Source of the DNA: an uncultured Parafilimonas sp.
GTDB taxonomy: Bacteria > Bacteroidota > Bacteroidia > Chitinophagales > Chitinophagaceae
Length of the DNA stretch: 64,000 nucleotides
NCBI GenBank assembly: GCA_903882935.1
Contig: CAIRZB010000003.1
Location: forward strand, 1-64,000
Direction of reading: 5' to 3'
Below, piece after piece: positions 1 to 64,000 of this stretch; positions within the stretch are counted from its first letter, which is position 1, and each line of letters starts with the position of its first letter. The notes under the pieces are model-generated. The model was not told where the DNA came from. It made no database searches and was given only the letters and a program-made list of their open reading frames with translations. Made by a program: the position numbers and the translations under genes.

Positions 1-238
1 ATCTGCATAAAGACGCAATAATTGCCTGATCTTGAACATATCAATTGGTTTGTTGGACATTTCCTGCCTGGTTGTTTTGGTTAAAACAACCGATTATTAT
101 CCTACAAAAACAATTGTTCTTTACCTGCTTTTACAGGGGGGCAGTTTGAGCCGGTATCAGGGGGTCAATTTGAAATGGCCGAAGGGGACCTTATTCTTTT
201 GGCCGAAGGGGGTTAGTTTACGTGGATTTTCCAATATC
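1..238. mobile_element. possible insertion-sequence end or intergenic remnant
   Basis: The stretch before the RHS homology reads as non-coding and contains related short direct repeats: GGGGGCAGTTTGAGCCGG near 136, GGGGGTCAATTTGAAATGG near 160, and two GGCCGAAGGGG words near 177 and 203. Repeated G-rich words of this kind occur at the ends of some IS21-type elements, so an IS end abutting the RHS fragment is possible. No transposase is visible and the left edge is cut by the window, so the call is weak. Confidence 0.25.
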
Positions 239-1214
239 ACTGTACAGCACCACAGGGGGCCGTTGTTGGAGGAGGAACACTACTACCCTTTCGGGCTGAC
301 AATGGCCGGGATCAGCAGCCAGGCAGCAGGGAAATTGGAGAATAAGTTAAAATACAACGGCAAGGAAATACAGCACAGGGAGTTTAGTGACGGCAGCGGG
401 CTGGAGTGGGCAGATTACGGGGCGAGGATGGATGACATGCAGTTAGGGAGATGGAGCGTGTTTAGACAAAAAAGCAGAAAAGTATTATGTTTTATCCCCA
501 TATAATTATGCCGGAAATAATCCCATTATTTTTGTAGACCCCAACGGGGAAAATATTTATCCTGCAGCATCGTTCACCACCTCGGAATACGCGGAAGTTT
601 ATAACGGCCTAATCGCAAACAATAAGGCATATAAAAGCTTGTTAAGCAAATATGATAATTCGTCTCAGAACGATTATTATCTTGAAGCCGGGGACGAATA
701 TACAATTCCGCAAGATATAGCCACCACTAATTCAGGTGTGACTCCAGACCCTAAAAATATATCTGAAATAAAAATAGAAACTTGTTCTGGATTTAAGACT
801 TCTTTTTTTACTAAGACCTATGTCGCAGCGGACGATGATATTAAGGTCACGTAAACCTATAAATTAAGTAAAATTGCTATTGCCAATACACTTATACATG
901 AAGCAGTGCATGCCAATATTGGCCTTAAAAGTCAAAAGGACGATGACAATCACAATAATTTCATTAGGCAAAGAAGTACAATCGTCAAGGCATTAACTGA
1001 TTATAATGACCAAAATAAACTGGGAGCTACCAAAGATCAAATAGAGACATTGTCATGGGCGGGCAGCGAAGGCTCCGATGAATTTCACAAAATGATTTCT
1101 GAACGTGCCCACAATAACGGCACTTCGGATGGAGAAGAAATTTTGGCATATGGCAAAATGCTGCTCGACGTTGAATATGGCAAACCTACAATCAAAACAG
1201 AAAAGAAGAAATAA
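239..1214 (+). pseudogene. RHS repeat-associated core protein with HExxH toxin-like tail, frameshifted and stop-interrupted
   Basis: The 3' end of an RHS polymorphic-toxin gene. The core is recognisable: [15 protein letters not shown] (about 256-300), a KYNGKEIQ segment, then [19 protein letters not shown]. An apparent extra base near 461 moves the frame; in the next frame translation continues [19 protein letters not shown] and FVDPNGENIYP, the standard end of the core. The variable C-terminal domain follows, with an in-frame TAA at 852-854. Past the stop the same frame continues with TLIHEAVHANIGL (888-926), an HExxH zinc-protease signature at 897-911, and ends at 1214. The 5' part of the gene is absent or replaced before about 239. 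Polymorphic RHS toxins normally carry a variable toxic C-terminus after this core; a metallopeptidase toxin is the inference. As it stands the gene should not give a full product, unless the two lesions are sequencing errors. Confidence 0.75.
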
Positions 1215-1741
1215 TGAAATACCTACTATTAATTGTTATTGTAATGGCAACGATCAAAGGCTATTCACAAGAAAAACAATTTAAGTTTATGGTGAACAAA
1301 CCTATAATTTTAGATTCCGTACGAAACATATATTTCAACCAAGAAATGGAGTATTCATACAAACGAATCTATTTAGAAAATAACATACTTGAGGAAAGGG
1401 GGCTATTTACAATTAATAAAGAAGGCGTAACTACTGCAACCTTTAAAAAAGAAAACACTACTTGGTTTCTCCGAAATCAAGTAGGAGATTGGACTTTGTT
1501 TTATTCTGATTCCATTAAATTTTTGCCTGCTCCCGAAATATTCATTTCCGGAAAAAAATATATCGTTAGATGGACGGGAACGGAAAATATTAATGGGCAG
1601 ACAATTCAAGCTTTCAGGCTCAAACCTGTTGGTTTTACTCAAAGCGATTTGAGTAAATTTTACTTCGACCCTGAACATGGAATAATTGGATTTGAAGCAC
1701 GATCCACAACCTTTATTAGAAATGATTTAATTAAGCGGTGA
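1214..1741 (+). CDS. small exported protein coupled to the RHS toxin tail, candidate immunity protein
   Basis: A 175-residue protein of unrecognised family. It begins with a plausible signal peptide (MKYLLLIVIVMATIKGYSQ) and continues as a mostly beta, aromatic-rich domain with no cysteines or catalytic motif that I recognise. Its ATG overlaps the stop of the RHS frame by one base (TAATG), which implies translational coupling. In polymorphic toxin loci the gene directly after the toxin tail is usually the immunity gene, so an exported immunity function is inferred from position only. The reading frame is intact although the toxin frame is broken, as expected for a retained antidote. An unrelated secreted protein is the alternative. 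Confidence 0.55.
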   Translation: MKYLLLIVIVMATIKGYSQEKQFKFMVNKPIILDSVRNIYFNQEMEYSYKRIYLENNILEERGLFTINKEGVTTATFKKENTTWFLRNQVGDWTLFYSDSIKFLPAPEIFISGKKYIVRWTGTENINGQTIQAFRLKPVGFTQSDLSKFYFDPEHGIIGFEARSTTFIRNDLIKR

Positions 1742-1999
1742 AGCTGGGATGGACACCACAACTATTGGGAGGGTATGAGAAACAAAAGCCATGCAACCAG
1801 CAAGGTGTGATGCACCGCACATTCCATGGGGATTACGAGGTAAAGCGTACGAATTTTCGTACGCGTTACCTTTAAGAAAACAACCTAGAAAACAATAAAA
1901 TCGCATGAGGTATTTTTTTAAGGCCGGGGTATAAAGGGCACACGTATGCCTTTGGGGGTTGCAATTTTTTGGCGGGGTTGTGAAAGAACCTGCCCTGCA

Positions 2000-2050
2000 C
2001 ACCCGTTCGGGCTGGCAATGAGCGGCATATCCTCGCAGGCGGCGGGGTAG
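2000..2050 (+). pseudogene. second RHS core scrap
   Basis: Translation from 2000 gives [16 protein letters not shown] followed by a TAG stop. This matches the RHS core segment [18 protein letters not shown] present in the first fragment at about 280-330. Only about 16 codons of the motif survive, so this is a remnant cassette. RHS loci often keep displaced C-terminal fragments downstream of the main gene. Confidence 0.55.
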
Positions 2051-2054
2051 CGCC

Positions 2055-2148
2055 CGTTGTTCGACATGTTCCGTAGGGCATGTCGAACTGACGATAAAAG
2101 CCCTTTTGCAAAAGGCGCTTACAAGGCGGGAGAAAATAGAGAAGATTA
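2055..2148. repeat. 94-bp repeat, copy A, with palindrome
   Basis: Pairs without gaps with 2336-2429. It begins CGTTG and then has a stem TTCGACATG / CATGTCGAA around TTCCGTAGGG, followed by an AAGCCCTTTTGCAAAAGG hairpin-like segment and ends GAAGATTA. The palindrome arms differ from copy B in a compensatory way, which suggests that the fold rather than the exact sequence is kept. Confidence 0.7.
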
Positions 2149-2335
2149 ATGTTATAGCACAGCCGTTGGGTGTAAAAGCCCTGCGGCTGTTTTTATTGAA
2201 TAAACTACAGAACGCACACGGGAGTGACACTCCAATGGAGTCCTTTGGACAACCAAAGCCCAATAGTACCACAAAAGCTAAGTACAAAAGAATACCATAC
2301 TGCCAATAGGGTATATTTTTAGTTTTAACAAAATA

Positions 2336-2429
2336 CGTTGTTCGAGATATTCCCCAGGGCATCTCGAACTGATGATAAAAGCCCTTTTGCAAAGGGCATT
2401 TATAAGGCGGGAGAAAATGACAAAGATTA
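2336..2429. repeat. 94-bp repeat, copy B, with palindrome
   Basis: Second copy of the 94-bp element at 2055-2148. Its stem arms are TTCGAGAT and ATCTCGAA: a G replaces C in the left arm and a C replaces G in the right arm, so pairing is preserved. The element is flanked by non-coding sequence. Confidence 0.7.
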
Positions 2430-2547
2430 CTGTATTGGACCAGCCGCCGGGAGTTCGGCGATACAATCAGGTATGTTTTACGGCTTCAACCAAATATTTG
2501 CTACGTTTTGTGGAACATAAAATAAAGCTGCTGGGCATAAAATAAAA

Positions 2548-2569
2548 CAGCCCCGCTTGTGCGAGGCTG
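2548..2569 (-). terminator. intrinsic terminator after tRNA-Lys
   Basis: Read on the minus strand, CAGCCTCGC and GCGGGGCTG form a stem around ACAA and are followed by a T-rich run (TTTTATTTTAT). It sits six bases past the 3' end of the tRNA, so it most likely ends the tRNA transcript. Confidence 0.75.
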
Positions 2570-2574
2570 CTCTG

Positions 2575-2647
2575 TGATTCCGTTGGGACTCGAACCCAAG
2601 ACCCATACATTAAAAGTGTATTGCTCTACCAACTGAGCTACGAAATC
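2575..2647 (-). tRNA. tRNA-Lys (anticodon UUU)
   Basis: The minus strand gives a 73-nt cloverleaf: acceptor GATTTCG/CGGAATC with discriminator A, D arm GCTC-AGTTGGTA-GAGC, anticodon arm ATACA-CTTTTAA-TGTAT with UUU at positions 34-36 (2612-2614), variable loop GGGTC, and T arm TTGGG-TTCGAGT-CCCAA. No CCA is encoded. One acceptor pair is G-U. A terminator follows immediately. Confidence 0.97.
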
Positions 2648-2788
2648 GTTTCCATTTTTTCAGGAGTGTGTCCCTGTTTTTTGGGAGTGCAAAAATAGGG
2701 GAAAATGATAACCCACCAAATTTTTTGCAAAGTTTTTCTAATATTAATTCTACGGGTTATCAACAGCTTATAAACAAATTGTATGTAT

Positions 2789-2796
2789 TACATTTG
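2789..2796 (+). promoter_or_regulatory. -7 box for the SDR gene
   Basis: TACATTTG fits the Bacteroidota -7 consensus TAnnTTTG and lies 26 bases before the ATG at 2823. A clear -33 TTTG at the usual spacing is not visible, so the call rests on one element. Confidence 0.4.
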
Positions 2797-2822
2797 CCCG
2801 TAAATTATTATAACTCATACGC

Positions 2823-3629
2823 ATGTCTTATTTTACCAATAAAGTAGTGGTGGTTACGGGCGGGTCAGATGGTATTGGCAAGGCCCTGGTTGATGCCCTG
2901 CTGGCGCAAGGCGCCAAGGTGGCCACCTGTGCACGCAACTACGATAAACTGTACCGCCTTAAAACAAATTACCCCGACAAACCCTTGCTGGTACATTCGG
3001 CCGATGTTAGCAAAGAAGCCGAATGTAAAAACTTCATCCAAGAAACGGTAGATACCTTTGGCACCATCCACATACTCATTAACAATGCGGGGGTTTCTAT
3101 GCGGGCCCTATTTGAGGAAACCAACCTCGAAACCCTGCACCGCGTAATGGATATTAACTTTTGGGGTACTGTGTACTGCACCAAATACGCCCTGCCCCAC
3201 ATTATGCAGCAAAAAGGCGATGTGGTTAGCGTATCTTCCGTGGCGGGTTACCGCGGGCTGCCCGGCCGCACCGGCTACAATGCCTCCAAATTTGCCATGC
3301 AGGGCTTTATGGAGTCGCTGCGTACCGAGATGCTTACCACCGGTGTAAACGTAATGTGGGTATGCCCCGGCTTTACGGCCTCAAACATCCGCAATGCGGC
3401 CCTTACCAAAGACGGCAAGCCCCAAGGCTTTACCCCCCTTGACGAAGGGCACCTGATGACCGCCGAAGATTGCGCCGCCTTAACCCTTAAGGCCGTGGAA
3501 GCCAGGAAACGCAACCTGGTGTACACCGTTGCCGACAAAAGAACCATTCTGTTAAACAAGCTTTTGCCCGGGCTGGCCGATAAACTGGTACGCAACTTTT
3601 TTTATAAAGACGGCGCATTGGTTAAATAG
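2823..3629 (+). CDS. short-chain dehydrogenase/reductase (SDR family)
   Basis: A 268-residue classical SDR. The Rossmann motif TGGSDGIGKAL is at the N-terminus (residues 13-23), NNAGVS marks the core (about 87-92), and the catalytic Ser and YxxxK appear as VSVSSVAG and GYNASKFA (about 135-160). The length is normal for the family. It should be a cytosolic NAD(P)H-dependent oxidoreductase; the glycine motif does not reveal the substrate. A hydrophobic C-terminal segment (LLNKLLPGLADKLV) resembles SDRs acting on lipid-like or sphingoid substrates, which is only a hint. The next gene starts 30 bases downstream in the same direction, so they are probably cotranscribed. Confidence 0.9.
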   Translation: MSYFTNKVVVVTGGSDGIGKALVDALLAQGAKVATCARNYDKLYRLKTNYPDKPLLVHSADVSKEAECKNFIQETVDTFGTIHILINNAGVSMRALFEETNLETLHRVMDINFWGTVYCTKYALPHIMQQKGDVVSVSSVAGYRGLPGRTGYNASKFAMQGFMESLRTEMLTTGVNVMWVCPGFTASNIRNAALTKDGKPQGFTPLDEGHLMTAEDCAALTLKAVEARKRNLVYTVADKRTILLNKLLPGLADKLVRNFFYKDGALVK

Positions 3630-3659
3630 CCCCCTGCCAACAGCCGATAAACATTACCC

Positions 3660-4487
3660 ATGCCGATAGTTACCCTTTCAACGGATATTGGTGAGGCCGA
3701 CTATATTGTGGGCGCCATTAAAGGGCAGTTGCTTACGGCAGATGCCACCAACAATATTGTGGATATTACCCACCAGCTGTCGCAAAACAACTACCAGCAT
3801 GCCGCCTACCTGTGCAACAATGCCTTTAAGCATTTTCCGGCGGGCACCTTCCACATGGTTATTGTAAACCTGTTTGAAAGCACCCCCAACTATATGCTTA
3901 TTGCCGAGCACCGGGGCCAGTACCTTGCCTGCCCCGACAATGGCATACTCACCACCATTTGCGGCATGCGCCCCGCCAACGTGCTGGCCGTTGAGGTTAA
4001 CACCGCCCAAGGCTTTGGCGTGCTGGCCTGCACCAAGGCACTGGCCCAGGCCTTTACAAAACTGCACCACGGGCAGCCCATACAGCACATTGGCGAACCC
4101 ATTACCAACATAAAGGAAAAATACCCGCTGCGCCCGGCCATTGGCGTTGACTGGATTGACAGCCAGATTATTTTTATCGACGCTTTTGAGAACGTGGTGA
4201 TAAACATTACCCAACAAGAATTTGAGGAACACCGCCGAGGCCGCAGCTTTAAAATAATTTTTACCCGCAAGGAGGTTATTGACAAACTGAGCGACAATTA
4301 CGCCACCGTGGCCGCCGGCGACAAGCTGGCCTGGTTCAATTCGGCCGGTTATTTGGAAATTGCCATCAACAAAGGCAATATGGCCGGCCTGTTCGGGCTT
4401 ACTGGCTACACCGAAAGCAGCCTTAAGCAGGCCGCCATGCACAACAAGTTGCTGTACCAAACGGTGCGCATTTTTTTTGAAGGTTAG
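3660..4487 (+). CDS. SAM hydroxide adenosyltransferase (DUF62 family)
   Basis: A 275-residue member of the DUF62 family (S-adenosyl-L-methionine hydroxide adenosyltransferase), which hydrolyses SAM to adenosine and methionine. Family marks seen: TLSTDIGEADYIVGAIKG at the N-terminus, ACPDNGILTTI in the middle (about 90-100), and a C-terminal half with ENVVINIT and YATVAAGDKLAWFNSAGYLEI, typical of its beta-barrel domain. Length is as expected. It follows the SDR gene closely. The long opposite-strand open frame across it is a codon-bias shadow. The physiological role in bacteria is unclear. Confidence 0.9.
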   Translation: MPIVTLSTDIGEADYIVGAIKGQLLTADATNNIVDITHQLSQNNYQHAAYLCNNAFKHFPAGTFHMVIVNLFESTPNYMLIAEHRGQYLACPDNGILTTICGMRPANVLAVEVNTAQGFGVLACTKALAQAFTKLHHGQPIQHIGEPITNIKEKYPLRPAIGVDWIDSQIIFIDAFENVVINITQQEFEEHRRGRSFKIIFTRKEVIDKLSDNYATVAAGDKLAWFNSAGYLEIAINKGNMAGLFGLTGYTESSLKQAAMHNKLLYQTVRIFFEG

Positions 4488-5587
4488 CCATCCCCGGCAC
4501 CACGCCCCAAAAAAATGAGACAAAATGATACACATGTTGGGCCTGTAACATTTCCCACAATGGGAAAGCCCGGCAACGCCCTCCCCTATTGGGTTTGCTG
4601 CCAAAAGCGAGACACAATGTAACACCACGCTGGGGTGTCTCATCCCAAATTGGGAAACCCCCAATAGCCCGCAGATAAAGGGTTTCAGCAAAACCGGGTT
4701 TTTACAAACCGCGTTATTTTGTGCTACACCTGCCCAGCGGCTTAAACTGAATACCAATAAGGGTTTGGGCATAAAAATGAGACACCCCAAAACGAAAAAC
4801 TGTACAATTGTGTTTTGCAGTAACTTTTTGCCCAGGCATGGGTTTGGCGGCCAGCCTGGGCTTTGTAGCCAAACCAACATGCCTAAAAATATTGTTGCCG
4901 CCATTGTGGGTGAACGTTTTTTACCTGTTAATATCGTAAAAATTGGGGAGATGGCGGCGGATGTGAGTTATTGTTTTTTGGTGGCAAAATGTTGGGAGGA
5001 AGGCAGAAGGGCGGCAGCGTAGGGTATAGGAAAAACCTTAAGGTTTGAATGGGATTTAGTGCGTAATATATGGGCTATACCCGCCGTTGTTGGGTGTTTT
5101 CACCAACACAGATACCAGCCGGTTAGTCATGCGAAATGGGCAATTCCGCCGCCCCAGAATTTGCAAAAATACCAACACCGGCAAAAACCTCAACCACAAA
5201 TTGGGTGGATTTTTTTTGGGATTGAAATGATAAAGCTTTATGTCGCTTTAAAAAACTTGCCCTATTAATAATCAAGGCGGCATTCTTTTTGTGGGGAAAA
5301 TTCGTGCAATCACCCTAAAAAAACGCCCTTCCTCCCGTTTCAAGAAAACATTCCAGCAATTTCCCGTTTTATTCCAAATTTCACATTTTCACGAGTTTTG
5401 CAGAAATTAACAGCCTTCAGCCAGTTATTTGAATTTTTCCGGGCTAGCCCCAAACCATTTTTTCTTAAAACAGGATTTTACCCCTGCGATTTTGCATAAA
5501 CCAAAGAATTGGATTACCAGAAATACATTAAATAGTTTGTTTAATATTGCAAACCACAAAAAGTGTTGTTGAATAGATTTTTCCGAT
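4488..5587. other. 1.1-kb non-coding stretch upstream of the Wadjet operon
   Basis: No gene could be supported. It contains short palindromes (TTTCCCACAATGGGAAA near 4550), a 12-bp perfect inverted repeat GGGGTGTCTCAT (4632-4643) with ATGAGACACCCC (4777-4788), and a copy of the AACACCCAACAACGGC word in reverse near 5087-5103. Short open frames in it lack domains. The boundary before jetA turns AT-rich, and the promoter of the defence operon should lie between about 5400 and 5587; I could not place a convincing -7 box. Confidence 0.5.
4632..4788. repeat. 12-bp perfect inverted repeat pair enclosing about 130 bp
   Basis: GGGGTGTCTCAT at 4632-4643 is matched by ATGAGACACCCC at 4777-4788. The AAATGAGACA word recurs near 4513 and near 17226. 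It may be a decayed miniature element; no coding capacity lies inside. Confidence 0.4.
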
Positions 5588-6778
5588 ATGAACCACTTTG
5601 AATCCATTAAAGACCTTATTAACACCCTGGCTTGGGCCAAAGACCTACTGATAGCGATGTTTGAAAAAAGGCGGTTTTTTAGTTATAAATATGAGCATGC
5701 ACTGACTTTTTTTTCGGATGAAGACCGTCTGGAAACCCTTTGCAGTAAAGGTGTGCTGCATAAAAATGGTGCTTACCTAGAACTGGATGAACAATTCAGG
5801 GACTTTTTTGAGCAGGTGCTGGAGGTTAATGAAGACATAAATACCGCCTACATTAACGAAAACATACAACAGGTTAAGCAAAATATTAATTTTTACCTAC
5901 AGGAGAATAATGAGCAGCGCAAGAACAGTTACCAGAAACAGGTAAAAGCTGCGTTGCGCAAAATAGGCCGCATTACCCTGCGCAACGTGATAGACCTGAA
6001 CCGAAATATTGAAAACGAGTTTAAAACCGAGCCTACATATTCAATAAAAATTAAAAAGCTGGAATTGCTGGACGAAAAACGGCGCGCCATGTACAGCCTT
6101 ATAGAGCAAACAGAAGGGTTGGTCACAGACGGAGAAATTACTTTTTTCAGCACCGCGCTGGATGAAGAACTAAAGCAGATTGTGGTTGAGCTTAGGGGGC
6201 AGCTTACAGAAAGCAGGCACAACCTTATAGAAACGCAAAAACAAATTATTGAATACCTGCACCAGGTAAAACACCAAAGCAGGCTGCTGGAGAAAATAAA
6301 GCAGATAAAATACCTGAAAGACCAATTTGAAATAAAACCCAAAACAAACCTCTTACATTTACTGGCCAGCAAAAACGCTGTGTTGTTTGAAGCCCGGCCC
6401 GCATACCCCCTTAAACTATCGCTGGAGTTGCTCCAGAAGGATGAGGGAAGGGCCATGGTTAAAAAAGTGGCTGCCAGGCTAAAGCAATATAAAAAAAATT
6501 TGCTGCCGGTTGCGGAAGGTATTGCAAGCCACGACCTGCTGCCCGGTACTGACGAAGAAGTGTTTATTGACCTTGATGAAATTAAACGCGGTTTTATGGC
6601 CTCAGGCGACCATTTACACAGCTACCTGGGCAAATACAACTACCCACGCGAAGTTGTTTACGAGGAAAGGATTACAATCTTCTGCCAGATGGTTTCGATA
6701 TACGAAAAGGATTTTAATATAAAAGAAGTTTTTCAGCGGGAAGGGCAGGTAGAATATGCCATGGTGCTTCCCCTATAA
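5588..6778 (+). CDS. jetA: Wadjet defence protein JetA (MukF/MksF-like kleisin)
   Basis: A 396-residue protein, mostly helical, opening a tightly packed four-gene operon. The N-terminal 100 residues look like a winged-helix region (KRRFFSYKYEHALTFFSDEDRLETL) followed by long helices rich in Lys, Glu and Gln, as in MukF/MksF-type kleisins. The identification depends mainly on context: it is followed by a small KITE-like protein, a giant SMC-like ATPase and a Toprim nuclease subunit, the JetABCD order of Wadjet systems. In those systems JetA bridges the ATPase heads of JetC and recruits JetB. The start ATG is preceded by a very AT-rich leader. Sequence divergence prevents assigning a Wadjet type by eye. 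Confidence 0.75.
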   Translation: MNHFESIKDLINTLAWAKDLLIAMFEKRRFFSYKYEHALTFFSDEDRLETLCSKGVLHKNGAYLELDEQFRDFFEQVLEVNEDINTAYINENIQQVKQNINFYLQENNEQRKNSYQKQVKAALRKIGRITLRNVIDLNRNIENEFKTEPTYSIKIKKLELLDEKRRAMYSLIEQTEGLVTDGEITFFSTALDEELKQIVVELRGQLTESRHNLIETQKQIIEYLHQVKHQSRLLEKIKQIKYLKDQFEIKPKTNLLHLLASKNAVLFEARPAYPLKLSLELLQKDEGRAMVKKVAARLKQYKKNLLPVAEGIASHDLLPGTDEEVFIDLDEIKRGFMASGDHLHSYLGKYNYPREVVYEERITIFCQMVSIYEKDFNIKEVFQREGQVEYAMVLPL

Positions 6779-6792
6779 AATATAATTATAGT

Positions 6793-7365
6793 ATGACTAT
6801 TGCTGCAAGGCACACCACCGATATTTTTGAACTGTTGAGCAAAGGCAAATTCATTTGCAGCAATGCAGTGGATACCAATAACCGCAAGCTGTTCGATATT
6901 ATCCATGATAATTTTGAACAATTGTACGATTACTTTAACGCAATAGGGTTCATCCTGGAAAGGGGGGATGAATATTTTTATTTTTCCCGTAATGAGATGA
7001 AGGTTTTATTGGAGAATAAGATTGAACAGGCATTCCGCTGGGTGGATGTGGTAGATTTTTGCATGGCCTTTAACAATAGTTTTGCGCCCGGTTTCCGGTT
7101 TGCAGTGTCCGACATACTTGTACAGGTAAAAGTAGATGCAAGCTTAAAAGATAAGCTGGAAATAATGAAGCGCCTTACCGGCGAAGGCAGTTACCAGGAG
7201 CGGATAACCGGGCTTATAGAAAAGCAACTTGTAGGGCCCGGCTATGCAGAGCAGGAGAATGAAATAACAGGCCAGTATAAAGTGCTTACTTCATTCAACT
7301 ACGTAAGAGACCTTATAGCAAGTATTCAAATACAAGAAGAAGTAACCAATGAGATTTCTGAATAA
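6793..7365 (+). CDS. jetB: Wadjet defence protein JetB (MksE-like KITE subunit)
   Basis: A 190-residue protein starting 15 bases after jetA and overlapping jetC by 17 bases. It has two apparent winged-helix segments: residues 10-75, with the phrase YFNAIGFILERGDEYFYFSRNE, and a C-terminal region with LTSFNYVRDLIASI. Small MukE/MksE-type KITE proteins have this size and the motif of a helix followed by a short beta wing. It should bind the kleisin JetA and help the JetC motor to extrude DNA. No catalytic motif is seen or expected. Confidence 0.75.
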   Translation: MTIAARHTTDIFELLSKGKFICSNAVDTNNRKLFDIIHDNFEQLYDYFNAIGFILERGDEYFYFSRNEMKVLLENKIEQAFRWVDVVDFCMAFNNSFAPGFRFAVSDILVQVKVDASLKDKLEIMKRLTGEGSYQERITGLIEKQLVGPGYAEQENEITGQYKVLTSFNYVRDLIASIQIQEEVTNEISE

Positions 7366-10300
7366 AATTGTTTTTATACACAGTGCAACCATACAGTATG
7401 CAGAAGTAATGCTGGATGGCAATGTTCACCTGATTGGTACACAGGGCGTAGGCAAAAGTACGTTGCTAAGGGCTGTACTGTTTTTTTATAATGCCGATAC
7501 GTTAAAACTGGGCATCTCTAGGGAGAAGAAAAATTTTGCTGAGTATTATTTTCCTTACCAAAATTCTTTTTTGATATACGAGGTATTGGGCGAGGCAGGG
7601 CCTTTTTGCATTTTAGCCTTTAAGAGCCAGGGCAAAGTTTGTTTTCATTTTATTGATGGCCCTTACAACCGCCTGCATTATGTGCCGAATACCGGGATGG
7701 CTTATGAAAAATGGGAAGACATCCGCCGGGTGCTGGATGAAGCGCTTATTGGCTATAGCCGCAAGATAGACAGTTACGAGGAGTACAGAAACATTATTTA
7801 CGGCAATATTGAAGGTGGTAAAAAAGAGTTTGCCAGGTATGCACTGCTTGAAAGCAAGCAATACAAAAACATACCGCGCACAATACAAAATGTGTTTTTA
7901 AACAGCAAGCTTGAAGCGGAATTTATTAAGCAAACAATTATCATGTCGCTTAATGAAGAAGACATTACTATAGACCTGCAAAGCTATACCCACCACCTTA
8001 AAGACTTTGAAAGCCAGCTAAACGACCTGCACATGTACAGCCAGCCACATGTGCAAAAGCAGGCTGCGGAGGCTGTTAAAAACCACCTGGCTATAAACCA
8101 CCTGGATAATGAAAAAAATGTGTTTGCCCTGCAGCTTGCGTGGCGTGCTGCCAGCTACACAAGGGCTGTTCCAAAACTTAACGAAAAGAAAGACAAAATA
8201 ACCGATGAGATAGCATTGCTTAAAGAAGATGAGGCAAATTTAAGCGAACGCTTTACTAACAAAACAGACAAGATAAAAGCAAGGATTAATGTACTGGACA
8301 GTGAAATAAAAAAAGCCAAAGAAAAAACAGATTATTACAATGCGCAACAAATTGACAGTGTTATTATGCGCTCCGCCAACAAAAAAACACTGGAAACAGA
8401 GCAGGAGCATTTAAAGCATGAGATACAATTGTTAACGGCAGCTTTTTCGAGTATTACCACAAAATACGAGAGTCTTTTTACGGCACTCAAGCAAAGCAAC
8501 CTTGCAGAGGAGCAGGATAACAAAGGCAAGCAAGTAGCCTTACGCGAACATGCCGCCACAGAAAAAGAAGCACTAAGGGGTTTAATGGAAAAAGCTTTAA
8601 CGGAGATAAAACAGCAAAACCAGGAAAATATACAACAGGCAAGGCTTGCGGTGCAGCAAAAACAAGGTGTACTGCAGCAGGGGCAGCTTAAAAAGGCTGC
8701 CATTACCCACCAAAGATTTTTTGAAGCCGAGGTGGAAGAAACCAGGGGCAGGATAAATAACTATTCCATATCCCTGCAGGAAACGCAACTACAACTTGAC
8801 CACTTAAAAAAACAAGCAGAAACAGTACAGCAGCAGTGGTCGCTGGCCGAAGATTCGCAGAAACAATCAACCGAAAGGCAGGAGGAAAAAATACAGTCCA
8901 ATATTGCATCAAAGCGTCAGGAGGTTTTAAAAATAAACGAAAAACTGGAAGTAATTGACAAAGCTTTTTATGGTTGGCTAAACATACATAAACCGGGATG
9001 GGAGGGTACCATTGGCAAAGTAGGCGCAGATGAATTGTTATTTGATACAAGCCTTGCCCCACGCCTGTCGGGTGCTGTTGGCAACCTGTTTGGCATAGAC
9101 CTGGATTTGTCTGATATGCCCATCCGCGTTAAAACGGCAGAACAGTACGCATTGCAGCAGGAGGGTGTTAACAGTGAAATAAAGCAGCTTGAACAGGAGG
9201 TGGCCTCAATACAGGCCGAACTACTGCAGCAACTGGAGAAATTAAAAAAGAAATACCAGCCCGAACTTAAAAAAGTAAAGGACGGCCTGCTGGAAAAAAA
9301 GTATAAGCAGGAGCAGGATACAATACAGCTACAGCAGGCCCGGCTACAACAAAAAGACTGGGAATTTAAAGCTGCCAATGCCAGGCGGGATTCGATAGCC
9401 GTTACAGATGCCGCCATTGCAAGGGCCAATGAGGCACTTGCTGCTGCCGAACAGGCATTGAAGCAAAAAGAAGAAGAGCTTTCAGTTAATTTGAAGCTGA
9501 AGGAAAAAGAATATACCAAAAAAATAAGCGCGGCAGACCAGCAACTGGCGCAAGGGTTAGCCCAATTAACCAATGCTTTAAAAGCCCAGCAGGCTGCATG
9601 GAAACTACAGGCGCAGGAACTGGAAACCCGGAGCCTGGAAGAACTGGCAGGCAAGGGCGTTGACACCTTACGTATTGAAGCAATTAACGCAACACTGCAG
9701 AAGGTGGCAGGCGAACTCGCTTTTATTGACGGGAAACGCGACCTGCTAATAATGTATCATAACGACAGGAAGGAATGGATTGACCGTGCAGGGGAATTTA
9801 AAAGCAATAAGGCGGCGCAGGAGCAACAGCTAACACATGAGTTTGAAAAATACAGCCTTCAGCACTTGGCCTTAAAAGATAAAATAGCAGAAGCCGGGGA
9901 AAGGCTTTCGCGCGCAGAAGCACAACTGGTTGAGGCGGAAGACAACCTTAATGCATTTGATCGCTTTCAGCAAACCGACGCATGGTTAAGCATAGAACCA
10001 GCCTATATACAGGAAAAGGACACCAATAAAAATGAACGTACCTGCTTACATTTAATTGATGAAATAAACCGTTGCCATTATAACGCCATAACACGGCTGG
10101 ATAACCTTAAGGAAGCTGCAAATAAATTTCTGGGTAACTTCTCAGTGCAAAATATTTTTAATTTTCCACAGGTACTCTCCACTAAGCAGGATTACCGGCA
10201 GTTTACGGAGAAACTAAACGAATTTGTTAACAATGGCAAGATAGCTGAGTTTGAAAAAAGAGTAAATGAGCGCTTTGCCAACGTAATAAAACTGGTGGGT

Positions 10301-10999
10301 AAAGAAACGGCAGACCTGATGTCGAGAACCGGAGACATTCAAAAAATAATCTCAAACATCAACAGGGATTTTGAAAGCAAAAACTTTGTTGGCGCGATTA
10401 AAAAAATTGAACTGCGGATAAACGACAGCGCAAACAGTGTAGTACAGTTGCTGATAAGAATTAAAAAGTTTAATGATGAACACAGCTTTGATATTGGTGG
10501 CTTAAACCTTTTTTCATCAACCGATTCCGAAAATAAAAACAAGAAAGCTGTAGACCTTTTGAAGCAACTTAGCAAGGCAATTACTGAATACCGCAGGGAA
10601 GCGATAGCACTCTCCGATTCCTTTGAACTACAGTTTAGGGTGGAGGAAAATGAAAATGACACAGGATGGGTTGAAAAGCTATCCAACGTTGGCTCTGAAG
10701 GTACTGACGTACTGGTAAAAGCGATGATTAACATTATGCTGCTAAACGTTTTTAAGGAAGGGGCCAGCAAGCGTTTCAGCGAGTTCAGGCTGCATTGCAT
10801 GATGGATGAAATAGGCAAACTGCACCCTAACAATATTAAAGGCATACTGCAGTTTGCCAACGACCGTAATATTTTATTGATCAACGGTTCCCCTACTGAA
10901 ACCAATGCATCAAACTACCGTCATATTTATAAACTGGAGAAAGATAATAAGCGTTTTACTAAAATAAAACGCATCATCACCAATTACAGCACTACGTGA
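7349..10999 (+). CDS. jetC: Wadjet defence ATPase JetC (SMC/MukB-like)
   Basis: A 1216-residue SMC-like ATPase. Walker A is GTQGVGKS at residues 30-37; the C-terminal head carries a signature-like SEGTDVLVKAM segment and Walker B LHCMMDEIG with Asp1153 and Glu1154. Between them lie two long coiled-coil arms (roughly residues 260-530 and 600-880, Lys/Glu/Gln-rich) and a small globular hinge (about 540-600, PGWEGTIGKVGADELLF). This architecture is that of MukB/MksB/JetC, the loop-extruding motor that scans for small circular DNA. The 17-base overlap with jetB and the overlapping TGATG junction with jetD imply coupled translation. The frame is intact with all ATPase motifs, so the system looks functional. 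Confidence 0.9.
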   Translation: MRFLNKIVFIHSATIQYAEVMLDGNVHLIGTQGVGKSTLLRAVLFFYNADTLKLGISREKKNFAEYYFPYQNSFLIYEVLGEAGPFCILAFKSQGKVCFHFIDGPYNRLHYVPNTGMAYEKWEDIRRVLDEALIGYSRKIDSYEEYRNIIYGNIEGGKKEFARYALLESKQYKNIPRTIQNVFLNSKLEAEFIKQTIIMSLNEEDITIDLQSYTHHLKDFESQLNDLHMYSQPHVQKQAAEAVKNHLAINHLDNEKNVFALQLAWRAASYTRAVPKLNEKKDKITDEIALLKEDEANLSERFTNKTDKIKARINVLDSEIKKAKEKTDYYNAQQIDSVIMRSANKKTLETEQEHLKHEIQLLTAAFSSITTKYESLFTALKQSNLAEEQDNKGKQVALREHAATEKEALRGLMEKALTEIKQQNQENIQQARLAVQQKQGVLQQGQLKKAAITHQRFFEAEVEETRGRINNYSISLQETQLQLDHLKKQAETVQQQWSLAEDSQKQSTERQEEKIQSNIASKRQEVLKINEKLEVIDKAFYGWLNIHKPGWEGTIGKVGADELLFDTSLAPRLSGAVGNLFGIDLDLSDMPIRVKTAEQYALQQEGVNSEIKQLEQEVASIQAELLQQLEKLKKKYQPELKKVKDGLLEKKYKQEQDTIQLQQARLQQKDWEFKAANARRDSIAVTDAAIARANEALAAAEQALKQKEEELSVNLKLKEKEYTKKISAADQQLAQGLAQLTNALKAQQAAWKLQAQELETRSLEELAGKGVDTLRIEAINATLQKVAGELAFIDGKRDLLIMYHNDRKEWIDRAGEFKSNKAAQEQQLTHEFEKYSLQHLALKDKIAEAGERLSRAEAQLVEAEDNLNAFDRFQQTDAWLSIEPAYIQEKDTNKNERTCLHLIDEINRCHYNAITRLDNLKEAANKFLGNFSVQNIFNFPQVLSTKQDYRQFTEKLNEFVNNGKIAEFEKRVNERFANVIKLVGKETADLMSRTGDIQKIISNINRDFESKNFVGAIKKIELRINDSANSVVQLLIRIKKFNDEHSFDIGGLNLFSSTDSENKNKKAVDLLKQLSKAITEYRREAIALSDSFELQFRVEENENDTGWVEKLSNVGSEGTDVLVKAMINIMLLNVFKEGASKRFSEFRLHCMMDEIGKLHPNNIKGILQFANDRNILLINGSPTETNASNYRHIYKLEKDNKRFTKIKRIITNYSTT

Positions 11000-11859
11000 T
11001 GTTACCCATACATATTGCCCTAAAGCTACAGGAAATGCTGGTAACAGGCACACCGGTAGCATCTTCGCTAATGAAGCATACATTGGTGCAGCGCATGCTG
11101 GATGATGCTGTATTAATAAAAAAGCAACCCAGTAAAACAAAAGCCGTTATAACAATAACTGATGTAGCTGCCTTAAAAAATTACCTGCATAATGTTTTCG
11201 GCATTGCTTCACTGAATGATTATATAAAAAAACATTCGGATAAAAATATAACCAGGCATGAAGCAGTAACGGTGTCAGGCAACTCAAAGCTTAAAGCCAT
11301 CCGTACCTTTAAAGGCTTTTTGGTTAATAGTTATCAACCCATTAACACGCAGTTGAGCGGCAACAATTTTATTGTACAGCCCGTTGCTGGTACTTATACA
11401 TTTATCACCGATGTCGAATCGTTTTTACCGGATGCATCCGTAACAATTATTGGCGTGGAGAATGCTGAAAATTTCCGACACATACACCAGCAGGCTTACT
11501 TGTTTAAGGGATTAACACCGTTGTTTGTTAGCCGCTACCCCCATAGCAACGATTTATTAGCCTGGTTAAAAAAAATACCAAACCCATACTTGCATTTTGG
11601 AGATTTTGATTTTGAAGGCATTCAAATTTATCTTAATGAATATAAAAAGCACCTTAACAAGGCCACATTTTATATTCCTGAAGATATTGAGAAAATACTG
11701 GCAAAGTATGGAAACAGGGAATTATACAACCGGCAATTTGCCCATATAAAAAAATTGCCACTAAATGCAGAAGCCGCCATTGATAGCCTTACACAACTTT
11801 TGCATAAATATAAAAAGGTGCTGGAACAGGAAATATTTGTTAGACAGCCTGAACTGTAA
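10999..11859 (+). CDS. jetD: Wadjet nuclease subunit JetD (Toprim domain)
   Basis: A 287-residue protein (ATG at 10999; a GTG at 10996 is an alternative) whose start overlaps the jetC stop. The C-terminal half has a Toprim fold signature: TIIGVENAENFRH supplies the conserved Glu (about residue 153) and HFGDFDFEGI the Asp-x-Asp (about residue 200). The N-terminal half is the arm domain seen in JetD (DUF3322/DUF2220 type). JetD cleaves plasmid DNA once the JetABC motor has stalled on a closed circle. It appears shorter than the roughly 380-400 residues I would expect for a type I JetD, so this may be a divergent subtype. Ends in a run of basic and acidic helices. Confidence 0.85.
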   Translation: MLPIHIALKLQEMLVTGTPVASSLMKHTLVQRMLDDAVLIKKQPSKTKAVITITDVAALKNYLHNVFGIASLNDYIKKHSDKNITRHEAVTVSGNSKLKAIRTFKGFLVNSYQPINTQLSGNNFIVQPVAGTYTFITDVESFLPDASVTIIGVENAENFRHIHQQAYLFKGLTPLFVSRYPHSNDLLAWLKKIPNPYLHFGDFDFEGIQIYLNEYKKHLNKATFYIPEDIEKILAKYGNRELYNRQFAHIKKLPLNAEAAIDSLTQLLHKYKKVLEQEIFVRQPEL

Positions 11860-12215
11860 AAACAGTTCTTGCCACCCTGACAGGGCAATATTTTCAACCA
11901 TGAACGAACATCCGCTCCCTAGGAACTTCCAGTTCCGGGGCTATATTCTGTTGCCTTTGGCAACAGTGTACATGCCGCCAAAGGCGACAGAATGGCCCTT
12001 CGGAACTAGAAGTTCCGGAAGAGCGTTATGCCGCCCTTCATTACCGCCCACTCCGCCCAAAATGGCGCAACCGTTTGTGCAGCTTTTTAACCCTGCCCAT
12101 AGCTATATTTACACAGCAAACATTACAGCAAGGTGATGCTTTTTGCAAACGCCCCAACGCTATTTTTTGGCGCCGCTTTATTAACTGGAGTACAAACGAA
12201 TAAACAACCATTTGA
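11860..12215. other. intergenic region between jetD and the alpha-galactosidase gene
   Basis: Contains copy 1 of the 113-bp hairpin repeat (11913-12025). The remaining roughly 190 bases upstream of 12216 hold no gene that I can support and presumably the promoter of the glycosidase. Confidence 0.5.
11913..12025. repeat. 113-bp hairpin repeat, copy 1
   Basis: Begins CGCTCCCTAGGAACTTCC and ends TTCCGGAAGAGCG. The two halves are imperfect inverted copies, so the whole unit can fold as one long hairpin, with smaller palindromes (GTTGCC-TTT-GGCAAC and CGCCAAAGGCG) at the centre. The same unit is at 14970-15082 with equal length, and a decayed form is near 45084-45180. Confidence 0.75.
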
Positions 12216-14657
12216 ATGAAAAAGCAGTACCGCTTTATGCTTGCCTTTGTGCTTATGCTTACCAGCATAATGCTTGCTATCAATATAACCCGTGCGCAAA
12301 CCCGCATTACAATACCATTTAATGGCCCGCAGGCATCCCCGTCGGTGGTTGTTAATTATGCGGGCTGGACATTGACTGCCGATGCCACGCAAGGCACCCT
12401 AAACATTGCCTATGACAGTTTGGGCGTGTTGTTGCAACACGTGCGGCTTACCATGCAGCAGGGCAGCAACCTGGTACCGGCAGGCCCCTGGGCAGCCGAA
12501 AAAACAAGCCCACAGCAACTGGCCGTTACGCTACACAACCCGGCCGTTGCGGTATTGTTTACGGTTACCGAATTTGGTTTATCAGTAGCATCGTCTTCTT
12601 CAACCCTGGTGCTCACAGCCCAAGCACCGGCCGGCAACAACCGCATAGTAGCCAATGTTATCGACCCAAACGGCATACCCGTTACATGGTCGGGTACCAA
12701 CGAGGTGGTGGAGAACTTTGGGGGCAGCGAAACCCATGTACCCTCCTATCTGCCTGCTAAAAACCCGGAGGTGATGACGTTTACGCTTGGCAATGTGTCG
12801 TCGGCCAACATCCATGCCCTTTTTGACCGCAATCTGGACATGGCCATTGTGTTTTCTAACCAATCCCAACTGGTAGTTAACCAGCAACAACCCAACCTAT
12901 TGGACGTTACCATTCCCGTGGCAGGCAATACCGCCATCCGCCTGCTGCCCCACTATTATGTGCATACGCTTGGCCTGCCGTTTTACGAGCGTTTTAACGA
13001 TTCGGCGTTTCCCGCCGCACCCATGGTTTGGGGCAGCTGGACCAGCTACTACCGCGATACCAGGGAACAAGACATTGTGCGCAATACAGACTGGCTTGCC
13101 GCCAACCTAAAACCGTATGGGTTTACCTATGTGCAGATTGACGATGGCTACGACACCCGCAAAGACAGCCTGCAACACCAATGGATTGATAACTGGCAGC
13201 GGGACCTGTTTCCAAAAGGCCCAGCATGGATGGCGGGTTACATAAAATCAAAAGGGCTACACCCCGGTCTTTGGCTGGTACCCAACAGCTATGCCGGCGC
13301 CTTGGCAACCCACCCAGAATGGTACCTGCGGGACAAATACGGCAAGCTAGTGTTAGACTACGACACCCCGGCCATTGACTATACCCACCCCGGCGCACAG
13401 CAATGGCTGCACACACTGTTTACCACGCTAAAAAACTGGGGTTTTGAGTATTATAAGTTTGACGGCGAGTTCGCCATACCCCAATATGCGCCCGGTGTTG
13501 ACCGTACAAAACTATTTGATACCACCGGTAACCCCGTGGCTGCCTACCGGCAAAGGCTGCGGTTAATAAGGGATATTATTGGCCCCAACACCTTTATAGA
13601 AGGCTGCCCTGCCGGCACGCCGCTAAACGGCATAGGGTTTTTTAATTCGTATTTTAATGGTGCCGATGTGTACAACACCTGGCTGGGGCACCATGCCCTG
13701 TTCAATTCCATAAACGCCAATGCCTTTTTAAACCATATGGCGGTTTATGTTATGCCTGGCGAAGGCATTGACATTGCCCCCTTTACCACCGTGGCCGAAG
13801 CCGCAAAAAAAATGCCCGCCCGCTATTTATACACGGCGCAAACAAGCGAGGACTCCTTAAAAGGGTTTGGCGTAACGGATGCCGAGGCCCGCACCATGGT
13901 ATCATTGGTGGCACTTACCGGCGTTGCCTACCCCCTAACCAGTATTATGCCCCAATTGCCGCCCGAACGCGCCCAGCTGCTTAAAATGACCATGCCCACG
14001 ATGCCTATTTTGCCCGCAGACCTGTACAGCCGGGGCAGCGACATGAGCACCACCACCCCTTGGGAATATTTTAAACACCGAACACCGGATACTTACATAC
14101 ACAACTATGCGGAAATAATTGACTTGAAGGTAAATGCGGCCGCGGGTATTTTTGATGTGGTGGCTGTTACCAACTGGCGCAGCAAAATGGCTGTTAGAAA
14201 AATTATGCTGGTTGATAAACTCGGCTTACCCCCCGGCACCGCTTATGCCGCTTTTGATTTTTGGCGGCAGGCCTTTTTAGGCATCTATAAAAACAGTCTG
14301 CAACTAAGCGTGCCCGCCCACGACACCAGGGTTGTACAGCTGCACCCTTTACTGGGCCGACCCCAGCTTATTGGCAACTCTAGGCATATTTCTGGGGCAT
14401 ATTCCATCCAGAGCCTACAGTGGCAGGCGGGCAACAATACCCTAGCCGGCGTTTCAGAAACAATAACCGGGCAACCATACAACCTATACATATATGTGCC
14501 GGATGGCTTCAGCATGCCAGCCGCAACCGCCTACACAGGCAAAAACACCGCCGTTCCGGTTGAAACGGCAATGGCAAACCATGTGCTTACTTTACGTATA
14601 ACCGGAATGCGCCAGCCGGTTAGTTGGCAGGTGAAGTTTAAGCGCGGCAGCAATTAG
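12216..14657 (+). CDS. secreted alpha-galactosidase-like glycoside hydrolase (clan GH-D)
   Basis: An 813-residue secreted enzyme with a signal peptide (MLAFVLMLTSIMLAINITRAQ). Residues 30-260 form an N-terminal beta domain. The TIM barrel starts near residue 268 with MVWGSWTSYYRD and contains YVQIDDGYD, HPGLWLVPNSY and YYKFDGEF, where the Asp after KF is the expected clan-D nucleophile. EGCPAGTPLNGIGF follows, and the acid/base Asp is probably in the FNGADVYNTW segment. The C-terminus is a beta-sandwich. This is the pattern of GH36/GH27-type enzymes, which release terminal alpha-galactose by a retaining mechanism; the exact family and substrate cannot be fixed by eye. It stands alone, with no transporter next to it. 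Confidence 0.8.
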   Translation: MKKQYRFMLAFVLMLTSIMLAINITRAQTRITIPFNGPQASPSVVVNYAGWTLTADATQGTLNIAYDSLGVLLQHVRLTMQQGSNLVPAGPWAAEKTSPQQLAVTLHNPAVAVLFTVTEFGLSVASSSSTLVLTAQAPAGNNRIVANVIDPNGIPVTWSGTNEVVENFGGSETHVPSYLPAKNPEVMTFTLGNVSSANIHALFDRNLDMAIVFSNQSQLVVNQQQPNLLDVTIPVAGNTAIRLLPHYYVHTLGLPFYERFNDSAFPAAPMVWGSWTSYYRDTREQDIVRNTDWLAANLKPYGFTYVQIDDGYDTRKDSLQHQWIDNWQRDLFPKGPAWMAGYIKSKGLHPGLWLVPNSYAGALATHPEWYLRDKYGKLVLDYDTPAIDYTHPGAQQWLHTLFTTLKNWGFEYYKFDGEFAIPQYAPGVDRTKLFDTTGNPVAAYRQRLRLIRDIIGPNTFIEGCPAGTPLNGIGFFNSYFNGADVYNTWLGHHALFNSINANAFLNHMAVYVMPGEGIDIAPFTTVAEAAKKMPARYLYTAQTSEDSLKGFGVTDAEARTMVSLVALTGVAYPLTSIMPQLPPERAQLLKMTMPTMPILPADLYSRGSDMSTTTPWEYFKHRTPDTYIHNYAEIIDLKVNAAAGIFDVVAVTNWRSKMAVRKIMLVDKLGLPPGTAYAAFDFWRQAFLGIYKNSLQLSVPAHDTRVVQLHPLLGRPQLIGNSRHISGAYSIQSLQWQAGNNTLAGVSETITGQPYNLYIYVPDGFSMPAATAYTGKNTAVPVETAMANHVLTLRITGMRQPVSWQVKFKRGSN

Positions 14658-14892
14658 TTGTCTTCCAGCAGCATTACAAGCCAACAATTACTCGTGCCCT
14701 TTTGCGTAGGGGAATTGTGGCCAAACTAGGCTTAACAGCATATCTTTTTGGCCGGTATAAACCCCCTCACCGACCTCAATAACCTGCCCGACCCCATCGA
14801 GCTGGCACATAATATCATTGAAAACTTTGGGGCCGCGTTGGCCAGTTTTAGCGAAATAATGGTGCCGTTAGCGAGTAAGTGTGGGTGTTTTA

Positions 14893-14923
14893 GATGTGTC
14901 AACTTTTTGAAAGTTGACACATC
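14893..14923. repeat. perfect 14-bp stem hairpin
   Basis: GATGTGTCAACTTT and AAAGTTGACACATC are exact complements separated by TTG. No U-run follows, so a factor-independent terminator is unlikely; it may be an operator or a transposon-derived structure. Confidence 0.6.
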
Positions 14924-14969
14924 TTGCAACTCGAAATATAATATGCCGCCCTTAAGGGCTTTACTCCTC

Positions 14970-15082
14970 CGCTCCCTAGGAACTCCTAGTTCCGGGGCTG
15001 TATTCTGTTGCCTTGGGCAACGGGTTATACGCCGCCAAAGGCGACAACATAGCCCTTCGGAAATGCAAGTTCCGGAAGAGCG
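14970..15082. repeat. 113-bp hairpin repeat, copy 2
   Basis: Same boundaries and length as copy 1 (CGCTCCCTAGGAAC at the left, TTCCGGAAGAGCG at the right) with central GTTGCCTTGGGCAAC and CGCCAAAGGCGACA. Substitutions are scattered but the long inverted symmetry is kept. Confidence 0.75.
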
Positions 15083-15256
15083 AGATGGTGCTGGCGGCTA
15101 GCGTAGTAAATACCAACCGAAAACAATTCGATGGCGGATCGTTTTTAAAAAACCGGGATTTAAGGCTTTAATTGTAATTTTTGCCGAAAACTGCGTATCG
15201 ACCTAATAAAAGCCTCATTGCGTTTTGGTACCACAAACACTATTTACCTGCAAGTG

Positions 15257-15766
15257 TTATTCATGGTTCGCCAGCACCTTTTCAAAGGCCTTTCGGGGTG
15301 CGCCATTAAAAAATATTTCGCCACAATATTGGTAGCCAAGGTTAGCCAAAATTTTCAGCATGGGTCTATTGTCAAAGTTGGTGTCTACTTTAATGCTGTA
15401 TACTTTTTTTGCGGTGCATAAATGTTCAACCTCATAAAACAACAGGGTGGCAATGCCTTTTCCTTTTACCGCATCACATACCGCCACACGGTGCACCACC
15501 GCATAGTTTCCGCTGGTAAGCCATGCCCCTATAATATCGTTGTATGCTGGCTCTATGCCAAAAATTATGGCAGCATAAGCCCAAATATCATTGTTGTTGA
15601 CCAATACATACCCGTAGCCATTGGCAATATCGTCGTGCACGGTTTGCTCATTGGGGTAACCGTTTTGCCATTGGTCGCTGCCATCTTGTCTTCTTTGCTC
15701 AATGGCCTGTTGGAGAATTTCCCAAATGATGGGGGCGTCTGAATATGTTGCCTTTCTTACAATCAT
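15257..15766 (-). CDS. GNAT family N-acetyltransferase
   Basis: The ATG at 15766 gives a 169-residue GNAT protein (MIVRKATYSDAPIIWEILQ). The acetyl-CoA binding segment is HRVAVCDAVKGKGIATLLFYEVEHL, with GKGIA matching the Q/RxxGxG/A loop, and IKVDTNFDNRPMLKILANLGYQYCG is the usual C-terminal strand and helix. The frame is open further upstream to 15931, but those codons come from a dispersed repeat (15817-15980) and have no GNAT homology, so the internal start is chosen. It is a cytosolic acetyltransferase of unknown substrate, probably transcribed alone. Confidence 0.85.
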   Translation of the reverse strand: MIVRKATYSDAPIIWEILQQAIEQRRQDGSDQWQNGYPNEQTVHDDIANGYGYVLVNNNDIWAYAAIIFGIEPAYNDIIGAWLTSGNYAVVHRVAVCDAVKGKGIATLLFYEVEHLCTAKKVYSIKVDTNFDNRPMLKILANLGYQYCGEIFFNGAPRKAFEKVLANHE

Positions 15767-16168
15767 ATTTACAAAGTACAACAATAAAATGTATGGGTAC
15801 AATTCAAATAGTAGCATATCGCGCTTGCCCCATCGGGGCTGCCTGTTTGTAGTAGAAAAATCAACAAATATTGTTTTGCCCCCTTGTGGGGCTACCCATA
15901 AAGCTTTGCGGGTAGCCCCACAAAGGGGCATTGTATAATTTTTTTGCAGTTTCTACAAATGGGTAGTGCCTTAGGCACATGCAGAAGACATTTTGGTTTG
16001 CACCCAAACGTAATGCCTGCCTTAGAGGCTATGCCAATAGGCTACATTGCAAAAATGGGGTGCCGCCTTATTGTTTGCCAGATATGGTCGTTGTTGCTAA
16101 AAACTCCCAACAACGGCAAAACGCAACTTGTAGCCAGGCCAAATAGCGCATATCCATTAAACTTTACA
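15767..16168. other. intergenic region with dispersed repeat
   Basis: Holds copy A of the 160-bp repeat (15817-15980). The remaining 190 bases include one copy of the CTCCCAACAACGGCAAAACG word at 16104-16126 that recurs at 17381. No gene is supported. Confidence 0.5.
15817..15980 (+). repeat. dispersed 160-bp repeat, copy A
   Basis: Runs from ATCGCGCTTGCCCCATCGG to GTAGTGCCTTAGGCACAT. The reverse complement of 53778-53935 matches it nearly throughout, including ATTGTTTTGC, the TTGTGGGGCTACCC block and TAGTGCC. It contains an internal inverted pair GGGGCTACCC / GGGTAGCCCC around AAGCTTTGC. No coding capacity is apparent. Confidence 0.75.
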
Positions 16169-16831
16169 TCATTTTGGGTCTGGGTCTGGAAAACACTGTG
16201 GCCCAACTGCCCCGCCGCCATATTCAAGCACCACGCTGTCGTTATAAAAAATGTATTTGCACGAGTCGTTGTATTGGTATTTATCGGCAATCCGTCTCTC
16301 GAAAATATTGTAAAAATACTTTCCAAAGCCAACACGTTGAAAACCAATATTCACAGGCTCGCCATTTTGGATTGATATACAGTTTGCATTGTCGAGCAGC
16401 TGCTTTATTTTTTTAAAAGTGTTTGCATCCCAACCAAGCAGCCTGCATGTTTGCGAAAAAGTTAGTTGTGACTTATTGAATGCAGCAATACCTTCTTCTT
16501 GCTTGTATTGGTAGGGATTTACGCTCCATTCCCCAAATACGGGAGGTTGGCCTGGCCCCTCGGTGTTTTGGTGCTTATTTTTTACAATAAAGTCAATGTC
16601 ATTTTCATCATGAAACTCAACATACACTTGCAGTGAATCAACCGAAATGGATGTGTAGTAGTCTCTTAGCTTTTCAATCTCTCTTTTTTTTAGTGTATAA
16701 TTTACAATAAGGCCTTTGTGGCTTGCATCCGGCCTAGCAGCTGTATGCTTGCTAAAATGGCTACCAACAAAATAGGCTACCATAACTAAGCCAATCGCAA
16801 GTAAAGGTAAGAGTATCAATTTTTTAATCAT
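16169..16831 (-). CDS. membrane-anchored protein of unknown function
   Basis: A 220-residue protein from the ATG at 16831. It starts with one hydrophobic segment (KKLILLPLLAIGLVMVAYFVGSHF cut to its core: residues 3-23) acting as signal anchor, followed by a soluble domain of about 195 residues with charged helices and a Gly/aromatic C-terminal part (FGKYFYNIFERR). I recognise no family. The frame is open further upstream, but that region contains the 17033/17139 inverted repeat and has no plausible start. It stands alone on the minus strand between repeats. Confidence 0.6.
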   Translation of the reverse strand: MIKKLILLPLLAIGLVMVAYFVGSHFSKHTAARPDASHKGLIVNYTLKKREIEKLRDYYTSISVDSLQVYVEFHDENDIDFIVKNKHQNTEGPGQPPVFGEWSVNPYQYKQEEGIAAFNKSQLTFSQTCRLLGWDANTFKKIKQLLDNANCISIQNGEPVNIGFQRVGFGKYFYNIFERRIADKYQYNDSCKYIFYNDSVVLEYGGGAVGPQCFPDPDPK

Positions 16832-17032
16832 CTTGGGTACTTTGGTCAGTAGTTGAATATCCCAAAGGTAATAATGTATGCTAAATTTATCCTGCCTTGC
16901 GAACGCGGCAACTAGGGAGTATAACCATTTTTCCTCTGTTGGTGACCAATTATTTGCATACGAACATACATATGCACCGTCATAGCGGGCCGCGCACACG
17001 CAAACCAAAGCCACATGCTGCCTAAAAGCGGC

Positions 17033-17139
17033 GTGGCTATCTGCCTGTACCCGCCAGAAGGTATTGCGCCGTGTACAATGTGCCGCCTGTGATAGCTGGC
17101 AGCGTGCAAAAAACGTTTCGTGTTTGGGCAGATAGCCAC
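17033..17139. repeat. 13-bp terminal inverted repeats around 81 bp
   Basis: GTGGCTATCTGCC and GGCAGATAGCCAC bracket a GC-rich non-coding core. The size and exact ends suggest a miniature inverted-repeat element; target duplications are not obvious. Confidence 0.4.
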
Positions 17140-17427
17140 CCACGCTTTGGGCTTAAACTATATTCGGTTAACCTACGTGCGGGCTCGCTATGACGGTTAG
17201 ATTGGTTTGGCTTGCCCCAAACAAGAAATGAGACATATTTTTAAAAACACTAATTATCAACCGTTTGTACAAGGGTTAAATATAATTGTCTCTGGCCTAT
17301 CCATTGCGCCTTTGTCGGAGAAAACACCGATAAAGTTTTCCACCGTATCGTTTGCCGCGCACCACGGTTATTGGTAATAACACCCAACAACGGCAAAACG
17401 CAAAAATATCATCACAACCTTCCCCCA

Positions 17428-17470
17428 CAAATACAACAGCCCGCCCCCAATAAGGAGGCAGGCTGTTGTA
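17428..17470 (-). terminator. hairpin terminator of the CBM-like T9SS gene
   Basis: On the minus strand ACAACAGCC and GGCTGTTGT form a stem that also takes in GCCTCC/GGGGGC pairs, followed by ATTTGTGG. It lies about 45 bases past the stop of the 17515 gene. Confidence 0.5.
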
Positions 17471-17514
17471 TACAAAACTATCAACCTAAGCGAAGGGTTT
17501 CATTTTCATCCCCC

Positions 17515-19689
17515 CTACTCTACCACTACCTTAACGGGTGCCTCGCCGTCCAGCGTAAGCAGGTACAGGCCTGCGGCGGGTTTGGCGGGCAGCAGTATTT
17601 GCAGGCTGGTGGTTAACGGGGCTGCGGTGCCGCTGTACAGCAGCTTGCCGTCCATGCCTTGTAGGCGTACCACACGTTTGGCGGGGGCCGCCACAGCCCA
17701 TTTAACGGCTATTGTGGCACTGTTTACCGGGTTAGGGTACACGGCCAGGCCGGTGGCGTTGTTTTGCAGGGTAATGGTTTTTATGCCATAGGCTTTGGCA
17801 TTGCCGTTTTTATCCACCTGCACCAGGCGGTAATAGTTGGTACCGGTGGCGGGGTGGCTGTCTTCGGCGGCATATTGGTGTACGGCGGCCAGTGCATCCC
17901 CGGCGGGCACATTGGCCAGCGTGGCATAGGCACGGCCATCAGTGCTTTTTTGCACCAAAAAGTAACGGTTGTTGGTTTCTGTGCCGGTACTCCATGCCAG
18001 GGTTACGCGCCCGCTTTTTTGCAACTGGGCGGTATAACTAAGCAACTGCACGGGCAGCGCTATGCCTTGGCATACCGTGCCCACGGTATAGCTTTGCGGG
18101 TTGGCGCTGCTGTTCCGCTCGCCGCCTGCAGGCACTTGGTAGGTAAAATAAATGCTCAGCTGGGTACCGTTGGGTATGGCCTGCACAAGCCTAAAATCGT
18201 TGCCTACCTTGGTCATGGGGTAGCCGGGGTACGGCCCCGTGCCGCCTTGGCGCACGTAACCCAGGGCGTAGGCACAACCTGCGATGTTGGCCAATGGGTG
18301 AAAAGTAATTACCACATTGCCGTTAACGGTTTCGGCACGGTAGCTAAAATCGCTGTCGCTGGATGTGGCGCAAAAGCCCATGGAGTTGTCAATGTTCACC
18401 ACCACATTCACAAAGGTGGAGGTGGCCGAGAGTGAGTCGGCCGCTATGGCCTTTGCCCCTATGGTATAGTTGCCCGCAGGCACCTTGGCCCAACTGTATT
18501 GGTAGGGTGCCGTGGTGGAAGTGCCGAGCGAGTCGGCCCCGCTGTAAAACACCACACTGGTAACGGTGCTGGAGGCAGAGCTTGCATCAGCCGTTATGTT
18601 GATGGTGGCGGGCTCGGTAAAGCTGGCATTGTTTGTTGGGGACGTTATGCTGATGGTTGGCGGTGCGTCGGCAATGCCGGTGCAGTTGGTGCCCACCACA
18701 TAGCCCTGCGGGTTGGCGCTGGAGTTGCGCTCGCCACCGGCCGGCACGTTGTAGGTAAAGTAAAAGCTTATGGCTACACCGTCGGCAATGGTATTGGTGG
18801 TAAACACAAAATCGCTGCCTGCGGCTGCCATGCCGTAGCCGCCGTAACCGCCCTGGCTGCCCTGGCGGATATAAATAAGCGAGTAAGCGCAACCGGCAAT
18901 GGGTGCCAGCGGGTGGAAGGTGAAGGTAACCTTGCCGCCAACCGTGGTGGCCTTGTACTCGTAATCGCCGTTAACGGAGGTGCCACAGAACCCGTCGGTA
19001 TTGGGCTTATTAACGGTAATGCCCACCGGTATTGACACGGTGGAGATGCTGTTGTTGTTGGTGGCCTTGGCGGTTAAGCTGTAATGCCCCGCAGGCACGT
19101 TTGCCCAGGTAAAGCTGTATGGGGCGGTGCTTGCGGTGCCCAATAAGGTATCGGCATGGTAAAAGGCCACGCTGCTGATGCCTGAGGCGTCGCTGGCGGT
19201 GGCTGTGATGGCAACACTGGCCGGGGCAGTGTAACTGGCCGCATCGGCCGGTGTGGTAATGGCCACGGTGGGCGCACCCGCATAACACACGGTGCCGCTT
19301 ACATACTGCACGGGGTTGGCGCTTGAGTTTCGCTCGCCCCCGGCTGGCACGTTATAGGTAAAATAAAAGCTTACCGTGGTGGCTGCCGGTACGGGCAGGC
19401 TAAATACAAAATTGCCTGAAGAATCTACCATGTTATAGCCGGGGTATGCGCCCTGGCCGGTGCCTTTTTTTATGTAGATGATGGCCGAGCTTGACCCCAC
19501 GATGGGCGCCAAGGGGAAAAAGGTGAAATGCACGGTATCGTTATGGGTGTACACGGCATAGCTAAAATCGCCGCTTGCGTCAACACCTGTGCAAGCCACA
19601 GCCGTTTGCGCATGGGTGGTAAAAACGCTGGCTAAAAACATGGCAAGCACTATGGCGGGCCTGGCCAGCATGGTTGGTGTTATCTTCAT
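17515..19689 (-). CDS. T9SS-secreted protein with three CBM-like modules and two Ig-like domains
   Basis: A 724-residue protein from the ATG at 19689 (signal peptide ending THAQ). Three copies of a roughly 95-residue module follow. Each starts C-x-G/T-(S)xxDFSY or similar, has FHPLAPI and YPGY, and ends FYFTYxVPAGGERNSSANP. They are separated by two bacterial Ig-like domains (PTVAITTPADAASY and PTISITSPTNNASF). The C-terminus is a type A sorting domain (AVYPNPVNSATI to the end). The modules resemble beta-1,3-glucan-binding CBM56 in outline, and the nearby GH16 enzymes support glucan binding; both are inference. No catalytic domain is seen, so it is probably a secreted or cell-surface glycan-binding protein. 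Confidence 0.75.
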   Translation of the reverse strand: MKITPTMLARPAIVLAMFLASVFTTHAQTAVACTGVDASGDFSYAVYTHNDTVHFTFFPLAPIVGSSSAIIYIKKGTGQGAYPGYNMVDSSGNFVFSLPVPAATTVSFYFTYNVPAGGERNSSANPVQYVSGTVCYAGAPTVAITTPADAASYTAPASVAITATASDASGISSVAFYHADTLLGTASTAPYSFTWANVPAGHYSLTAKATNNNSISTVSIPVGITVNKPNTDGFCGTSVNGDYEYKATTVGGKVTFTFHPLAPIAGCAYSLIYIRQGSQGGYGGYGMAAAGSDFVFTTNTIADGVAISFYFTYNVPAGGERNSSANPQGYVVGTNCTGIADAPPTISITSPTNNASFTEPATINITADASSASSTVTSVVFYSGADSLGTSTTAPYQYSWAKVPAGNYTIGAKAIAADSLSATSTFVNVVVNIDNSMGFCATSSDSDFSYRAETVNGNVVITFHPLANIAGCAYALGYVRQGGTGPYPGYPMTKVGNDFRLVQAIPNGTQLSIYFTYQVPAGGERNSSANPQSYTVGTVCQGIALPVQLLSYTAQLQKSGRVTLAWSTGTETNNRYFLVQKSTDGRAYATLANVPAGDALAAVHQYAAEDSHPATGTNYYRLVQVDKNGNAKAYGIKTITLQNNATGLAVYPNPVNSATIAVKWAVAAPAKRVVRLQGMDGKLLYSGTAAPLTTSLQILLPAKPAAGLYLLTLDGEAPVKVVVE

Positions 19690-20136
19690 GATAATGTGTT
19701 TGAATGATGTGAAAATTGTACAGTATTGTGGATGGAAATTATATGGCATGGGCTATTTGGTGCAGGCGGCTTGGTTAAAAAAAGCCGTGCAAAAAAATAT
19801 GGATGCAGTACTTTACGCTACCTAAGTAGGTGGCTGGGTGGTTTGCCCTGCAAACTGATACGGGCAGGGTTAGTGGTAACCTTCCTGCAAGTTGGAGAAT
19901 ATTTTATGGGCGTTTTCTGCTGCGCAGGCACAGCTTTTTAACACGGGTGGAGGTATAATGCCGCCAATGTTTTTATGGGAAGGCCCGAGGGCGTTAATTG
20001 GTTTGGTGGCGGGCATTGTTTTATGGTTTAACAACAATTATAAAATGGCAACGTGACTGAAATGCCGCCAATGGCTGGAAGTTATTTTAGCCCCGAAAAA
20101 AAGCGCAAATGGGCAAGCGTATGTATTACAATTCGG
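19690..20136. other. intergenic stretch, no gene seen
   Basis: About 450 bases between the T9SS gene start and the small membrane protein stop. Open frames are short and without domains. It should include the promoter of the minus-strand gene at 19689. Confidence 0.4.
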
Positions 20137-20451
20137 CTACACCTGCTCCTTGATGATCTCAATTAAAAAAAACGCAATGATGGCGGTTAACAGAAAAAAC
20201 GAGAGAAATACCCTGATGGCCATATTAAGCTTTACGGCTACCCCAAGCGCTTTGCCATCAAGTTGGTAAATTTTAGAAAAATCAAGCGGCATCACCAGTT
20301 GCCTAAGCTTTGGCTTTTTATTAATACACCTGTAAAACGAAAAATAGTTGTGCAGCACATTGGCAAAAAACACCATGTCAACCACAACCAGTAAACCAAA
20401 TGTACCGGCAATTACCCGTACCTCCCTTAACAGTGCACAAATGGTATACAT
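20137..20451 (-). CDS. small two-helix membrane protein, unknown function
   Basis: A 104-residue frame with two hydrophobic stretches, residues 13-37 and 78-99 (VFLSFFLLTAIIAFFLI), separated by a basic loop (CINKKPKLRQLV) and ending EIIKEQV. The composition is that of a real inner-membrane protein. I know no family. It lies alone, with 230 bases to the next gene on the same strand. Confidence 0.5.
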   Translation of the reverse strand: MYTICALLREVRVIAGTFGLLVVVDMVFFANVLHNYFSFYRCINKKPKLRQLVMPLDFSKIYQLDGKALGVAVKLNMAIRVFLSFFLLTAIIAFFLIEIIKEQV

Positions 20452-20607
20452 GAATGAAATTTATGGGTATTTTGTTTGGTAAAAAACGGATGGCCCGTTG
20501 GTATGTTTAAAAGGCAGCAAAACTTTTATACAGCAAGGTTTGGTTTAGATGCCCGTTGCAGGATTAAACCGCCTGTTGAAAAAATTACCGTTAAACATTT
20601 AAATAAA

Positions 20608-20640
20608 CTGTAAGCCTGCCCTTTGGGGGCAAGCCTACAG
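20608..20640. terminator. terminator hairpin after the second T9SS gene
   Basis: CTGTAAGCCTGCCC and GGGCAAGCCTACAG form a 14-bp stem with one mismatch around TTTGG. On the minus strand it is followed by TTTATTT, 40 bases past the stop at 20681. On the plus strand TTTTATAT follows, so it may act both ways. Confidence 0.8.
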
Positions 20641-20680
20641 TTTTATATATAAAAGCTAACACAATCAATACATTCAACTA

Positions 20681-22543
20681 CTAGTTAAGTACTTTGTTGG
20701 AGTACTGTTTGTCATCTACCTGCAGCTTAACAATGTACACACCATGTGATGAACCACCTAGGCTTAATGGTACGGTATAAGTACCGGCCTGTGTAGTGCC
20801 TTTGTTGATTACTTTAATCAACTGCCCTTGCAAAGAATACACTTTGAAAGACACAGTGGCTTTATGGTCAAGCTGCAACTGTATCCAGCTATTGGCTGTG
20901 CCGTTGCCCTGTACACTCCAAGCAAACTTGCTGTAATCAATTTTGATGGCAGAAGAATAAGCAAAGTTGCCATCCAAGTCAGTTTGTTTAAGCCTGTAGT
21001 AGTTTGCACCGCTCAACAGTTTGGCATCTGAGTACGTGTAGTTGTTTACTTGTGCGCCACGGCCTTTGCCTGCCACAAAACTAACAGCATCAAACTTAAC
21101 ACCGTCTTGGCTTCTTTCAACGTTAAACCCTTTGTTGTTTATCTCGTTGGTAGTTGACCAGTTAAGCACCGCTTGGTTGTTTTCTAAATGGCCGTTAAAG
21201 TCAATAAACCTAACCGGTAAGGTTGTTTGGCTGGAGAAGTACACGTTATCGAAGAAAACGGTACCGCCGCCTGCACCGCCGTTGTCGTTGTCAACAAAAA
21301 GCAACTGGGCTATATGGCCTTTAGTCGTAAGTGCCGCTAGGTCATCTAGGTTTATCTCCAAGCTGTTCCATGTGCCTTGGGTAAGCGTGAAGGTTTTAAG
21401 GCCTTCCACAACTGGGCCGGTTGCGTAAACGCCAGTGGGGCCAAAGTCAACCAATTTTACGGAGAAGCTTGTCATGTCAGGTGTCCAAACATCCACATGA
21501 AAATATTTACGGGTAGTGGCATTTACTTCTTTTGCCACAAACTCTGTACCCGAAAATACCAGGCCTGAATATTCTTTAATGCCCACTGTCCCTACTTTAA
21601 AAGGGTCGGTTAATGTAGCATTACACCAGCCAGTCCTCCATGTGTCAACTGCATTGTCTGCGTATGTTTGGCTGCTGTTAAACAGCGAGTATACGTTGGC
21701 CGCAGGCACCGTTGGGTTTGGTGCCAAAGTGGTTGGGGCAGACTGAGACAAAACAGTAACAGTTAATACACCAGACACGTTAACGGCGCCAAGTTTTGCT
21801 GTAATGGTAGCAGTGCCTGGCGCAAGGGTAGTACCAACACCGATGCCGTCAAAAGATACTACGCCAGCCGGTGTGGCAGAATAGGTAAAATAAGCCGGGG
21901 CCAATGCACTCAATACCTCTGGAGAGCCGTTAACAGGAAAAGTAATGGCTATGCCATTGGGTGTAAAAGTGGCTCCCACCGCTTTTTTTACCGTTTCAGT
22001 AGCCATGCTTGCGGTTGGGGTGCCTATAACACCGCCGGTAACGTTTTCGTACTGTATTTGGTCAAACCAAACACTGGCACCAGCACTTGTGCCAATCGCC
22101 ATATGCCACAGGCCAGACAAAGCGGTTAACTTTGAGGCATCCGGTATGGGGATGATAAATTTTTGCCAAGAGGTAGTGATGGGAATGTTTGCATACTCCA
22201 CCGCATAATTTGCATCGCTAGTATTGTTGCCAAAACCCACTTTGTCAAAAGACAAGGCGACACTTGACTTAGCCCAAAAAGTTACGGCGTTGTAGGCGCT
22301 AACATCAATGGGTGCGGCGGGCACCAAAGCGCCACCTGTATAACCACCGGAAGGAATAACTACCTTTAGAGAGGCAGAACCTGCTTTAAAAACAGTGTTG
22401 TCAACAGTAATAGTGTTGTTTGAGCCGCCAAAGCCCACAAACGTTACGCCACTGGCGTAATTGTCGTCAAAAATTACTTGCTGCGCACCCACCTTGCAGC
22501 AAAGCATAAAAAAGGCAAACACCGATAGGTAAAACTTTTTCAT
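20681..22543 (-). CDS. T9SS-secreted glycan-associated protein with Ig-like domain
   Basis: A 620-residue protein from the ATG at 22543 (signal peptide FYLSVFAFFMLCCKVGAQ). Residues 25-180 look like a carbohydrate-binding jelly roll (DVSAYNAVTFWAKS, TTSWQKFIIPIPDASK, VWFDQIQYEN). A Big_2-like Ig segment follows (about 200-290), then a second jelly roll (VDVWTPDMTSFSVKLVDFG, GGTVFFDNVYF). The end is a fibronectin-like part and a type A sorting domain (GVYIVKLQVDDKQYSNKVLN). It shares the jelly-roll/Ig/jelly-roll plan with the lipoprotein at 24367. Frame codons before 22543 overlap the GH16 gene and are not used. It is probably secreted or anchored on the cell surface and binds the substrate of the two adjacent GH16 enzymes. 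Confidence 0.8.
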   Translation of the reverse strand: MKKFYLSVFAFFMLCCKVGAQQVIFDDNYASGVTFVGFGGSNNTITVDNTVFKAGSASLKVVIPSGGYTGGALVPAAPIDVSAYNAVTFWAKSSVALSFDKVGFGNNTSDANYAVEYANIPITTSWQKFIIPIPDASKLTALSGLWHMAIGTSAGASVWFDQIQYENVTGGVIGTPTASMATETVKKAVGATFTPNGIAITFPVNGSPEVLSALAPAYFTYSATPAGVVSFDGIGVGTTLAPGTATITAKLGAVNVSGVLTVTVLSQSAPTTLAPNPTVPAANVYSLFNSSQTYADNAVDTWRTGWCNATLTDPFKVGTVGIKEYSGLVFSGTEFVAKEVNATTRKYFHVDVWTPDMTSFSVKLVDFGPTGVYATGPVVEGLKTFTLTQGTWNSLEINLDDLAALTTKGHIAQLLFVDNDNGGAGGGTVFFDNVYFSSQTTLPVRFIDFNGHLENNQAVLNWSTTNEINNKGFNVERSQDGVKFDAVSFVAGKGRGAQVNNYTYSDAKLLSGANYYRLKQTDLDGNFAYSSAIKIDYSKFAWSVQGNGTANSWIQLQLDHKATVSFKVYSLQGQLIKVINKGTTQAGTYTVPLSLGGSSHGVYIVKLQVDDKQYSNKVLN

Positions 22544-22616
22544 TGTTTTTTTTAATTTAAGTGAAGAAAAATATATAAAAAATTTGTTGTTTATCTTTTG
22601 CGTATTCCCAAACCCA

Positions 22617-23414
22617 CTACTGGTAAACCCGCACATAATCCACCAGCATTTTTTGCGGAAAAATGGCATCATCCACCCCATATTTTCCACCCCAATCGCC
22701 GCCCACTGCCACGTTTAGCAACAGGTGAAAAGCTTTGTCAAACGGCCAAGCCTCGGTACCCGTGCCATCATTTTTAAACTGGAAAAATTTATTATCATCA
22801 ATAAAAAAAGTGAGTGCCTTGGCATCCCACTCAAAACCATATACATGAAAAGCGGTAGAAAAATCCTTACCCGCATGGCCTTTTGACTGCTGGGTACCCA
22901 ACATACCGTTGTATTTGCCGGTGTGTACCGTGCTAAAAACCGTATCTGGCCAATACCCTACATTTTCCATAATGTCAATTTCCCCGCTGTGCGGCCATTG
23001 CCCCAACGAATGGTCTGATGGCAACATCCAAATAGCAGGCCAAATACCCCTACCTGCAGGTATCTTAGCCTTTATTTCAAAGCGGCCGTACTTCCAGCCA
23101 CTGTCAATTTTAGCCACCAACCTGGCCGAGGTGTATGCAGCGTTTTCGTATTGTTCCTTCTTAGCCTCAATGGTAAGCAGGCCATTTTCCACATGCGCGT
23201 TTTCTAGGCGCTTTACCGTGTAATACTCCAGCTCGTGGTTACCCCAACCACATAACGCCGGGCAACCCATACCCAAATCATAACCCCATTTGGTGCTGTC
23301 GGGCAGTCCATTTTGGCTAAACTCATCAGACCAAACTAGCTTTTTAAACTTTTTTTGCGCTGTGGCAACGCTGCTAACCAGCAAAAGCACCGTTAAGGCC
23401 GTAAGCAATCGCAT
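22617..23414 (-). CDS. GH16 family endo-beta-glucanase (laminarinase-like), secreted
   Basis: A 265-residue enzyme from the ATG at 23414, with signal peptide MRLLTALTVLLLVSSVATAQ. The GH16 catalytic motif is GEIDIME with the nucleophile Glu145 and acid/base Glu150 (from this start). Other marks: LVWSDEF at the N-terminus, WGNHELEYYT, GRGIWPAIWMLP and the closing MLVDYVRVYQ. The sequence groups by eye with bacterial laminarinases (endo-beta-1,3-glucanases), though GH16 also includes beta-1,3-1,4-glucanases, agarases and others. It is a single-domain enzyme. The preceding gene ends 63 bases upstream, so an operon is likely. Confidence 0.9.
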   Translation of the reverse strand: MRLLTALTVLLLVSSVATAQKKFKKLVWSDEFSQNGLPDSTKWGYDLGMGCPALCGWGNHELEYYTVKRLENAHVENGLLTIEAKKEQYENAAYTSARLVAKIDSGWKYGRFEIKAKIPAGRGIWPAIWMLPSDHSLGQWPHSGEIDIMENVGYWPDTVFSTVHTGKYNGMLGTQQSKGHAGKDFSTAFHVYGFEWDAKALTFFIDDNKFFQFKNDGTGTEAWPFDKAFHLLLNVAVGGDWGGKYGVDDAIFPQKMLVDYVRVYQ

Positions 23415-23476
23415 TATTTTTGTACTACAAACCATTCTTGGGTAAATATTATTTACGTTATAAAAACAGCTAACCA

Positions 23477-24319
23477 TTATTTGTACACGCGCACATAGTC
23501 AACCGACATTGTTTGCGGAAAAGGGGTTTGCGCGGTAGGGTACCCTAAAAAATTACCGCCTATGGCCACATTAAGGATGATGAAAAAAGGATGGTCGTAT
23601 ACCCATTGGCCCGGCACATCTGCTGATGTAATTTCTTCGTACAGGTAATCGTCAACGAAAAAATCAAGCTTGTTTTCCGTCCATTCTACCGCAAAAATGT
23701 GGTAGTCTTGGTCAAACCGGCTGGTAGGCAAACCGTATGCCTTGGTGATGGCAGCTGCCCCAGAGTAACCTGGGCCGTGAACACTGCCATGGTTAATGCT
23801 CGGCTGCTGCCCGCGGAGTTCCATTATGTCAATCTCGCCGCACTGTGGCCAGGTAACTGCATCAACATTACTGCCAAGCATCCAAAACGCAGGCCAAATG
23901 CCAGCCCCGTAAGGCGTTTTTATCCGGGCCTCTATCCTACCATAGGCCTGCGAAAAAAGGGCCTTGGTGTTTATTCTGCCAGAGGTATATGCCAAGCCAC
24001 CGTAGGCTTCATTGTAGGCTGTAATCTGCAAATTGCCGTTGCCGTCAAACGAAACGTTCTTTTGGCGGTTGGTGTAATACTCAAGCTCTTGGTTTCCCCA
24101 GCCGCCTGCGCCATTGCCTATGTCAAACTTCCACTTGGTGGTATCGAGCGACGCACCGGCGACATCGTTAAATTCATCACTCCATGCCAACGTCCAATTT
24201 CTTTTTGGCAGCGTTTGCACCCCATTTTTTTTACAGCCCGAAAAATTGAACAGCATCAGCATACCCAAGCTGCCGTACAGTAACACTTTTTTACATTTTA
24301 TATGGAGCAACATCTTCAT
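23477..24319 (-). CDS. GH16 family endo-beta-glucanase, lipoprotein
   Basis: A 280-residue GH16 enzyme with a lipoprotein signal: MLMLFNFSGC with the lipid-accepting Cys29. Catalytic motif GEIDIMEL with Glu162, Asp164 and Glu167; LAWSDEFND, WGNQELEYYT, GAGIWPAFWMLG and the closing MSVDYVRVYK are also present. It is thus likely to be anchored in the outer membrane, while its neighbour is soluble. Having both a tethered and a released glucanase is common in glucan-use loci. It differs from the 22617 enzyme mostly in loops after the catalytic motif, so specificity may differ. Confidence 0.9.
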   Translation of the reverse strand: MKMLLHIKCKKVLLYGSLGMLMLFNFSGCKKNGVQTLPKRNWTLAWSDEFNDVAGASLDTTKWKFDIGNGAGGWGNQELEYYTNRQKNVSFDGNGNLQITAYNEAYGGLAYTSGRINTKALFSQAYGRIEARIKTPYGAGIWPAFWMLGSNVDAVTWPQCGEIDIMELRGQQPSINHGSVHGPGYSGAAAITKAYGLPTSRFDQDYHIFAVEWTENKLDFFVDDYLYEEITSADVPGQWVYDHPFFIILNVAIGGNFLGYPTAQTPFPQTMSVDYVRVYK

Positions 24320-24366
24320 GGTCTAATTTTTTTCAGTTGAAATAATAAGCCTCTATGCCTTTACTG

Positions 24367-26250
24367 TTAGTTATGAAAAAATATGTTCTGTAAATAAATG
24401 TCGCCGTTACCGGTAAACATCATCTGGTCTACTTTAGACAAATTAACCGGCGCAAAAAGCGACAACGGTATGTCAACACTCGTCCAAACACCATTTGTGG
24501 GCACTGTTAACGTACGCGAAGCCTGCACGGCATTTCCACCGGTTTGCGCCGCCGAATTGATGAGAAAAACGTTGAGGCTTGATGAATTGGGCGTATAGTA
24601 GTCTACGTGCAAAAAGCCGTAGGAAGACACATTTTGCGCACCGGCAAACTCCGTGCCTTCATAGTTTAAGCCTTTATAATATAGCGTGTTTGTGCCGGCG
24701 ATTTTTGGCTGCGTTACCACGGTTGCCTGCCCCCAACCGGGAAAAAAGTTGGTACCCGCAACATTGGTATACGCATCACTATAAATTGAATACACGCTGT
24801 TAGCAGGGTATGTTGGCGTGGGCGCAGCGGTAGTGGGTGCCGAAGCAAAACTCCAGAAATAAATATTGTCGGCAAAAAAGGTTGATATGTTGGTACCGCT
24901 GAAAATAATTTGGCCTACATGCTGCTTGGTGGTAAGTTTTGTAAGGCTGCTAAAAGGGATATCCAAACTAACCCAGCTTGATGTATGTAAAGTAGGTGCC
25001 GTATAGGTAACCTGTGCATTTACATCGTCGCCGCCACCGGGTACGCCATTGGCACCAAAATCTAACACCTGTATATTTAGCAATGCCCCAGACGGCAAGG
25101 CCGTGGGGAAGAAAAGATCCACATGCAGCTGAGACATCGAAGAAATATCAATGGTGGGGGTGCTCATTTGGATGCCCACAAAGTTGAAATTGGTGTAGTT
25201 TAACACATGGTCGTTGTTTACCGCAAAATCCGCCGACTGTGTTGTTTGAAAAGGCGCCCAATAGCCGTTGTAATAGTCAACGGGCACACTGGTATACGCA
25301 TCACTAAACACTGAAATTACATTTGCTGCGCTTTTTGTTGGTGCGGGGGCCGCAACAAAAACGCCTGGCGAGTTTATGGTGAGGCTTCCCTTGGCTTTTG
25401 CACCACCCACTGTGGCTGTAATTATCGCCGTACCCGCACCCACCGTGCTTACTAACCCCGCACTGCTAACAGTGGCGGCACCTGTGTTTGACGATACAAA
25501 GTTGAAATACGATGCTGAGATTGAGAGCGTATCGCTATTGGCGTTGGGTAAATTAAACGACTCACTTAGGCCAGTCAATGGCGTGTTTACACCTACATAC
25601 GACGTTTGCGTTGAATTTGCCCCGTTCAATATTACTGGCGTGGGGTTTGAGATGGTACCGAGTTTTACAAAATGCACATTGTCAACCCAAAATGTAAAGC
25701 CCCGGCCATTGTTATCTGGGCCTGCGGCATAATAAAACATGCCTCGTTCGCCGTTTAGCTTTGAGGCATCGGGAATGGGGATGATGTATTGTTGCCAGTT
25801 TGAATTTAAAGCCACATTGTTTAACGCAACTTGGTACTTGTTGGCACCAAAATCGTTGCCAAAACCAAACACGCCAACGGTTTCGGGCGCAGTGGCCTTG
25901 GCCCAAAAAACCAACGCATCGTAGCCCGACAAATCGCGTCCGTCGGTAACGAAAAAAGATCCACCGGCATAGGAACCGGCAGGGTCGTTTTTATCAGGCA
26001 CTGCAAAGCGCATAGATGCAGTGGAATGGTTATAGGTTATGGTACTGTCTACCTGAAACGCTGTTGGCACGGTGCCGCCAAAGGCAGCGTACACCAAGTT
26101 TTTGCTAAAGGCATCAATAAACACATCGCCGTTGGCCGGGTAAGTGGCTTGGGCCAACGTGGCAATGTCTCGTTTACAACCTGGCACCACCAATAACAGC
26201 AGTGCTAAAAAAGGTATAGCGGCAATGTATTTTAACAGTCTCGTTGTCAT
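24367..26250 (-). CDS. surface lipoprotein, putative glycan-binding protein with Ig-like domain
   Basis: A 627-residue lipoprotein (FLALLLLVVPGC, Cys25). Residues 45-200 look like a jelly-roll module (LSGYDALVFWAKA, NSNWQQYIIPIPDASK, FTFWVDNVHFV), followed by a Big_2-like Ig domain (about 205-295) and two further related beta-modules (SQLHVDLFFPT...ADNIYFW and YGFLHVDYYTP...DIYLQNIFF). It is a relative of the T9SS protein at 20681, especially in IIPIPDASK. No catalytic residues are obvious. Its position between the GH16 genes and the barrel-fused glycosidase suggests a substrate-capturing role like the SusE/F-type or SGBP proteins of polysaccharide loci. Confidence 0.7.
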   Translation of the reverse strand: MTTRLLKYIAAIPFLALLLLVVPGCKRDIATLAQATYPANGDVFIDAFSKNLVYAAFGGTVPTAFQVDSTITYNHSTASMRFAVPDKNDPAGSYAGGSFFVTDGRDLSGYDALVFWAKATAPETVGVFGFGNDFGANKYQVALNNVALNSNWQQYIIPIPDASKLNGERGMFYYAAGPDNNGRGFTFWVDNVHFVKLGTISNPTPVILNGANSTQTSYVGVNTPLTGLSESFNLPNANSDTLSISASYFNFVSSNTGAATVSSAGLVSTVGAGTAIITATVGGAKAKGSLTINSPGVFVAAPAPTKSAANVISVFSDAYTSVPVDYYNGYWAPFQTTQSADFAVNNDHVLNYTNFNFVGIQMSTPTIDISSMSQLHVDLFFPTALPSGALLNIQVLDFGANGVPGGGDDVNAQVTYTAPTLHTSSWVSLDIPFSSLTKLTTKQHVGQIIFSGTNISTFFADNIYFWSFASAPTTAAPTPTYPANSVYSIYSDAYTNVAGTNFFPGWGQATVVTQPKIAGTNTLYYKGLNYEGTEFAGAQNVSSYGFLHVDYYTPNSSSLNVFLINSAAQTGGNAVQASRTLTVPTNGVWTSVDIPLSLFAPVNLSKVDQMMFTGNGDIYLQNIFFHN

Positions 26251-26261
26251 TGTATATTTAT

Positions 26262-29200
26262 TTATTTGCCAATATTAATTTGGATGTACGTCCTAAACTC
26301 CCACTCATTGCCATTGGGAAAGCCAATGGCATTCGGGTCGGGTATAAAGTTGCCGTTTGCGTCAACCGTTTGGGTGGGGTTGTAGCGGTTTGAATATTTG
26401 TCCAACGTGCGGTACGTCCAACGTACGCCTATCCTCGTGCCGGGCAATGCAAACCAATCTGGGTTGCTAACTTCTGTAGAGAGGTCGGCCATAAACTGCA
26501 AAGGATACGTTTCATTAAAGTCGCGGTGGTAGTCGTAAGGGCCCCAATCGTTAAACTTAATGGCACTCACCAATTTTACCTTCTTATAAATCATCCGCAA
26601 ATCAGCCCCATAACGCTTAATTAGGCGTGGGTCGCTGCCATTGGCTTGCCCTTGCCCGCCATACGCACCCAGTATCCAGCCAAATTTGGACGTTAGCTTA
26701 GACACAATCCTGGCCTTCGCTTCCCACAAATCTGCGGCAGGCGGGGCACCGTTAAAGGCATAGGTGGTACGCCCGTTTGCCTGAAAACCAATACCTGCAT
26801 CTTGGGTTGTGGGCAGATGGCGGTACACAACACCTGCACTGATGGCCAGCTTGGCATCTTCTGACCGGTCGTTGTCCCAATCATACATCCAAGTGGCGGG
26901 TGTGGGGTCGTAGGTAAACAATATTTCCCCGGCCGTCATTTCACGGTTGCTCCTAACAACAAACGGGTCATCCAAAATATTCCTTGGCCTTCCCGGTGCA
27001 GGCACACCTGCGGGTATAGGCCCTTCAATAGGCGTTTGCCACAAAAAGTTGGGGGCTATTTGAAGATTGCCTACCAAATAAGTAAAGCCGCTGATAACGT
27101 TGTATTGGTTACCACTGCCGCAGTCCTTTAGCGACCAGCCTGTAAATGTTTTTGTGTAGTCAGCACCGCCGTTGGCTACCAAGCCCATGGCGGCAGACTG
27201 TGCATACCAGTTAAACTTACGGCCAGTGTAGGTAAGTTTAATTTTTCCGCCCCAGTTGTCCTTGCCCTTAATTTGGTCTTGGTACATGGTATAGTTGCCT
27301 TTAACACCGCTCACCAATTGGAAAAGCCGGCCATTCAAAGGCTGTCCTGCCCAAATGGCACCAATGTCAAAGCCAAACCTGCCAAATTTTCTATTGATGT
27401 CTATGGTAACACGGCGTGTTTGCGGCTGGGGTATGGCAATAGAACTTACCACAGATGTTTGCTTGTCAATGTCTTCGTGGTAAATACCTGTTACGGTAAA
27501 GCCTGCCAATTTTTTGCTGTACTTAACCAATACGGCCGGGTTTGCACCCCAGTACAACTGCGGGCCAAAGGCTACCTTTAACCCGTCTAAAAACTTTTTG
27601 CCTGCCATTTCAAAGCCAACCGGCGCTTCACCGTTGTAAATATCTATGTTGGGGCCGTAGTTGGCTTCGGGGTAAAGGCCAAAAAAGTCGCCCTCATACC
27701 CCCAATGGTAATGGCCGGTGCGGTAAAAACCGGTCAGGTCAAAATATTTTTGGTTCCAATTAATGCTTGCCCTGTACAACTGTACCCTGTTTTCTGAGGC
27801 CAGCTGTGTTGTTCCGTTGCTGCTTACCACCGTAACAGGGCGGCCGCGGTTTTCGTAAAATATTTCGTCAATCGGGTTTTCCGCTACATGGCCCAATAGG
27901 TTAAACTGCACATTGGCCCTTACATTCGGGGCCGGGTTGGCGTTAACACCCACGTAAACTGACTCCATGTGGTCAAAACCGAGCCTGTTAGGGAAGGTAG
28001 TGGTATTATTAGGGTCGGCCGCAGAGGGTGTGGTAATCAGACTGCCGCCGGTATTAAAGGTGCTAAACTCTGCCCGCACATTGCCGAGGCTTATTTTGCT
28101 GGTTGTTTCGCCTTCAGCCGCAGCTTTATCGCCGCGCGCTTTCAGCACAGCATCTGTAACTTGTATGCCGGCAAAGTACTGCGCAAGTGTTTGGGCATTG
28201 TTGCCAGCCGCATAGGGGTTAAACTTGTGGGCCTCCTTTAATGCATAATAGGCAGCACGCGGGTATAGTTTGTACAAGCCCCGCTCATCGGTTTGGCCTT
28301 TGGCGCAAATGCCCCACCACTCTTCGTTCATGTTGTTTTCACCGGGTACAAAATCAAACTGGTAGCCTCCGTTGGCCCAACCAGCGTCTACATCGTGTAT
28401 ATCTAAATCGGCCGTTTGTTTGCTTTTCCACCAACCGTCGCTAAATTGAAAGGTAAACCCGCCAATACAATTGCCTGCTTTGCCTAAGCTGGCTGCGTTA
28501 CCGTAAATTTCGCTCCAGTTGGATACCAAATACTTGGCCTGGTCTTCTTGGTCCTCACTATTGGCTTTGGTATTGTAAGCATCGCTGCCAAACTCAGTAA
28601 ACATCATCGGCTTGCCGTACTCGTTTTTTACCCTGGTGAACAAATCGGAAAACGACATGCCCCTATACGCGTTAATACCTAATATATCTACATTGGTACA
28701 TTCCTTATTGATGATGTCTAAAAACAACAAGTCGCCGTTACAAATGGCAATGGGGTGCGATTGGTCGATTGATTTTGCCTCAACTGCCGCATCATTAAAT
28801 AATTTATACAGAGACTTTGCCCCGATGGTGGATTTTCTTTGTTCAACGGGTATGTTTTCCGTTTCAGCACCGCGCCAAAAAAGGCCATAGTTGTTTTCAT
28901 TGCCCAATAAAAACAGCAACAAGCCTGGCGTGCCTTTATAGGCGTCAACCATTTCCTTAACCTCCTTCAACAACAATGCCCGCACTTTTGGGTTGGCATA
29001 ATCGGTGTTGGGTTCCCAAGCGCCGTCTATGGTTAACCCGTAACGGCCAAATGTGTGGTTAAGCATAGTGTACACACCATAATTTTCAAAAATATACTTT
29101 ATCCACTTGGGCTGTATGCCGGTGTACACCCGTATTGCGTTAATGCCCATGTTATGCAACAGGGGCATTTCAACATCAAGTGCCGCTTTAATAATATCGT

Positions 29201-29399
29201 CTGGCTGCTTCCAAAGACTGTATGCAAAATTGGTTCCTATGGGGTAGTAATCCCAGTTCATACCGTTGATAAAAAAGTCTTTACCGTTAACAACCAGCTT
29301 AAAATTGCCCTGGTTATTGCTTACGGAAATGTTTGCCGGCTGGCTGAGCGCTTTGCCGGTTAAAAAAAACAGGGTGATAAAAAACACAACTCTTCTCAT
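26262..29399 (-). CDS. secreted TIM-barrel glycosidase fused to a putative outer-membrane beta-barrel
   Basis: A 1045-residue protein with signal peptide (VVFFITLFFLTGKALSQ). Residues 30-400 form a GH2/GH5-like TIM barrel: acid/base Glu168 in LLGNENNYG and nucleophile Glu269 in MMFTEFGSDAY. From about residue 430 to the end there are repeated amphipathic beta strands with Tyr/Trp/Phe girdles, such as RASINWNQKYFDLTGFYRTG, KIKLTYTGRKFNWYAQSA and TRIGVRWTYRTLDKYSNRY, ending RTYIQINIGK. That composition suggests an outer-membrane barrel. It is the largest gene of the glucan locus and the first to be transcribed from the divergent promoter region. It starts 12 bases before the lipoprotein gene. 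The fusion of hydrolase and barrel is inference from strand pattern. Confidence 0.7.
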   Translation of the reverse strand: MRRVVFFITLFFLTGKALSQPANISVSNNQGNFKLVVNGKDFFINGMNWDYYPIGTNFAYSLWKQPDDIIKAALDVEMPLLHNMGINAIRVYTGIQPKWIKYIFENYGVYTMLNHTFGRYGLTIDGAWEPNTDYANPKVRALLLKEVKEMVDAYKGTPGLLLFLLGNENNYGLFWRGAETENIPVEQRKSTIGAKSLYKLFNDAAVEAKSIDQSHPIAICNGDLLFLDIINKECTNVDILGINAYRGMSFSDLFTRVKNEYGKPMMFTEFGSDAYNTKANSEDQEDQAKYLVSNWSEIYGNAASLGKAGNCIGGFTFQFSDGWWKSKQTADLDIHDVDAGWANGGYQFDFVPGENNMNEEWWGICAKGQTDERGLYKLYPRAAYYALKEAHKFNPYAAGNNAQTLAQYFAGIQVTDAVLKARGDKAAAEGETTSKISLGNVRAEFSTFNTGGSLITTPSAADPNNTTTFPNRLGFDHMESVYVGVNANPAPNVRANVQFNLLGHVAENPIDEIFYENRGRPVTVVSSNGTTQLASENRVQLYRASINWNQKYFDLTGFYRTGHYHWGYEGDFFGLYPEANYGPNIDIYNGEAPVGFEMAGKKFLDGLKVAFGPQLYWGANPAVLVKYSKKLAGFTVTGIYHEDIDKQTSVVSSIAIPQPQTRRVTIDINRKFGRFGFDIGAIWAGQPLNGRLFQLVSGVKGNYTMYQDQIKGKDNWGGKIKLTYTGRKFNWYAQSAAMGLVANGGADYTKTFTGWSLKDCGSGNQYNVISGFTYLVGNLQIAPNFLWQTPIEGPIPAGVPAPGRPRNILDDPFVVRSNREMTAGEILFTYDPTPATWMYDWDNDRSEDAKLAISAGVVYRHLPTTQDAGIGFQANGRTTYAFNGAPPAADLWEAKARIVSKLTSKFGWILGAYGGQGQANGSDPRLIKRYGADLRMIYKKVKLVSAIKFNDWGPYDYHRDFNETYPLQFMADLSTEVSNPDWFALPGTRIGVRWTYRTLDKYSNRYNPTQTVDANGNFIPDPNAIGFPNGNEWEFRTYIQINIGK

Positions 29400-29944
29400 A
29401 CGTAGCAGTTTTTATATATGGGCCTAACCTAAGTTTTTTGAAAAAGCAATCTTTTCATCGCCACCTTAAATAGCATAGTTTTAAATATACCGCGGTGTTT
29501 TTATTTGGGCTGCATCGTTTCTTAGTCTGGCTTTAAAATCGTTTTATCAGCAATTTTCCGTTAGTTATATTATCATCAAACAAAACCGAGACCACCTTGT
29601 TCAATTTTATAATTATTTTGTTTTTCATTTAGTAGGGCCTTGTTTTACGCTAACCCCAAGCCAACAAAAAAACGCTATTACCATAAAATTTTCCTGCATT
29701 TTTGGTTCCGGCCCGCAATTTCCACCATTAGAAAAAACATTCCGTACAATACGGGCGCCATCAAACCATAAATACCCAACTACTTACAAAACCGAACATT
29801 CATTATATCAAAATTATATTAATATTAATTCCAAAGCCAAATAAAAAGTACGTTTTTACCTCTACAAAAATTTACAAACCGTTGAATATCAATATTTATA
29901 AAATACTACTTCACTACTACAAAACTGATTACTATCTTTATTTC
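29400..29944. promoter_or_regulatory. divergent control region of the glucan locus
   Basis: About 545 AT-rich bases separate the minus-strand glycosidase start (29399) from the regulator start (29945). No gene is seen. The operator of the propeller/HTH regulator is expected here. Candidates are not clear; no strong inverted repeat is visible. Confidence 0.45.
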
Positions 29945-32845
29945 ATGAGATTGCCTGCTTTACTTTTGTTAATTGTTTTACCTACAATTATTCTACAAGC
30001 CCAAAACACCATCGGCTTGCCTGTAATAATAAATTACAGCAAGTTAGATTTTCATGGCGGCAGCCAAACCTGGGATATTAAACAAGATAAAAACGGGCTG
30101 ATGTACTTTGCCAATAATGAGGGCCTGGTTTCTTTTGACGGAACCTATTGGAAAATTTACCCCCTACCCAACCGCACCATCGTACGCTCAGTTGCGATTG
30201 ACAATAGCAACAAGATATTTGTGGGCGGCCAAGGCGAGATAGGCTATTTTGCCCCTGATGCAAAAGGTTTTTTGCAGTACCAGTCACTAACCGGTATGCT
30301 GCCGAATGCCCAACTAAATTTTGCTGACATTTGGGATATTGAACTACTGGGTGATGCGGTATTCTTTAGGGCCACAGACCGCATTTTTGTGCTAAAAAAC
30401 AACCATATACAGGTATTTACCCCCAACACCGCCTGGCAGTTTTTAACCCTTGCAGGCGGCAAGATGCTTGCGCAGGACCGAAAAAACGGCTTGTTTTGGT
30501 TTAGCAACAACAAATGGTTGCCATTTGAAAACAACAGCCTATTGAATAACCAATTTGTATCAGGCGTGGTTGCCGTGGGCGGCGACAGCATGCTGGTTAC
30601 TACTATTAAACAGCAATATTTTTATTTAGTAAACAACCGGTTGTTTGAAACCAGAAAGTTCCCCAACATTGGCAACGGCACAAATATTTACAAAACCGAG
30701 AAAATAAACAGCTCAACCTTTGTGGTAGGCACCACGGCCCAAGGCTGTTTGATGATGGATTTTAAAGGGAATATCATCCAAAAAATATCCCAGGCCGAAG
30801 GTTTGCAGAACAACAATGTACTGTGTGTGTTTTTGGATAAAGACAATAATTTATGGGCCGGGCTAAACAACGGCATCAGCTTTATTGAAACCAATTCGGC
30901 CATACAGTACATTAACCCCGGCAAAAGCAGTGCTCTATCGGGGTTCTCGTCTAGAATATTTAACAACAACCTTTATATAGGCACCTCCGACGGCGCGTAT
31001 GTTGTACCCATTGCCGCAACCAACAACGATATTAGTTTTACCAAAGGCGACTTTAGCCTGATTAACAACAGCAACGGGCAGGTTTGGCGGCTGGATGAGG
31101 TAAACAGCCAATTGCTAATGTGCCACAACGGGGGTACGTTTACCATAAACAACAACACAGCCAACCTAATTAGCAACGATGCTTCTTGGCTGTTTTTACC
31201 CATGAGTGCCGTGTTGCCTGCCAAAAACATTTTAGCGGGCACTTATACCGGACTTAAAATGTTCGATTTTGCCAACAACAGGTTTACTGACTTGGGCAAT
31301 TTGAACGGCATATATGAGTCGTTCCGATTTTTGGCCCTAGACAACGACAATACCATTTGGGCCTCACACCCATACCGGGGCATTTACAAGCTAGCACTTT
31401 CTGGTGACCAAAAAACCTATACTGCGCACTTGTACACAGATAAAGACGGGCTGCCTTCGGCGATTAACAACCAGGTTTTCAACATAAAAAACACGCTTGT
31501 TTTCGCCACCCAAAAGGGTGCTTATGAGTTTGACCGAGGCACGGGCCGGTTTAAGCCATCCCCCTTTTTACAGCCTGTGTTTGGCAATATGGAGCTGCGT
31601 TACCTGGCAGAGGATACTGAGGGTAATATTTGGTTTTGCAGCGGCAAGAAAATGGGCGTTGTGCATTACAGTGACCCAACATCGGACAAAAAATTCACCA
31701 TCACGTTCTTTCCCGAACTAACAGGTAAAATTTTGTCGGGCTTCGAGAACATTTATCCCTACAACCCCGAAAACATTTTTATTGGGTCTGAGAAGGGTAT
31801 TATACACCTCAACTACCGGCAATACATAAAAGCCGCGAAAAAAATACCCCTTTCGTTCGGCAGTATTAAAGCGGCCGCCAATACAGACAGCACCATTTTT
31901 GGCGGCTACTTTAACGAGGCAGCCAATACCCAATTTAAACAAAACGAAGGCGATGTGCTGCGTTTTCCCAAAAGTCACAACTCGTTCCATTTCGACTACA
32001 GCTCCCCCTCCTACAGTTCGCAAAGCAATATTGAATACAGTTACAAACTGGAAGGCTATGATAAAGACTGGAGCAACTGGAGCAACAAAACTGAGAAAGA
32101 CTATACCAACCTACCCGACGGCACCTACAGTTTTATGGTAAAAGCCCACGATAATTTGGCTAACGAATCAAATACCATCGTGTACACTTTTGTTATAAAG
32201 CCACCGTTTTACAAAACAATTTGGGCCTATATTTTTTATATTGTGATGATGGTACTGTTGGTGTATTCCATAAAAAAATGGCTACAGCACAGCCTATACC
32301 AACAACAACTGCAATATGAGGAAAAGCAGCAGCAGATTATTGCGTTGCATAACCTTGAAATGGAGAAAAATGAAAAAGAGATTATAAAGTTGCATAATGA
32401 AAAACTGGCTAATGAAGTGCTGTTGAAAAAGAAGGAACTGGCTGATGCCAGCATGCACCTGATTGAACGGGAAGACGCCCTAGCCCGCGTAAAGGATGAG
32501 TTGCAGAAATTATATAAAAAAACCGGCAATAACCACGATGTTAAGAATGCCCTGCAATTAATAAATGGGTTGGAAAAAACAAAATCGGACTGGGACCAGT
32601 TTGCCTCGCACTTTGACGAGATAAACAACGATTTTACCAAAAAACTAAAGTTAAAATTCCCTGAGCTTACCCATGCCGACTTAAAAGTGTGCGTGTATTT
32701 GCAATTAAACCTATCCTCCAAAGAAATTGCGCAACTGATGAATATAACGGTACGTGGGGTTGAAATGAGCCGCTACAGGATACGGAAAAAATTAAACATA
32801 CCCACGGAAGAAACGTTGAATGATTTTTTGAACAAAATGGTATGA
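29945..32845 (+). CDS. propeller/Y_Y_Y hybrid sensor with C-terminal LuxR-type HTH
   Basis: From the ATG at 29945 the protein has 966 residues. A signal peptide (LLLLIVLPTIILQAQ) is followed by two-component-regulator propeller repeats (for example WDIKQDKNGLMYFANNEGL and EDTEGNIWFCSGK), a Y_Y_Y domain (EYSYKLEGYDKDWSNWS and LPDGTYSFMVKAHD), one transmembrane helix (AYIFYIVMMVLLVYSI), a long coiled coil, and a LuxR-type HTH (ADLKVCVYLQLNLSSKEIAQ, RYRIRKKLNI). There is no histidine kinase or receiver domain. Proteins of this design sense oligosaccharides in the periplasm and regulate nearby glycan genes. It is divergent from the glucan operon, which it probably controls. Confidence 0.85.
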   Translation: MRLPALLLLIVLPTIILQAQNTIGLPVIINYSKLDFHGGSQTWDIKQDKNGLMYFANNEGLVSFDGTYWKIYPLPNRTIVRSVAIDNSNKIFVGGQGEIGYFAPDAKGFLQYQSLTGMLPNAQLNFADIWDIELLGDAVFFRATDRIFVLKNNHIQVFTPNTAWQFLTLAGGKMLAQDRKNGLFWFSNNKWLPFENNSLLNNQFVSGVVAVGGDSMLVTTIKQQYFYLVNNRLFETRKFPNIGNGTNIYKTEKINSSTFVVGTTAQGCLMMDFKGNIIQKISQAEGLQNNNVLCVFLDKDNNLWAGLNNGISFIETNSAIQYINPGKSSALSGFSSRIFNNNLYIGTSDGAYVVPIAATNNDISFTKGDFSLINNSNGQVWRLDEVNSQLLMCHNGGTFTINNNTANLISNDASWLFLPMSAVLPAKNILAGTYTGLKMFDFANNRFTDLGNLNGIYESFRFLALDNDNTIWASHPYRGIYKLALSGDQKTYTAHLYTDKDGLPSAINNQVFNIKNTLVFATQKGAYEFDRGTGRFKPSPFLQPVFGNMELRYLAEDTEGNIWFCSGKKMGVVHYSDPTSDKKFTITFFPELTGKILSGFENIYPYNPENIFIGSEKGIIHLNYRQYIKAAKKIPLSFGSIKAAANTDSTIFGGYFNEAANTQFKQNEGDVLRFPKSHNSFHFDYSSPSYSSQSNIEYSYKLEGYDKDWSNWSNKTEKDYTNLPDGTYSFMVKAHDNLANESNTIVYTFVIKPPFYKTIWAYIFYIVMMVLLVYSIKKWLQHSLYQQQLQYEEKQQQIIALHNLEMEKNEKEIIKLHNEKLANEVLLKKKELADASMHLIEREDALARVKDELQKLYKKTGNNHDVKNALQLINGLEKTKSDWDQFASHFDEINNDFTKKLKLKFPELTHADLKVCVYLQLNLSSKEIAQLMNITVRGVEMSRYRIRKKLNIPTEETLNDFLNKMV

Positions 32846-32876
32846 TGAGCCCACGGCTTGCCGAAAAGTACCCGCA

Positions 32877-33254
32877 CTATGGCTGTAGTTGAAAATAAGG
32901 CAATTCATCATTGCTCTCTGTATCTTTTTGTTGCCAGTAAGCCAAGGTAACCACGTTGCCAGTAGGTGTTTTTAGCTGCCTGCCAAAAATGGCGTTGATG
33001 GTATTGAAGGTATAGTCAGTTACACCAACCGTAAAGGTTTCGGGTGCAGCGGGCGCGGTTTCAGCAACCGGTTCGGCCGTTTTAGGCACCGGTGCCGCCT
33101 TTGGCGCGGGCGTTGGCACAGCCACCACGGTGTAGCCGTTGGCTTCAAGCAAGGCGGTTATAAAAGCAAGCCGTTCTGGCGTAACATTCTTTTCCACAAT
33201 GCCGCATTTAACGCCCGCCAGCTCCTCAAATTCGTGGTTTTTATTAATGGCCAT
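32877..33254 (-). CDS. small Ala/Pro-linked protein at the end of the nuo operon
   Basis: A 125-residue frame from the ATG at 33254, immediately before and slightly overlapping the region of the nuoN stop (33262). The N-terminal 50 residues (NHEFEELAGVKCGIVEKNV...RLAFITALLEANGYTVV) form one small domain, then a linker rich in Ala, Pro and Lys, then a C-terminal domain of 50 residues (TFTVGVTDYTFNTINAIFG to the end). It is not a known complex I subunit that I recognise. The position suggests cotranscription with nuoN. A role in complex I is conceivable but unproven. Confidence 0.65.
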   Translation of the reverse strand: MAINKNHEFEELAGVKCGIVEKNVTPERLAFITALLEANGYTVVAVPTPAPKAAPVPKTAEPVAETAPAAPETFTVGVTDYTFNTINAIFGRQLKTPTGNVVTLAYWQQKDTESNDELPYFQLQP

Positions 33255-33261
33255 AGCGCAA

Positions 33262-34659
33262 TTAATGTAAGGTTTGTATAAAATTAAAAATACCACCAGC
33301 CAAGCCAACCAGTATAATGCCTGCACCACAAATAACCAACCCCAGCCGCTCAGTGTTACCCAACGGTATTATATCTATGGGCTTTTCATTCGCATCCATA
33401 AAAATAGCCCTTACAACCCGCAGATAATAGTACAGCGAAACAATCATGTTTAACGCCGCCACCGTAATAAACCAATAGGCACCCCGCTCGCCACCGGCAG
33501 CCAACAGAAACAATTTGCCGAAAAAACCGGCAGTGGGCGGTATACCCGCGAGCGAGAATAATGCCAACGCCATTGCCCAGCTTAAAAACTTGTTGTTTTT
33601 GTACAGCCCCTTGTATCCATCTATATTTTCCTGGCCGGCATGGTGGCTGACCACTGCAGCAACCCCCAACGCCGCCATAGCAGAGAACACATAAATAAGC
33701 ATAAAATACACCACGCTAGCAACACCAAGGGTGCTGTTACTGCTAATGCCCACCAAAACAAAACCTACCTGCGCAATGGAAGAAAAAGCAAAAAGGCGTT
33801 TTATATTCTGCTGCCTCAAGGCAAACAGGTTACCCACCACCATGGTTGCCATGGCCAACAACACCAACATATTATACCAAATGGACTGTAAGGGTTTAAA
33901 CACTTGGTATAATACCGTGATGAGAATGAACGCCATGGAAGCTTTTGACACTACGGAAAGAAACGCCGTTACCGCGATGGGCGAGCCTTCGTACACGTCG
34001 GCCGCCCATAAATGGAAAGGGACCACTGACAATTTGAAGGCAAAGGCCGAAAACAAGAAAACAAACGCAAGCACCTGCAGCGGCGACCCGTTTAGCTGGG
34101 CTGGTATTTCAGCAAAGGCCAAGGTGCCTGTGGCACCGTACACCAACGAAATACCAAACAACAGTATACCTGAAGAAAAAGCCGAAGAAAGTATCATTTT
34201 CATCGCGCCTTCCGAGGAACGCTTTTTATCCAGGTCGAAATTAGCCATCGCCGCCACGGGTATGGTTGACAGTTCCAAAGACAGATAGAACATCAACAAG
34301 TTACCGCTGGAAATCATCAAAAACATGCCCAGCAAGGCCGTGATCATCAACAAAAAAAACTCCGGCATGTGCTGGCTTTTTTTCAACCAGCCGGCAAACA
34401 GCAGCGAAATAAGGTAAACGGCGAGGCTCAATATATTTTTCTCGAAAGCAATAAGCGATGAAGTGTGAAACATGCCGCCAAAAAGGCTACCCTCCCCATT
34501 GAAAAAGAAGCCAACGATAAAGTTTAATAGCAACAACACCTGTATAATGGGCAGCAACGCTTCATTACGCACCCCCCGGCCAATTTTTACAAACAGCAAA
34601 AGGAAGATAAGCACAGTCAACACCAGTTCGCTTTTCATCAATGTGAGTAACTCATTCAT
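33262..34659 (-). CDS. nuoN: NADH-quinone oxidoreductase subunit N
   Basis: A 465-residue polytopic membrane protein with about 13-14 helices. The antiporter-like proton channel signature is present: LELSTIPVAAMANFD, the KLSVVPFHLWAADVYEGSP motif of NuoN, and LFSLAGIPPTAGFFGKLFL. It is one of three antiporter-like proton-pumping subunits of the complex I membrane arm. It follows nuoM by 12 bases. No sign of truncation. Confidence 0.97.
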   Translation of the reverse strand: MNELLTLMKSELVLTVLIFLLLFVKIGRGVRNEALLPIIQVLLLLNFIVGFFFNGEGSLFGGMFHTSSLIAFEKNILSLAVYLISLLFAGWLKKSQHMPEFFLLMITALLGMFLMISSGNLLMFYLSLELSTIPVAAMANFDLDKKRSSEGAMKMILSSAFSSGILLFGISLVYGATGTLAFAEIPAQLNGSPLQVLAFVFLFSAFAFKLSVVPFHLWAADVYEGSPIAVTAFLSVVSKASMAFILITVLYQVFKPLQSIWYNMLVLLAMATMVVGNLFALRQQNIKRLFAFSSIAQVGFVLVGISSNSTLGVASVVYFMLIYVFSAMAALGVAAVVSHHAGQENIDGYKGLYKNNKFLSWAMALALFSLAGIPPTAGFFGKLFLLAAGGERGAYWFITVAALNMIVSLYYYLRVVRAIFMDANEKPIDIIPLGNTERLGLVICGAGIILVGLAGGIFNFIQTLH

Positions 34660-34671
34660 CCGGCATACAAT

Positions 34672-36150
34672 TTATTTTCCAGCAATCCTGTTCGTGATAA
34701 TTTCTGCGGCAGGCCGCAACAAATCGGCCAGCCATCCCGGCGCCATACCAATGCCCACAATGGCAGCCACCAACAGCATGGCAGCAAGCCGTTCATACCA
34801 AGCAGCATCTTTCAAGTGCAAAAACTGCTCGTTTTTTACCGGCCCCATGGTGGTTTGCGCCACAGCCCTTAAAATATACACCGCAGTAACCACAATGGAG
34901 GCCGCCGCCGCAATGGTAGCAGCCCTGTGGAAAATATCATCAGTTTGCCATGCACCCACAAAAACCGTCATTTCGGCCACAAAGCCGCTTAAACCCGGCA
35001 GCCCCAATGAGCAAAACCCCACAATAAAAAGCACAGTACTTATAAACGGCAATACCTTTAAAAGCCCGCCCATTTCACCCACCATACGGGTATGCGTGCG
35101 GTCGTATAACATGCCGATAACTGCAAAAAACAACGCTGTCATTAGCCCGTGCGACACCATCTGCAAAAGCGCACCGGTTACCGCCGTTTGGGTAAGCATT
35201 CCGATGCCCAACAGGCTAAAGCCCACATGGCTTACCGAGGAATAAGCGTTCATGTACTTCAAATCCTTTTGCATCATAGTGGCGAAAGCCCCGTACAGTA
35301 TGGCAATGGCAGACAGTACGATGATGATGTTGGCGTATTGCTTGGCCCCTTCCGGCAACAGGTACACGGCCACGCGCAAACAGCCATAGCCACCCAGCTT
35401 CATGGATATGCCCGCCAGGAACATGGACCCTGCGGTTGGGGCTGACGAATGCCCGTCTGGCACCCAGGTATGCAAGGGGAACATGGCCGTAAACACACCA
35501 AAACCCACAAACAAAAACGGGAATATGAGGTGCTGTGTATTGGCAGGGATGGGCATATTGGCGATGGAAAGTATATCAAAACTATGCCCAGCCGTAAAAT
35601 ACAAGCCAAGCATACCAACCAGTATAAGGGCAGACCCGCCCATCAACATCAGGGCGAGTTTATTGGCACTGTATTCCTTGCGGCCTGTACCCCAAATACC
35701 GATGAGCAGGTATTTGGGTATCACAGATATTTCAAGGAAGAAAAACAATACAAACAGGTTGAGCGATATAAAAAAGCCGTAGGCACCCAAAGCCAGCAAA
35801 GTGAGCAGGAAATAGAACTCCTTCGTCATTTTTTCGATTTTCCAAGATACAAGTACGCCCGCCAACGACACCAACGATGTAAGCAACACCATGGCCACCG
35901 AAATACCATCAACCCCCACATGCAGGCCGATGTTAACACCACGGAACAGCAGGTATTGTTGTTGGAAGAGCATTTGGGCAATGTTGCCCGCTGCCCGCTG
36001 ATGGCTGTAAGCAACCATTAGGGCCACAGCAAGTGCCAGTTGCAGCACGGCCCCGGCAAAGGCTACCCATTTTACTTGCCCGCCACGGCAAAGCAGTACC
36101 GTTACAGCGGTAAGCAACGGAAGTAATATGAGGGATAAAAGATTCATCAA
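34672..36150 (-). CDS. nuoM: NADH-quinone oxidoreductase subunit M
   Basis: A 492-residue membrane subunit with the NuoM hallmarks: FFFLEISVIPKYLLIGIWG, FPLHTWVPDGHSSAPTAGSMFLAGISMKLGGYG and SVSHVGFSLLG. It forms an antiporter-like half-channel of the membrane arm. It lies between nuoL (167 bases upstream) and nuoN (12 bases downstream). All the charged residues expected in the helix 5 and 8 regions seem present. Confidence 0.97.
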   Translation of the reverse strand: MMNLLSLILLPLLTAVTVLLCRGGQVKWVAFAGAVLQLALAVALMVAYSHQRAAGNIAQMLFQQQYLLFRGVNIGLHVGVDGISVAMVLLTSLVSLAGVLVSWKIEKMTKEFYFLLTLLALGAYGFFISLNLFVLFFFLEISVIPKYLLIGIWGTGRKEYSANKLALMLMGGSALILVGMLGLYFTAGHSFDILSIANMPIPANTQHLIFPFLFVGFGVFTAMFPLHTWVPDGHSSAPTAGSMFLAGISMKLGGYGCLRVAVYLLPEGAKQYANIIIVLSAIAILYGAFATMMQKDLKYMNAYSSVSHVGFSLLGIGMLTQTAVTGALLQMVSHGLMTALFFAVIGMLYDRTHTRMVGEMGGLLKVLPFISTVLFIVGFCSLGLPGLSGFVAEMTVFVGAWQTDDIFHRAATIAAAASIVVTAVYILRAVAQTTMGPVKNEQFLHLKDAAWYERLAAMLLVAAIVGIGMAPGWLADLLRPAAEIITNRIAGK

Positions 36151-36316
36151 TCGTTATTTGTTAAATTGGCTTATCGAACTAACAGGCTCATTCGCAAAAA
36201 ATCACACCTCACTCTTGCGCCACCCGTGCTTAAGGGCTAATACGCAATATCTATCGCTTTGTTTTTATTACACCTGCCACAAAAAACATCCAACACGTGT
36301 AAGTTGCCCCGATAAC

Positions 36317-38254
36317 TTATTTCCACACATAAATAAACAACGTGGCTAGCACGATAACACCTGCTAAAAAGTATAACGCATACCCCTGCACTTTGCCAGA
36401 CTGCATTTTTTTAATACCTCTTGATATAGCCACCGTACAAGTGCCGGTAAGGTTAACCAGCCCGTCAACGATGCTCCTGTCAAACCATGCGGCAAGTTTC
36501 CCTATTCCGTTAAAGAGTATCTTCTTTGTTATAAAGACATACACCTCGTCAATATAAAATTTGTGGTAGGCGGCCTTGTATAAACCGCCTATTGATGCTG
36601 CCACTCTTGCCGGCCTGTCACTGTCGGTTTTATACATCCACGTGGCTATAAAAATGCCAGCAAGGGCAAGGCCAACCGGCAGCAGGGAAAACTGTACGTG
36701 TACTGAGGATTCCAAACGGCTGCCATCCGATGTTACAAAATGCCCAAACGGTATAAAGCCCGCAGCAGCAGCCCCCACAGCCAACAGCACCAGCGGCAGC
36801 ACCATCACAAAACCACCCTCACCATGGCGGTGCGCGCTGTGGTTTTCATAAGGCTTGCCCCAAAATATACTAAAATACAGGCGGAACATATAAAAGGCTG
36901 TTAGGCCCGAGGTAACCAACGCTATATAGTAAATGGCGGTGTTGTGCTGGTAGGCAGCCAGCAGTATTTCTTCCTTGCTAAAAAAACCTGCAAAGGGGGG
37001 AATGCCGGCAATAGCCAGGCATGCAATTAAAAAGGTTATATGTGTGATGGGCAGCTGTTTACGTAGGCCGCCCATAGCTGCCATATCGTTGTTGTGCACA
37101 TAATGTATAACGGAACCCGCGCCCAAAAACAGCAATGCTTTAAACATGGCATGGGTAAAAAGGTGGAACATGGCTGCTGTGTAGCCTAAGCCCTGCTCGC
37201 CACCATAATTTGACACACCAAGGGCGAACATCATAAAACCGATTTGCGACATGGTTGAATAGGCCAGCACCCGTTTTATATCGGTTTGAGTACAAGCAAT
37301 CACTGCAGCGATAATCGCCGAAACCGCACCCACCCAGCCAACTATTTGTAACACACCCGGCGTAGCGATAGCAAACACCGGGAAAAGCCTTGCCACCAAA
37401 TAAACACCCGCTACCACCATTGTTGCGGCGTGTATAAGGGCGGAGACTGGGGTGGGGCCTTCCATGGCATCAGGCAGCCATATATGCAACGGGAACATGG
37501 CACTTTTGCCCGCACCACCAATAAACACCAACACCGCACCCCAGCTTAACGCTGAAATACCCATAAAACTGTAGGTGGCGGCTGTTTTAACCTCATTGGA
37601 CCCCGTTGCGGTAAGCCGTTGTATAAGTGTTGAAAAATCAAGCGTGTTAGCACAAAAAGAGAATATCAATATGCCAATCAAAAAACCGAGGTCGGCAAAA
37701 CGTGTAACTATAAACGCTTTTTTACAAGCTGCCACCGCACTTGGCCGGTTATAATAAAAGCCAATGAGCAGAAACGATGACACGCCCACGAGTTCCCAAA
37801 AAATATAGGTTTGGAAAATGTTTGAGGCCAGCACCAGCCCCAGCATGGAGAAGGTAAACAAACCCAGAAAGGCGAAGTATACGGGTAACCGCCCCTCCCC
37901 TTTCATGTAGCCAAGACTATAAATATGCACCATCAACGAAATAAAGGTTACCACCACCAGCATGATTACTGAAATTGGGTCAACCAAAAAACCGATGTTG
38001 ATGGACAGGCCATTGTAAAACTGCAGCCAAGTTATTTGCCAGGGTATACACTGATGGTACACCCCGCCGGTACTGCCATACACAAAAAAGTATTGGTATG
38101 CGGTATAAAGTGCCAACACGGCCGAAACCAACATCATCATTGTGGCCACAATACCGCCCCCCTTGTTGAACAGGCTTTTGCCAAACAACCCCAGCAGCAA
38201 AAAAGCCGCTAAGGGCAGCAACACAATTAATGCTATGATGGTTACATTGGGCAT
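36317..38254 (-). CDS. nuoL: NADH-quinone oxidoreductase subunit L
   Basis: A 645-residue membrane subunit, the distal antiporter-like unit with the long lateral helix. Motifs: FFWELVGVSSFLLIGFYYNR is represented by FQTYIFWELVGVSSFLL, then KSAMFPLHIWLPDAMEGPTPVSALIHAATMVVAG in segments, STMSQIGFMMFALG and IAGIPPFAGFFSKEEIL. The extra C-terminal helix region is present (YHKFYIDEVY). It follows nuoK by 4 bases. A 167-base gap with no gene separates it from nuoM. Confidence 0.97.
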   Translation of the reverse strand: MPNVTIIALIVLLPLAAFLLLGLFGKSLFNKGGGIVATMMMLVSAVLALYTAYQYFFVYGSTGGVYHQCIPWQITWLQFYNGLSINIGFLVDPISVIMLVVVTFISLMVHIYSLGYMKGEGRLPVYFAFLGLFTFSMLGLVLASNIFQTYIFWELVGVSSFLLIGFYYNRPSAVAACKKAFIVTRFADLGFLIGILIFSFCANTLDFSTLIQRLTATGSNEVKTAATYSFMGISALSWGAVLVFIGGAGKSAMFPLHIWLPDAMEGPTPVSALIHAATMVVAGVYLVARLFPVFAIATPGVLQIVGWVGAVSAIIAAVIACTQTDIKRVLAYSTMSQIGFMMFALGVSNYGGEQGLGYTAAMFHLFTHAMFKALLFLGAGSVIHYVHNNDMAAMGGLRKQLPITHITFLIACLAIAGIPPFAGFFSKEEILLAAYQHNTAIYYIALVTSGLTAFYMFRLYFSIFWGKPYENHSAHRHGEGGFVMVLPLVLLAVGAAAAGFIPFGHFVTSDGSRLESSVHVQFSLLPVGLALAGIFIATWMYKTDSDRPARVAASIGGLYKAAYHKFYIDEVYVFITKKILFNGIGKLAAWFDRSIVDGLVNLTGTCTVAISRGIKKMQSGKVQGYALYFLAGVIVLATLFIYVWK

Positions 38255-38258
38255 ATTG

Positions 38259-38573
38259 CTAATACTTTAAGTCCTCCGCGTCGTTTACGTCAATTGACTT
38301 ATGGTTACGGTACAAGTTTATTATAATGGCGATGGCCACGGCCGCTTCAGCCGCCGCGATGGCTATGATAAACAAGGCAAAAAACAAACCGTCCATTTTG
38401 CCGGGCCAAACGTATTTGTTGAATGCGATAAAATTCAGGTTAACGCTGTTCAACACCAGCTCAAGGCTCATGAGCATCGTTACCAAGTTACGCCTGGTAA
38501 AAAACCCATACACACCCATAAAAAACAAGGCGGTGCTGATGAATAGAATATGGTATAGCCCGGGTTGCATCAT
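38259..38573 (-). CDS. nuoK: NADH-quinone oxidoreductase subunit K
   Basis: A 104-residue, three-helix membrane protein. The Glu of helix 2 lies in LMSLELVLNSVNLNFIAF and the Glu of helix 3 in IAAAEAAVAIAIII, the usual buried carboxylates of the proton path. Its start overlaps the nuoJ stop by 4 bases (ATGA), so translation is coupled. Confidence 0.97.
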   Translation of the reverse strand: MMQPGLYHILFISTALFFMGVYGFFTRRNLVTMLMSLELVLNSVNLNFIAFNKYVWPGKMDGLFFALFIIAIAAAEAAVAIAIIINLYRNHKSIDVNDAEDLKY

Positions 38574-39091
38574 GTTGTTTCTGGTTTACTGCGTAAAGCA
38601 ATCACAATACAGCCCACCAAGGCGGCCAGCAACAGCATAGACACCACTTCAAACGGCAGGGCATAACCTCCATCGTTTGTACCGAGCATGCTTTTACCGA
38701 TGTCGGCAACGGTTACTGGACTAAGATCACTGTTGGCCTGGGTAAACTTGTGTTGAACAATCTGCACGATGGTTAGCGCAAAACCGCAAAACACGGCCAA
38801 GGCCGAAAAAACCTTTCTACCCAGCCGCTGCTTGGGCAACAGTTCGCCGGTTTGCTGCGTAAGAAATATGGAAAAAATGATCAACACAACGATACCGCCC
38901 ACATACACCACAATTTGTACTGCCGCAATAAACTGGTACTGCAGCCAAAAATATATACCGGCAATGCCTATTAAACTGAACAACAAATAGATGGCCGCAC
39001 GGAATATTTGCCGGGTGGTGACCGACAGCAGGCCGCCACCAAGCGTTTGCAAAGCCAGCAAATAAAACACTATGGTTGATCCGTTCATCAT
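38570..39091 (-). CDS. nuoJ: NADH-quinone oxidoreductase subunit J
   Basis: A 173-residue membrane protein with five helices. Recognisable are the conserved VQIVVYVGGIVVLIIFSIFL helix and FEVVSMLLLAALVGCIVI. It overlaps nuoI by 4 bases and nuoK by 4 bases. Confidence 0.95.
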   Translation of the reverse strand: MMNGSTIVFYLLALQTLGGGLLSVTTRQIFRAAIYLLFSLIGIAGIYFWLQYQFIAAVQIVVYVGGIVVLIIFSIFLTQQTGELLPKQRLGRKVFSALAVFCGFALTIVQIVQHKFTQANSDLSPVTVADIGKSMLGTNDGGYALPFEVVSMLLLAALVGCIVIALRSKPETT

Positions 39092-39564
39092 TCTACACCA
39101 TCCATTATTTTGGAACCGGGGTTATTTAAAATTTTTGTCAGCAGCCCCCTGTCAAACACACTGTGCTCAAAGGTTTGGGCCATTTTTATGGCATCCGAGG
39201 GGCAGGCCTGCACACACAGGTTGCACATCGTGCACAGCTCAAGGTGGTAGACGAGTTTGTCAATGGCCTTTTTCTTTTTGCCTTCGGGTTTAATGTCAAA
39301 TTTGGTTATTACTTTAATGGTACCGTTGGGGCATGCCAGCTCGCAGGCTGTGCAACCAGTACAGCGGTGTTCGTTCTTGTCATCGTGCGGCATTATCACC
39401 TCACCTTTAAACCGTTCTGGCAATACCAGCGTTTCGCGGTTGTCGGGGTATTGCTGGGTAATGATTTCTTTGTGGTGGGTAAAATAATACATCGTACGCC
39501 GCAGGCCTGTTGCCAACGAGCGTACCGCGCCCCAAACTTCTTGTATGTATTTTGTTATAAACAT
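39088..39564 (-). CDS. nuoI: NADH-quinone oxidoreductase subunit I (ferredoxin-like)
   Basis: A 158-residue protein with two 4Fe-4S motifs, CTGCTACELACP and CTMCNLCVQACP, that bind clusters N6a and N6b. The amphipathic N-terminus (IQEVWGAVRSLATGLRRT) attaches it to the membrane arm. In the absence of nuoE, nuoF and nuoG nearby, it and NuoB would be the visible electron-entry side of the complex. It is separated from nuoH by 137 bases containing a tandem repeat. Confidence 0.97.
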   Translation of the reverse strand: MFITKYIQEVWGAVRSLATGLRRTMYYFTHHKEIITQQYPDNRETLVLPERFKGEVIMPHDDKNEHRCTGCTACELACPNGTIKVITKFDIKPEGKKKKAIDKLVYHLELCTMCNLCVQACPSDAIKMAQTFEHSVFDRGLLTKILNNPGSKIMDGVE

Positions 39565-39586
39565 TTAATTATATCTCTCCCCTTAT

Positions 39587-39668
39587 CCGATAGGCTGCAC
39601 CCATCGCTATTGTATGTCACCCCTTCGCCGATGGGCTGCACCCATCGCTATTGTATGTCACCCCTTCG
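39587..39668. repeat. two tandem 41-bp units between nuoI and nuoH
   Basis: CCGATAGGCTGCACCCATCG... (39587-39627) is followed by an almost identical unit beginning CCGATGGGCTGCACCCATCG (39628-39668), with one difference seen. They sit in the only sizeable gap between nuoH and nuoI. They look like a recent duplication of an intergenic element; the words CCCATCG and CCCCTTCG also occur in other repeats of the window. Confidence 0.8.
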
Positions 39669-39700
39669 GGGCTATGTGCTTTCGGACATTCCTTGTTTCA

Positions 39701-40777
39701 TCAAAAATGCCAACCCAATATGGCCATGGCCGTTGTTACCAACAGGTTTACCATGCTAATGGGCAACAGGTATTTCCATTCCAGGTTCAACAATTGGTCA
39801 ATCCGCAAACGGGGAAATGTCCACCTAAACCACATAATCACAAATATCAACAGAAAAGTTTTGCCAAAAAACCAAAGGCTGGAGGGTATATAGTCCATCA
39901 CGTGGTTAAACCCCTGCCAATGCCCGATGTGAAAAGGCATCCACCCGCCCAAAAACAAGGTGGCCCCTACCGCGCAAACGATAAATACATTCACGTATTC
40001 CGCCAAAAAGAACAACGCAAACTTCATCCCCGAATACTCTGTGTGAAAGCCCGCCGTTAATTCCGATTCTGCCTCCGCTAAGTCAAATGGTGCACGGTTG
40101 GTTTCGGCAGTAACGGCGATAATAAAGGTAACAAAAGACACTACCATGGGTATGTGGCCTTTAAAAATCCACCACCCGTCTGCTTGGGACTTGATGATAT
40201 CCGACACCTGCAGGCTGCCCACCAGCACCACCACAGACAGCACCGACAGCCCGGCCGACAACTCGTAGCTTACTATTTGTGCCCCGCTGCGCATGGCACC
40301 CATCAATGAATATTTATTGTTGCTTGACCAACCCGCTATTAAAATACTGATGACCATGATAGATGATACGGCCGAAATATACAGCACGCCGATATTCAAA
40401 TCCCACAACTGTAAATCTTTGGCAAAAGCAATCGGTGCCATCAACAGCATGGCCACAATAATTGCGAGGAACGGTGCAAAGTTAAAAAGCAGCTTATCGG
40501 CACTGTTCGGCGTTAGGCCTTCCTTCACCAGCAGTTTTAGGGTATCTGCCAACGACTGTAATATCCCTTTGGGGCCAACCCTGTTGGGGCCTAAGCGAAT
40601 CTGCATCCAGGCAGATACTTTACGCTCCATCAATACCAGCACCAACCCCAGTACGGCGAAAAGCGTAATAACGGCAATGCCCGCCAGCACCATCTCAATG
40701 GTGAGCGATAGAGCCGGGTTAAACCGTTGGGTTAACCAAGCATCAATGCCAGTTGCTAATCCGCTAAAACTCCACAT
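39701..40777 (-). CDS. nuoH: NADH-quinone oxidoreductase subunit H
   Basis: A 358-residue membrane subunit with about eight helices, at the junction with the peripheral arm. Motifs: LVLMERKVSAWMQIRLGPNRVGPKG in segments, AEAESELTAGFHTEYSGMKF, RAPFDLAEAE and RWTFPRLRIDQLLNLEWKYL. It forms the quinone-binding region. It directly follows nuoD by 9 bases, leaving no room for nuoEFG, which often lie at this point. Confidence 0.97.
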   Translation of the reverse strand: MWSFSGLATGIDAWLTQRFNPALSLTIEMVLAGIAVITLFAVLGLVLVLMERKVSAWMQIRLGPNRVGPKGILQSLADTLKLLVKEGLTPNSADKLLFNFAPFLAIIVAMLLMAPIAFAKDLQLWDLNIGVLYISAVSSIMVISILIAGWSSNNKYSLMGAMRSGAQIVSYELSAGLSVLSVVVLVGSLQVSDIIKSQADGWWIFKGHIPMVVSFVTFIIAVTAETNRAPFDLAEAESELTAGFHTEYSGMKFALFFLAEYVNVFIVCAVGATLFLGGWMPFHIGHWQGFNHVMDYIPSSLWFFGKTFLLIFVIMWFRWTFPRLRIDQLLNLEWKYLLPISMVNLLVTTAMAILGWHF

Positions 40778-40786
40778 GGTATTTGT

Positions 40787-41902
40787 TTATCGGTCTATGT
40801 CAGGTATCACCAAATCAAGCGTGCCCATCATCGCCACCAAATCACCCAGTTTGCCGCCCCTTGCAATTCTATCCAATACCGACAGGTTAGAAAACCCCGG
40901 CGACCGGAATTTAATCCTATAAGGGGTGGTGCCGCCCTCACTCACAATGTAAACGCCTAACTCACCCCGCGCGGTTTCCACCCGCTGGTAAAACTCGCCC
41001 TTGGGCAATTTAAGTACGGCTTTTGTTTTGGCTTGAAAATCGCCCTCCGGAATACCGTCAATCAGCTGTTCTATTATCCGTATGCTTTGTTGCATTTCCC
41101 GTATACGCACCATGTAGCGCGATAAGGAATCGCCGCCGGTTTCCAATATTTCATCAAAATCTACCTGCCCATACACTTCGTAAGGGTAAAGTTTGCGTAT
41201 GTCGCAACTAACACCGCTGCCCCTGGCCGTTGGCCCCGTGCAACCGTACGAAATAGCGTCCTCCGGCGACAACACGCCCACATTTTTCATCCTGTTTTTA
41301 AAGATGATGTTGCCGGTCAGCAGCTCAGCATATTCACCAATCTTGTGTTTGTATTGCTGTATAAAGCTCTTTACCCTTGCTTGAAAATTAGGGTGCAGGT
41401 CCTGCATCACACCGCCGGGCATCATAAAGTTCATGGTAAGCCTTGCGCCGCAGGTTTCTTCCATAATATCGTTAATCGTTTCTCTTTCCCTAAACGCATG
41501 GAAGAAGGGCGTAAACGCGCCAATATCCATCGCCATCGCACCCCACCACAACTCGTGGGAGGCTATGCGGGTCAACTCATCCAACAGCACCCTTATCACC
41601 TGGGCCTTTGGCGGCACCTCCACCTGCAAGCCTTTTTCCACACACAAGGCACAGGCGTGGTTGTTAATATGCGCTGAGAGATAGTCCATCCGGCTGGTAA
41701 CATAAATAAACTGCCGGTAGCTAAGGCTCTCGCACATTTTTTCAATGGACCGATGGATGTACCCCAAGTGCGGCTCCACTTTTTTGATTGTTTCGCCGTT
41801 TAATGTTATCACCAAGTGCAAAACGCCATGGGTGGCAGGGTGTTGGGGCCCTACATTAACAATCAAATCCCCTTCCGGTGTTATGCCTTGTTCTTCAAAC
41901 AT
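40787..41902 (-). CDS. nuoD: NADH-quinone oxidoreductase subunit D
   Basis: A 371-residue 49-kDa-type subunit. The N-terminal VGPQHPATHGVLH, the central YLSAHINNHACALCVE, GCTGPTARGSG, RGELGVYIVSEGGTTPYR and the closing GTLDLVIPDIDR are all present. It lines the quinone site with NuoB. It is not fused to NuoC, which is a separate gene one base upstream. Confidence 0.97.
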   Translation of the reverse strand: MFEEQGITPEGDLIVNVGPQHPATHGVLHLVITLNGETIKKVEPHLGYIHRSIEKMCESLSYRQFIYVTSRMDYLSAHINNHACALCVEKGLQVEVPPKAQVIRVLLDELTRIASHELWWGAMAMDIGAFTPFFHAFRERETINDIMEETCGARLTMNFMMPGGVMQDLHPNFQARVKSFIQQYKHKIGEYAELLTGNIIFKNRMKNVGVLSPEDAISYGCTGPTARGSGVSCDIRKLYPYEVYGQVDFDEILETGGDSLSRYMVRIREMQQSIRIIEQLIDGIPEGDFQAKTKAVLKLPKGEFYQRVETARGELGVYIVSEGGTTPYRIKFRSPGFSNLSVLDRIARGGKLGDLVAMMGTLDLVIPDIDR

Positions 41903-41903
41903 A

Positions 41904-42362
41904 TTAAAGCCTTATCATATTTATCGGGTCTTCAAAATCTTTTCGCAAGGGGTTTTTACCCTCCCAACCATCGGGCAGTATCAGTAACCTAAGGTCGGGG
42001 TGGTGTATAAAATCAACCCCAAACAACTCATACACCTCCCGCTCGTGAAACTCGGCCGTGCGCCAAACAAACGACAGCGATTCCACGGCAGGTTTATCCC
42101 GGTCAAGCTTAACCTTTAATACCAAGCTGTGCCTGTATTTGGTGGATGTTAAGTGGTACACCATGGTTAGGTGTGTTTTCCAGTCGATGCAGGTTAGGCA
42201 AAAAAGGTAGTTGAAAAAAAGCGCATCATCATCGCGCAACCGCAAGGCCAAAGGCAGCAGTTCATCGGCCCCCAAGGTAAGGGTAGGCCACTCACCCCCT
42301 TCCTCAAAACTGGTGTTGGTAAGCAATTGGCTAATGTTGGCTCGCAATTCGTCGTTCAGCAT
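41904..42362 (-). CDS. nuoC: NADH-quinone oxidoreductase subunit C
   Basis: A 152-residue 30-kDa-type subunit: LTCIDWKTHLTMVYHLTST, RTAEFHEREVYELFGVDFIHHPDLRLLILPDGWEG in segments, NPLRKDF at the end. It lies 2 bases after nuoB and 1 base before nuoD. Confidence 0.96.
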   Translation of the reverse strand: MLNDELRANISQLLTNTSFEEGGEWPTLTLGADELLPLALRLRDDDALFFNYLFCLTCIDWKTHLTMVYHLTSTKYRHSLVLKVKLDRDKPAVESLSFVWRTAEFHEREVYELFGVDFIHHPDLRLLILPDGWEGKNPLRKDFEDPINMIRL

Positions 42363-42364
42363 AA

Positions 42365-42901
42365 TTATTCTTTACCCGTCTTAATCTGCTCCCTGGTTAA
42401 CCCGTTTTTTATTTTCTGCTGTAGGCTAATCAAGGCGTGTAGCAATGCCTCGGGCCTTGGCGGGCAGCCCGCCACATACACGTCTACCGGTATAATATGG
42501 TCGGCCCCTTTTACAACAGAATACGTGTTATAGAAAAATGGGCCGCCGCTAATGGCACAGGCACCCATGGCAATCACATACTTGGGGTCGGGCATTTGGT
42601 CGTACAGCCTTTTAAGCACCGGTGCCATCTTGTTTACGATGGTGCCTGCTATGATAATCACGTCGGCTTGCCTGGGGGAGGCCCTGGCCACCTCAAACCC
42701 AAACCGGGAAAAATCGTATTTGGCGGAAGCCACTGCCATCATTTCAATACCGCAGCAACTGGTGGCAAAGGTGAGCGGCCACAATGAGTTTGACCGTGCC
42801 CAATTAATTACGTCATCAAGCTTGCTAAGCACAATGCCGCCGCCGGGTGTTTCGTGCACCTGACCGGGAAACTGGCTTGCCGTATCGTTTACATGTGCCA
42901 T
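42365..42901 (-). CDS. nuoB: NADH-quinone oxidoreductase subunit B
   Basis: A 178-residue subunit that holds the terminal cluster N2. The tandem cysteines are in [15 protein letters not shown] and further ligands in [10 protein letters not shown] and [11 protein letters not shown]. Its length is normal. A 377-base gap separates it from nuoA. Confidence 0.97.
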
Positions 42902-43278
42902 GTTTTGCCTTTATTCTCTGGAACCTTGCCAAAAGGCACCAGCGTTAGTCATCAAAAAATTGGCTACAATCTCTATCTTATTGACGATCAATCTGTTGTC
43001 ATTTTCTTTTTGCCTTGATGCAAAAAGAAACAAAAAAATCAAGGCAAAGCCCGATCGCTCCGCGCGTCTTTGCCAAGCCATCCCCTCCCCAAATGTAGCA
43101 TCGCACTTGTTTACTTTTTATCAACCGGAGTGATGCTTAGTCAATGCTCGTTCATAGTTGTTCTACGGTCGCATCGTTAGTTTTTTCAAGTCCTAAACTA
43201 CCGCTTTTTAACTACATATTTGCCCTCATTTTTCAAGCAATCTCTTTTATTATCAAATAATGGCTAATGCCTGTGTAA
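42902..43278. other. nuoA-nuoB gap with overlapping hairpins
   Basis: No gene is supported in this 377-base gap, which is unusual inside a nuo operon. It contains TTTCTTTTTGC (43003-43013) pairing with GCAAAAAGAAA (43020-43030), and an alternative stem TTTGCCTTGAT (43009-43019) with ATCAAGGCAAA (about 43040-43050). The two stems share bases and cannot form together. The rest appears non-coding and may hold a second promoter. Confidence 0.5.
43003..43050. repeat. two mutually exclusive 11-bp stems
   Basis: TTTCTTTTTGC/GCAAAAAGAAA with loop CTTGAT and TTTGCCTTGAT/ATCAAGGCAAA overlap at 43009-43013. Such a switch-like fold could control transcription in the nuoA-nuoB gap, or the segment may be a dispersed intergenic element of this lineage. 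Confidence 0.5.
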
Positions 43279-43629
43279 TCACATCCACTTTAACGCACCT
43301 TTTTTATGCGCGTATAAAAAACCCATGAATATGATGAAGAAAAAGATCACGATTTCAATAAATGCCAGCCAGCCGGTGCTTTTTGCCACCACGGCCCAGG
43401 GGTATAGAAAAACAAGCTCCACATCAAACACCAAAAAAATAAGCGCAAAAAGGTAGTACCCAACGTTTAGCTGCACCATAGTCTTGCCCTGAGTGGGTAT
43501 ACCGCACTCGTAGGGCTGCCCCTTTTGTTTGTTCTTGGTGGCTTTTAGCAAAACTTTTGAAACAAGCACAGCAATGCCCGAGAAGGCAATGGCAGCAATA
43601 ATTAGCACAATCAGTGACGAAGGCCCCAT
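43279..43629 (-). CDS. nuoA: NADH-quinone oxidoreductase subunit A
   Basis: The ATG at 43629 gives a 116-residue subunit with three helices. Family marks: KGQPYECGIPTQG (the cysteine loop of NuoA) and YLFALIFLVFDVELVFLYPWAV, where the acidic residues sit in the second helix. A TTG at 43650 would add seven residues without homology. It is the first nuo gene of the operon. Confidence 0.95.
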   Translation of the reverse strand: MGPSSLIVLIIAAIAFSGIAVLVSKVLLKATKNKQKGQPYECGIPTQGKTMVQLNVGYYLFALIFLVFDVELVFLYPWAVVAKSTGWLAFIEIVIFFFIIFMGFLYAHKKGALKWM

Positions 43630-43647
43630 ACTACGATGGATTTGAAA

Positions 43648-43655
43648 CAAATATA
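43648..43655 (-). promoter_or_regulatory. -7 box upstream of nuoA
   Basis: The minus strand reads TATATTTG, a match to TAnnTTTG, 18 bases before the nuoA ATG. A TTG word lies upstream but at less than the usual spacing, so the promoter is only moderately supported. The leader would be very short. Confidence 0.35.
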
Positions 43656-43835
43656 AGTAATTACATCAACAACATTGTGCATGGAATTTTTGTAATAATA
43701 CCTAAAACCACGGTTGTTTTTTTGCCACCACAACCACACAAGCCCAACCACAGCCCTAAGGCAATGCCCGTTCGTTGGCCTTAACCGGCTGTATTTGCCC
43801 ATATTGCACTATTTTAGCCGCCACAATATTTGCAG

Positions 43836-45002
43836 ATGGACATATCCTACATACTGAACGAATACGGCGAAGACCGCGACGATTATTTCCGGGCCATTGC
43901 GCCGCCCATTATACAAACCAGCAATTTTGCCTTTAATAAGGTAGATGACCTGCGCAAAGGCTTTGAAGACGAGTACAGTACCTGGCTCTACAGCCGTGGC
44001 CTGAACCCCACGGTGGAAATATTGCGCAAAAAACTGGCCGCCTTGGATGGCGCTGAGGATTGCCTGGTATTTAACAGCGGCGCGGCAGCCATTTTTGCAT
44101 CAGTGCTGGCCAACGTTAAAAGCGGTGACCATATTGTTAGCGTTAAAGGGGTTTACAGCTGGGCCAAAAAAATGTTTGAGGAGATTCTGCCCAGGTTTAA
44201 TGTTACCCATACTTATATTGACGGCACTGACGTACAGAACTTTGCCGCCGCCACCCTGCCGAACACTACTGTGTACTATTTGGAAAGCCCCAATAGCTGG
44301 AGCTTTGAATTGCAGGATTTGAAAGCCGTTGCCCAATTGGCTAAACAACACAAAATTATTACCATTTGTGATAACAGCTACTGCACGCCTTTGTACCAAC
44401 GCCCCATTGAATACGGCATTGACCTAAGCCTGCAGTCTGCCACCAAATATATTGGCGGCCACAGCGACGTGGTAGCGGGGGTACTCAGCGGCAGCCGCAA
44501 AATGATTGAACGCATTTTTAACAGCGAGTACATGAACATTGGCAGCGGCATACAGCCATTTAATGCCTGGCTGTTGATACGTGGCCTGCGTACACTGCCT
44601 GCAAGGCTTAGCCGCATTACCCAAACCACCAACGAGGTTATTGCCTACCTGCAACAGCAGCCGTTGGTGGAGAAGGTGATTTTTCCGTTTGATGAAGCTT
44701 TCCCGCAGTATGCGCTGGCAAAACAACAGATGCAGGGTGCCTGCGGTTTGCTGACTTTTATTGTTAAAGCCAGCACCGTGGAAGAAACGGAACTGTTTTG
44801 CGAATCGCTGAAACATATATTAATGGCGGTTAGCTGGGGCGGGCATGAATCGCTGATTATACCGGGCAGCGCGGCGGTTAAGCGCGACGCATTTAGTGCC
44901 GCCAACGCCAACCACCGTATGATGCGCTTATACGTAGGGCTGGAAGAGGCTGACTATATCATAAACGACTTACAAAGGGGTTTTGCGGCCCTGCAGGGAT
45001 AA
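43836..45002 (+). CDS. Cys/Met metabolism PLP-dependent lyase (trans-sulfuration family)
   Basis: The ATG at 43836 gives 388 residues. It is a cystathionine gamma-synthase/lyase-type enzyme: SRGLNPTVEILRKKLAALDGAE, VFNSGAAAIFASVLANVKSGDH, DNSYCTPLYQRP with the PLP-binding Asp, and SLQSATKYIGGHSDVVAG with the Schiff-base Lys. The PLP-phosphate contacts are as in the family. Substrate (cystathionine, homoserine ester or methionine) cannot be told by eye; the SWGGHESLI loop is typical of gamma-lyases and synthases alike. The frame is open to a TTG six bases upstream. It is divergent from nuoA. Confidence 0.85.
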   Translation: MDISYILNEYGEDRDDYFRAIAPPIIQTSNFAFNKVDDLRKGFEDEYSTWLYSRGLNPTVEILRKKLAALDGAEDCLVFNSGAAAIFASVLANVKSGDHIVSVKGVYSWAKKMFEEILPRFNVTHTYIDGTDVQNFAAATLPNTTVYYLESPNSWSFELQDLKAVAQLAKQHKIITICDNSYCTPLYQRPIEYGIDLSLQSATKYIGGHSDVVAGVLSGSRKMIERIFNSEYMNIGSGIQPFNAWLLIRGLRTLPARLSRITQTTNEVIAYLQQQPLVEKVIFPFDEAFPQYALAKQQMQGACGLLTFIVKASTVEETELFCESLKHILMAVSWGGHESLIIPGSAAVKRDAFSAANANHRMMRLYVGLEEADYIINDLQRGFAALQG

Positions 45003-45083
45003 CGGCAAACAAATAAACTGCGCCAGACGGGCTTGCCATGTTAACTAAGAAACTGGGGCTGGCAAGCGCGGCTGCGCAAAACG

Positions 45084-45180
45084 TAAGTTCTGTTGCAAAA
45101 TACAGTTGCTTTCGGCAAAAAGTCAATGGTCGCCAAAGGCGACAGAATCTAGCTCCGGAACTGGAAGTTCCCGGAGAGCG
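45084..45180. repeat. hairpin repeat, copy 3 (decayed)
   Basis: The right half matches copies 1 and 2 well: CGCCAAAGGCGACAGAAT, then GGAACTGGAAGTTCC and GGAGAGCG. The left half is rearranged (TAAGTTCTGTTGCAAAAT, GTTGCTTTCGGCAA), so the long fold is only partly kept. Confidence 0.55.
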
Positions 45181-45422
45181 GGAAGAGCGGGGCGGCCCGG
45201 GGGTACACTCAAAGCTCCAAAAAGCAATACGGGTTAGTTGGCACGATTTTTACCCGGCACCCGCGCAGGCCTATTATGCTATTTATTGTTTTACATACAC
45301 CAATCAATACAACAAATCAGTTAAACAAGTCATGTAACAGTACACTACCCCCCTTAAATGCCTCATAAACCGCACGGTTTCCGCTCATCTAAAATATACC
45401 GTTTATAAAAACTGTTTTCGGT

Positions 45423-45430
45423 TACATTTG
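45423..45430 (+). promoter_or_regulatory. -7 box of the efflux operon
   Basis: TACATTTG matches TAnnTTTG and ends 4 bases before the ATG at 45435, implying a nearly leaderless transcript. The -33 region has GTTTATAAA at roughly the right distance, an imperfect match. Confidence 0.4.
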
Positions 45431-45434
45431 CCAC

Positions 45435-46877
45435 ATGAAGAAGCACATTCTTGCATATATTCTTCTAAGCCTTGTTACAACGGGGATATATGCGCAGGAC
45501 ACATGGGACTTAAGGCGTTGCGTTGACTACGCCATCGCCAACGGTATTTCGGTAAAACAAGCCGATGTAGCACAGCGCATTGCGGCACTTTCAACCAAGC
45601 TGTACCGCGCACAGGTTTACCCAAGCCTTAGCTTTAACACACAGGGCGGTATTCGTTTGGGTAGGTCTATTGACCCCACCACCAACCAGTACACCACCAG
45701 CAATGTGTTTTTCCAAAGCTATGGCCTAAGTTCTGGTGTTAACCTTTTCAACTTTTTTAGCAACCGCAACAATATTAAAGCCGCCGAATTAAGCGAACAG
45801 GCCGATAAAAACTTTTTGGCATCCGCACAAAACGACATTTCATTGTCAGTGGCCAATTACTACCTAAACTATTTATTGTCGCTTGAAACTGCCAATGCTG
45901 CCAAGCTTAAAATGAGCCTCACCCGCCAACAATTGGATAACACCCGCAAGTTGGTAGACGCCGGTAGTATGCCCGAGCTAAATGCAGCCCAGTTAGAGGC
46001 GCAAATGGCCACCGACAGCAGCAGCTATATAAACGCCAAAGGCACAGCAGAACAAAACAAAATTAATTTGATGGGCGCGCTTAGTTTGGATATGGCGACG
46101 CCTTTTGAGGTATCCATACCTGACGTGGGTAGAATACCGCTGGAACCGATTACCCAATTGCAGCCCGGCGACGTGTACGATGCCGCCCGCAGCAACCAGC
46201 CCAAACAACGGTACGACAGTCTTAATATAGCAGCGCAGGAATACAAAGTAAAAAGTGCAAGGGGTGCCATGTACCCAACTTTGTCAGCTTTTGGGCAATT
46301 GAGCAGCAACTATGCAAGCACATACCAAAACTATTTCCAGTCATACTCACCCACTGGTAAATATGATACATTGGGCGTAGTACCCATCAACGGCAACAAC
46401 TACTATGCACTTACGCCAGGCTACACCAGCAGCGTTAAAACATCTAAAATTGGTTATTTTAAGCAAGTTGGCGACATTAACTTCAGCCAGGCTTTTGGCG
46501 TGTCGCTCAATATACCTATTGCCAACAACCGGCAATTGCGAACAAGCTATGAAAACGCCAAACTGCAGTTGGAAAACTACCGTTTAACGCGCAAACAAGA
46601 TGATATTACGCTACAGTCAAACATATACTTAGCCTATTCTAGTGCAGTGTCTTCGTTGGAAAGTTACAACGCATCGGTAAAAGCGCACAAAACACAGCAA
46701 TATGCGTACGACCTTGCCAAAAAAAGGTACGAGTTGGGCGTGCTGTCAACGATTGATTTTATATTAACGGAAAACAATCTTTTTACCGCAGAAGTAAACG
46801 AGCTTTCCGCCCGGTACAACTACGTGTTTAGGATGAAGATACTGGAGTTTTACAAAGGCCAGGGCGTGAGGCTGTAA
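45435..46877 (+). CDS. TolC family outer-membrane efflux protein
   Basis: A 480-residue protein with signal peptide (ILAYILLSLVTTGIYAQ). It has the internal duplication of TolC proteins: WDLRRCVDYAIANGISVKQAD opens the first half, and the long helices with TRQQLDNTRKLVDAGSMPELN and AYDLAKKRYELGVLSTIDFI close the two halves. It forms the trimeric outer-membrane channel of an efflux pump. The next gene (61 bases on) encodes the periplasmic adaptor. No inner-membrane pump component is encoded next to them. Confidence 0.92.
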   Translation: MKKHILAYILLSLVTTGIYAQDTWDLRRCVDYAIANGISVKQADVAQRIAALSTKLYRAQVYPSLSFNTQGGIRLGRSIDPTTNQYTTSNVFFQSYGLSSGVNLFNFFSNRNNIKAAELSEQADKNFLASAQNDISLSVANYYLNYLLSLETANAAKLKMSLTRQQLDNTRKLVDAGSMPELNAAQLEAQMATDSSSYINAKGTAEQNKINLMGALSLDMATPFEVSIPDVGRIPLEPITQLQPGDVYDAARSNQPKQRYDSLNIAAQEYKVKSARGAMYPTLSAFGQLSSNYASTYQNYFQSYSPTGKYDTLGVVPINGNNYYALTPGYTSSVKTSKIGYFKQVGDINFSQAFGVSLNIPIANNRQLRTSYENAKLQLENYRLTRKQDDITLQSNIYLAYSSAVSSLESYNASVKAHKTQQYAYDLAKKRYELGVLSTIDFILTENNLFTAEVNELSARYNYVFRMKILEFYKGQGVRL

Positions 46878-46938
46878 TACCCCCCTTGGCTACCAAATTT
46901 TTAGTAAAAACCTTTCTACATAAGCATAATTTTTTTAT

Positions 46939-48306
46939 ATGAGTAAGACTTTAAAATGGATATTGATTATAACCGGTATAGTGGTGGTTATATTGGTAGT
47001 AGCCAAATTAGCCGGTGCTTTTGGTAAGGATGAAGGTACCCCTGTTACTGCCGAAAAAGCGATCAATCGCTCCATTACCGAAACGGTAAACGCCAGCGGA
47101 AAGGTATTCCCCGAGATTGAAGTAAAAGTAAGCTCTGACATTTCGGGCGAAATTGTGGAGCTGAACGTAAAAGAAGGAGACACCGTGCGTAAAGGCCAGG
47201 TGTTGGCGAGGGTGTATGCTGATATTTATGCCTCCCAAAGAGACCAAGCTGCCGCAGGCCTTGCGCAAAGCCAAGCACAGGAAAGCAACTCAGTTGCCCA
47301 ACTTGGCGCGCTGAAAGCCACCCTTGACCAAACCGAGGCAGCCTTTAACCGCGAAAAAACGCTGTTGGAGCAAAAAGTAGTTTCCCGCCAGGAGTTTGAG
47401 CAGTCTCAACAAGCTTACCTTGCAGCCAAAGCCAATTATGCCGCCGCACAGCAAGGCATTAAGGCCAGCCAAGCCGCCATACAAAGCGCGCAAGCCAACT
47501 TAAACCTGGCCAGCAAAAACGAAAGCCGTACAACCATCACTGCCTCCATGGACGGCGTGATAAGCTTGCTGGAAGTGAAGAAAGGCGAACGGGTTGTGGG
47601 CGTGGCACAAATGGCCGGTACCGAAATTATGCGGATAGCCGACCTTAACAGCATTGAAACACAGGTTGATGTGGGTGAAAACGACATACCTAAAGTAAAG
47701 CTGGGCGACAGTGCCCTTGTGGAGATAGATGCATTTAACAACCGCAAGTTTAAAGGCTATGTGTATAAGATAGCTAACCCGGTTACCACAACGTCAGCAA
47801 CAGGTAGCACATCATCATCCACCACGGTAACCAACTACCAGGTGCATATAAGGCTGCTGCCAAGCTCGTACAGCGACCTGATTGCCAGAAACCAGCCATT
47901 CCCCTTCAGGCCCAACATGACTGCCAGTGCTGACATACAAACCAGCACACACGCAAACGTGTTGAGCGTACCCTTGAACGCTGTAACCACACGTGACAAA
48001 AACAGCGATGGCGCACCTGCTAAGAAAGATGCCACCCCAGCCAGCGGCCAGCCTGAACAACAAGCCAGTGTAACATCAGAAGACAACATACAAGAAGTGG
48101 TGTACCTGTTACAACCAGACGGTACCGTTAAAAAATACCCGGTTAAAACCAAGATACAAGATATTAACTACATTGAAATAACCAGCGGTATTAAAGCAGG
48201 CGACATGGTTATTACGGGCCCTTACGATGTTGTTAGCAAGCAATTGAAAGACAAACAAAAGGTAAAAGTGGTTACCAAAGAAGAGCTATTGAAAACCAAC
48301 AAATAA
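46939..48306 (+). CDS. HlyD/MacA-type efflux periplasmic adaptor
   Basis: A 455-residue membrane fusion protein. One N-terminal transmembrane helix (LKWILIITGIVVVILVVAK) precedes a biotinyl-lipoyl half (SGKVFPEIEVKVSSDISGEIVELNVKEGD in parts), a long coiled-coil hairpin of about 110 residues (DQTEAAFNREKTLLEQ to ANLNLASKNESRT), the second half-motif (ASMDGVISLLEVKKGERV) and beta-barrel and membrane-proximal domains with a Ser/Thr-rich loop. It links TolC to an inner-membrane transporter. In MacAB-type pumps a MacB ABC subunit is encoded next, but here a terminator follows. Confidence 0.88.
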   Translation: MSKTLKWILIITGIVVVILVVAKLAGAFGKDEGTPVTAEKAINRSITETVNASGKVFPEIEVKVSSDISGEIVELNVKEGDTVRKGQVLARVYADIYASQRDQAAAGLAQSQAQESNSVAQLGALKATLDQTEAAFNREKTLLEQKVVSRQEFEQSQQAYLAAKANYAAAQQGIKASQAAIQSAQANLNLASKNESRTTITASMDGVISLLEVKKGERVVGVAQMAGTEIMRIADLNSIETQVDVGENDIPKVKLGDSALVEIDAFNNRKFKGYVYKIANPVTTTSATGSTSSSTTVTNYQVHIRLLPSSYSDLIARNQPFPFRPNMTASADIQTSTHANVLSVPLNAVTTRDKNSDGAPAKKDATPASGQPEQQASVTSEDNIQEVVYLLQPDGTVKKYPVKTKIQDINYIEITSGIKAGDMVITGPYDVVSKQLKDKQKVKVVTKEELLKTNK

Positions 48307-48327
48307 GCTTATACCCAAAGGACATTA

Positions 48328-48364
48328 CAAACAGGGGGCACTTGAAAAAGTTGCCCCCTGTTTG
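48328..48364 (+). terminator. terminator of the efflux operon
   Basis: CAAACAGGGGGCA pairs exactly with TGCCCCCTGTTTG around CTTGAAAAAGT and TTTTTG follows. It is 22 bases past the stop of the adaptor gene, so the operon ends here and no third pump gene is cotranscribed. Confidence 0.9.
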
Positions 48365-48420
48365 TTTTTGCAAGTTGGTAAACTGTCTTATAGTCCTGAT
48401 TCCACTCGGCCTAAAGCCCT

Positions 48421-50424
48421 CTACCCCTCCTCCAATTCCATTATTTTTTCGAACATTTCCTCGTATTGCTTGGTTGCGACAGAAAGTTTTTGTTTTAAGG
48501 CTGCATAGTCGCGCTCAAGTTGCTGAAACTTATTCTTGTCTGAATAAAAAGCAGGGTTACCCAAATCAGACTCAATTTGTGCTTTTTGGCCGTTTAGCTG
48601 GTTAACCTGGCTCTCCACCTTGGCAAACTGCTTTTGCAGGTTTTGCAACTCGCGTTTGCGCTCGTTGCTAAGGATATTGTTTGGCCCTTGCGCCTTGTTA
48701 TTGGTTTGCACCGGTGCGTTTTCGGCCTTATTGGTTACGACTTCACTTTTTTTTTCCACGTTTTTGCCACCGTTGTCTTGGTTCTTTAGCTCCATGGCTT
48801 TTTGTTTTGCCATGCGCTCTTTCCACTCCACATATTCGGTGTAGCCGCCCTTAAACTCCTTAATTTCCCCGTCAATAATCTCCCAAATTTTGGTGGCCGT
48901 TTTTGAGATGAAGAAACGGTCGTGGCTAACCATTATAATGGTGCCTTCGTATTTGTTTAAGGCATCGGCCAATAACTCAACACTATGTAAGTCAAGGTGG
49001 TTGGTGGGCTCATCCAACATTAAAAAGTTGGCTTTGCTGGCAATTACTTTCGCAAGGGCCACCCTAGCCTTTTCGCCACCGCTCAATATTTTTATCTTCT
49101 TTTCAACGGTATCGCCGCTAAACAAAAAACAACCAAGCAAGCTGCGTAACTCTAATTCGTTTTTGCCGCTTCCACTGCCTTTTAACTCTTCTAGTATATC
49201 GTCGTTCAGGTTAAGTGCCTCCAATTGGTGCTGTGCATAAAAGCTCTCCTGCACGTTATGGCCCCATACCCTTTCCCCCTCAAAACTTTCAACGCCGGCA
49301 ATTACGCGCAGCACTGTTGATTTACCTTTGCCGTTGGCACCAATCAGGGCTATTTTATCACCGCGTTCAATCTCTGCGCCCGTGTCTTCCACAATGGTAA
49401 GGTCGCCATATTTTTTGGTAACATGCTTTAGCGTAACCAATACTTTGCCCGGCTGCCTATCCACCTGAAAATTGATGCGCAGGTTGGGGCGTTCTATCTC
49501 CGACTGTTCAACACGGTCAATCTTGTCTAACCTTTTCATGGCACTCTGTGCCGCAGCGGCCTTACTGGCCTTTGCCCTAAAACGCTCTATAAAACGTTCC
49601 TGCTGCCGTATATAATCCTGCTGGTTTTCGTATGCTTTTTGCTGCATCTCCACCCTAATCTCCTTTTCCTTCTCGTAGTAGGAGTAATTGCCCGAGTAAA
49701 TATGCAACTGCTGCTGGTAAATTTCAACAATCTTGTTCACCATACGGTCAAGAAAATACTTGTCATGGCTTACAATCACCACACTGCCTTGGTAATGTAT
49801 GAGGTATTTTTCCAGCCATTCAATTGACGGAAGATCCAAGTGGTTGGTAGGCTCATCCAACAACAACACATCAGGTGCCTGCAGTATCATTTTTGCCAGC
49901 AACACCCGCATACGCCAGCCCCCGCTAAATTCCTTATAGGGCCTGTTGAGCGATGCATTGGGAAAGCCAAGGCCTTGCAAAACCTCCTCTGTGCGGTGGT
50001 GTATGGTATAGCCGCCCAACACCTCTAGGTCGTGCAGCTTGTCAGTATATTGCATCAGCAGCGTTTCCTGCTTGTCGGCATCCATTCCGTCGGAGTGCTC
50101 CAATTCATGCCCCAGTTTTTCAATTTCTTTCTCCAGTTGCTTCACCTTCTCAAAAGCACCCATCGCCACCTCCATTATAGAGTCGTTGGTATCAAAGCTC
50201 AGCAAATCCTGGTGCAGGTAGCCAATGGTGGTGTCGCGGCTTTTTTCCACCGTGCCTAGGCTGGGCGAGTACTCGCCCACCAGCAGTTTTAACATGGTTG
50301 ATTTACCGGTACCGTTATAACCGATTAGCCCGATGCGCTCCCCCGGCTGTATATGCCAGGTGGCATCTTCCACAATTACACGCGCGCCAAACTCAAAAGT
50401 TACATTATTCAGTCCTATTAACAT
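48421..50424 (-). CDS. ABC-F family ATPase
   Basis: From the ATG at 50424 the protein has 667 residues and two ABC domains without membrane helices. Walker A: GLIGYNGTGKST and ALIGANGKGKST. Signatures: FSGGWRMRVLLAK and LSGGEKARVALAK. Walker B: VLLLDEPTNHLD and LMLDEPTNHLD. The interdomain linker is helical and basic (FIERFRAKASKAAAAQSAMKRL), and the C-terminus is a coiled coil. ABC-F proteins act on the ribosome (translation factor, or antibiotic resistance). Most similar by layout to the Uup/YheS-type housekeeping members; resistance cannot be judged from sequence. Upstream codons to 50496 are open but not family-like. Confidence 0.9.
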   Translation of the reverse strand: MLIGLNNVTFEFGARVIVEDATWHIQPGERIGLIGYNGTGKSTMLKLLVGEYSPSLGTVEKSRDTTIGYLHQDLLSFDTNDSIMEVAMGAFEKVKQLEKEIEKLGHELEHSDGMDADKQETLLMQYTDKLHDLEVLGGYTIHHRTEEVLQGLGFPNASLNRPYKEFSGGWRMRVLLAKMILQAPDVLLLDEPTNHLDLPSIEWLEKYLIHYQGSVVIVSHDKYFLDRMVNKIVEIYQQQLHIYSGNYSYYEKEKEIRVEMQQKAYENQQDYIRQQERFIERFRAKASKAAAAQSAMKRLDKIDRVEQSEIERPNLRINFQVDRQPGKVLVTLKHVTKKYGDLTIVEDTGAEIERGDKIALIGANGKGKSTVLRVIAGVESFEGERVWGHNVQESFYAQHQLEALNLNDDILEELKGSGSGKNELELRSLLGCFLFSGDTVEKKIKILSGGEKARVALAKVIASKANFLMLDEPTNHLDLHSVELLADALNKYEGTIIMVSHDRFFISKTATKIWEIIDGEIKEFKGGYTEYVEWKERMAKQKAMELKNQDNGGKNVEKKSEVVTNKAENAPVQTNNKAQGPNNILSNERKRELQNLQKQFAKVESQVNQLNGQKAQIESDLGNPAFYSDKNKFQQLERDYAALKQKLSVATKQYEEMFEKIMELEEG

Positions 50425-50664
50425 CAGCTTTAAATTGGTGCGCAAAATTAAGGCAAAGCAACGATGGTTGGGAAGGAAAAAAGAGAAGTTTGTCATACAC
50501 GATATTTAAGAATACGCCAGACGACGTTTTGGAGATACCTGATGTGTCCTAAAAGCTTCATTTTCCATATACTGCAAAGCGGTAATGCACATCCACCGCC
50601 AAATGATTACGTAAAGTCTAAAACATTATCTTTGAGAGTTACTATTGAAAAGCAGTTTACAAAA

Positions 50665-51528
50665 ATGACAAAAGACGAACTACTATTAGCTTTGCGTAAG
50701 GAAATTGAGGGCTATAACAAAATAATTGCAACTGAAAAAGGCGATTGGATTGTGAAGGGTTTCATCGACATTTATAAAAAGATTTATACAATATCGGTTG
50801 ATACAAAGGTTGTTTCAAAAGTAATAGAGCTTCTACTTATCCCTGCATTTGAACAGTTCGCGAAAGCGAATGATTTAATACTTGAACTTCCACCGCAGCA
50901 AAATTTTTATCCTGACCTGACTTTTATATCAAGGAAAACAGGTGAAAAATTTGCTGTTGACATTAAAAGCACATTCAAGGACAGCAATAATAAAATTAAA
51001 AAAATGACACTCGGTGCTTTTACGGGGTACTTCAGGAACAGAGATAGCACAAAAAACACCAAGTATCCCTATAACGAGTATTCCTGTCATCTTGTACTTG
51101 GGATATTATATTCAAAAAATGAATTAGGCACAAATGAAAAGATTTTTTACTCAATTGATGAATTGAATTCAATAGAGTCTGTCATCAAAGACTTTCAATT
51201 TTTTGTACAACCAAAATATAAAATTGCATCATCCAGCCCCGGCAGCGGAAACACGAAAAACATTGGCTCAACAGACGACATATATAAGCTATTAAATGGA
51301 GAGGGCGTTTTTTCAACACTTGGGGAGGAAGTTTATGATGATTATTGGATGTACTACCTTACCAACGATATGGCGAAGGCTCTCGAAATAAAACGTCCTT
51401 ATACCAACCTCAAATCGTATTTGGACTATAAGCAGAGGGGAATGAATATTCTTCAGAAACACCAAGAGGAAATTAAAAACATGACCGAAGAGGATGAAAT
51501 TCAAACCGAAAGTGAAAGCGATGATTAA
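50665..51528 (+). CDS. type II restriction endonuclease, EcoRV family
   Basis: From the ATG at 50665 the protein has 287 residues and closely follows the R.EcoRV sequence that I know. The catalytic motif is NFYPDLTFISRK...FAVDIKSTF, with Asp84 and the Asp99-x-Lys101 pair of the PD-(D/E)xK fold, and the recognition loop SGNTKNIGS is almost the same as in EcoRV. EcoRV recognises GATATC and cuts it bluntly; the same target is predicted here. The C-terminus has about 40 extra residues with an acidic tail. It overlaps the methyltransferase gene by 8 bases. The region is more AT-rich than neighbours, consistent with transfer. Confidence 0.9.
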   Translation: MTKDELLLALRKEIEGYNKIIATEKGDWIVKGFIDIYKKIYTISVDTKVVSKVIELLLIPAFEQFAKANDLILELPPQQNFYPDLTFISRKTGEKFAVDIKSTFKDSNNKIKKMTLGAFTGYFRNRDSTKNTKYPYNEYSCHLVLGILYSKNELGTNEKIFYSIDELNSIESVIKDFQFFVQPKYKIASSSPGSGNTKNIGSTDDIYKLLNGEGVFSTLGEEVYDDYWMYYLTNDMAKALEIKRPYTNLKSYLDYKQRGMNILQKHQEEIKNMTEEDEIQTESESDD

Positions 51529-52444
51529 AAAAATTATAGTTCCCCCCATTAAAAGCCAGGGTATAAAAACTAAGTTAGTTCCATGGATTATGGAAATTGC
51601 TCCCAGGGTTACCGGTAAATGGATTGAACCATTTTTAGGAACCGGGGTTGTAGCCTTTAATACTGGCTACAAACAAGCGATTTTGAACGACACCAACCCA
51701 CACATCATAAATTTTTACAAAGGAATTCAGCAAGGAACAATAACTGCCCCCCTCATGCGGCAGTACCTCGAACTTGAAGGTGCAATTTTGAGCAAGGCTG
51801 CAGAAAATGGCTATGACCATTACAGGAAAGTTAGGGCACGCTTTAACCAAGAATTCTCTCCTTATGATTTTATCTTTCTCTCTAGGGCTGGTTTTAATGG
51901 TATGATGCGTTTTGGCAAAAAAGGTAATTGGAATATTCCTTTTTGTAAAAAGCCAGACCGCTTTGCCCAAGCCTATACAACCAAAATTACAAACCAAGTT
52001 TCTACAGTTACAAAGATTATCAAACCTGAACCTGATTGGCTTTTTTATAACAAATCATTTGCTGATATAATACCCTTAGCGGCAAAAGACGATATAATTT
52101 ATTGTGACCCACCATATTACGGCCGTTATGTGGATTACTACAACGGGTGGTCCGAGCAAGAAGAAGAAACCTTATTTAATCTCTTATCCCAAACAAAAGC
52201 CAAGTTTATTCTTTCTACTTGGCACCATAATGATTGGAGGGAAAATGAGATGATTAATAAGTTTTGGAATAAATTTAATGTTGTTACGAAAGACCATTTT
52301 TACCATTCAGGCGGAAATATTGAAAATCGTAGAACAATAGTTGAGGCTCTTGTTTGTAATTTTAACCTCGATAGTTTCAAAGGTCACAATCATGGCAAGA
52401 AAGAAAAATCTCCGAATGGACAATTGGCACTTGAGCTAGTTTAG
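51521..52444 (+). CDS. adenine-specific DNA methyltransferase, M.EcoRV family
   Basis: From the ATG at 51521 the protein has 307 residues (a GTG/ATG farther up would overlap the nuclease more). The N-terminus KKIIVPPIKSQGIKTKLVP is nearly that of M.EcoRV. WIEPFLGTGVVAFN is the SAM-binding motif I and IYCDPPYYGRYVDYYNGW carries the catalytic DPPY. FILSTWHHNDWRENEM also matches. It belongs to the Dam-like N6-adenine group and would protect GATATC. It pairs with the nuclease just upstream. Confidence 0.92.
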   Translation: MIKKIIVPPIKSQGIKTKLVPWIMEIAPRVTGKWIEPFLGTGVVAFNTGYKQAILNDTNPHIINFYKGIQQGTITAPLMRQYLELEGAILSKAAENGYDHYRKVRARFNQEFSPYDFIFLSRAGFNGMMRFGKKGNWNIPFCKKPDRFAQAYTTKITNQVSTVTKIIKPEPDWLFYNKSFADIIPLAAKDDIIYCDPPYYGRYVDYYNGWSEQEEETLFNLLSQTKAKFILSTWHHNDWRENEMINKFWNKFNVVTKDHFYHSGGNIENRRTIVEALVCNFNLDSFKGHNHGKKEKSPNGQLALELV

Positions 52445-52496
52445 GTGGAGCCCAAAGAATAAATAGACTTCCTTTTACTAAAAATATCCCAACACC

Positions 52497-52868
52497 ATGC
52501 TCTCGTCCCAAAAACTTAAGGCTTTCATACCAACTACAAATCCACAAAAGGCAAAACAATTTTATGCGGAAACGCTTGGGCTTGAATTGATAAGTGAAGA
52601 TGGCTTTGCCCTGCAGTTTAACGCCAACGGAACTTTTTTGCGTGTAACAACAGTACAGTCACTAGTGCCACAACAATTTACCGTTTTGGGATGGCAGGTG
52701 GACGATATTTACGCTGAAATACAGGCGCTAAAAGCGAAAGGCGTGGTATTCGAGATATACGGCTTTCCGGGACAGGATGAAAACGGGGTGTGGACGGCCC
52801 CCGGCGGCACAAAGGTTGCATGGTTTAAAGACCCTGACGGCAACGTATTGTCACTAGACAGCCAATAG
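52497..52868 (+). CDS. VOC family protein (glyoxalase-like)
   Basis: A 123-residue single vicinal-oxygen-chelate domain pair: AFIPTTNPQKAKQFYAETLGLELIS at the start and FKDPDGNVLSLDSQ at the end are typical. It may be a small-molecule binding or dioxygenase-like enzyme; no metal-ligand pattern is clear enough to name a substrate. It follows the methyltransferase by 52 bases and converges on the amidotransferase gene. Confidence 0.85.
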   Translation: MLSSQKLKAFIPTTNPQKAKQFYAETLGLELISEDGFALQFNANGTFLRVTTVQSLVPQQFTVLGWQVDDIYAEIQALKAKGVVFEIYGFPGQDENGVWTAPGGTKVAWFKDPDGNVLSLDSQ

Positions 52869-52870
52869 GG

Positions 52871-53710
52871 CTATGCCACCTCTGCCGCCTCGTTAACTGC
52901 CAACTTTAAAAAATTTGGCAAAATATGTTTGTACGTAAACATTATTTTATCGGGGTCGTTCAAATGCTCAATCATGCTCTTCCATTTGGCTTCGCCATGG
53001 TTGTCTATCACAATCTTTTTCTTATCTTCTTTTTGTAGGTGCATGCTCATGCCTACGGCATCTGCTTCGGGGTGAAACTGCGTGCCAATAAAATATTCAT
53101 TAAAGCGCATGGCCATCACGGCCCGTTCGTAGGGTACATGGGGGCGTTCCTTTTCAATGGCCAGCACATGGCCACCCATATTGGCCAGGCGTTTTTCATC
53201 CGGGCGTAGCACTTGGTAGTCCCGGCTGTCAACCCCATAGAATGGGTCCCTCAAGCCATCAAACACCTGCTCATCCAAGCCGGCATGCAACATATGCACG
53301 GGAAAAATGCCAAACGCGGTCGATTTTCTGCTGCATACCTGTGCAATGCCAAAATAACGGCAAGCCAGCTGAAAACTATGGCAAATGAAGAAAATAGGTT
53401 TTTTGGGGAAATTTTGGGGGTTGTTGTTCCAAGATTCGACAGACGCTATCCAATTGAAGTAATTATTCTCCCAGGCGGTACCCTCGCTTTCCAGTGGCGA
53501 ACCCGACCCACCGCTGGATATATAAGCATCAAAGTGCAAACTGGGTACCTGCATGGCCTGGCGCACATCAAACTCCTCGTAATACACGGTACAGTTGTTC
53601 TGCGGCCCCCACCAGTCTAGTATCTCCCGTATACAACGCATGCCTTGGTTTGGCAAGCCGTTGTTAAGGTCTAAAATAGCCACCCTTAATTGTGCTTCAC
53701 TATTCATCAT
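52871..53710 (-). CDS. class I glutamine amidotransferase-like protein
   Basis: About 279 residues from an ATG at 53710. The catalytic triad motifs are FFICHSFQLACRYFG with the nucleophilic Cys and FIGTQFHPEAD with His and Glu. The fold is that of GMP-synthase-type GATase domains, but no synthetase partner domain is present. The long C-terminal extension (KKKIVIDNHGEAKWKSMIEHL) distinguishes it from simple GATases. Substrate is unknown. The stop lies 2 bases from the VOC stop, so the genes converge. Confidence 0.82.
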   Translation of the reverse strand: MMNSEAQLRVAILDLNNGLPNQGMRCIREILDWWGPQNNCTVYYEEFDVRQAMQVPSLHFDAYISSGGSGSPLESEGTAWENNYFNWIASVESWNNNPQNFPKKPIFFICHSFQLACRYFGIAQVCSRKSTAFGIFPVHMLHAGLDEQVFDGLRDPFYGVDSRDYQVLRPDEKRLANMGGHVLAIEKERPHVPYERAVMAMRFNEYFIGTQFHPEADAVGMSMHLQKEDKKKIVIDNHGEAKWKSMIEHLNDPDKIMFTYKHILPNFLKLAVNEAAEVA

Positions 53711-54049
53711 AAACTGCAAAAGTAGGTAAATTGGGGCTATTCTACGGCAAAATGGTGCAAGCCAAATTGTCGTCGGTATGTGCCTTAGGCACTACCTTTT
53801 TGTAAAAACGCCAAAGATATTGCACGATGCCCTCAAGGGCTACCCGCTAAGCTTTACGGGTAGCCCCACAAGGGTGCAAAACAATGTTTGTTGATTTGTT
53901 CTACAAATAGGTAGCGCCGATGGGGCAAGCGCGATCTACGACAATTGGACTGCACCCCGCTGTAAGGGGCTATAAATTGGTACCGGCCATGTGAAGGAAG
54001 CATTACCCACGTACCCCCCATAACATGAATGAACAGTCGTAGAGTTGCA
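53711..54049. other. intergenic region with repeat copy B
   Basis: Contains the 158-bp repeat (53778-53935) in opposite orientation to copy A. The rest has no supported gene. Confidence 0.5.
53778..53935 (-). repeat. dispersed 160-bp repeat, copy B
   Basis: Its reverse complement aligns with 15817-15980 almost end to end, with indels of a few bases. Shared blocks include CGCTTGCCCCATCGG, ATCAACAAA, TTGTGGGGCTACCC, and TAGTGCC. Confidence 0.75.
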
Positions 54050-54541
54050 TTAAATGGGCTTTTTCATAACATAGTCATGCATAAAAAAGCCGCTGCCAAT
54101 GGGTATGTCAACCGTTTCTGCCACTTCAAAGCCGCTTTTTAGGTAATAATGGTAAGCAGGATTGTTTCTGTTAACATTCAGCGAGAGTTCTGTGGCATGG
54201 TGCGCCTTGGCAATGGCAACAACTGCCTGCATCAGGGCTTTGCCTGTCCCCGATTTTTGTATGCCGGGCAGCACATACAGCTTGTGCAATTTCCAAGTTT
54301 TGCCCGGTACAAGTTCGCTGGTGCCGGCAAAGCCAATGGCTTGGTTATCATCGGCTTCTGCTATAAAAAAATGGTGGCCTTGGTCAAACTGTTCTTCCAA
54401 TGCGGCATTGTTGTACATCAACCCTAACATATACTCCAGTTGCTCTGTTGCCAATATTTTTGCATAGGCCACGGGCCAGGTTTCGTGGGCAATGTGCCTT
54501 ATGGAGGCAATATCTTGTTTTGTGGCAGGCCGTATTTTCAT
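54050..54541 (-). CDS. GNAT family N-acetyltransferase
   Basis: A 163-residue GNAT: MKIRPATKQDIASIRHIAHETWP at the N-terminus, LHKLYVLPGIQKSGTGKALMQAVVAIAK with the acetyl-CoA loop, and LNVNRNNPAYHYYLKSGFEVAETVDI at the C-terminus. Cytosolic, substrate unknown. It is only distantly similar to the GNAT at 15257. Confidence 0.9.
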   Translation of the reverse strand: MKIRPATKQDIASIRHIAHETWPVAYAKILATEQLEYMLGLMYNNAALEEQFDQGHHFFIAEADDNQAIGFAGTSELVPGKTWKLHKLYVLPGIQKSGTGKALMQAVVAIAKAHHATELSLNVNRNNPAYHYYLKSGFEVAETVDIPIGSGFFMHDYVMKKPI

Positions 54542-54685
54542 ACATCTAATTTATCAGGTGACTTGGTATTCGTAATAGGGGCTATACCAATTGAGGCTGA
54601 CCAACCTTGCTCTATTGCGCCTACTTGCTACACTTTACGCTTAATTGTTACAAGTCAGTGTCGTTCATGTAAAACCCATATTTTC

Positions 54686-54886
54686 GGTTGTGGGGACACA
54701 ACCGAAGGCAAACGGCCGGATTTGTGTAGTTACAAATACCTTAACTAATTGGGATTGTGGAGACACAACCGGAGGCAAACCCCAGGATATGTGTCTTCAT
54801 AAATCCCTATAATTATTGGGTTTGTTGAGAAACAACCGGTGGCAAACGCCCGGATTTGTGTTTTCACAAATCCCTTAGCTAAATGG
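54686..54886. repeat. three tandem 67-bp units with hairpins
   Basis: Units run 54686-54752, 54753-54819 and 54820-54886. Each has a short stem (GGTTGTG/CACAACC; GATTGTG/CACAACC; GTTTGTT/AACAACC), a constant GGCAAAC, and a second short palindrome such as ATTTGTG/CACAAAT. The spacing between equal words is 67 in both steps. Confidence 0.85.
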
Positions 54887-54905
54887 AATGCCCTACAGGG
54901 CATTC
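54886..54905. terminator. hairpin possibly ending the PAP2 gene or the repeat
   Basis: GAATGCCC and GGGCATTC pair exactly around TACA. There is no strong T run on either side, so terminator function is uncertain. Confidence 0.35.
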
Positions 54906-54987
54906 TGCAATATCTCTTCTATTTCCGCAAACCGGCAAAGCCTATGGCAGTTGGGCCCACCATCTCGCTCTGCCAAAGTTGGGCTAG

Positions 54988-55590
54988 CTAGTGTTTAAAC
55001 ACTTTTTTCGTAAGCCAATGGCTAAGCCACGCGCTGCCCGCACCCACCACGGCCCCCGCCAGCACATCACTTGGGTAATGCTCGCCTTGGTACAGCCTTG
55101 AATAACCCACACCAGCCGCCCACAGGTAAGCAGGTACAACCACATACCATTTTTTATACTCCAAGGCCAAAGAAGTTGCCGTGGCAAACGCAATGGCCGT
55201 ATGGCCCGAAGGGAACGACTTACCCGTTTCACTGGCATCATACGGGTGTACTGCATCGGGGTAAGTGGTGTAAGGCCTTTGGCGGTTGATGGCGTATTTT
55301 AACCCTTCACCCAGCACAACGGTTACCGCTAAGCTGCCTACTGTTTCCCATCCTTTGTACTGCAGCTTTTTATCTTTACTAATGTACCCTGCCACTAATT
55401 GGGCCAAAGGCACCGCAGCCCCTATTGGGTAGGCTGAATTGGTGAACCCACGCATGATACCCGAGTTGGGGTTTTGCGGATTGATGCTTTTTAGCAGGTT
55501 TATGTCAACATTTTGGGCATTTACATTACTTGCCTTAAAAACGCAAATGGCTGCAATTGACAATGTTATTATGAAGTATCTGCGCATCAT
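54988..55590 (-). CDS. PAP2 superfamily phosphatase, exported
   Basis: A 200-residue protein with signal sequence (IITLSIAAICVFKASNVNAQ). The three PAP2 motifs are present: LKYAINRQRP, SFPSGHTAIAFA and SRLYQGEHYPSDVLAG. The enzyme should dephosphorylate a lipid or lipid-pyrophosphate at the membrane outer face or in the periplasm. Hydrophobic stretches near 60-100 and 140-190 suggest membrane association. Confidence 0.92.
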   Translation of the reverse strand: MMRRYFIITLSIAAICVFKASNVNAQNVDINLLKSINPQNPNSGIMRGFTNSAYPIGAAVPLAQLVAGYISKDKKLQYKGWETVGSLAVTVVLGEGLKYAINRQRPYTTYPDAVHPYDASETGKSFPSGHTAIAFATATSLALEYKKWYVVVPAYLWAAGVGYSRLYQGEHYPSDVLAGAVVGAGSAWLSHWLTKKVFKH

Positions 55591-55697
55591 TTTGTTGAAG
55601 GCTTTGCCTTTTTAAATCTACGTTTATTGTTTACTTGTCGCCAAGGGCGGCAACATATTGCCACAGCACTGCAAGTAGCCAAAAGCTTTTTGCACCC

Positions 55698-58598
55698 TTA
55701 TAAATTAGCCAAACTTTCTTCAATGGTTTTTATCCTTGCCTCGGCATCAGCTTGTTTCTTTCTCTCCAAATCAACCACTTCTGGTTTTGCATTTTGCACA
55801 AAACGCTCGTTACCCAGTTTTTTCAAAACGCTTTGCAAAAAGTTGATTTGGTGGGCCAGGTCTTTTAACAATTCTTCTTTTAAAGCGGCCGTATCCAGTT
55901 CCTTTTCTGTTTCAATGTAAAACTTATCCTTCTCCACAGCCACTACTATGGTATTGGCGATGGCTTCTGCCGTAAATGCAATGGATGCAGCATTTACCTG
56001 TTTTGCCAAAATTGCCTCAATGGCTGCATAGCTGCCCTTATCGTCCGTTTGTATAAACAGCGTTATGCTTTCCTTCGGTTTTACCTGGTTGCGGTTACGC
56101 GCATCCCTTAGGGCCGAAATTACTTTTTTCAGCAACTCAGCGGAACCCAGCACAGCACCATCGGCTTGTGTAACAGGTTGGTATTGTTTTATGCAGAGGT
56201 CGTCAATTGCACCCGCATGCAATTCGTGGTGAATCTCCTCTGTAATAAAAGGCATAAAAGGGTGGAGCAATTGCATCAGCTCCTCAAAAAAGCCAACGGT
56301 TTTTTCGTACACCGCGGCGTCGATAGGTTGCTCAAACCCAGGCTTTACCCACTCTAAATACCAACTGCAAAAATCGTCCCATACCAACAAATAAACGGTC
56401 TTCAGTGCCTCACTCAGCCTAAACTGTTTCATCAATCCATCTACCTCTGCCCTAACTTCCTGCAACCTGTTTTCAAACCAAGTAACAGCAAAGTTACTGG
56501 TCGGTTGTTGCTGGTTACCGGTTTCTGGCAACCTGTAACCAGTATCCTGCCTCCCCTCCCACATTTTCACTAACTTCAACGCGTTCCAAAGTTTGTTATT
56601 AAAGTTGCGGCCTTGTTCCAAAGCCGCCTCATCAAACATCAAATCGTTACCTGCCGGTGAAGAGAACATGATGCCAAACCGTACTGCATCGGCACCGTAT
56701 TTATCAATTAACCCCAACAAATCGGGTGAGTTGCCCAGGCTTTTACTCATCTTCCGGCCCAGCTTATCGCGCACGATGCCCGTGAAATATACATCGTTGA
56801 AGGGCTTTGCATCCATAAATTCAAAGCCGGCCATAATCATCCTCGCCACCCAAAAGAATATAATTTCCGGCGCAGTTACCAATGTGTTGCCGGGGTAATA
56901 GTATTTAACATCGGCATTGCCGGGGTTTGATATACCCTTAAACACCTCAAAAGGCCAGAGCCATGATGAAAACCAAGTGTCCAGCACGTCTTCATCCTGG
57001 CGTAGGTCGTGAATCGTGAAACGTGAATCGTCAATCGGCAATCGTGAATCGTCAATCGTGAATGGTGAATCGTCAACCGACAATCGTGAATCGTGAATGG
57101 ATTGCGCTTTATCCGTTGGGGTCTCTGGATTCCCGTTTCCCGTTTCACGTTTCACGCCATCCCCGTTTCTCGTTTCACGTTTTACGCCATTCCCGTTTCC
57201 CGTTTCACGTTTTACGCCATTCCCGTTTCCCGTTTCACGTTTTACGCCATCCCCGTTTCCCGTTTCACGTTTTACGTTTACCAGCTTCTCCCACGCCTCT
57301 TCCCGCGTAGCGGCCACGGCAAAACTGCCGTCTGGCGCATACCATGCGGGTATGCGGTGGCCCCACCACAACTGGCGGCTGATGCACCAATCGCGTATGT
57401 TTTCCATCCAGTACCGGTACGTGTTCCTAAACTTAGGTGGGTAAAACTTTATGTCTTCCTCAATTACCGCTTGTAATGCGGGTTCACTAATGTTTTTCAT
57501 GGCCAGCCACCACTGCAGGCTAAGCCGTGGCTCAACCACTGTGTCGGGGTTTCTTTCTGAGAAACCTACCTGGTTGGTGTACTCCTCTATCTTCACCAGG
57601 TTGCCACTGGCTTCCAAGTCTTTCACAATTTTTTTGCGCACCTCAAACCGGTCTTCGCCCACGTATAATTGTGCGGCGGGGCTTAAAGTGCCGTCATCGT
57701 TCATGGTATCAATCACCTCCAGGTTGTATTTAAGCCCCAACTGGTAATCGTTCATGTCGTGTGCGGGGGTAACCTTTAAGGCACCGGTACCAAAATCCAT
57801 CGCCACGTAATCATCCGCAATAATGGGTATGCGGCGGTTAATCAATGGTACAAAGGCAAATTTGCCATGCAGGTGTTTAAACCGCTCATCGTTGGGGTTA
57901 ACGCAAATGGCTGTATCACCCAAAATGGTTTCAGGCCTAACGGTTGCGATAGTGATGGAGCCTTCCCCGCCTCCGTCTCCGTTGTCAATTTTGTATTCAA
58001 GGTAGTACAGCTTGCTCTGTACTTCTTTGTAAATCACCTCTTCGTCGCTAAGTGCCGTTTTGGCCCTAACATCCCAGTTAATCATGCGCTTGCCGCGGTA
58101 TATCCAGCCTTTTTCGTACAGGCGCACAAAAACGTCTATTACCGACTGGTAATAATCGGGATCCATGGTGAAGGAGGTACGCTCCCAATCCAAGCTACAG
58201 CCCAGCTTTTTCAACTGCTGTAAAATAATGCCGCCATATTTTTCCTTCCATTCCCAGGCGTATGCCAAAAACTCATCGCGGGTTAGGCTTGATTTGGCGA
58301 TACCCCTTTCCCGTAGCATGCCCACCACTTTGGCTTCGGTGGCAATGGATGCATGGTCGGTACCCGGCACCCAGCAGGCATTTTTGCCGCTCATGCGGGC
58401 GCGGCGTATCAATATATCCTGTATGGTATTGTTAAGGCAATGCCCCATGTGCAGCACGCCGGTTACGTTTGGCGGGGGTATTACAATGGTGTATGGTTCG
58501 CGCTCATCAGGCTCGCTGTGAAAATAGCCATTCTCCACCCAATGCTGGTACCACTTTTGTTCGGCCTGCTGATGATCGAAGTTTTTACTGAGTTCCAT
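55698..58598 (-). CDS. valS: valine-tRNA ligase with tandem-repeat insertions
   Basis: A 966-residue class I synthetase. PNVTGVLHMGHCLNN has the HMGH form of HIGH; GRKMSKSLGNSPD is the KMSKS loop near residue 613; the editing domain and a C-terminal coiled coil (ARIKTIEESLANL) are present. Between RIPAWYAPDGSFAVAATREEAWEKL and LRQDEDVLDTWFSSWLWPF, about residues 440-530, the chain is replaced by low-complexity repeats (VKRETGNGNG five times, then DSRLPIDDSRFTI-like seven-residue repeats), encoded by a 5 x 30-bp array and a 13 x 7-bp array. A further 14 residues near 684-697 (DTGYRLPETGNQQQ) come from six heptamers. Without the first insert the length is about 875, normal for the family. The frame stays open throughout, so the enzyme should be made. 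Confidence 0.95.
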   Translation of the reverse strand: MELSKNFDHQQAEQKWYQHWVENGYFHSEPDEREPYTIVIPPPNVTGVLHMGHCLNNTIQDILIRRARMSGKNACWVPGTDHASIATEAKVVGMLRERGIAKSSLTRDEFLAYAWEWKEKYGGIILQQLKKLGCSLDWERTSFTMDPDYYQSVIDVFVRLYEKGWIYRGKRMINWDVRAKTALSDEEVIYKEVQSKLYYLEYKIDNGDGGGEGSITIATVRPETILGDTAICVNPNDERFKHLHGKFAFVPLINRRIPIIADDYVAMDFGTGALKVTPAHDMNDYQLGLKYNLEVIDTMNDDGTLSPAAQLYVGEDRFEVRKKIVKDLEASGNLVKIEEYTNQVGFSERNPDTVVEPRLSLQWWLAMKNISEPALQAVIEEDIKFYPPKFRNTYRYWMENIRDWCISRQLWWGHRIPAWYAPDGSFAVAATREEAWEKLVNVKRETGNGDGVKRETGNGNGVKRETGNGNGVKRETRNGDGVKRETGNGNPETPTDKAQSIHDSRLSVDDSPFTIDDSRLPIDDSRFTIHDLRQDEDVLDTWFSSWLWPFEVFKGISNPGNADVKYYYPGNTLVTAPEIIFFWVARMIMAGFEFMDAKPFNDVYFTGIVRDKLGRKMSKSLGNSPDLLGLIDKYGADAVRFGIMFSSPAGNDLMFDEAALEQGRNFNNKLWNALKLVKMWEGRQDTGYRLPETGNQQQPTSNFAVTWFENRLQEVRAEVDGLMKQFRLSEALKTVYLLVWDDFCSWYLEWVKPGFEQPIDAAVYEKTVGFFEELMQLLHPFMPFITEEIHHELHAGAIDDLCIKQYQPVTQADGAVLGSAELLKKVISALRDARNRNQVKPKESITLFIQTDDKGSYAAIEAILAKQVNAASIAFTAEAIANTIVVAVEKDKFYIETEKELDTAALKEELLKDLAHQINFLQSVLKKLGNERFVQNAKPEVVDLERKKQADAEARIKTIEESLANL
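56508..56549. repeat. six heptamers inside valS
   Basis: TTGCTGG, TTACCGG, TTTCTGG, CAACCTG, TAACCAG and TATCCTG follow one another without gaps. They encode the 14-residue DTGYRLPETGNQQQ segment on the minus strand. Period 7, total 42 bases, so frame is kept. Confidence 0.7.
57009..57099. repeat. thirteen heptamers inside valS
   Basis: Thirteen gap-free 7-bp units with consensus GTGAATC (variants GTCAATC, GTGAAAC, GGCAATC and so on) on the plus strand. On the minus strand three units make seven codons, giving the DDSRLPI / DDSRFTI pattern. Confidence 0.92.
57131..57280. repeat. five 30-bp units inside valS
   Basis: Five exact-length 30-bp units of the form TCCCGTTTCC-CGTTTCACGT-TTTACGCCAT, with few substitutions, encode VKRETGNGNG on the minus strand. 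Each unit itself is built of heptamer-like CGTTTCC / CGTTTCA / CGTTTTA words, so it seems derived from the same period-7 material. Confidence 0.92.
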
Positions 58599-58604
58599 GA
58601 AGAA

Positions 58605-58697
58605 GTTTATAGTTTACAGTTTGAAGTTTAATGTTTTGTGTTTTGGGTTCTATGTCCCTCCACCCTATGCCTTATACCTGATGCCTCCCACCTTATA
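58605..58697. repeat. two heptamer arrays just upstream of valS
   Basis: Seven units of GTTTNNN form (GTTTATA, GTTTACA, GTTTGAA, GTTTAAT, GTTTTGT, GTTTTGG, GTTCTAT; 58605-58653) are followed after two bases by six units of CCTNNNN form (CCCTCCA, CCCTATG, CCTTATA, CCTGATG, CCTCCCA, CCTTATA; 58656-58697). They occupy the leader of valS and no gene is seen in the 210-base gap. Confidence 0.8.
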
Positions 58698-58808
58698 CGT
58701 TTTTGGGTTAGGCCGTCCAATCTACGGCTTTTACCGGGCGGCAAAAGTAACAATAAAAATGCCCCGCTGTTCGCAGGGCATTCTCAATATAAAGTTTGCT
58801 ATTAGATT

Positions 58809-59072
58809 TTACCAAAGATTCAAACGGCTGTTCCAAATGGTTTGAATTCTGTCCCCGCCCGCAGAGGACTGTGTTTGGTCGTCACTGGTTTCAACAGCAT
58901 TGACTACCTCTACCGGAGCCTTGCTTTTGTTGTCGTTCACCGGGCTTACCGCCAATGAACACTGGTTAACACATTGTTTTATTTTTTCGCTGGCAGATTC
59001 AAGCTGTTGCATTCTGCTGCCACAGGCAACAAGGGTTAGAGTAAAAGCAGCAGTTACTAAACAAGGGCGCAT
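58809..59072 (-). CDS. small lipoprotein of unknown function
   Basis: From the ATG at 59072 the product has 87 residues. The lipobox is TLTLVAC, with the lipidated Cys at residue 17. The mature part has two further Cys (IKQCVNQCS) and a Ser/Thr/Asp-rich tail. It is not recognised as a known family. An ATG 66 bases upstream would add a segment without signal character, so the internal start is preferred. Confidence 0.6.
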   Translation of the reverse strand: MRPCLVTAAFTLTLVACGSRMQQLESASEKIKQCVNQCSLAVSPVNDNKSKAPVEVVNAVETSDDQTQSSAGGDRIQTIWNSRLNLW

Positions 59073-59215
59073 GGTGTTGGTTTTTGCATTGCAAATATAG
59101 AACGAATTTAATATGCAAACGTTAAATATGGTTAACAATTGTTAATATTTACACAATGCGCGATCTGTTGGTTGTGTGGATTACAAATAACTAAAAATGC
59201 CTCTCGCTGCATAAA

Positions 59216-59760
59216 AATTCGTCGTGTTAGTCAATACTTAAAGCCAACTGTTTTGCTTCCTTTATTATTTCGGCGGGGTAGCCGTTTATTTCGAGAATTG
59301 GAGCGGTCTCCGGACGTAAATATTTTAAAGAGCAGCGGGGTTCGTTTGCGGGTGGATGCAACTTAATTTCAGCAGTTTTTCCCAGTGTGTTATCAGGATT
59401 ATGTTGACGGATATATGCAACTTATCCGCTTTATAGATGCGGAGCATTATGTACAAATACAGGAAGATTTGGAGAATCTTATCCCCCTTTGGGTACAGAT
59501 AGAAAGCGTTACAACCGATGGCCATAGAAGCATTCTTAAGGCTATAAAAAAATCGTTACCGGATGCAGTTGTCCAATGTTGCCTGGTGCATATCCAAAGG
59601 ATGTGTATGGCTATGGCTGACAAGTTTTCCAAAGCATATAGCGGGCGTAAAATTGCCTAAGTTGGTGTTATTGCTGCTGAAAATTGGTCTTCTACAAGGC
59701 CACAATCTCCTCCCTTTTCTTTTTGGGCAACGATGGCAAAACAAGGTTATAGGATTACCT
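59216..59760 (+). pseudogene. transposase remnant (MULE-like DDE type)
   Basis: A decayed transposase. Translation gives VRLRVDAT, an in-frame TAA (59364-59366), then FQQFFPVCYQDYVDGYMQLIRF, ESVTTDGHRSILKAIKKSLPDAVVQCCLVHIQRMC, characteristic of MULE/IS256-like domains with the Asp in TTDGH and the Cys-x-x-His in CLVH. Around 59600 the frame changes and continues as WLTSFPKHIAGVKLPKLVLLLLKI in another frame. Both ends seem missing. It lies against the 3' end of the YjbR gene. Confidence 0.75.
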
Positions 59761-60039
59761 AATGTAATCCTGCCATTCTTTTTTATTTAAAGCATCCGCT
59801 TTTTCAATCCGTACCCACCCTGCGTTGGCAAGCCTTGGCATTGGCACAATGCCTTCGCGCTCAGCAAGTTCGGCAAACAATTCAGGGGAACATCTAATTC
59901 CTGTGCGGAAAGGCCCTTGCAATCTGGTACCCAAAAATATCTTGTAACCAATGGAGAAACACAGGTCGCTGCTATATTTTACATCTTCCACACAACCGGG
60001 TAATGAAAGGCAATATTGCCTTAAAAGCTCAAGGTTCAT
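59755..60039 (-). CDS. MmcQ/YjbR family protein, probably truncated
   Basis: A 94-residue frame: YCLSLPGCVEDVKYSSDLCFSIGYKIF, PMPRLANAGWVRIEKADALNKKEWQDYIR. This is the YjbR fold, often 110-120 residues. It ends soon after WQDYIR, where relatives continue with another helix (SYELV...), and the transposase remnant lies right at the 3' end, so truncation by insertion is likely. Function of the family is not settled; a DNA-binding role has been proposed. Confidence 0.8.
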   Translation of the reverse strand: MNLELLRQYCLSLPGCVEDVKYSSDLCFSIGYKIFLGTRLQGPFRTGIRCSPELFAELAEREGIVPMPRLANAGWVRIEKADALNKKEWQDYIR

Positions 60040-60043
60040 ATGA

Positions 60044-61087
60044 CTATTTTAGCTTTACCTTCAGTACTTGGGTGCTGGCTGTAATAAATAATGTTTTTTC
60101 ATCGGGCGAAAAAGCGCAATTGGCCGTTTTAGCGCCTGTATAAATCCGCGCCAATACCTTACCGCTTGGGCTAAATATCCATATACCCTGCGGGCCTGCG
60201 GCAAATAGGTATCCCTGCTTGTTCACCTTCATGCCGTCAGGGTTCCCTAAGTCGGTACGGTCATACTCTTTTGCATGGTAAAATAGGCTTTCACTTTTTA
60301 TAAGCCCTTTATCATCAAGTACATACTGGTTCCATGTCATATTAGTGGAGTCGGAATTGGAAACATACAGCACCTTAGCATCTGGTGATAGCGCAATACC
60401 GTTGGGAAATTTCAATTCTTTGGTAAGCAAATCCAATCGCCCGTTAGGCTTCAGCCGGTAAACACCCTGAAAATCCAACTCTTTTGCAGTATCGGCCATC
60501 CTTTTGTCAAGGCCATATGGCGGGTCGGTAAAATACAGGTCGCCGTTGGGGTGAAAAACTGCATCGTTGGGGCTGTTTAGCCGTTTGCCTTTATAACGGT
60601 CGGTCAAAGTGATAAATTCAGGCTTGGGGTTATTTAAAGGTGCTTCCATTCTGGCAACCCGCCTGTCGCCGTGCTGGCATAAAACAAGGTTGCCTTTGGC
60701 ATCCAATAAAAGTCCGTTTGAACCCGGTTCCACCTCTTTTTTTTCTGGGAATGTATGGCCGGAGGGTGTTAAATATAAAGATGCCCCACCCCCCTCCTTC
60801 CACTTAAATATTTTGTTATTAGGTATGTCGGAGAAAAGTAGGTAGCCGCTGTCTTTTATGTACACTGGCCCCTCCGTCCATTTGTATCCGCTCGCAATCA
60901 CTTCTATTGCCGAGGACGAGTCAATGATATGCAATGCCTCTGAATCTAAAATGGCAATCCGCCGCACGACCGAATCTTTTTTTATTCCAGTTGATACCTT
61001 TTCTGTGGTAGCGTTTTCTGTGTTGGAGTGGCAGGAAGTGACTATTATGGCTAACCATAACACACAAGGAAGCGATAAAAATTTCAT
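60044..61087 (-). CDS. SMP-30/gluconolactonase family lipoprotein
   Basis: A 347-residue beta-propeller lactonase with a lipoprotein signal (FLSLPCVLWLAIIVTSC). Motifs: EGPVYIKDSGYLLFSDIPNNKIFKW, GSNGLLLDAKGNLVLCQHGDRRV, LNSPNDAVFHPNGDLYFTDPPYG and FPNGIALSPDAKVLYVSNSD, which hold the metal and active-site residues typical of the family. It probably opens sugar lactones in the cell envelope. It follows a sugar-acid aldolase and transporter in the same direction and supports a catabolic role. Confidence 0.88.
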   Translation of the reverse strand: MKFLSLPCVLWLAIIVTSCHSNTENATTEKVSTGIKKDSVVRRIAILDSEALHIIDSSSAIEVIASGYKWTEGPVYIKDSGYLLFSDIPNNKIFKWKEGGGASLYLTPSGHTFPEKKEVEPGSNGLLLDAKGNLVLCQHGDRRVARMEAPLNNPKPEFITLTDRYKGKRLNSPNDAVFHPNGDLYFTDPPYGLDKRMADTAKELDFQGVYRLKPNGRLDLLTKELKFPNGIALSPDAKVLYVSNSDSTNMTWNQYVLDDKGLIKSESLFYHAKEYDRTDLGNPDGMKVNKQGYLFAAGPQGIWIFSPSGKVLARIYTGAKTANCAFSPDEKTLFITASTQVLKVKLK

Positions 61088-61165
61088 TTGGCAGGCAGGT
61101 TTTATACTGCTAAAATTATAGCAAATTCTGTTATACTACTGCTTGTTCCTGCGAAGCAATATTGA

Positions 61166-61987
61166 TTATACAATTAGCTTACCTTCAAGTACCGTTGCTG
61201 CATCATCTCCACCTGCTTTTTTTATCGTCTCAATATCATGTTTTAACCGTTGTAAAAATAGTGCCACGTCAAAACTGTGTACCACAATGTTTGCCCCTTC
61301 TTGCATCCATTGTATTTGCCGTTCTGGCTCCAACGAAAAATGGATGCCGATATGCAGCCCTTTTGCCCTGGTGGTATGGATAATGTTTTTTACTGCCGCT
61401 TCAAAAATGGGATGGTCGTATTGCTCGGGTACCCCTAGGCTCACCGAAAGGTCGTGCGGGCCGATAAAAACCGCATCCAGCCCAGGCACCGACAGTATCT
61501 CGTCCAGCCGCTCCATAGCAGGCACACTCTCTATATTCGCGATGCATATGTTGGCGGCGTTGTAATTATTAATGTATTCCTGCAACCCTTCAGGCATGGC
61601 CTTTGTGCCAGTTAGGTAGGCGGTTAACAACTCGCCTTTTAAGGGCCGGTATTTAACAGCCCCCACCAACTCAACCACCTGGCCAACATTTTCAATATAA
61701 GGCACCACTATCCCGGCTGCGCCACCGTCAATGGCTTGGCAGGCTAAGTAAGCATCTGGTGAAGGTATCCGTACCACGGGCACAATACCATTGGCCTTAA
61801 AAGCCTGGCACAAAATGGCCAATTCTGGCCGCCCAAGCGGTATATGCTCTGTGTCGATAAACACAAAATCTAGCCCCGCGCTTTTTATGGCAGCCGGCCA
61901 CATAGGCCCGGTGGAAGTAATGCAGGTGCCATATACATTTTGCCCGTTACCCAGTTTTTGTAACAATATGTTTTTAGTGCCAGCCAT
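61166..61987 (-). CDS. HpcH/HpaI family aldolase
   Basis: A 273-residue class II aldolase of the citrate lyase beta/HpcH group: SAGLDFVFIDTEHIPLG, GIVPVVRIPSPDAYLACQAIDGGAAGIVVPYIEN in parts, IANIESVPAM with the metal-binding Glu, and LDAVFIGPHDLSVSLG. It would cleave 2-keto-3-deoxy sugar acids or similar. It starts 28 bases past the SSS transporter gene and is probably cotranscribed with it. Confidence 0.9.
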   Translation of the reverse strand: MAGTKNILLQKLGNGQNVYGTCITSTGPMWPAAIKSAGLDFVFIDTEHIPLGRPELAILCQAFKANGIVPVVRIPSPDAYLACQAIDGGAAGIVVPYIENVGQVVELVGAVKYRPLKGELLTAYLTGTKAMPEGLQEYINNYNAANICIANIESVPAMERLDEILSVPGLDAVFIGPHDLSVSLGVPEQYDHPIFEAAVKNIIHTTRAKGLHIGIHFSLEPERQIQWMQEGANIVVHSFDVALFLQRLKHDIETIKKAGGDDAATVLEGKLIV

Positions 61988-62015
61988 AAAAATTGAATTT
62001 AATTTTCATATCCCG

Positions 62016-63581
62016 TCAAAAGTTGCCCTTACGCATGTTTCTAAGTGCCGTTAACAGTACCCCTGCTAAAAATATCGCCAATGTGCCAACCACAATCACC
62101 ATATTGGTATTGAGGTTGCTTCGCAAATACGCATACTGTTGCGGTATCATGGACGGGAACGTCACCCACGCAATTACCAACACCCCTATCATCACTGCCA
62201 GCAAGGCCTCCCTGTTTTTTGTTTGCTTACTCACTATACCCAGCAAAAACAGGCCCAACATACCCGCCGCAAAAATACCAGATAGTTGCCACCACACATC
62301 CAATATGCTTTTTACGCCAATCATGGCAATGCCTGTAACTATTGCCAATACACCCATAACAAAGGTTGACATAAAAAGCAAGCGCAGGGTTTGTTTACCT
62401 TCTAAATTTTTGTTGATGTAACGCTTATAAATATCAAATGTAAAAACGGTGGCCGAGGCATTCATGCCCGAGCTAATGGTACTCATGGCCGCGGAAAGTA
62501 TAGCCGACACAATGATGCCCACAATACCCACGGGCAAAATATTCACCATAAAATCGGGCAATATTTTATCACCATAGTCGCTTGGTTTAAGCTGCGCTGC
62601 CACGGCCGCAATTGTTTGCGCAGGCGTGCCAGCGGGCAGCCTTTCGCCTGCCGCCCTTAGTTTTATTGCATCCAGCAGGGCAGGGTGTACCTGGTACCAG
62701 CCATACAAAGCGGTGCCGATGACAAAAAACAACAACGAAACTGGCAGGTATAGTTTTACGCAAAGCCATAACGACTTAGCCGCCTCCTTTGACGACCCGG
62801 TTGCCTGGTAACGTTGTATATAATTTTGGTCCATGCCAAAATTATTCAGGTTGATAAAGATGCCATATAAAAATATCACCCAAAATGTAGACGTGGTAAA
62901 ATTTGGCCTGAAACTGCCAAGGCTAAATTTATCGTCGGCTTTACCAATGGCAATAATGCGGCCGATGCCACCAGGCATTTGGCTGATGATAAAATAAAGT
63001 ATAATAAGCGCGCCGATAGTTTTGATGATGCCTTGGGCTACCTCCGTCCAAATAACGGCCTCCATGCCGCCCAGCACCGTGTAAATAATAATGATGGTGC
63101 CCATTACAACCATAATAGATTGCATGGAATAGCCTGTCATGGCCTGCAGGCTTAACGCGATGCCGAAAAAAACGGAACCCATGCGCGCCAGCTGTGTAAG
63201 CAAAAAACAAACAACGGCATAGGTGCGCGCCCATGCGCCAAAACGCAGCTCCAAATGTGTATAGGCAGATGCCTCGCCGCTTTGGCGGTAAAACGGTATA
63301 AAATATTTGGCTGCAATCCAAGCAGAAATAGGCATTGACAGGCTAAACACAAAGGCATTCCAATTGGTGCCGAAGGCTTTGCCCGGTACCCCCAAAAAAG
63401 TATTGCTGCTTAAAAAAGTTGCATAGATGGATATACCAACCGCCCATTGGGGTATTTTACCGGATGCTTTTGTAAACTGCTCCGCGTTTTTGTTCTTGCC
63501 CGAAAACCAGATGCCAGTCATTATCATGGCAAGCATGTACACGGCAATAATAACAAGGTCGGTAACCGGTAAATGTTTCAT
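62016..63581 (-). CDS. sodium:solute symporter (SSS family)
   Basis: A 521-residue transporter with about 13 membrane helices. The SSS core is clear: FLSSNTFLGVPGKAFGTNW, GGMEAVIWTEVAQGIIK, GIVGIIVSAILSAAMSTISSGMNASATVFTFDIYKRY in segments. It should import a sugar, sugar acid or other organic solute with Na+. Neighbours (aldolases, lactonase) suggest a sugar-acid substrate. Confidence 0.9.
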   Translation of the reverse strand: MKHLPVTDLVIIAVYMLAMIMTGIWFSGKNKNAEQFTKASGKIPQWAVGISIYATFLSSNTFLGVPGKAFGTNWNAFVFSLSMPISAWIAAKYFIPFYRQSGEASAYTHLELRFGAWARTYAVVCFLLTQLARMGSVFFGIALSLQAMTGYSMQSIMVVMGTIIIIYTVLGGMEAVIWTEVAQGIIKTIGALIILYFIISQMPGGIGRIIAIGKADDKFSLGSFRPNFTTSTFWVIFLYGIFINLNNFGMDQNYIQRYQATGSSKEAAKSLWLCVKLYLPVSLLFFVIGTALYGWYQVHPALLDAIKLRAAGERLPAGTPAQTIAAVAAQLKPSDYGDKILPDFMVNILPVGIVGIIVSAILSAAMSTISSGMNASATVFTFDIYKRYINKNLEGKQTLRLLFMSTFVMGVLAIVTGIAMIGVKSILDVWWQLSGIFAAGMLGLFLLGIVSKQTKNREALLAVMIGVLVIAWVTFPSMIPQQYAYLRSNLNTNMVIVVGTLAIFLAGVLLTALRNMRKGNF

Positions 63582-63629
63582 ATTGGCTTATTGGCAATCC
63601 TCAGGTAAAGTACCTCAGCGGCAAAAAAA

Positions 63630-64000
63630 TTAAACGGCAGGTGTAATGCCCAGCCTTTCGCACCAAAGCGCAAAACTGTCGTGAATGCCATCCAGCGTGG
63701 TTTTTTGCTCTGGTGTTAACTCCAAAGCAAAAGTGCGGCTAATGGTACGTACCGGCAGGCCACGTTTTTTCAAAAAATATTTGGCACTCATCGGGTAGGC
63801 TTGGTGTATTAAGGGGTCTACCCGTGTTATCTCTGACTGTAGCCACTGAACATCTTCTTGCTTTTCGGGGTTGGTTGCGTTGTTACACATCCAAACGAGT
63901 ATCTCGGGGTAAAAGTTACCAGAGATGGACGACATGCCTTTTGCACCCGCCTGCAGGGAGAACATGGCGTTGGGTGAATGAGCATCGTAAAACTCCAACG
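63630..64000 (-). CDS. dihydrodipicolinate synthase family aldolase, 3' part
   Basis: The C-terminal 123 or so codons of a DapA/NanA-type protein; the gene continues past the window end. DAHSPNAMFSLQAGAKGMSSISGNFYPEI is the usual last part of the TIM barrel, and the C-terminal helical region follows (LELTPEQKTTLDGIHDSFALWCERLG). With the SSS transporter, HpcH aldolase and lactonase it points to catabolism of a keto-deoxy sugar acid rather than lysine synthesis. The catalytic Lys lies outside the visible part. Confidence 0.85.
   Translation of the reverse strand, partial: LEFYDAHSPNAMFSLQAGAKGMSSISGNFYPEILVWMCNNATNPEKQEDVQWLQSEITRVDPLIHQAYPMSAKYFLKKRGLPVRTISRTFALELTPEQKTTLDGIHDSFALWCERLGITPAV

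Follow-up and report, generated by a model that had tools for sequence, protein, structure and literature searches.

In-Frame Heptamer Repeat Arrays in valS and Other Genes of an Uncultured Parafilimonas Species

Rickettsia palindromic elements are about 150 bp in length, and one review counts 44 in-frame insertions of these elements within genes of R. conorii (PMC10969869). Tandem heptamers are known from other bacteria. Direct repeats of the word TAACTGA occur in Beggiatoaceae, cyanobacteria, and five Bacteroidetes, and that study describes mostly intergenic arrays, located chiefly upstream of start codons, that block all three reading frames in the 'forward' orientation and are open in the 'reverse' orientation (MacGregor 2015, PMC4679880). 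In all, 25 ORFs contain or overlap the repeats, including one case near the end of a PurC gene. In recognized enzymes the repeats lie near protein ends, and an RNA polymerase beta'-like ORF is given as the exception (PMC4679880). The same source also relates that seven is the commonest unit length among long simple sequence repeats, and that those in coding DNA mostly have units that are multiples of three (Mrazek 2007, via PMC4679880). Heptamer arrays are known to be common, yet they remain unexplained. Our searches of the open-license literature turned up no account of such arrays within numerous housekeeping genes of Bacteroidota, of their polarity, or of the combination of features described below.

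The locus considered here comes from an uncultured Parafilimonas sp. of the family Chitinophagaceae and lies in a window of 64,000 nucleotides, by which we mean the whole stretch of DNA that was analyzed. The valS gene (55698..58598, minus strand) is an open frame of 966 codons. Its 966 aa product, valine--tRNA ligase (ValRS), matches NCBIfam model NF004349 at 1071.5 bits (cut-off 704), indicating a full-length enzyme. The gene carries two facing heptamer arrays. The first (57007..57099, with the plus-strand consensus GTGAATC) spans 57009-57099 with 13 units according to our unit detector and is placed by Tandem Repeats Finder at 57007-57098 with a period of 7, 13.1 copies, 81% matches, and 0% indels. 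It is read by valS on the opposite strand as ..DSRFTIH... After a spacer in which the detector finds no unit (57100..57127), the second array (57128..57282, on the minus, or coding, strand) consists of five 30-bp units built of GTGAAAC/GGGAAAC-type heptamers and encodes VKRETGNGNG repeats. Tandem Repeats Finder places this array at 57132-57276 with a period of 30, 4.8 copies, 95% matches, and 0% indels, whereas the unit detector marks units at 57128-57155, 57165-57245, and 57255-57282. When the 335,468 scanned bases were shuffled once at the mononucleotide level, the array detector found no arrays. Together the two arrays form an imperfect inverted repeat (57003..57288) that can fold when single-stranded, with a computed DNA folding energy of -44.3 kcal/mol compared to -31.85 +/- 3.46 for shuffles (z -3.60; 0/200 shuffles as good).

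The original prediction for this locus had described 13 gap-free heptamers and five 30-bp units lying in frame between the RIPAWY and QDEDVLDTW segments of ValRS. The copy numbers, the absence of indels, and the open frame all bear this out, but a weaker stretch of a CTGGTTA/CCAGTAA type word in the same gene (56484..56561, minus strand, residues about 680-705) had been overlooked. The best lag-7 score of this stretch is 14/21, which is equaled in 2/1000 shuffles, and its scores at lags 5, 6, 8, and 9 are unremarkable. It had also been noted that the array passes through all frames yet meets no stop. The gene is indeed stop-free, but this is less remarkable than was implied, as 7 and 3 have no common factor and a perfect heptamer array yields the identical seven codons in whichever of the three frames it is read. 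What counts is which strand is read, not in which frame. The GTGAATC strand presents a TGA in every frame. The GATTCAC strand that valS reads through the first array gives DSRFTIH and is open in all frames, and therefore no stop is to be expected in the first array when it is read this way. For the second array valS uses the stop-prone strand, but because the 30-bp period is divisible by three, TGA never comes into frame there.

The DNA at 57007-57282 corresponds to about residues 440-530 of ValRS. An old, conserved domain shared with relatives would have refuted the proposed insertion, but alignment with ValRS relatives reveals no such domain. From HRIPAWY to QDEDVLDTW, this protein has a segment of 129 residues versus 41-73 in 109 relatives, for a net excess of 56-88 residues. 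Among the matches listed in a search of the family, alignments of relatives stop near residue 432-452, and those whose second half also appears in the list restart at 524-531. The closest named ValRS relatives belong to Chitinophagaceae (e.g. Sediminibacterium and Lacibacter), and two congener genomes, with completeness of 63 and 69%, gave no valS match. Among solved structures, the best relative, 1gax (TM 0.81/0.90), lacks the insert, and its alignment breaks off at residue 427 and restarts at 446. An AlphaFold2 model built with 44 aligned sequences has a mean pLDDT of 83.8, and the catalytic core is mostly above 90. Values below 50 are confined to the two heptamer sites (residues 448-523 and 688-697), and the insert segment (residues 448-523) is predicted to have little order. 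Gene finders and structure predictors will often meet such loops in this group of bacteria. Two relatives (L086 and L106) carry a Cys4 pattern within the HRIPAWY-QDEDVLDTW segment. Judged from this pattern, the segment is a zinc-knuckle-like stretch in some relatives and has lost its cysteines in most of the others. Loss of the cysteines may be the reason why the linker tolerates changes in length, as a segment so little constrained would suit arrays.

The same linker has been hit repeatedly. When DNA of the ValRS rows was examined for 28-bp stretches with at least 16/21 matches at a given lag, lag-7 DNA was present in the linker of 17/110 rows (the window and 16 others), with scores that were reached in 0/300 shuffles. 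At lags 4, 5, 6, 8, 9, 10, 11, and 13 there were no such rows, whereas lag 12 gave 2 and lag 14, which is twice 7, gave 14. The set includes two duplicate pairs with the same DNA in two collections (L036 = L128 and L077 = L134). We excluded hits caused by runs of N (L101 and the first hit of L136) and hits located upstream of the protein (L065 and L068, at window residue 0). Runs of N also inflate the counts that other lags receive elsewhere in these rows. By eye, the linker words differ among rows and at least eight are distinct, including a perfect AGAAACC, AAAAGTC/AAAATTC, GTCGACC, ACCATGG, AGCTAAC, and others, as well as GTGAATGGTCAA, which is accompanied by an inverted copy. One further row (L037) carries an unrelated insert at this position. 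Elsewhere in valS, 9 rows have lag-7 DNA at residues 678-695, 3 rows have it near 204-207, and there is a single instance at 805. The ValRS linker is a recurrent site for heptamer DNA, and differing words have occupied this part of an essential enzyme independently in related bacteria. A genome-wide word family does not stand behind AGAAACC, which is the only one of these words that was tested: G214 and G293 have 2 + 1 matches per genome, two of them within the valS array. With the word almost confined to valS, spread of a family is unnecessary in these two genomes, where local slippage would suffice.

In the Parafilimonas genome, the valS insert shares its word family, GTGAAWC, with arrays at many other places. 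A search for GTGAATC arrays had been suggested as a check on the original prediction, and three successive copies with up to 3 mismatches give 183 + 129 matches versus 1 + 0 for a backward control. We fetched 43 regions around matches. In one search 40/82 candidates were scored and in the other only the first matches were listed, so the regions represent a sample. These regions and the window hold 60 clusters with lengths of 28-421 bp, to which we assigned classes ourselves: 15 are interior to genes, 13 are ambiguous, and 32 are others. The ambiguous clusters mostly lie near the start of a stop-to-stop frame, are perhaps untranslated, and were not counted as interior. The claim that intergenic-type repeat DNA lies within a housekeeping enzyme is upheld by the 32/60 clusters of the same family that are found outside recognized genes. 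The prediction holds for valS but was too narrow, since this genome has many such genes and the valS linker is hit repeatedly in relatives. What looked like a single oddity becomes a testable route from non-coding repeat DNA to protein.

The 15 interior clusters are located in 12 recognizable genes, namely valS and 11 others with 14 further arrays, and the frames are kept. Single sites occur in valS, hisS, mutL, gcvP, ribF, and pyrD, in genes for a NadR-like kinase and a VimE-like deacetylase, and in a fused gene for 2-oxoacid dehydrogenase E1 alpha/beta. There are two sites each in ispG, tilS, and a gene for an aminofutalosine-deaminase-like amidohydrolase. In hisS, ispG (both sites), tilS, and mutL, alignment with 7-8 relatives each reveals that the array adds residues to a variable linker, the first tilS site being supported by separate comparisons. 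For 7/12 genes, the interior position is based on flanking profile matches without alignment to relatives. In the E1 alpha/beta fusion, for example, the array (residues about 341-425) sits between an alpha match at 22-340 and a beta match at 429-732. At some of these sites the heptamer sequence of the two congeners is shorter or of another kind, and three species carry three different arrays in tilS. Interior arrays are rarer in G005, another array-rich genome, where they account for 2/42 clusters, one of which is weak.

The arrays resemble Rickettsia palindromic elements in placing repeat DNA in frame within many unrelated genes, where it forms extra, probably tolerated residues. They differ in that the unit is a tandem 7-bp word whose copy number varies and which often lacks an inverted arm, rather than an element with fixed length and ends, and in that the word changes between lineages. 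A member of that class would be a palindrome of ~100-150 bp with a family consensus, unlike these tandem heptamers, which occur in both orientations in 14/60 clusters. In-frame insertion into protein genes is seen in valS and the 11 other genes. By analogy, then, the arrays appear to work like Rickettsia palindromic elements but are not one of them. The likeness to TAACTGA repeats is that the heptamers are mostly intergenic (here 32/60 outside genes, with 13 ambiguous) and have one stop-bearing and one open strand. In contrast to those repeats, the unit here is GTGAAWC, non-genic arrays start after stop codons, and at least 12 genes have interior arrays. Unlike the long simple sequence repeats reported from coding DNA, which are mostly multiples of three (Mrazek 2007, via PMC4679880), and unlike known in-frame repeats, these arrays have a unit length that three does not divide.

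The polarity of the arrays is fixed. When the two facing runs each comprise 4 or more units, the order is always convergent, meaning (GTGAATC)n followed by (GATTCAC)m, with 13 cases to 0 (12 in this genome and 1 in congener G001; two-sided binomial 0.0002, which ignores that two pairs share one gene or one region). With runs of at least 2 units there are 18 convergent cases versus 4, and each of the four exceptions has a run of 2-3 units. Counts in G005 are 2 to 0 (at least 4 units) and 5 to 2 (at least 2 units), and its mixed clusters are too few to replicate the convergent polarity. Arrays outside the interior genes follow a second rule. Read on the GTGAATC strand, 27/52 begin -16 to +25 bp from a stop codon that ends an open frame of 100 aa or more ('genes' being long open frames rather than annotations), versus 0/52 for the other side of the arrays. 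The stop precedes the array in 19 of these 27 and is provided by the array itself in 8. At the level of clusters, 23/46 are adjacent to a stop compared to a mean of 2.44 and a maximum of 7 in 500 random placements, whereas the opposite side gives 0 versus 2.56 at random. With a stricter run of units and a limit of 25 bp, the counts are 17/23 and 0/20 in G000 and 18/22 and 0/22 in G005 (40 regions). The rule that arrays start after stop codons, in the sense orientation, did replicate in another genus. Convergent pairs and starts after stop codons place a hard constraint on how the arrays form.

We consider it likely, with a probability of roughly two in three, that the valS insert is part of a dispersed GTGAAWC family that has spread or grown at the DNA level, and that it is a tolerated loop whose translation is inferred. 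Heptamer arrays would spread or grow by a DNA-level process of unknown enzymology and would mostly end up outside genes. To survive within a gene, an array would have to add a length divisible by three, contain no stop, and fall in a surface linker, and would then be read as a disordered, hydrophilic loop. In the absence of expression, read, or strain data, a translated and tolerated loop is the most likely reading, and its near-neutrality is an inference. The means of spread is likewise inferred: array ends might be copied when DNA breaks, or a hairpin-like element might be responsible, in combination with slippage. Words shared at many loci favor copying or homogenization in this genome, and the near confinement of AGAAACC to valS favors local growth in G214 and G293. 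That confinement would also suit slippage at each site as the whole explanation, in which a chance 7-bp periodicity in a free linker expands in place and nothing is copied between loci. This possibility is unlikely but cannot be set aside, given the eight or more words judged by eye at one linker and the report that, in most prokaryotes, long simple repeats most often have heptanucleotide units (Mrazek 2007, via PMC4679880). However, slippage predicts neither one word family in 60 examined clusters at unrelated places nor the fixed polarity of facing arrays. Any inverted-repeat element would be expected to show such polarity too, and it would suit a hairpin element as well as 3' ends that are extended at breaks. 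A hairpin element of the REP, MITE, or RPE kind, mobilized by a transposase and with the facing arrays as its inverted arms, could account for the 13 to 0 convergence, for a valS fold that beats 200/200 shuffles, and for the five PF01797 genes in this genome. We regard such an element as more doubtful, because at least 2 units in both orientations occur in just 14/60 clusters, the arms can be very unequal (e.g. 42 vs 11 units), and neither constant ends nor target-site duplications were noticed, although no systematic search was made. REP elements with Y1 (RAYT) transposases are similarly small, dispersed, foldable repeats accompanied by PF01797 genes, but here the repeats are tandem heptamers rather than single palindromes and are seldom near transposase genes. 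The three congeneric genomes contain 19 PF01797 matches, and of the 18 loci that were fetched, 3 have 7-bp-periodic DNA nearby (2/5 in this genome and 1/13 in the two congeners), a weak link that does not support a RAYT/Y1 transposase as the mover.

Interstitial telomeric repeats of eukaryotes are short tandem words that are thought to be added at breaks, and their words, like those here, run 5'-3' away from unique flanks. By analogy, a hypothetical break-healing activity in these Bacteroidota might add heptamers to exposed 3' ends, with the word set by an enzyme or RNA template. Both ends of a break would be extended and joined to give a convergent pair, and healed breaks within genes would persist as protein loops where the frame is kept. 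If true, this would account for the convergent polarity, for the way arrays lead off from stop codons, and for the differences in word between lineages, but the idea is speculative and we hold it to be improbable. Even less can be said for an array that is kept for a function, either as a length-variable switch in which loss of one 7-bp unit causes a frameshift or as a useful loop. Slippage of heptamers would shift the frame, and the mismatch-repair gene mutL has one array. Essential enzymes are nevertheless poor targets for phase variation, the units are degenerate (81%), the loop is absent or unrelated in relatives, and perfect 7-bp runs are little longer in genes than outside (median 12 vs 9). 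The prospect that the insert is an error of assembly or consensus, or is removed from the RNA or protein, is slight. The draft assembly has 114 contigs and repeats are hard to assemble, but an error is unlikely because the frame is intact in valS and is likewise maintained across the other 14 arrays, spread over 11 genes, a judgment made without reads. No terminator, intron, or intein feature that would point to removal was noticed in the insert, for which no dedicated tool was used.

The heptamer word is widespread beyond this genome, as it is found with up to 2 mismatches in 92/394 genomes and 46/101 genera of the family. One congener has 30 + 19 matches and the other has none, whereas G005, from another genus, has 218 + 258. 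Backward controls are zero save in a few genomes (G021, G075, G364, and G365). Within the sampled clusters, in-frame higher-order periods are not clearly favored in genes, since the best period is a multiple of three in 5/15 genic versus 4/32 other clusters. Facing arrays occur in 7/15 genic clusters versus 5/32 outside, a weak, post hoc difference (Fisher p 0.034). Directly upstream of the valS start codon there is also a heptamer stretch with the word AAGTTTA (58603..58636), for which Tandem Repeats Finder reports a period of 7, 4.9 copies, 77% matches, and a score of 40.

Outside genes, the tandem 7-bp arrays (consensus GTGAAWC) begin immediately 3' of stop codons in the sense (GTGAATC) orientation, and practically never follow a stop codon on the opposite strand. 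With genes taken as long open frames rather than annotations, 17 of 23 extragenic arrays from the genome of the window's own organism (regions L146-L187) start directly past a stop codon in sense, against 0 of 20 for a stop on the opposite strand. An array-rich genome of another genus (regions L256-L295) gives corresponding counts of 18/22 and 0/22. The biggest cluster seen, at 56578-57783 of contig C98 in the window's own genome (L181), is flanked by short frames and is composed of facing runs of 42 and 11 units, then of 23 and 19 units.

Heptamer arrays also reside within enzyme genes. One occupies the linker of the mismatch repair gene mutL (L175:3099-3154), where slippage would shift the frame of mutL itself. 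Another forms the linker between the alpha and beta parts of a fused 2-oxoacid dehydrogenase E1 (L154:3098-3350). In the ValRS linker, between HRIPAWY and QDEDVLDTW, two relatives carry other DNA. The ValRS of another Bacteroidetes MAG (L037:2501-5209) has a differing, non-heptamer insert (ADLQSVRKNNGTDYKSAPA) near the same place; this insert looks similar to what a palindromic repeat common in Bacteroidetes yields when translated. The linker DNA of a second relative (L122) contains a TCCCGATAGCCATCGGGA-like palindrome twice, in place of plain heptamers.

Tandem Repeats Finder reported two further repeats in the window. A 67-bp repeat at 54688-54886 (3 copies, 79% matches), downstream of the region of ORF 54050-54541, looks like a separate repeat family. 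The other is a 41-bp tandem repeat at 39568-39668 (2.5 copies, 90% matches).
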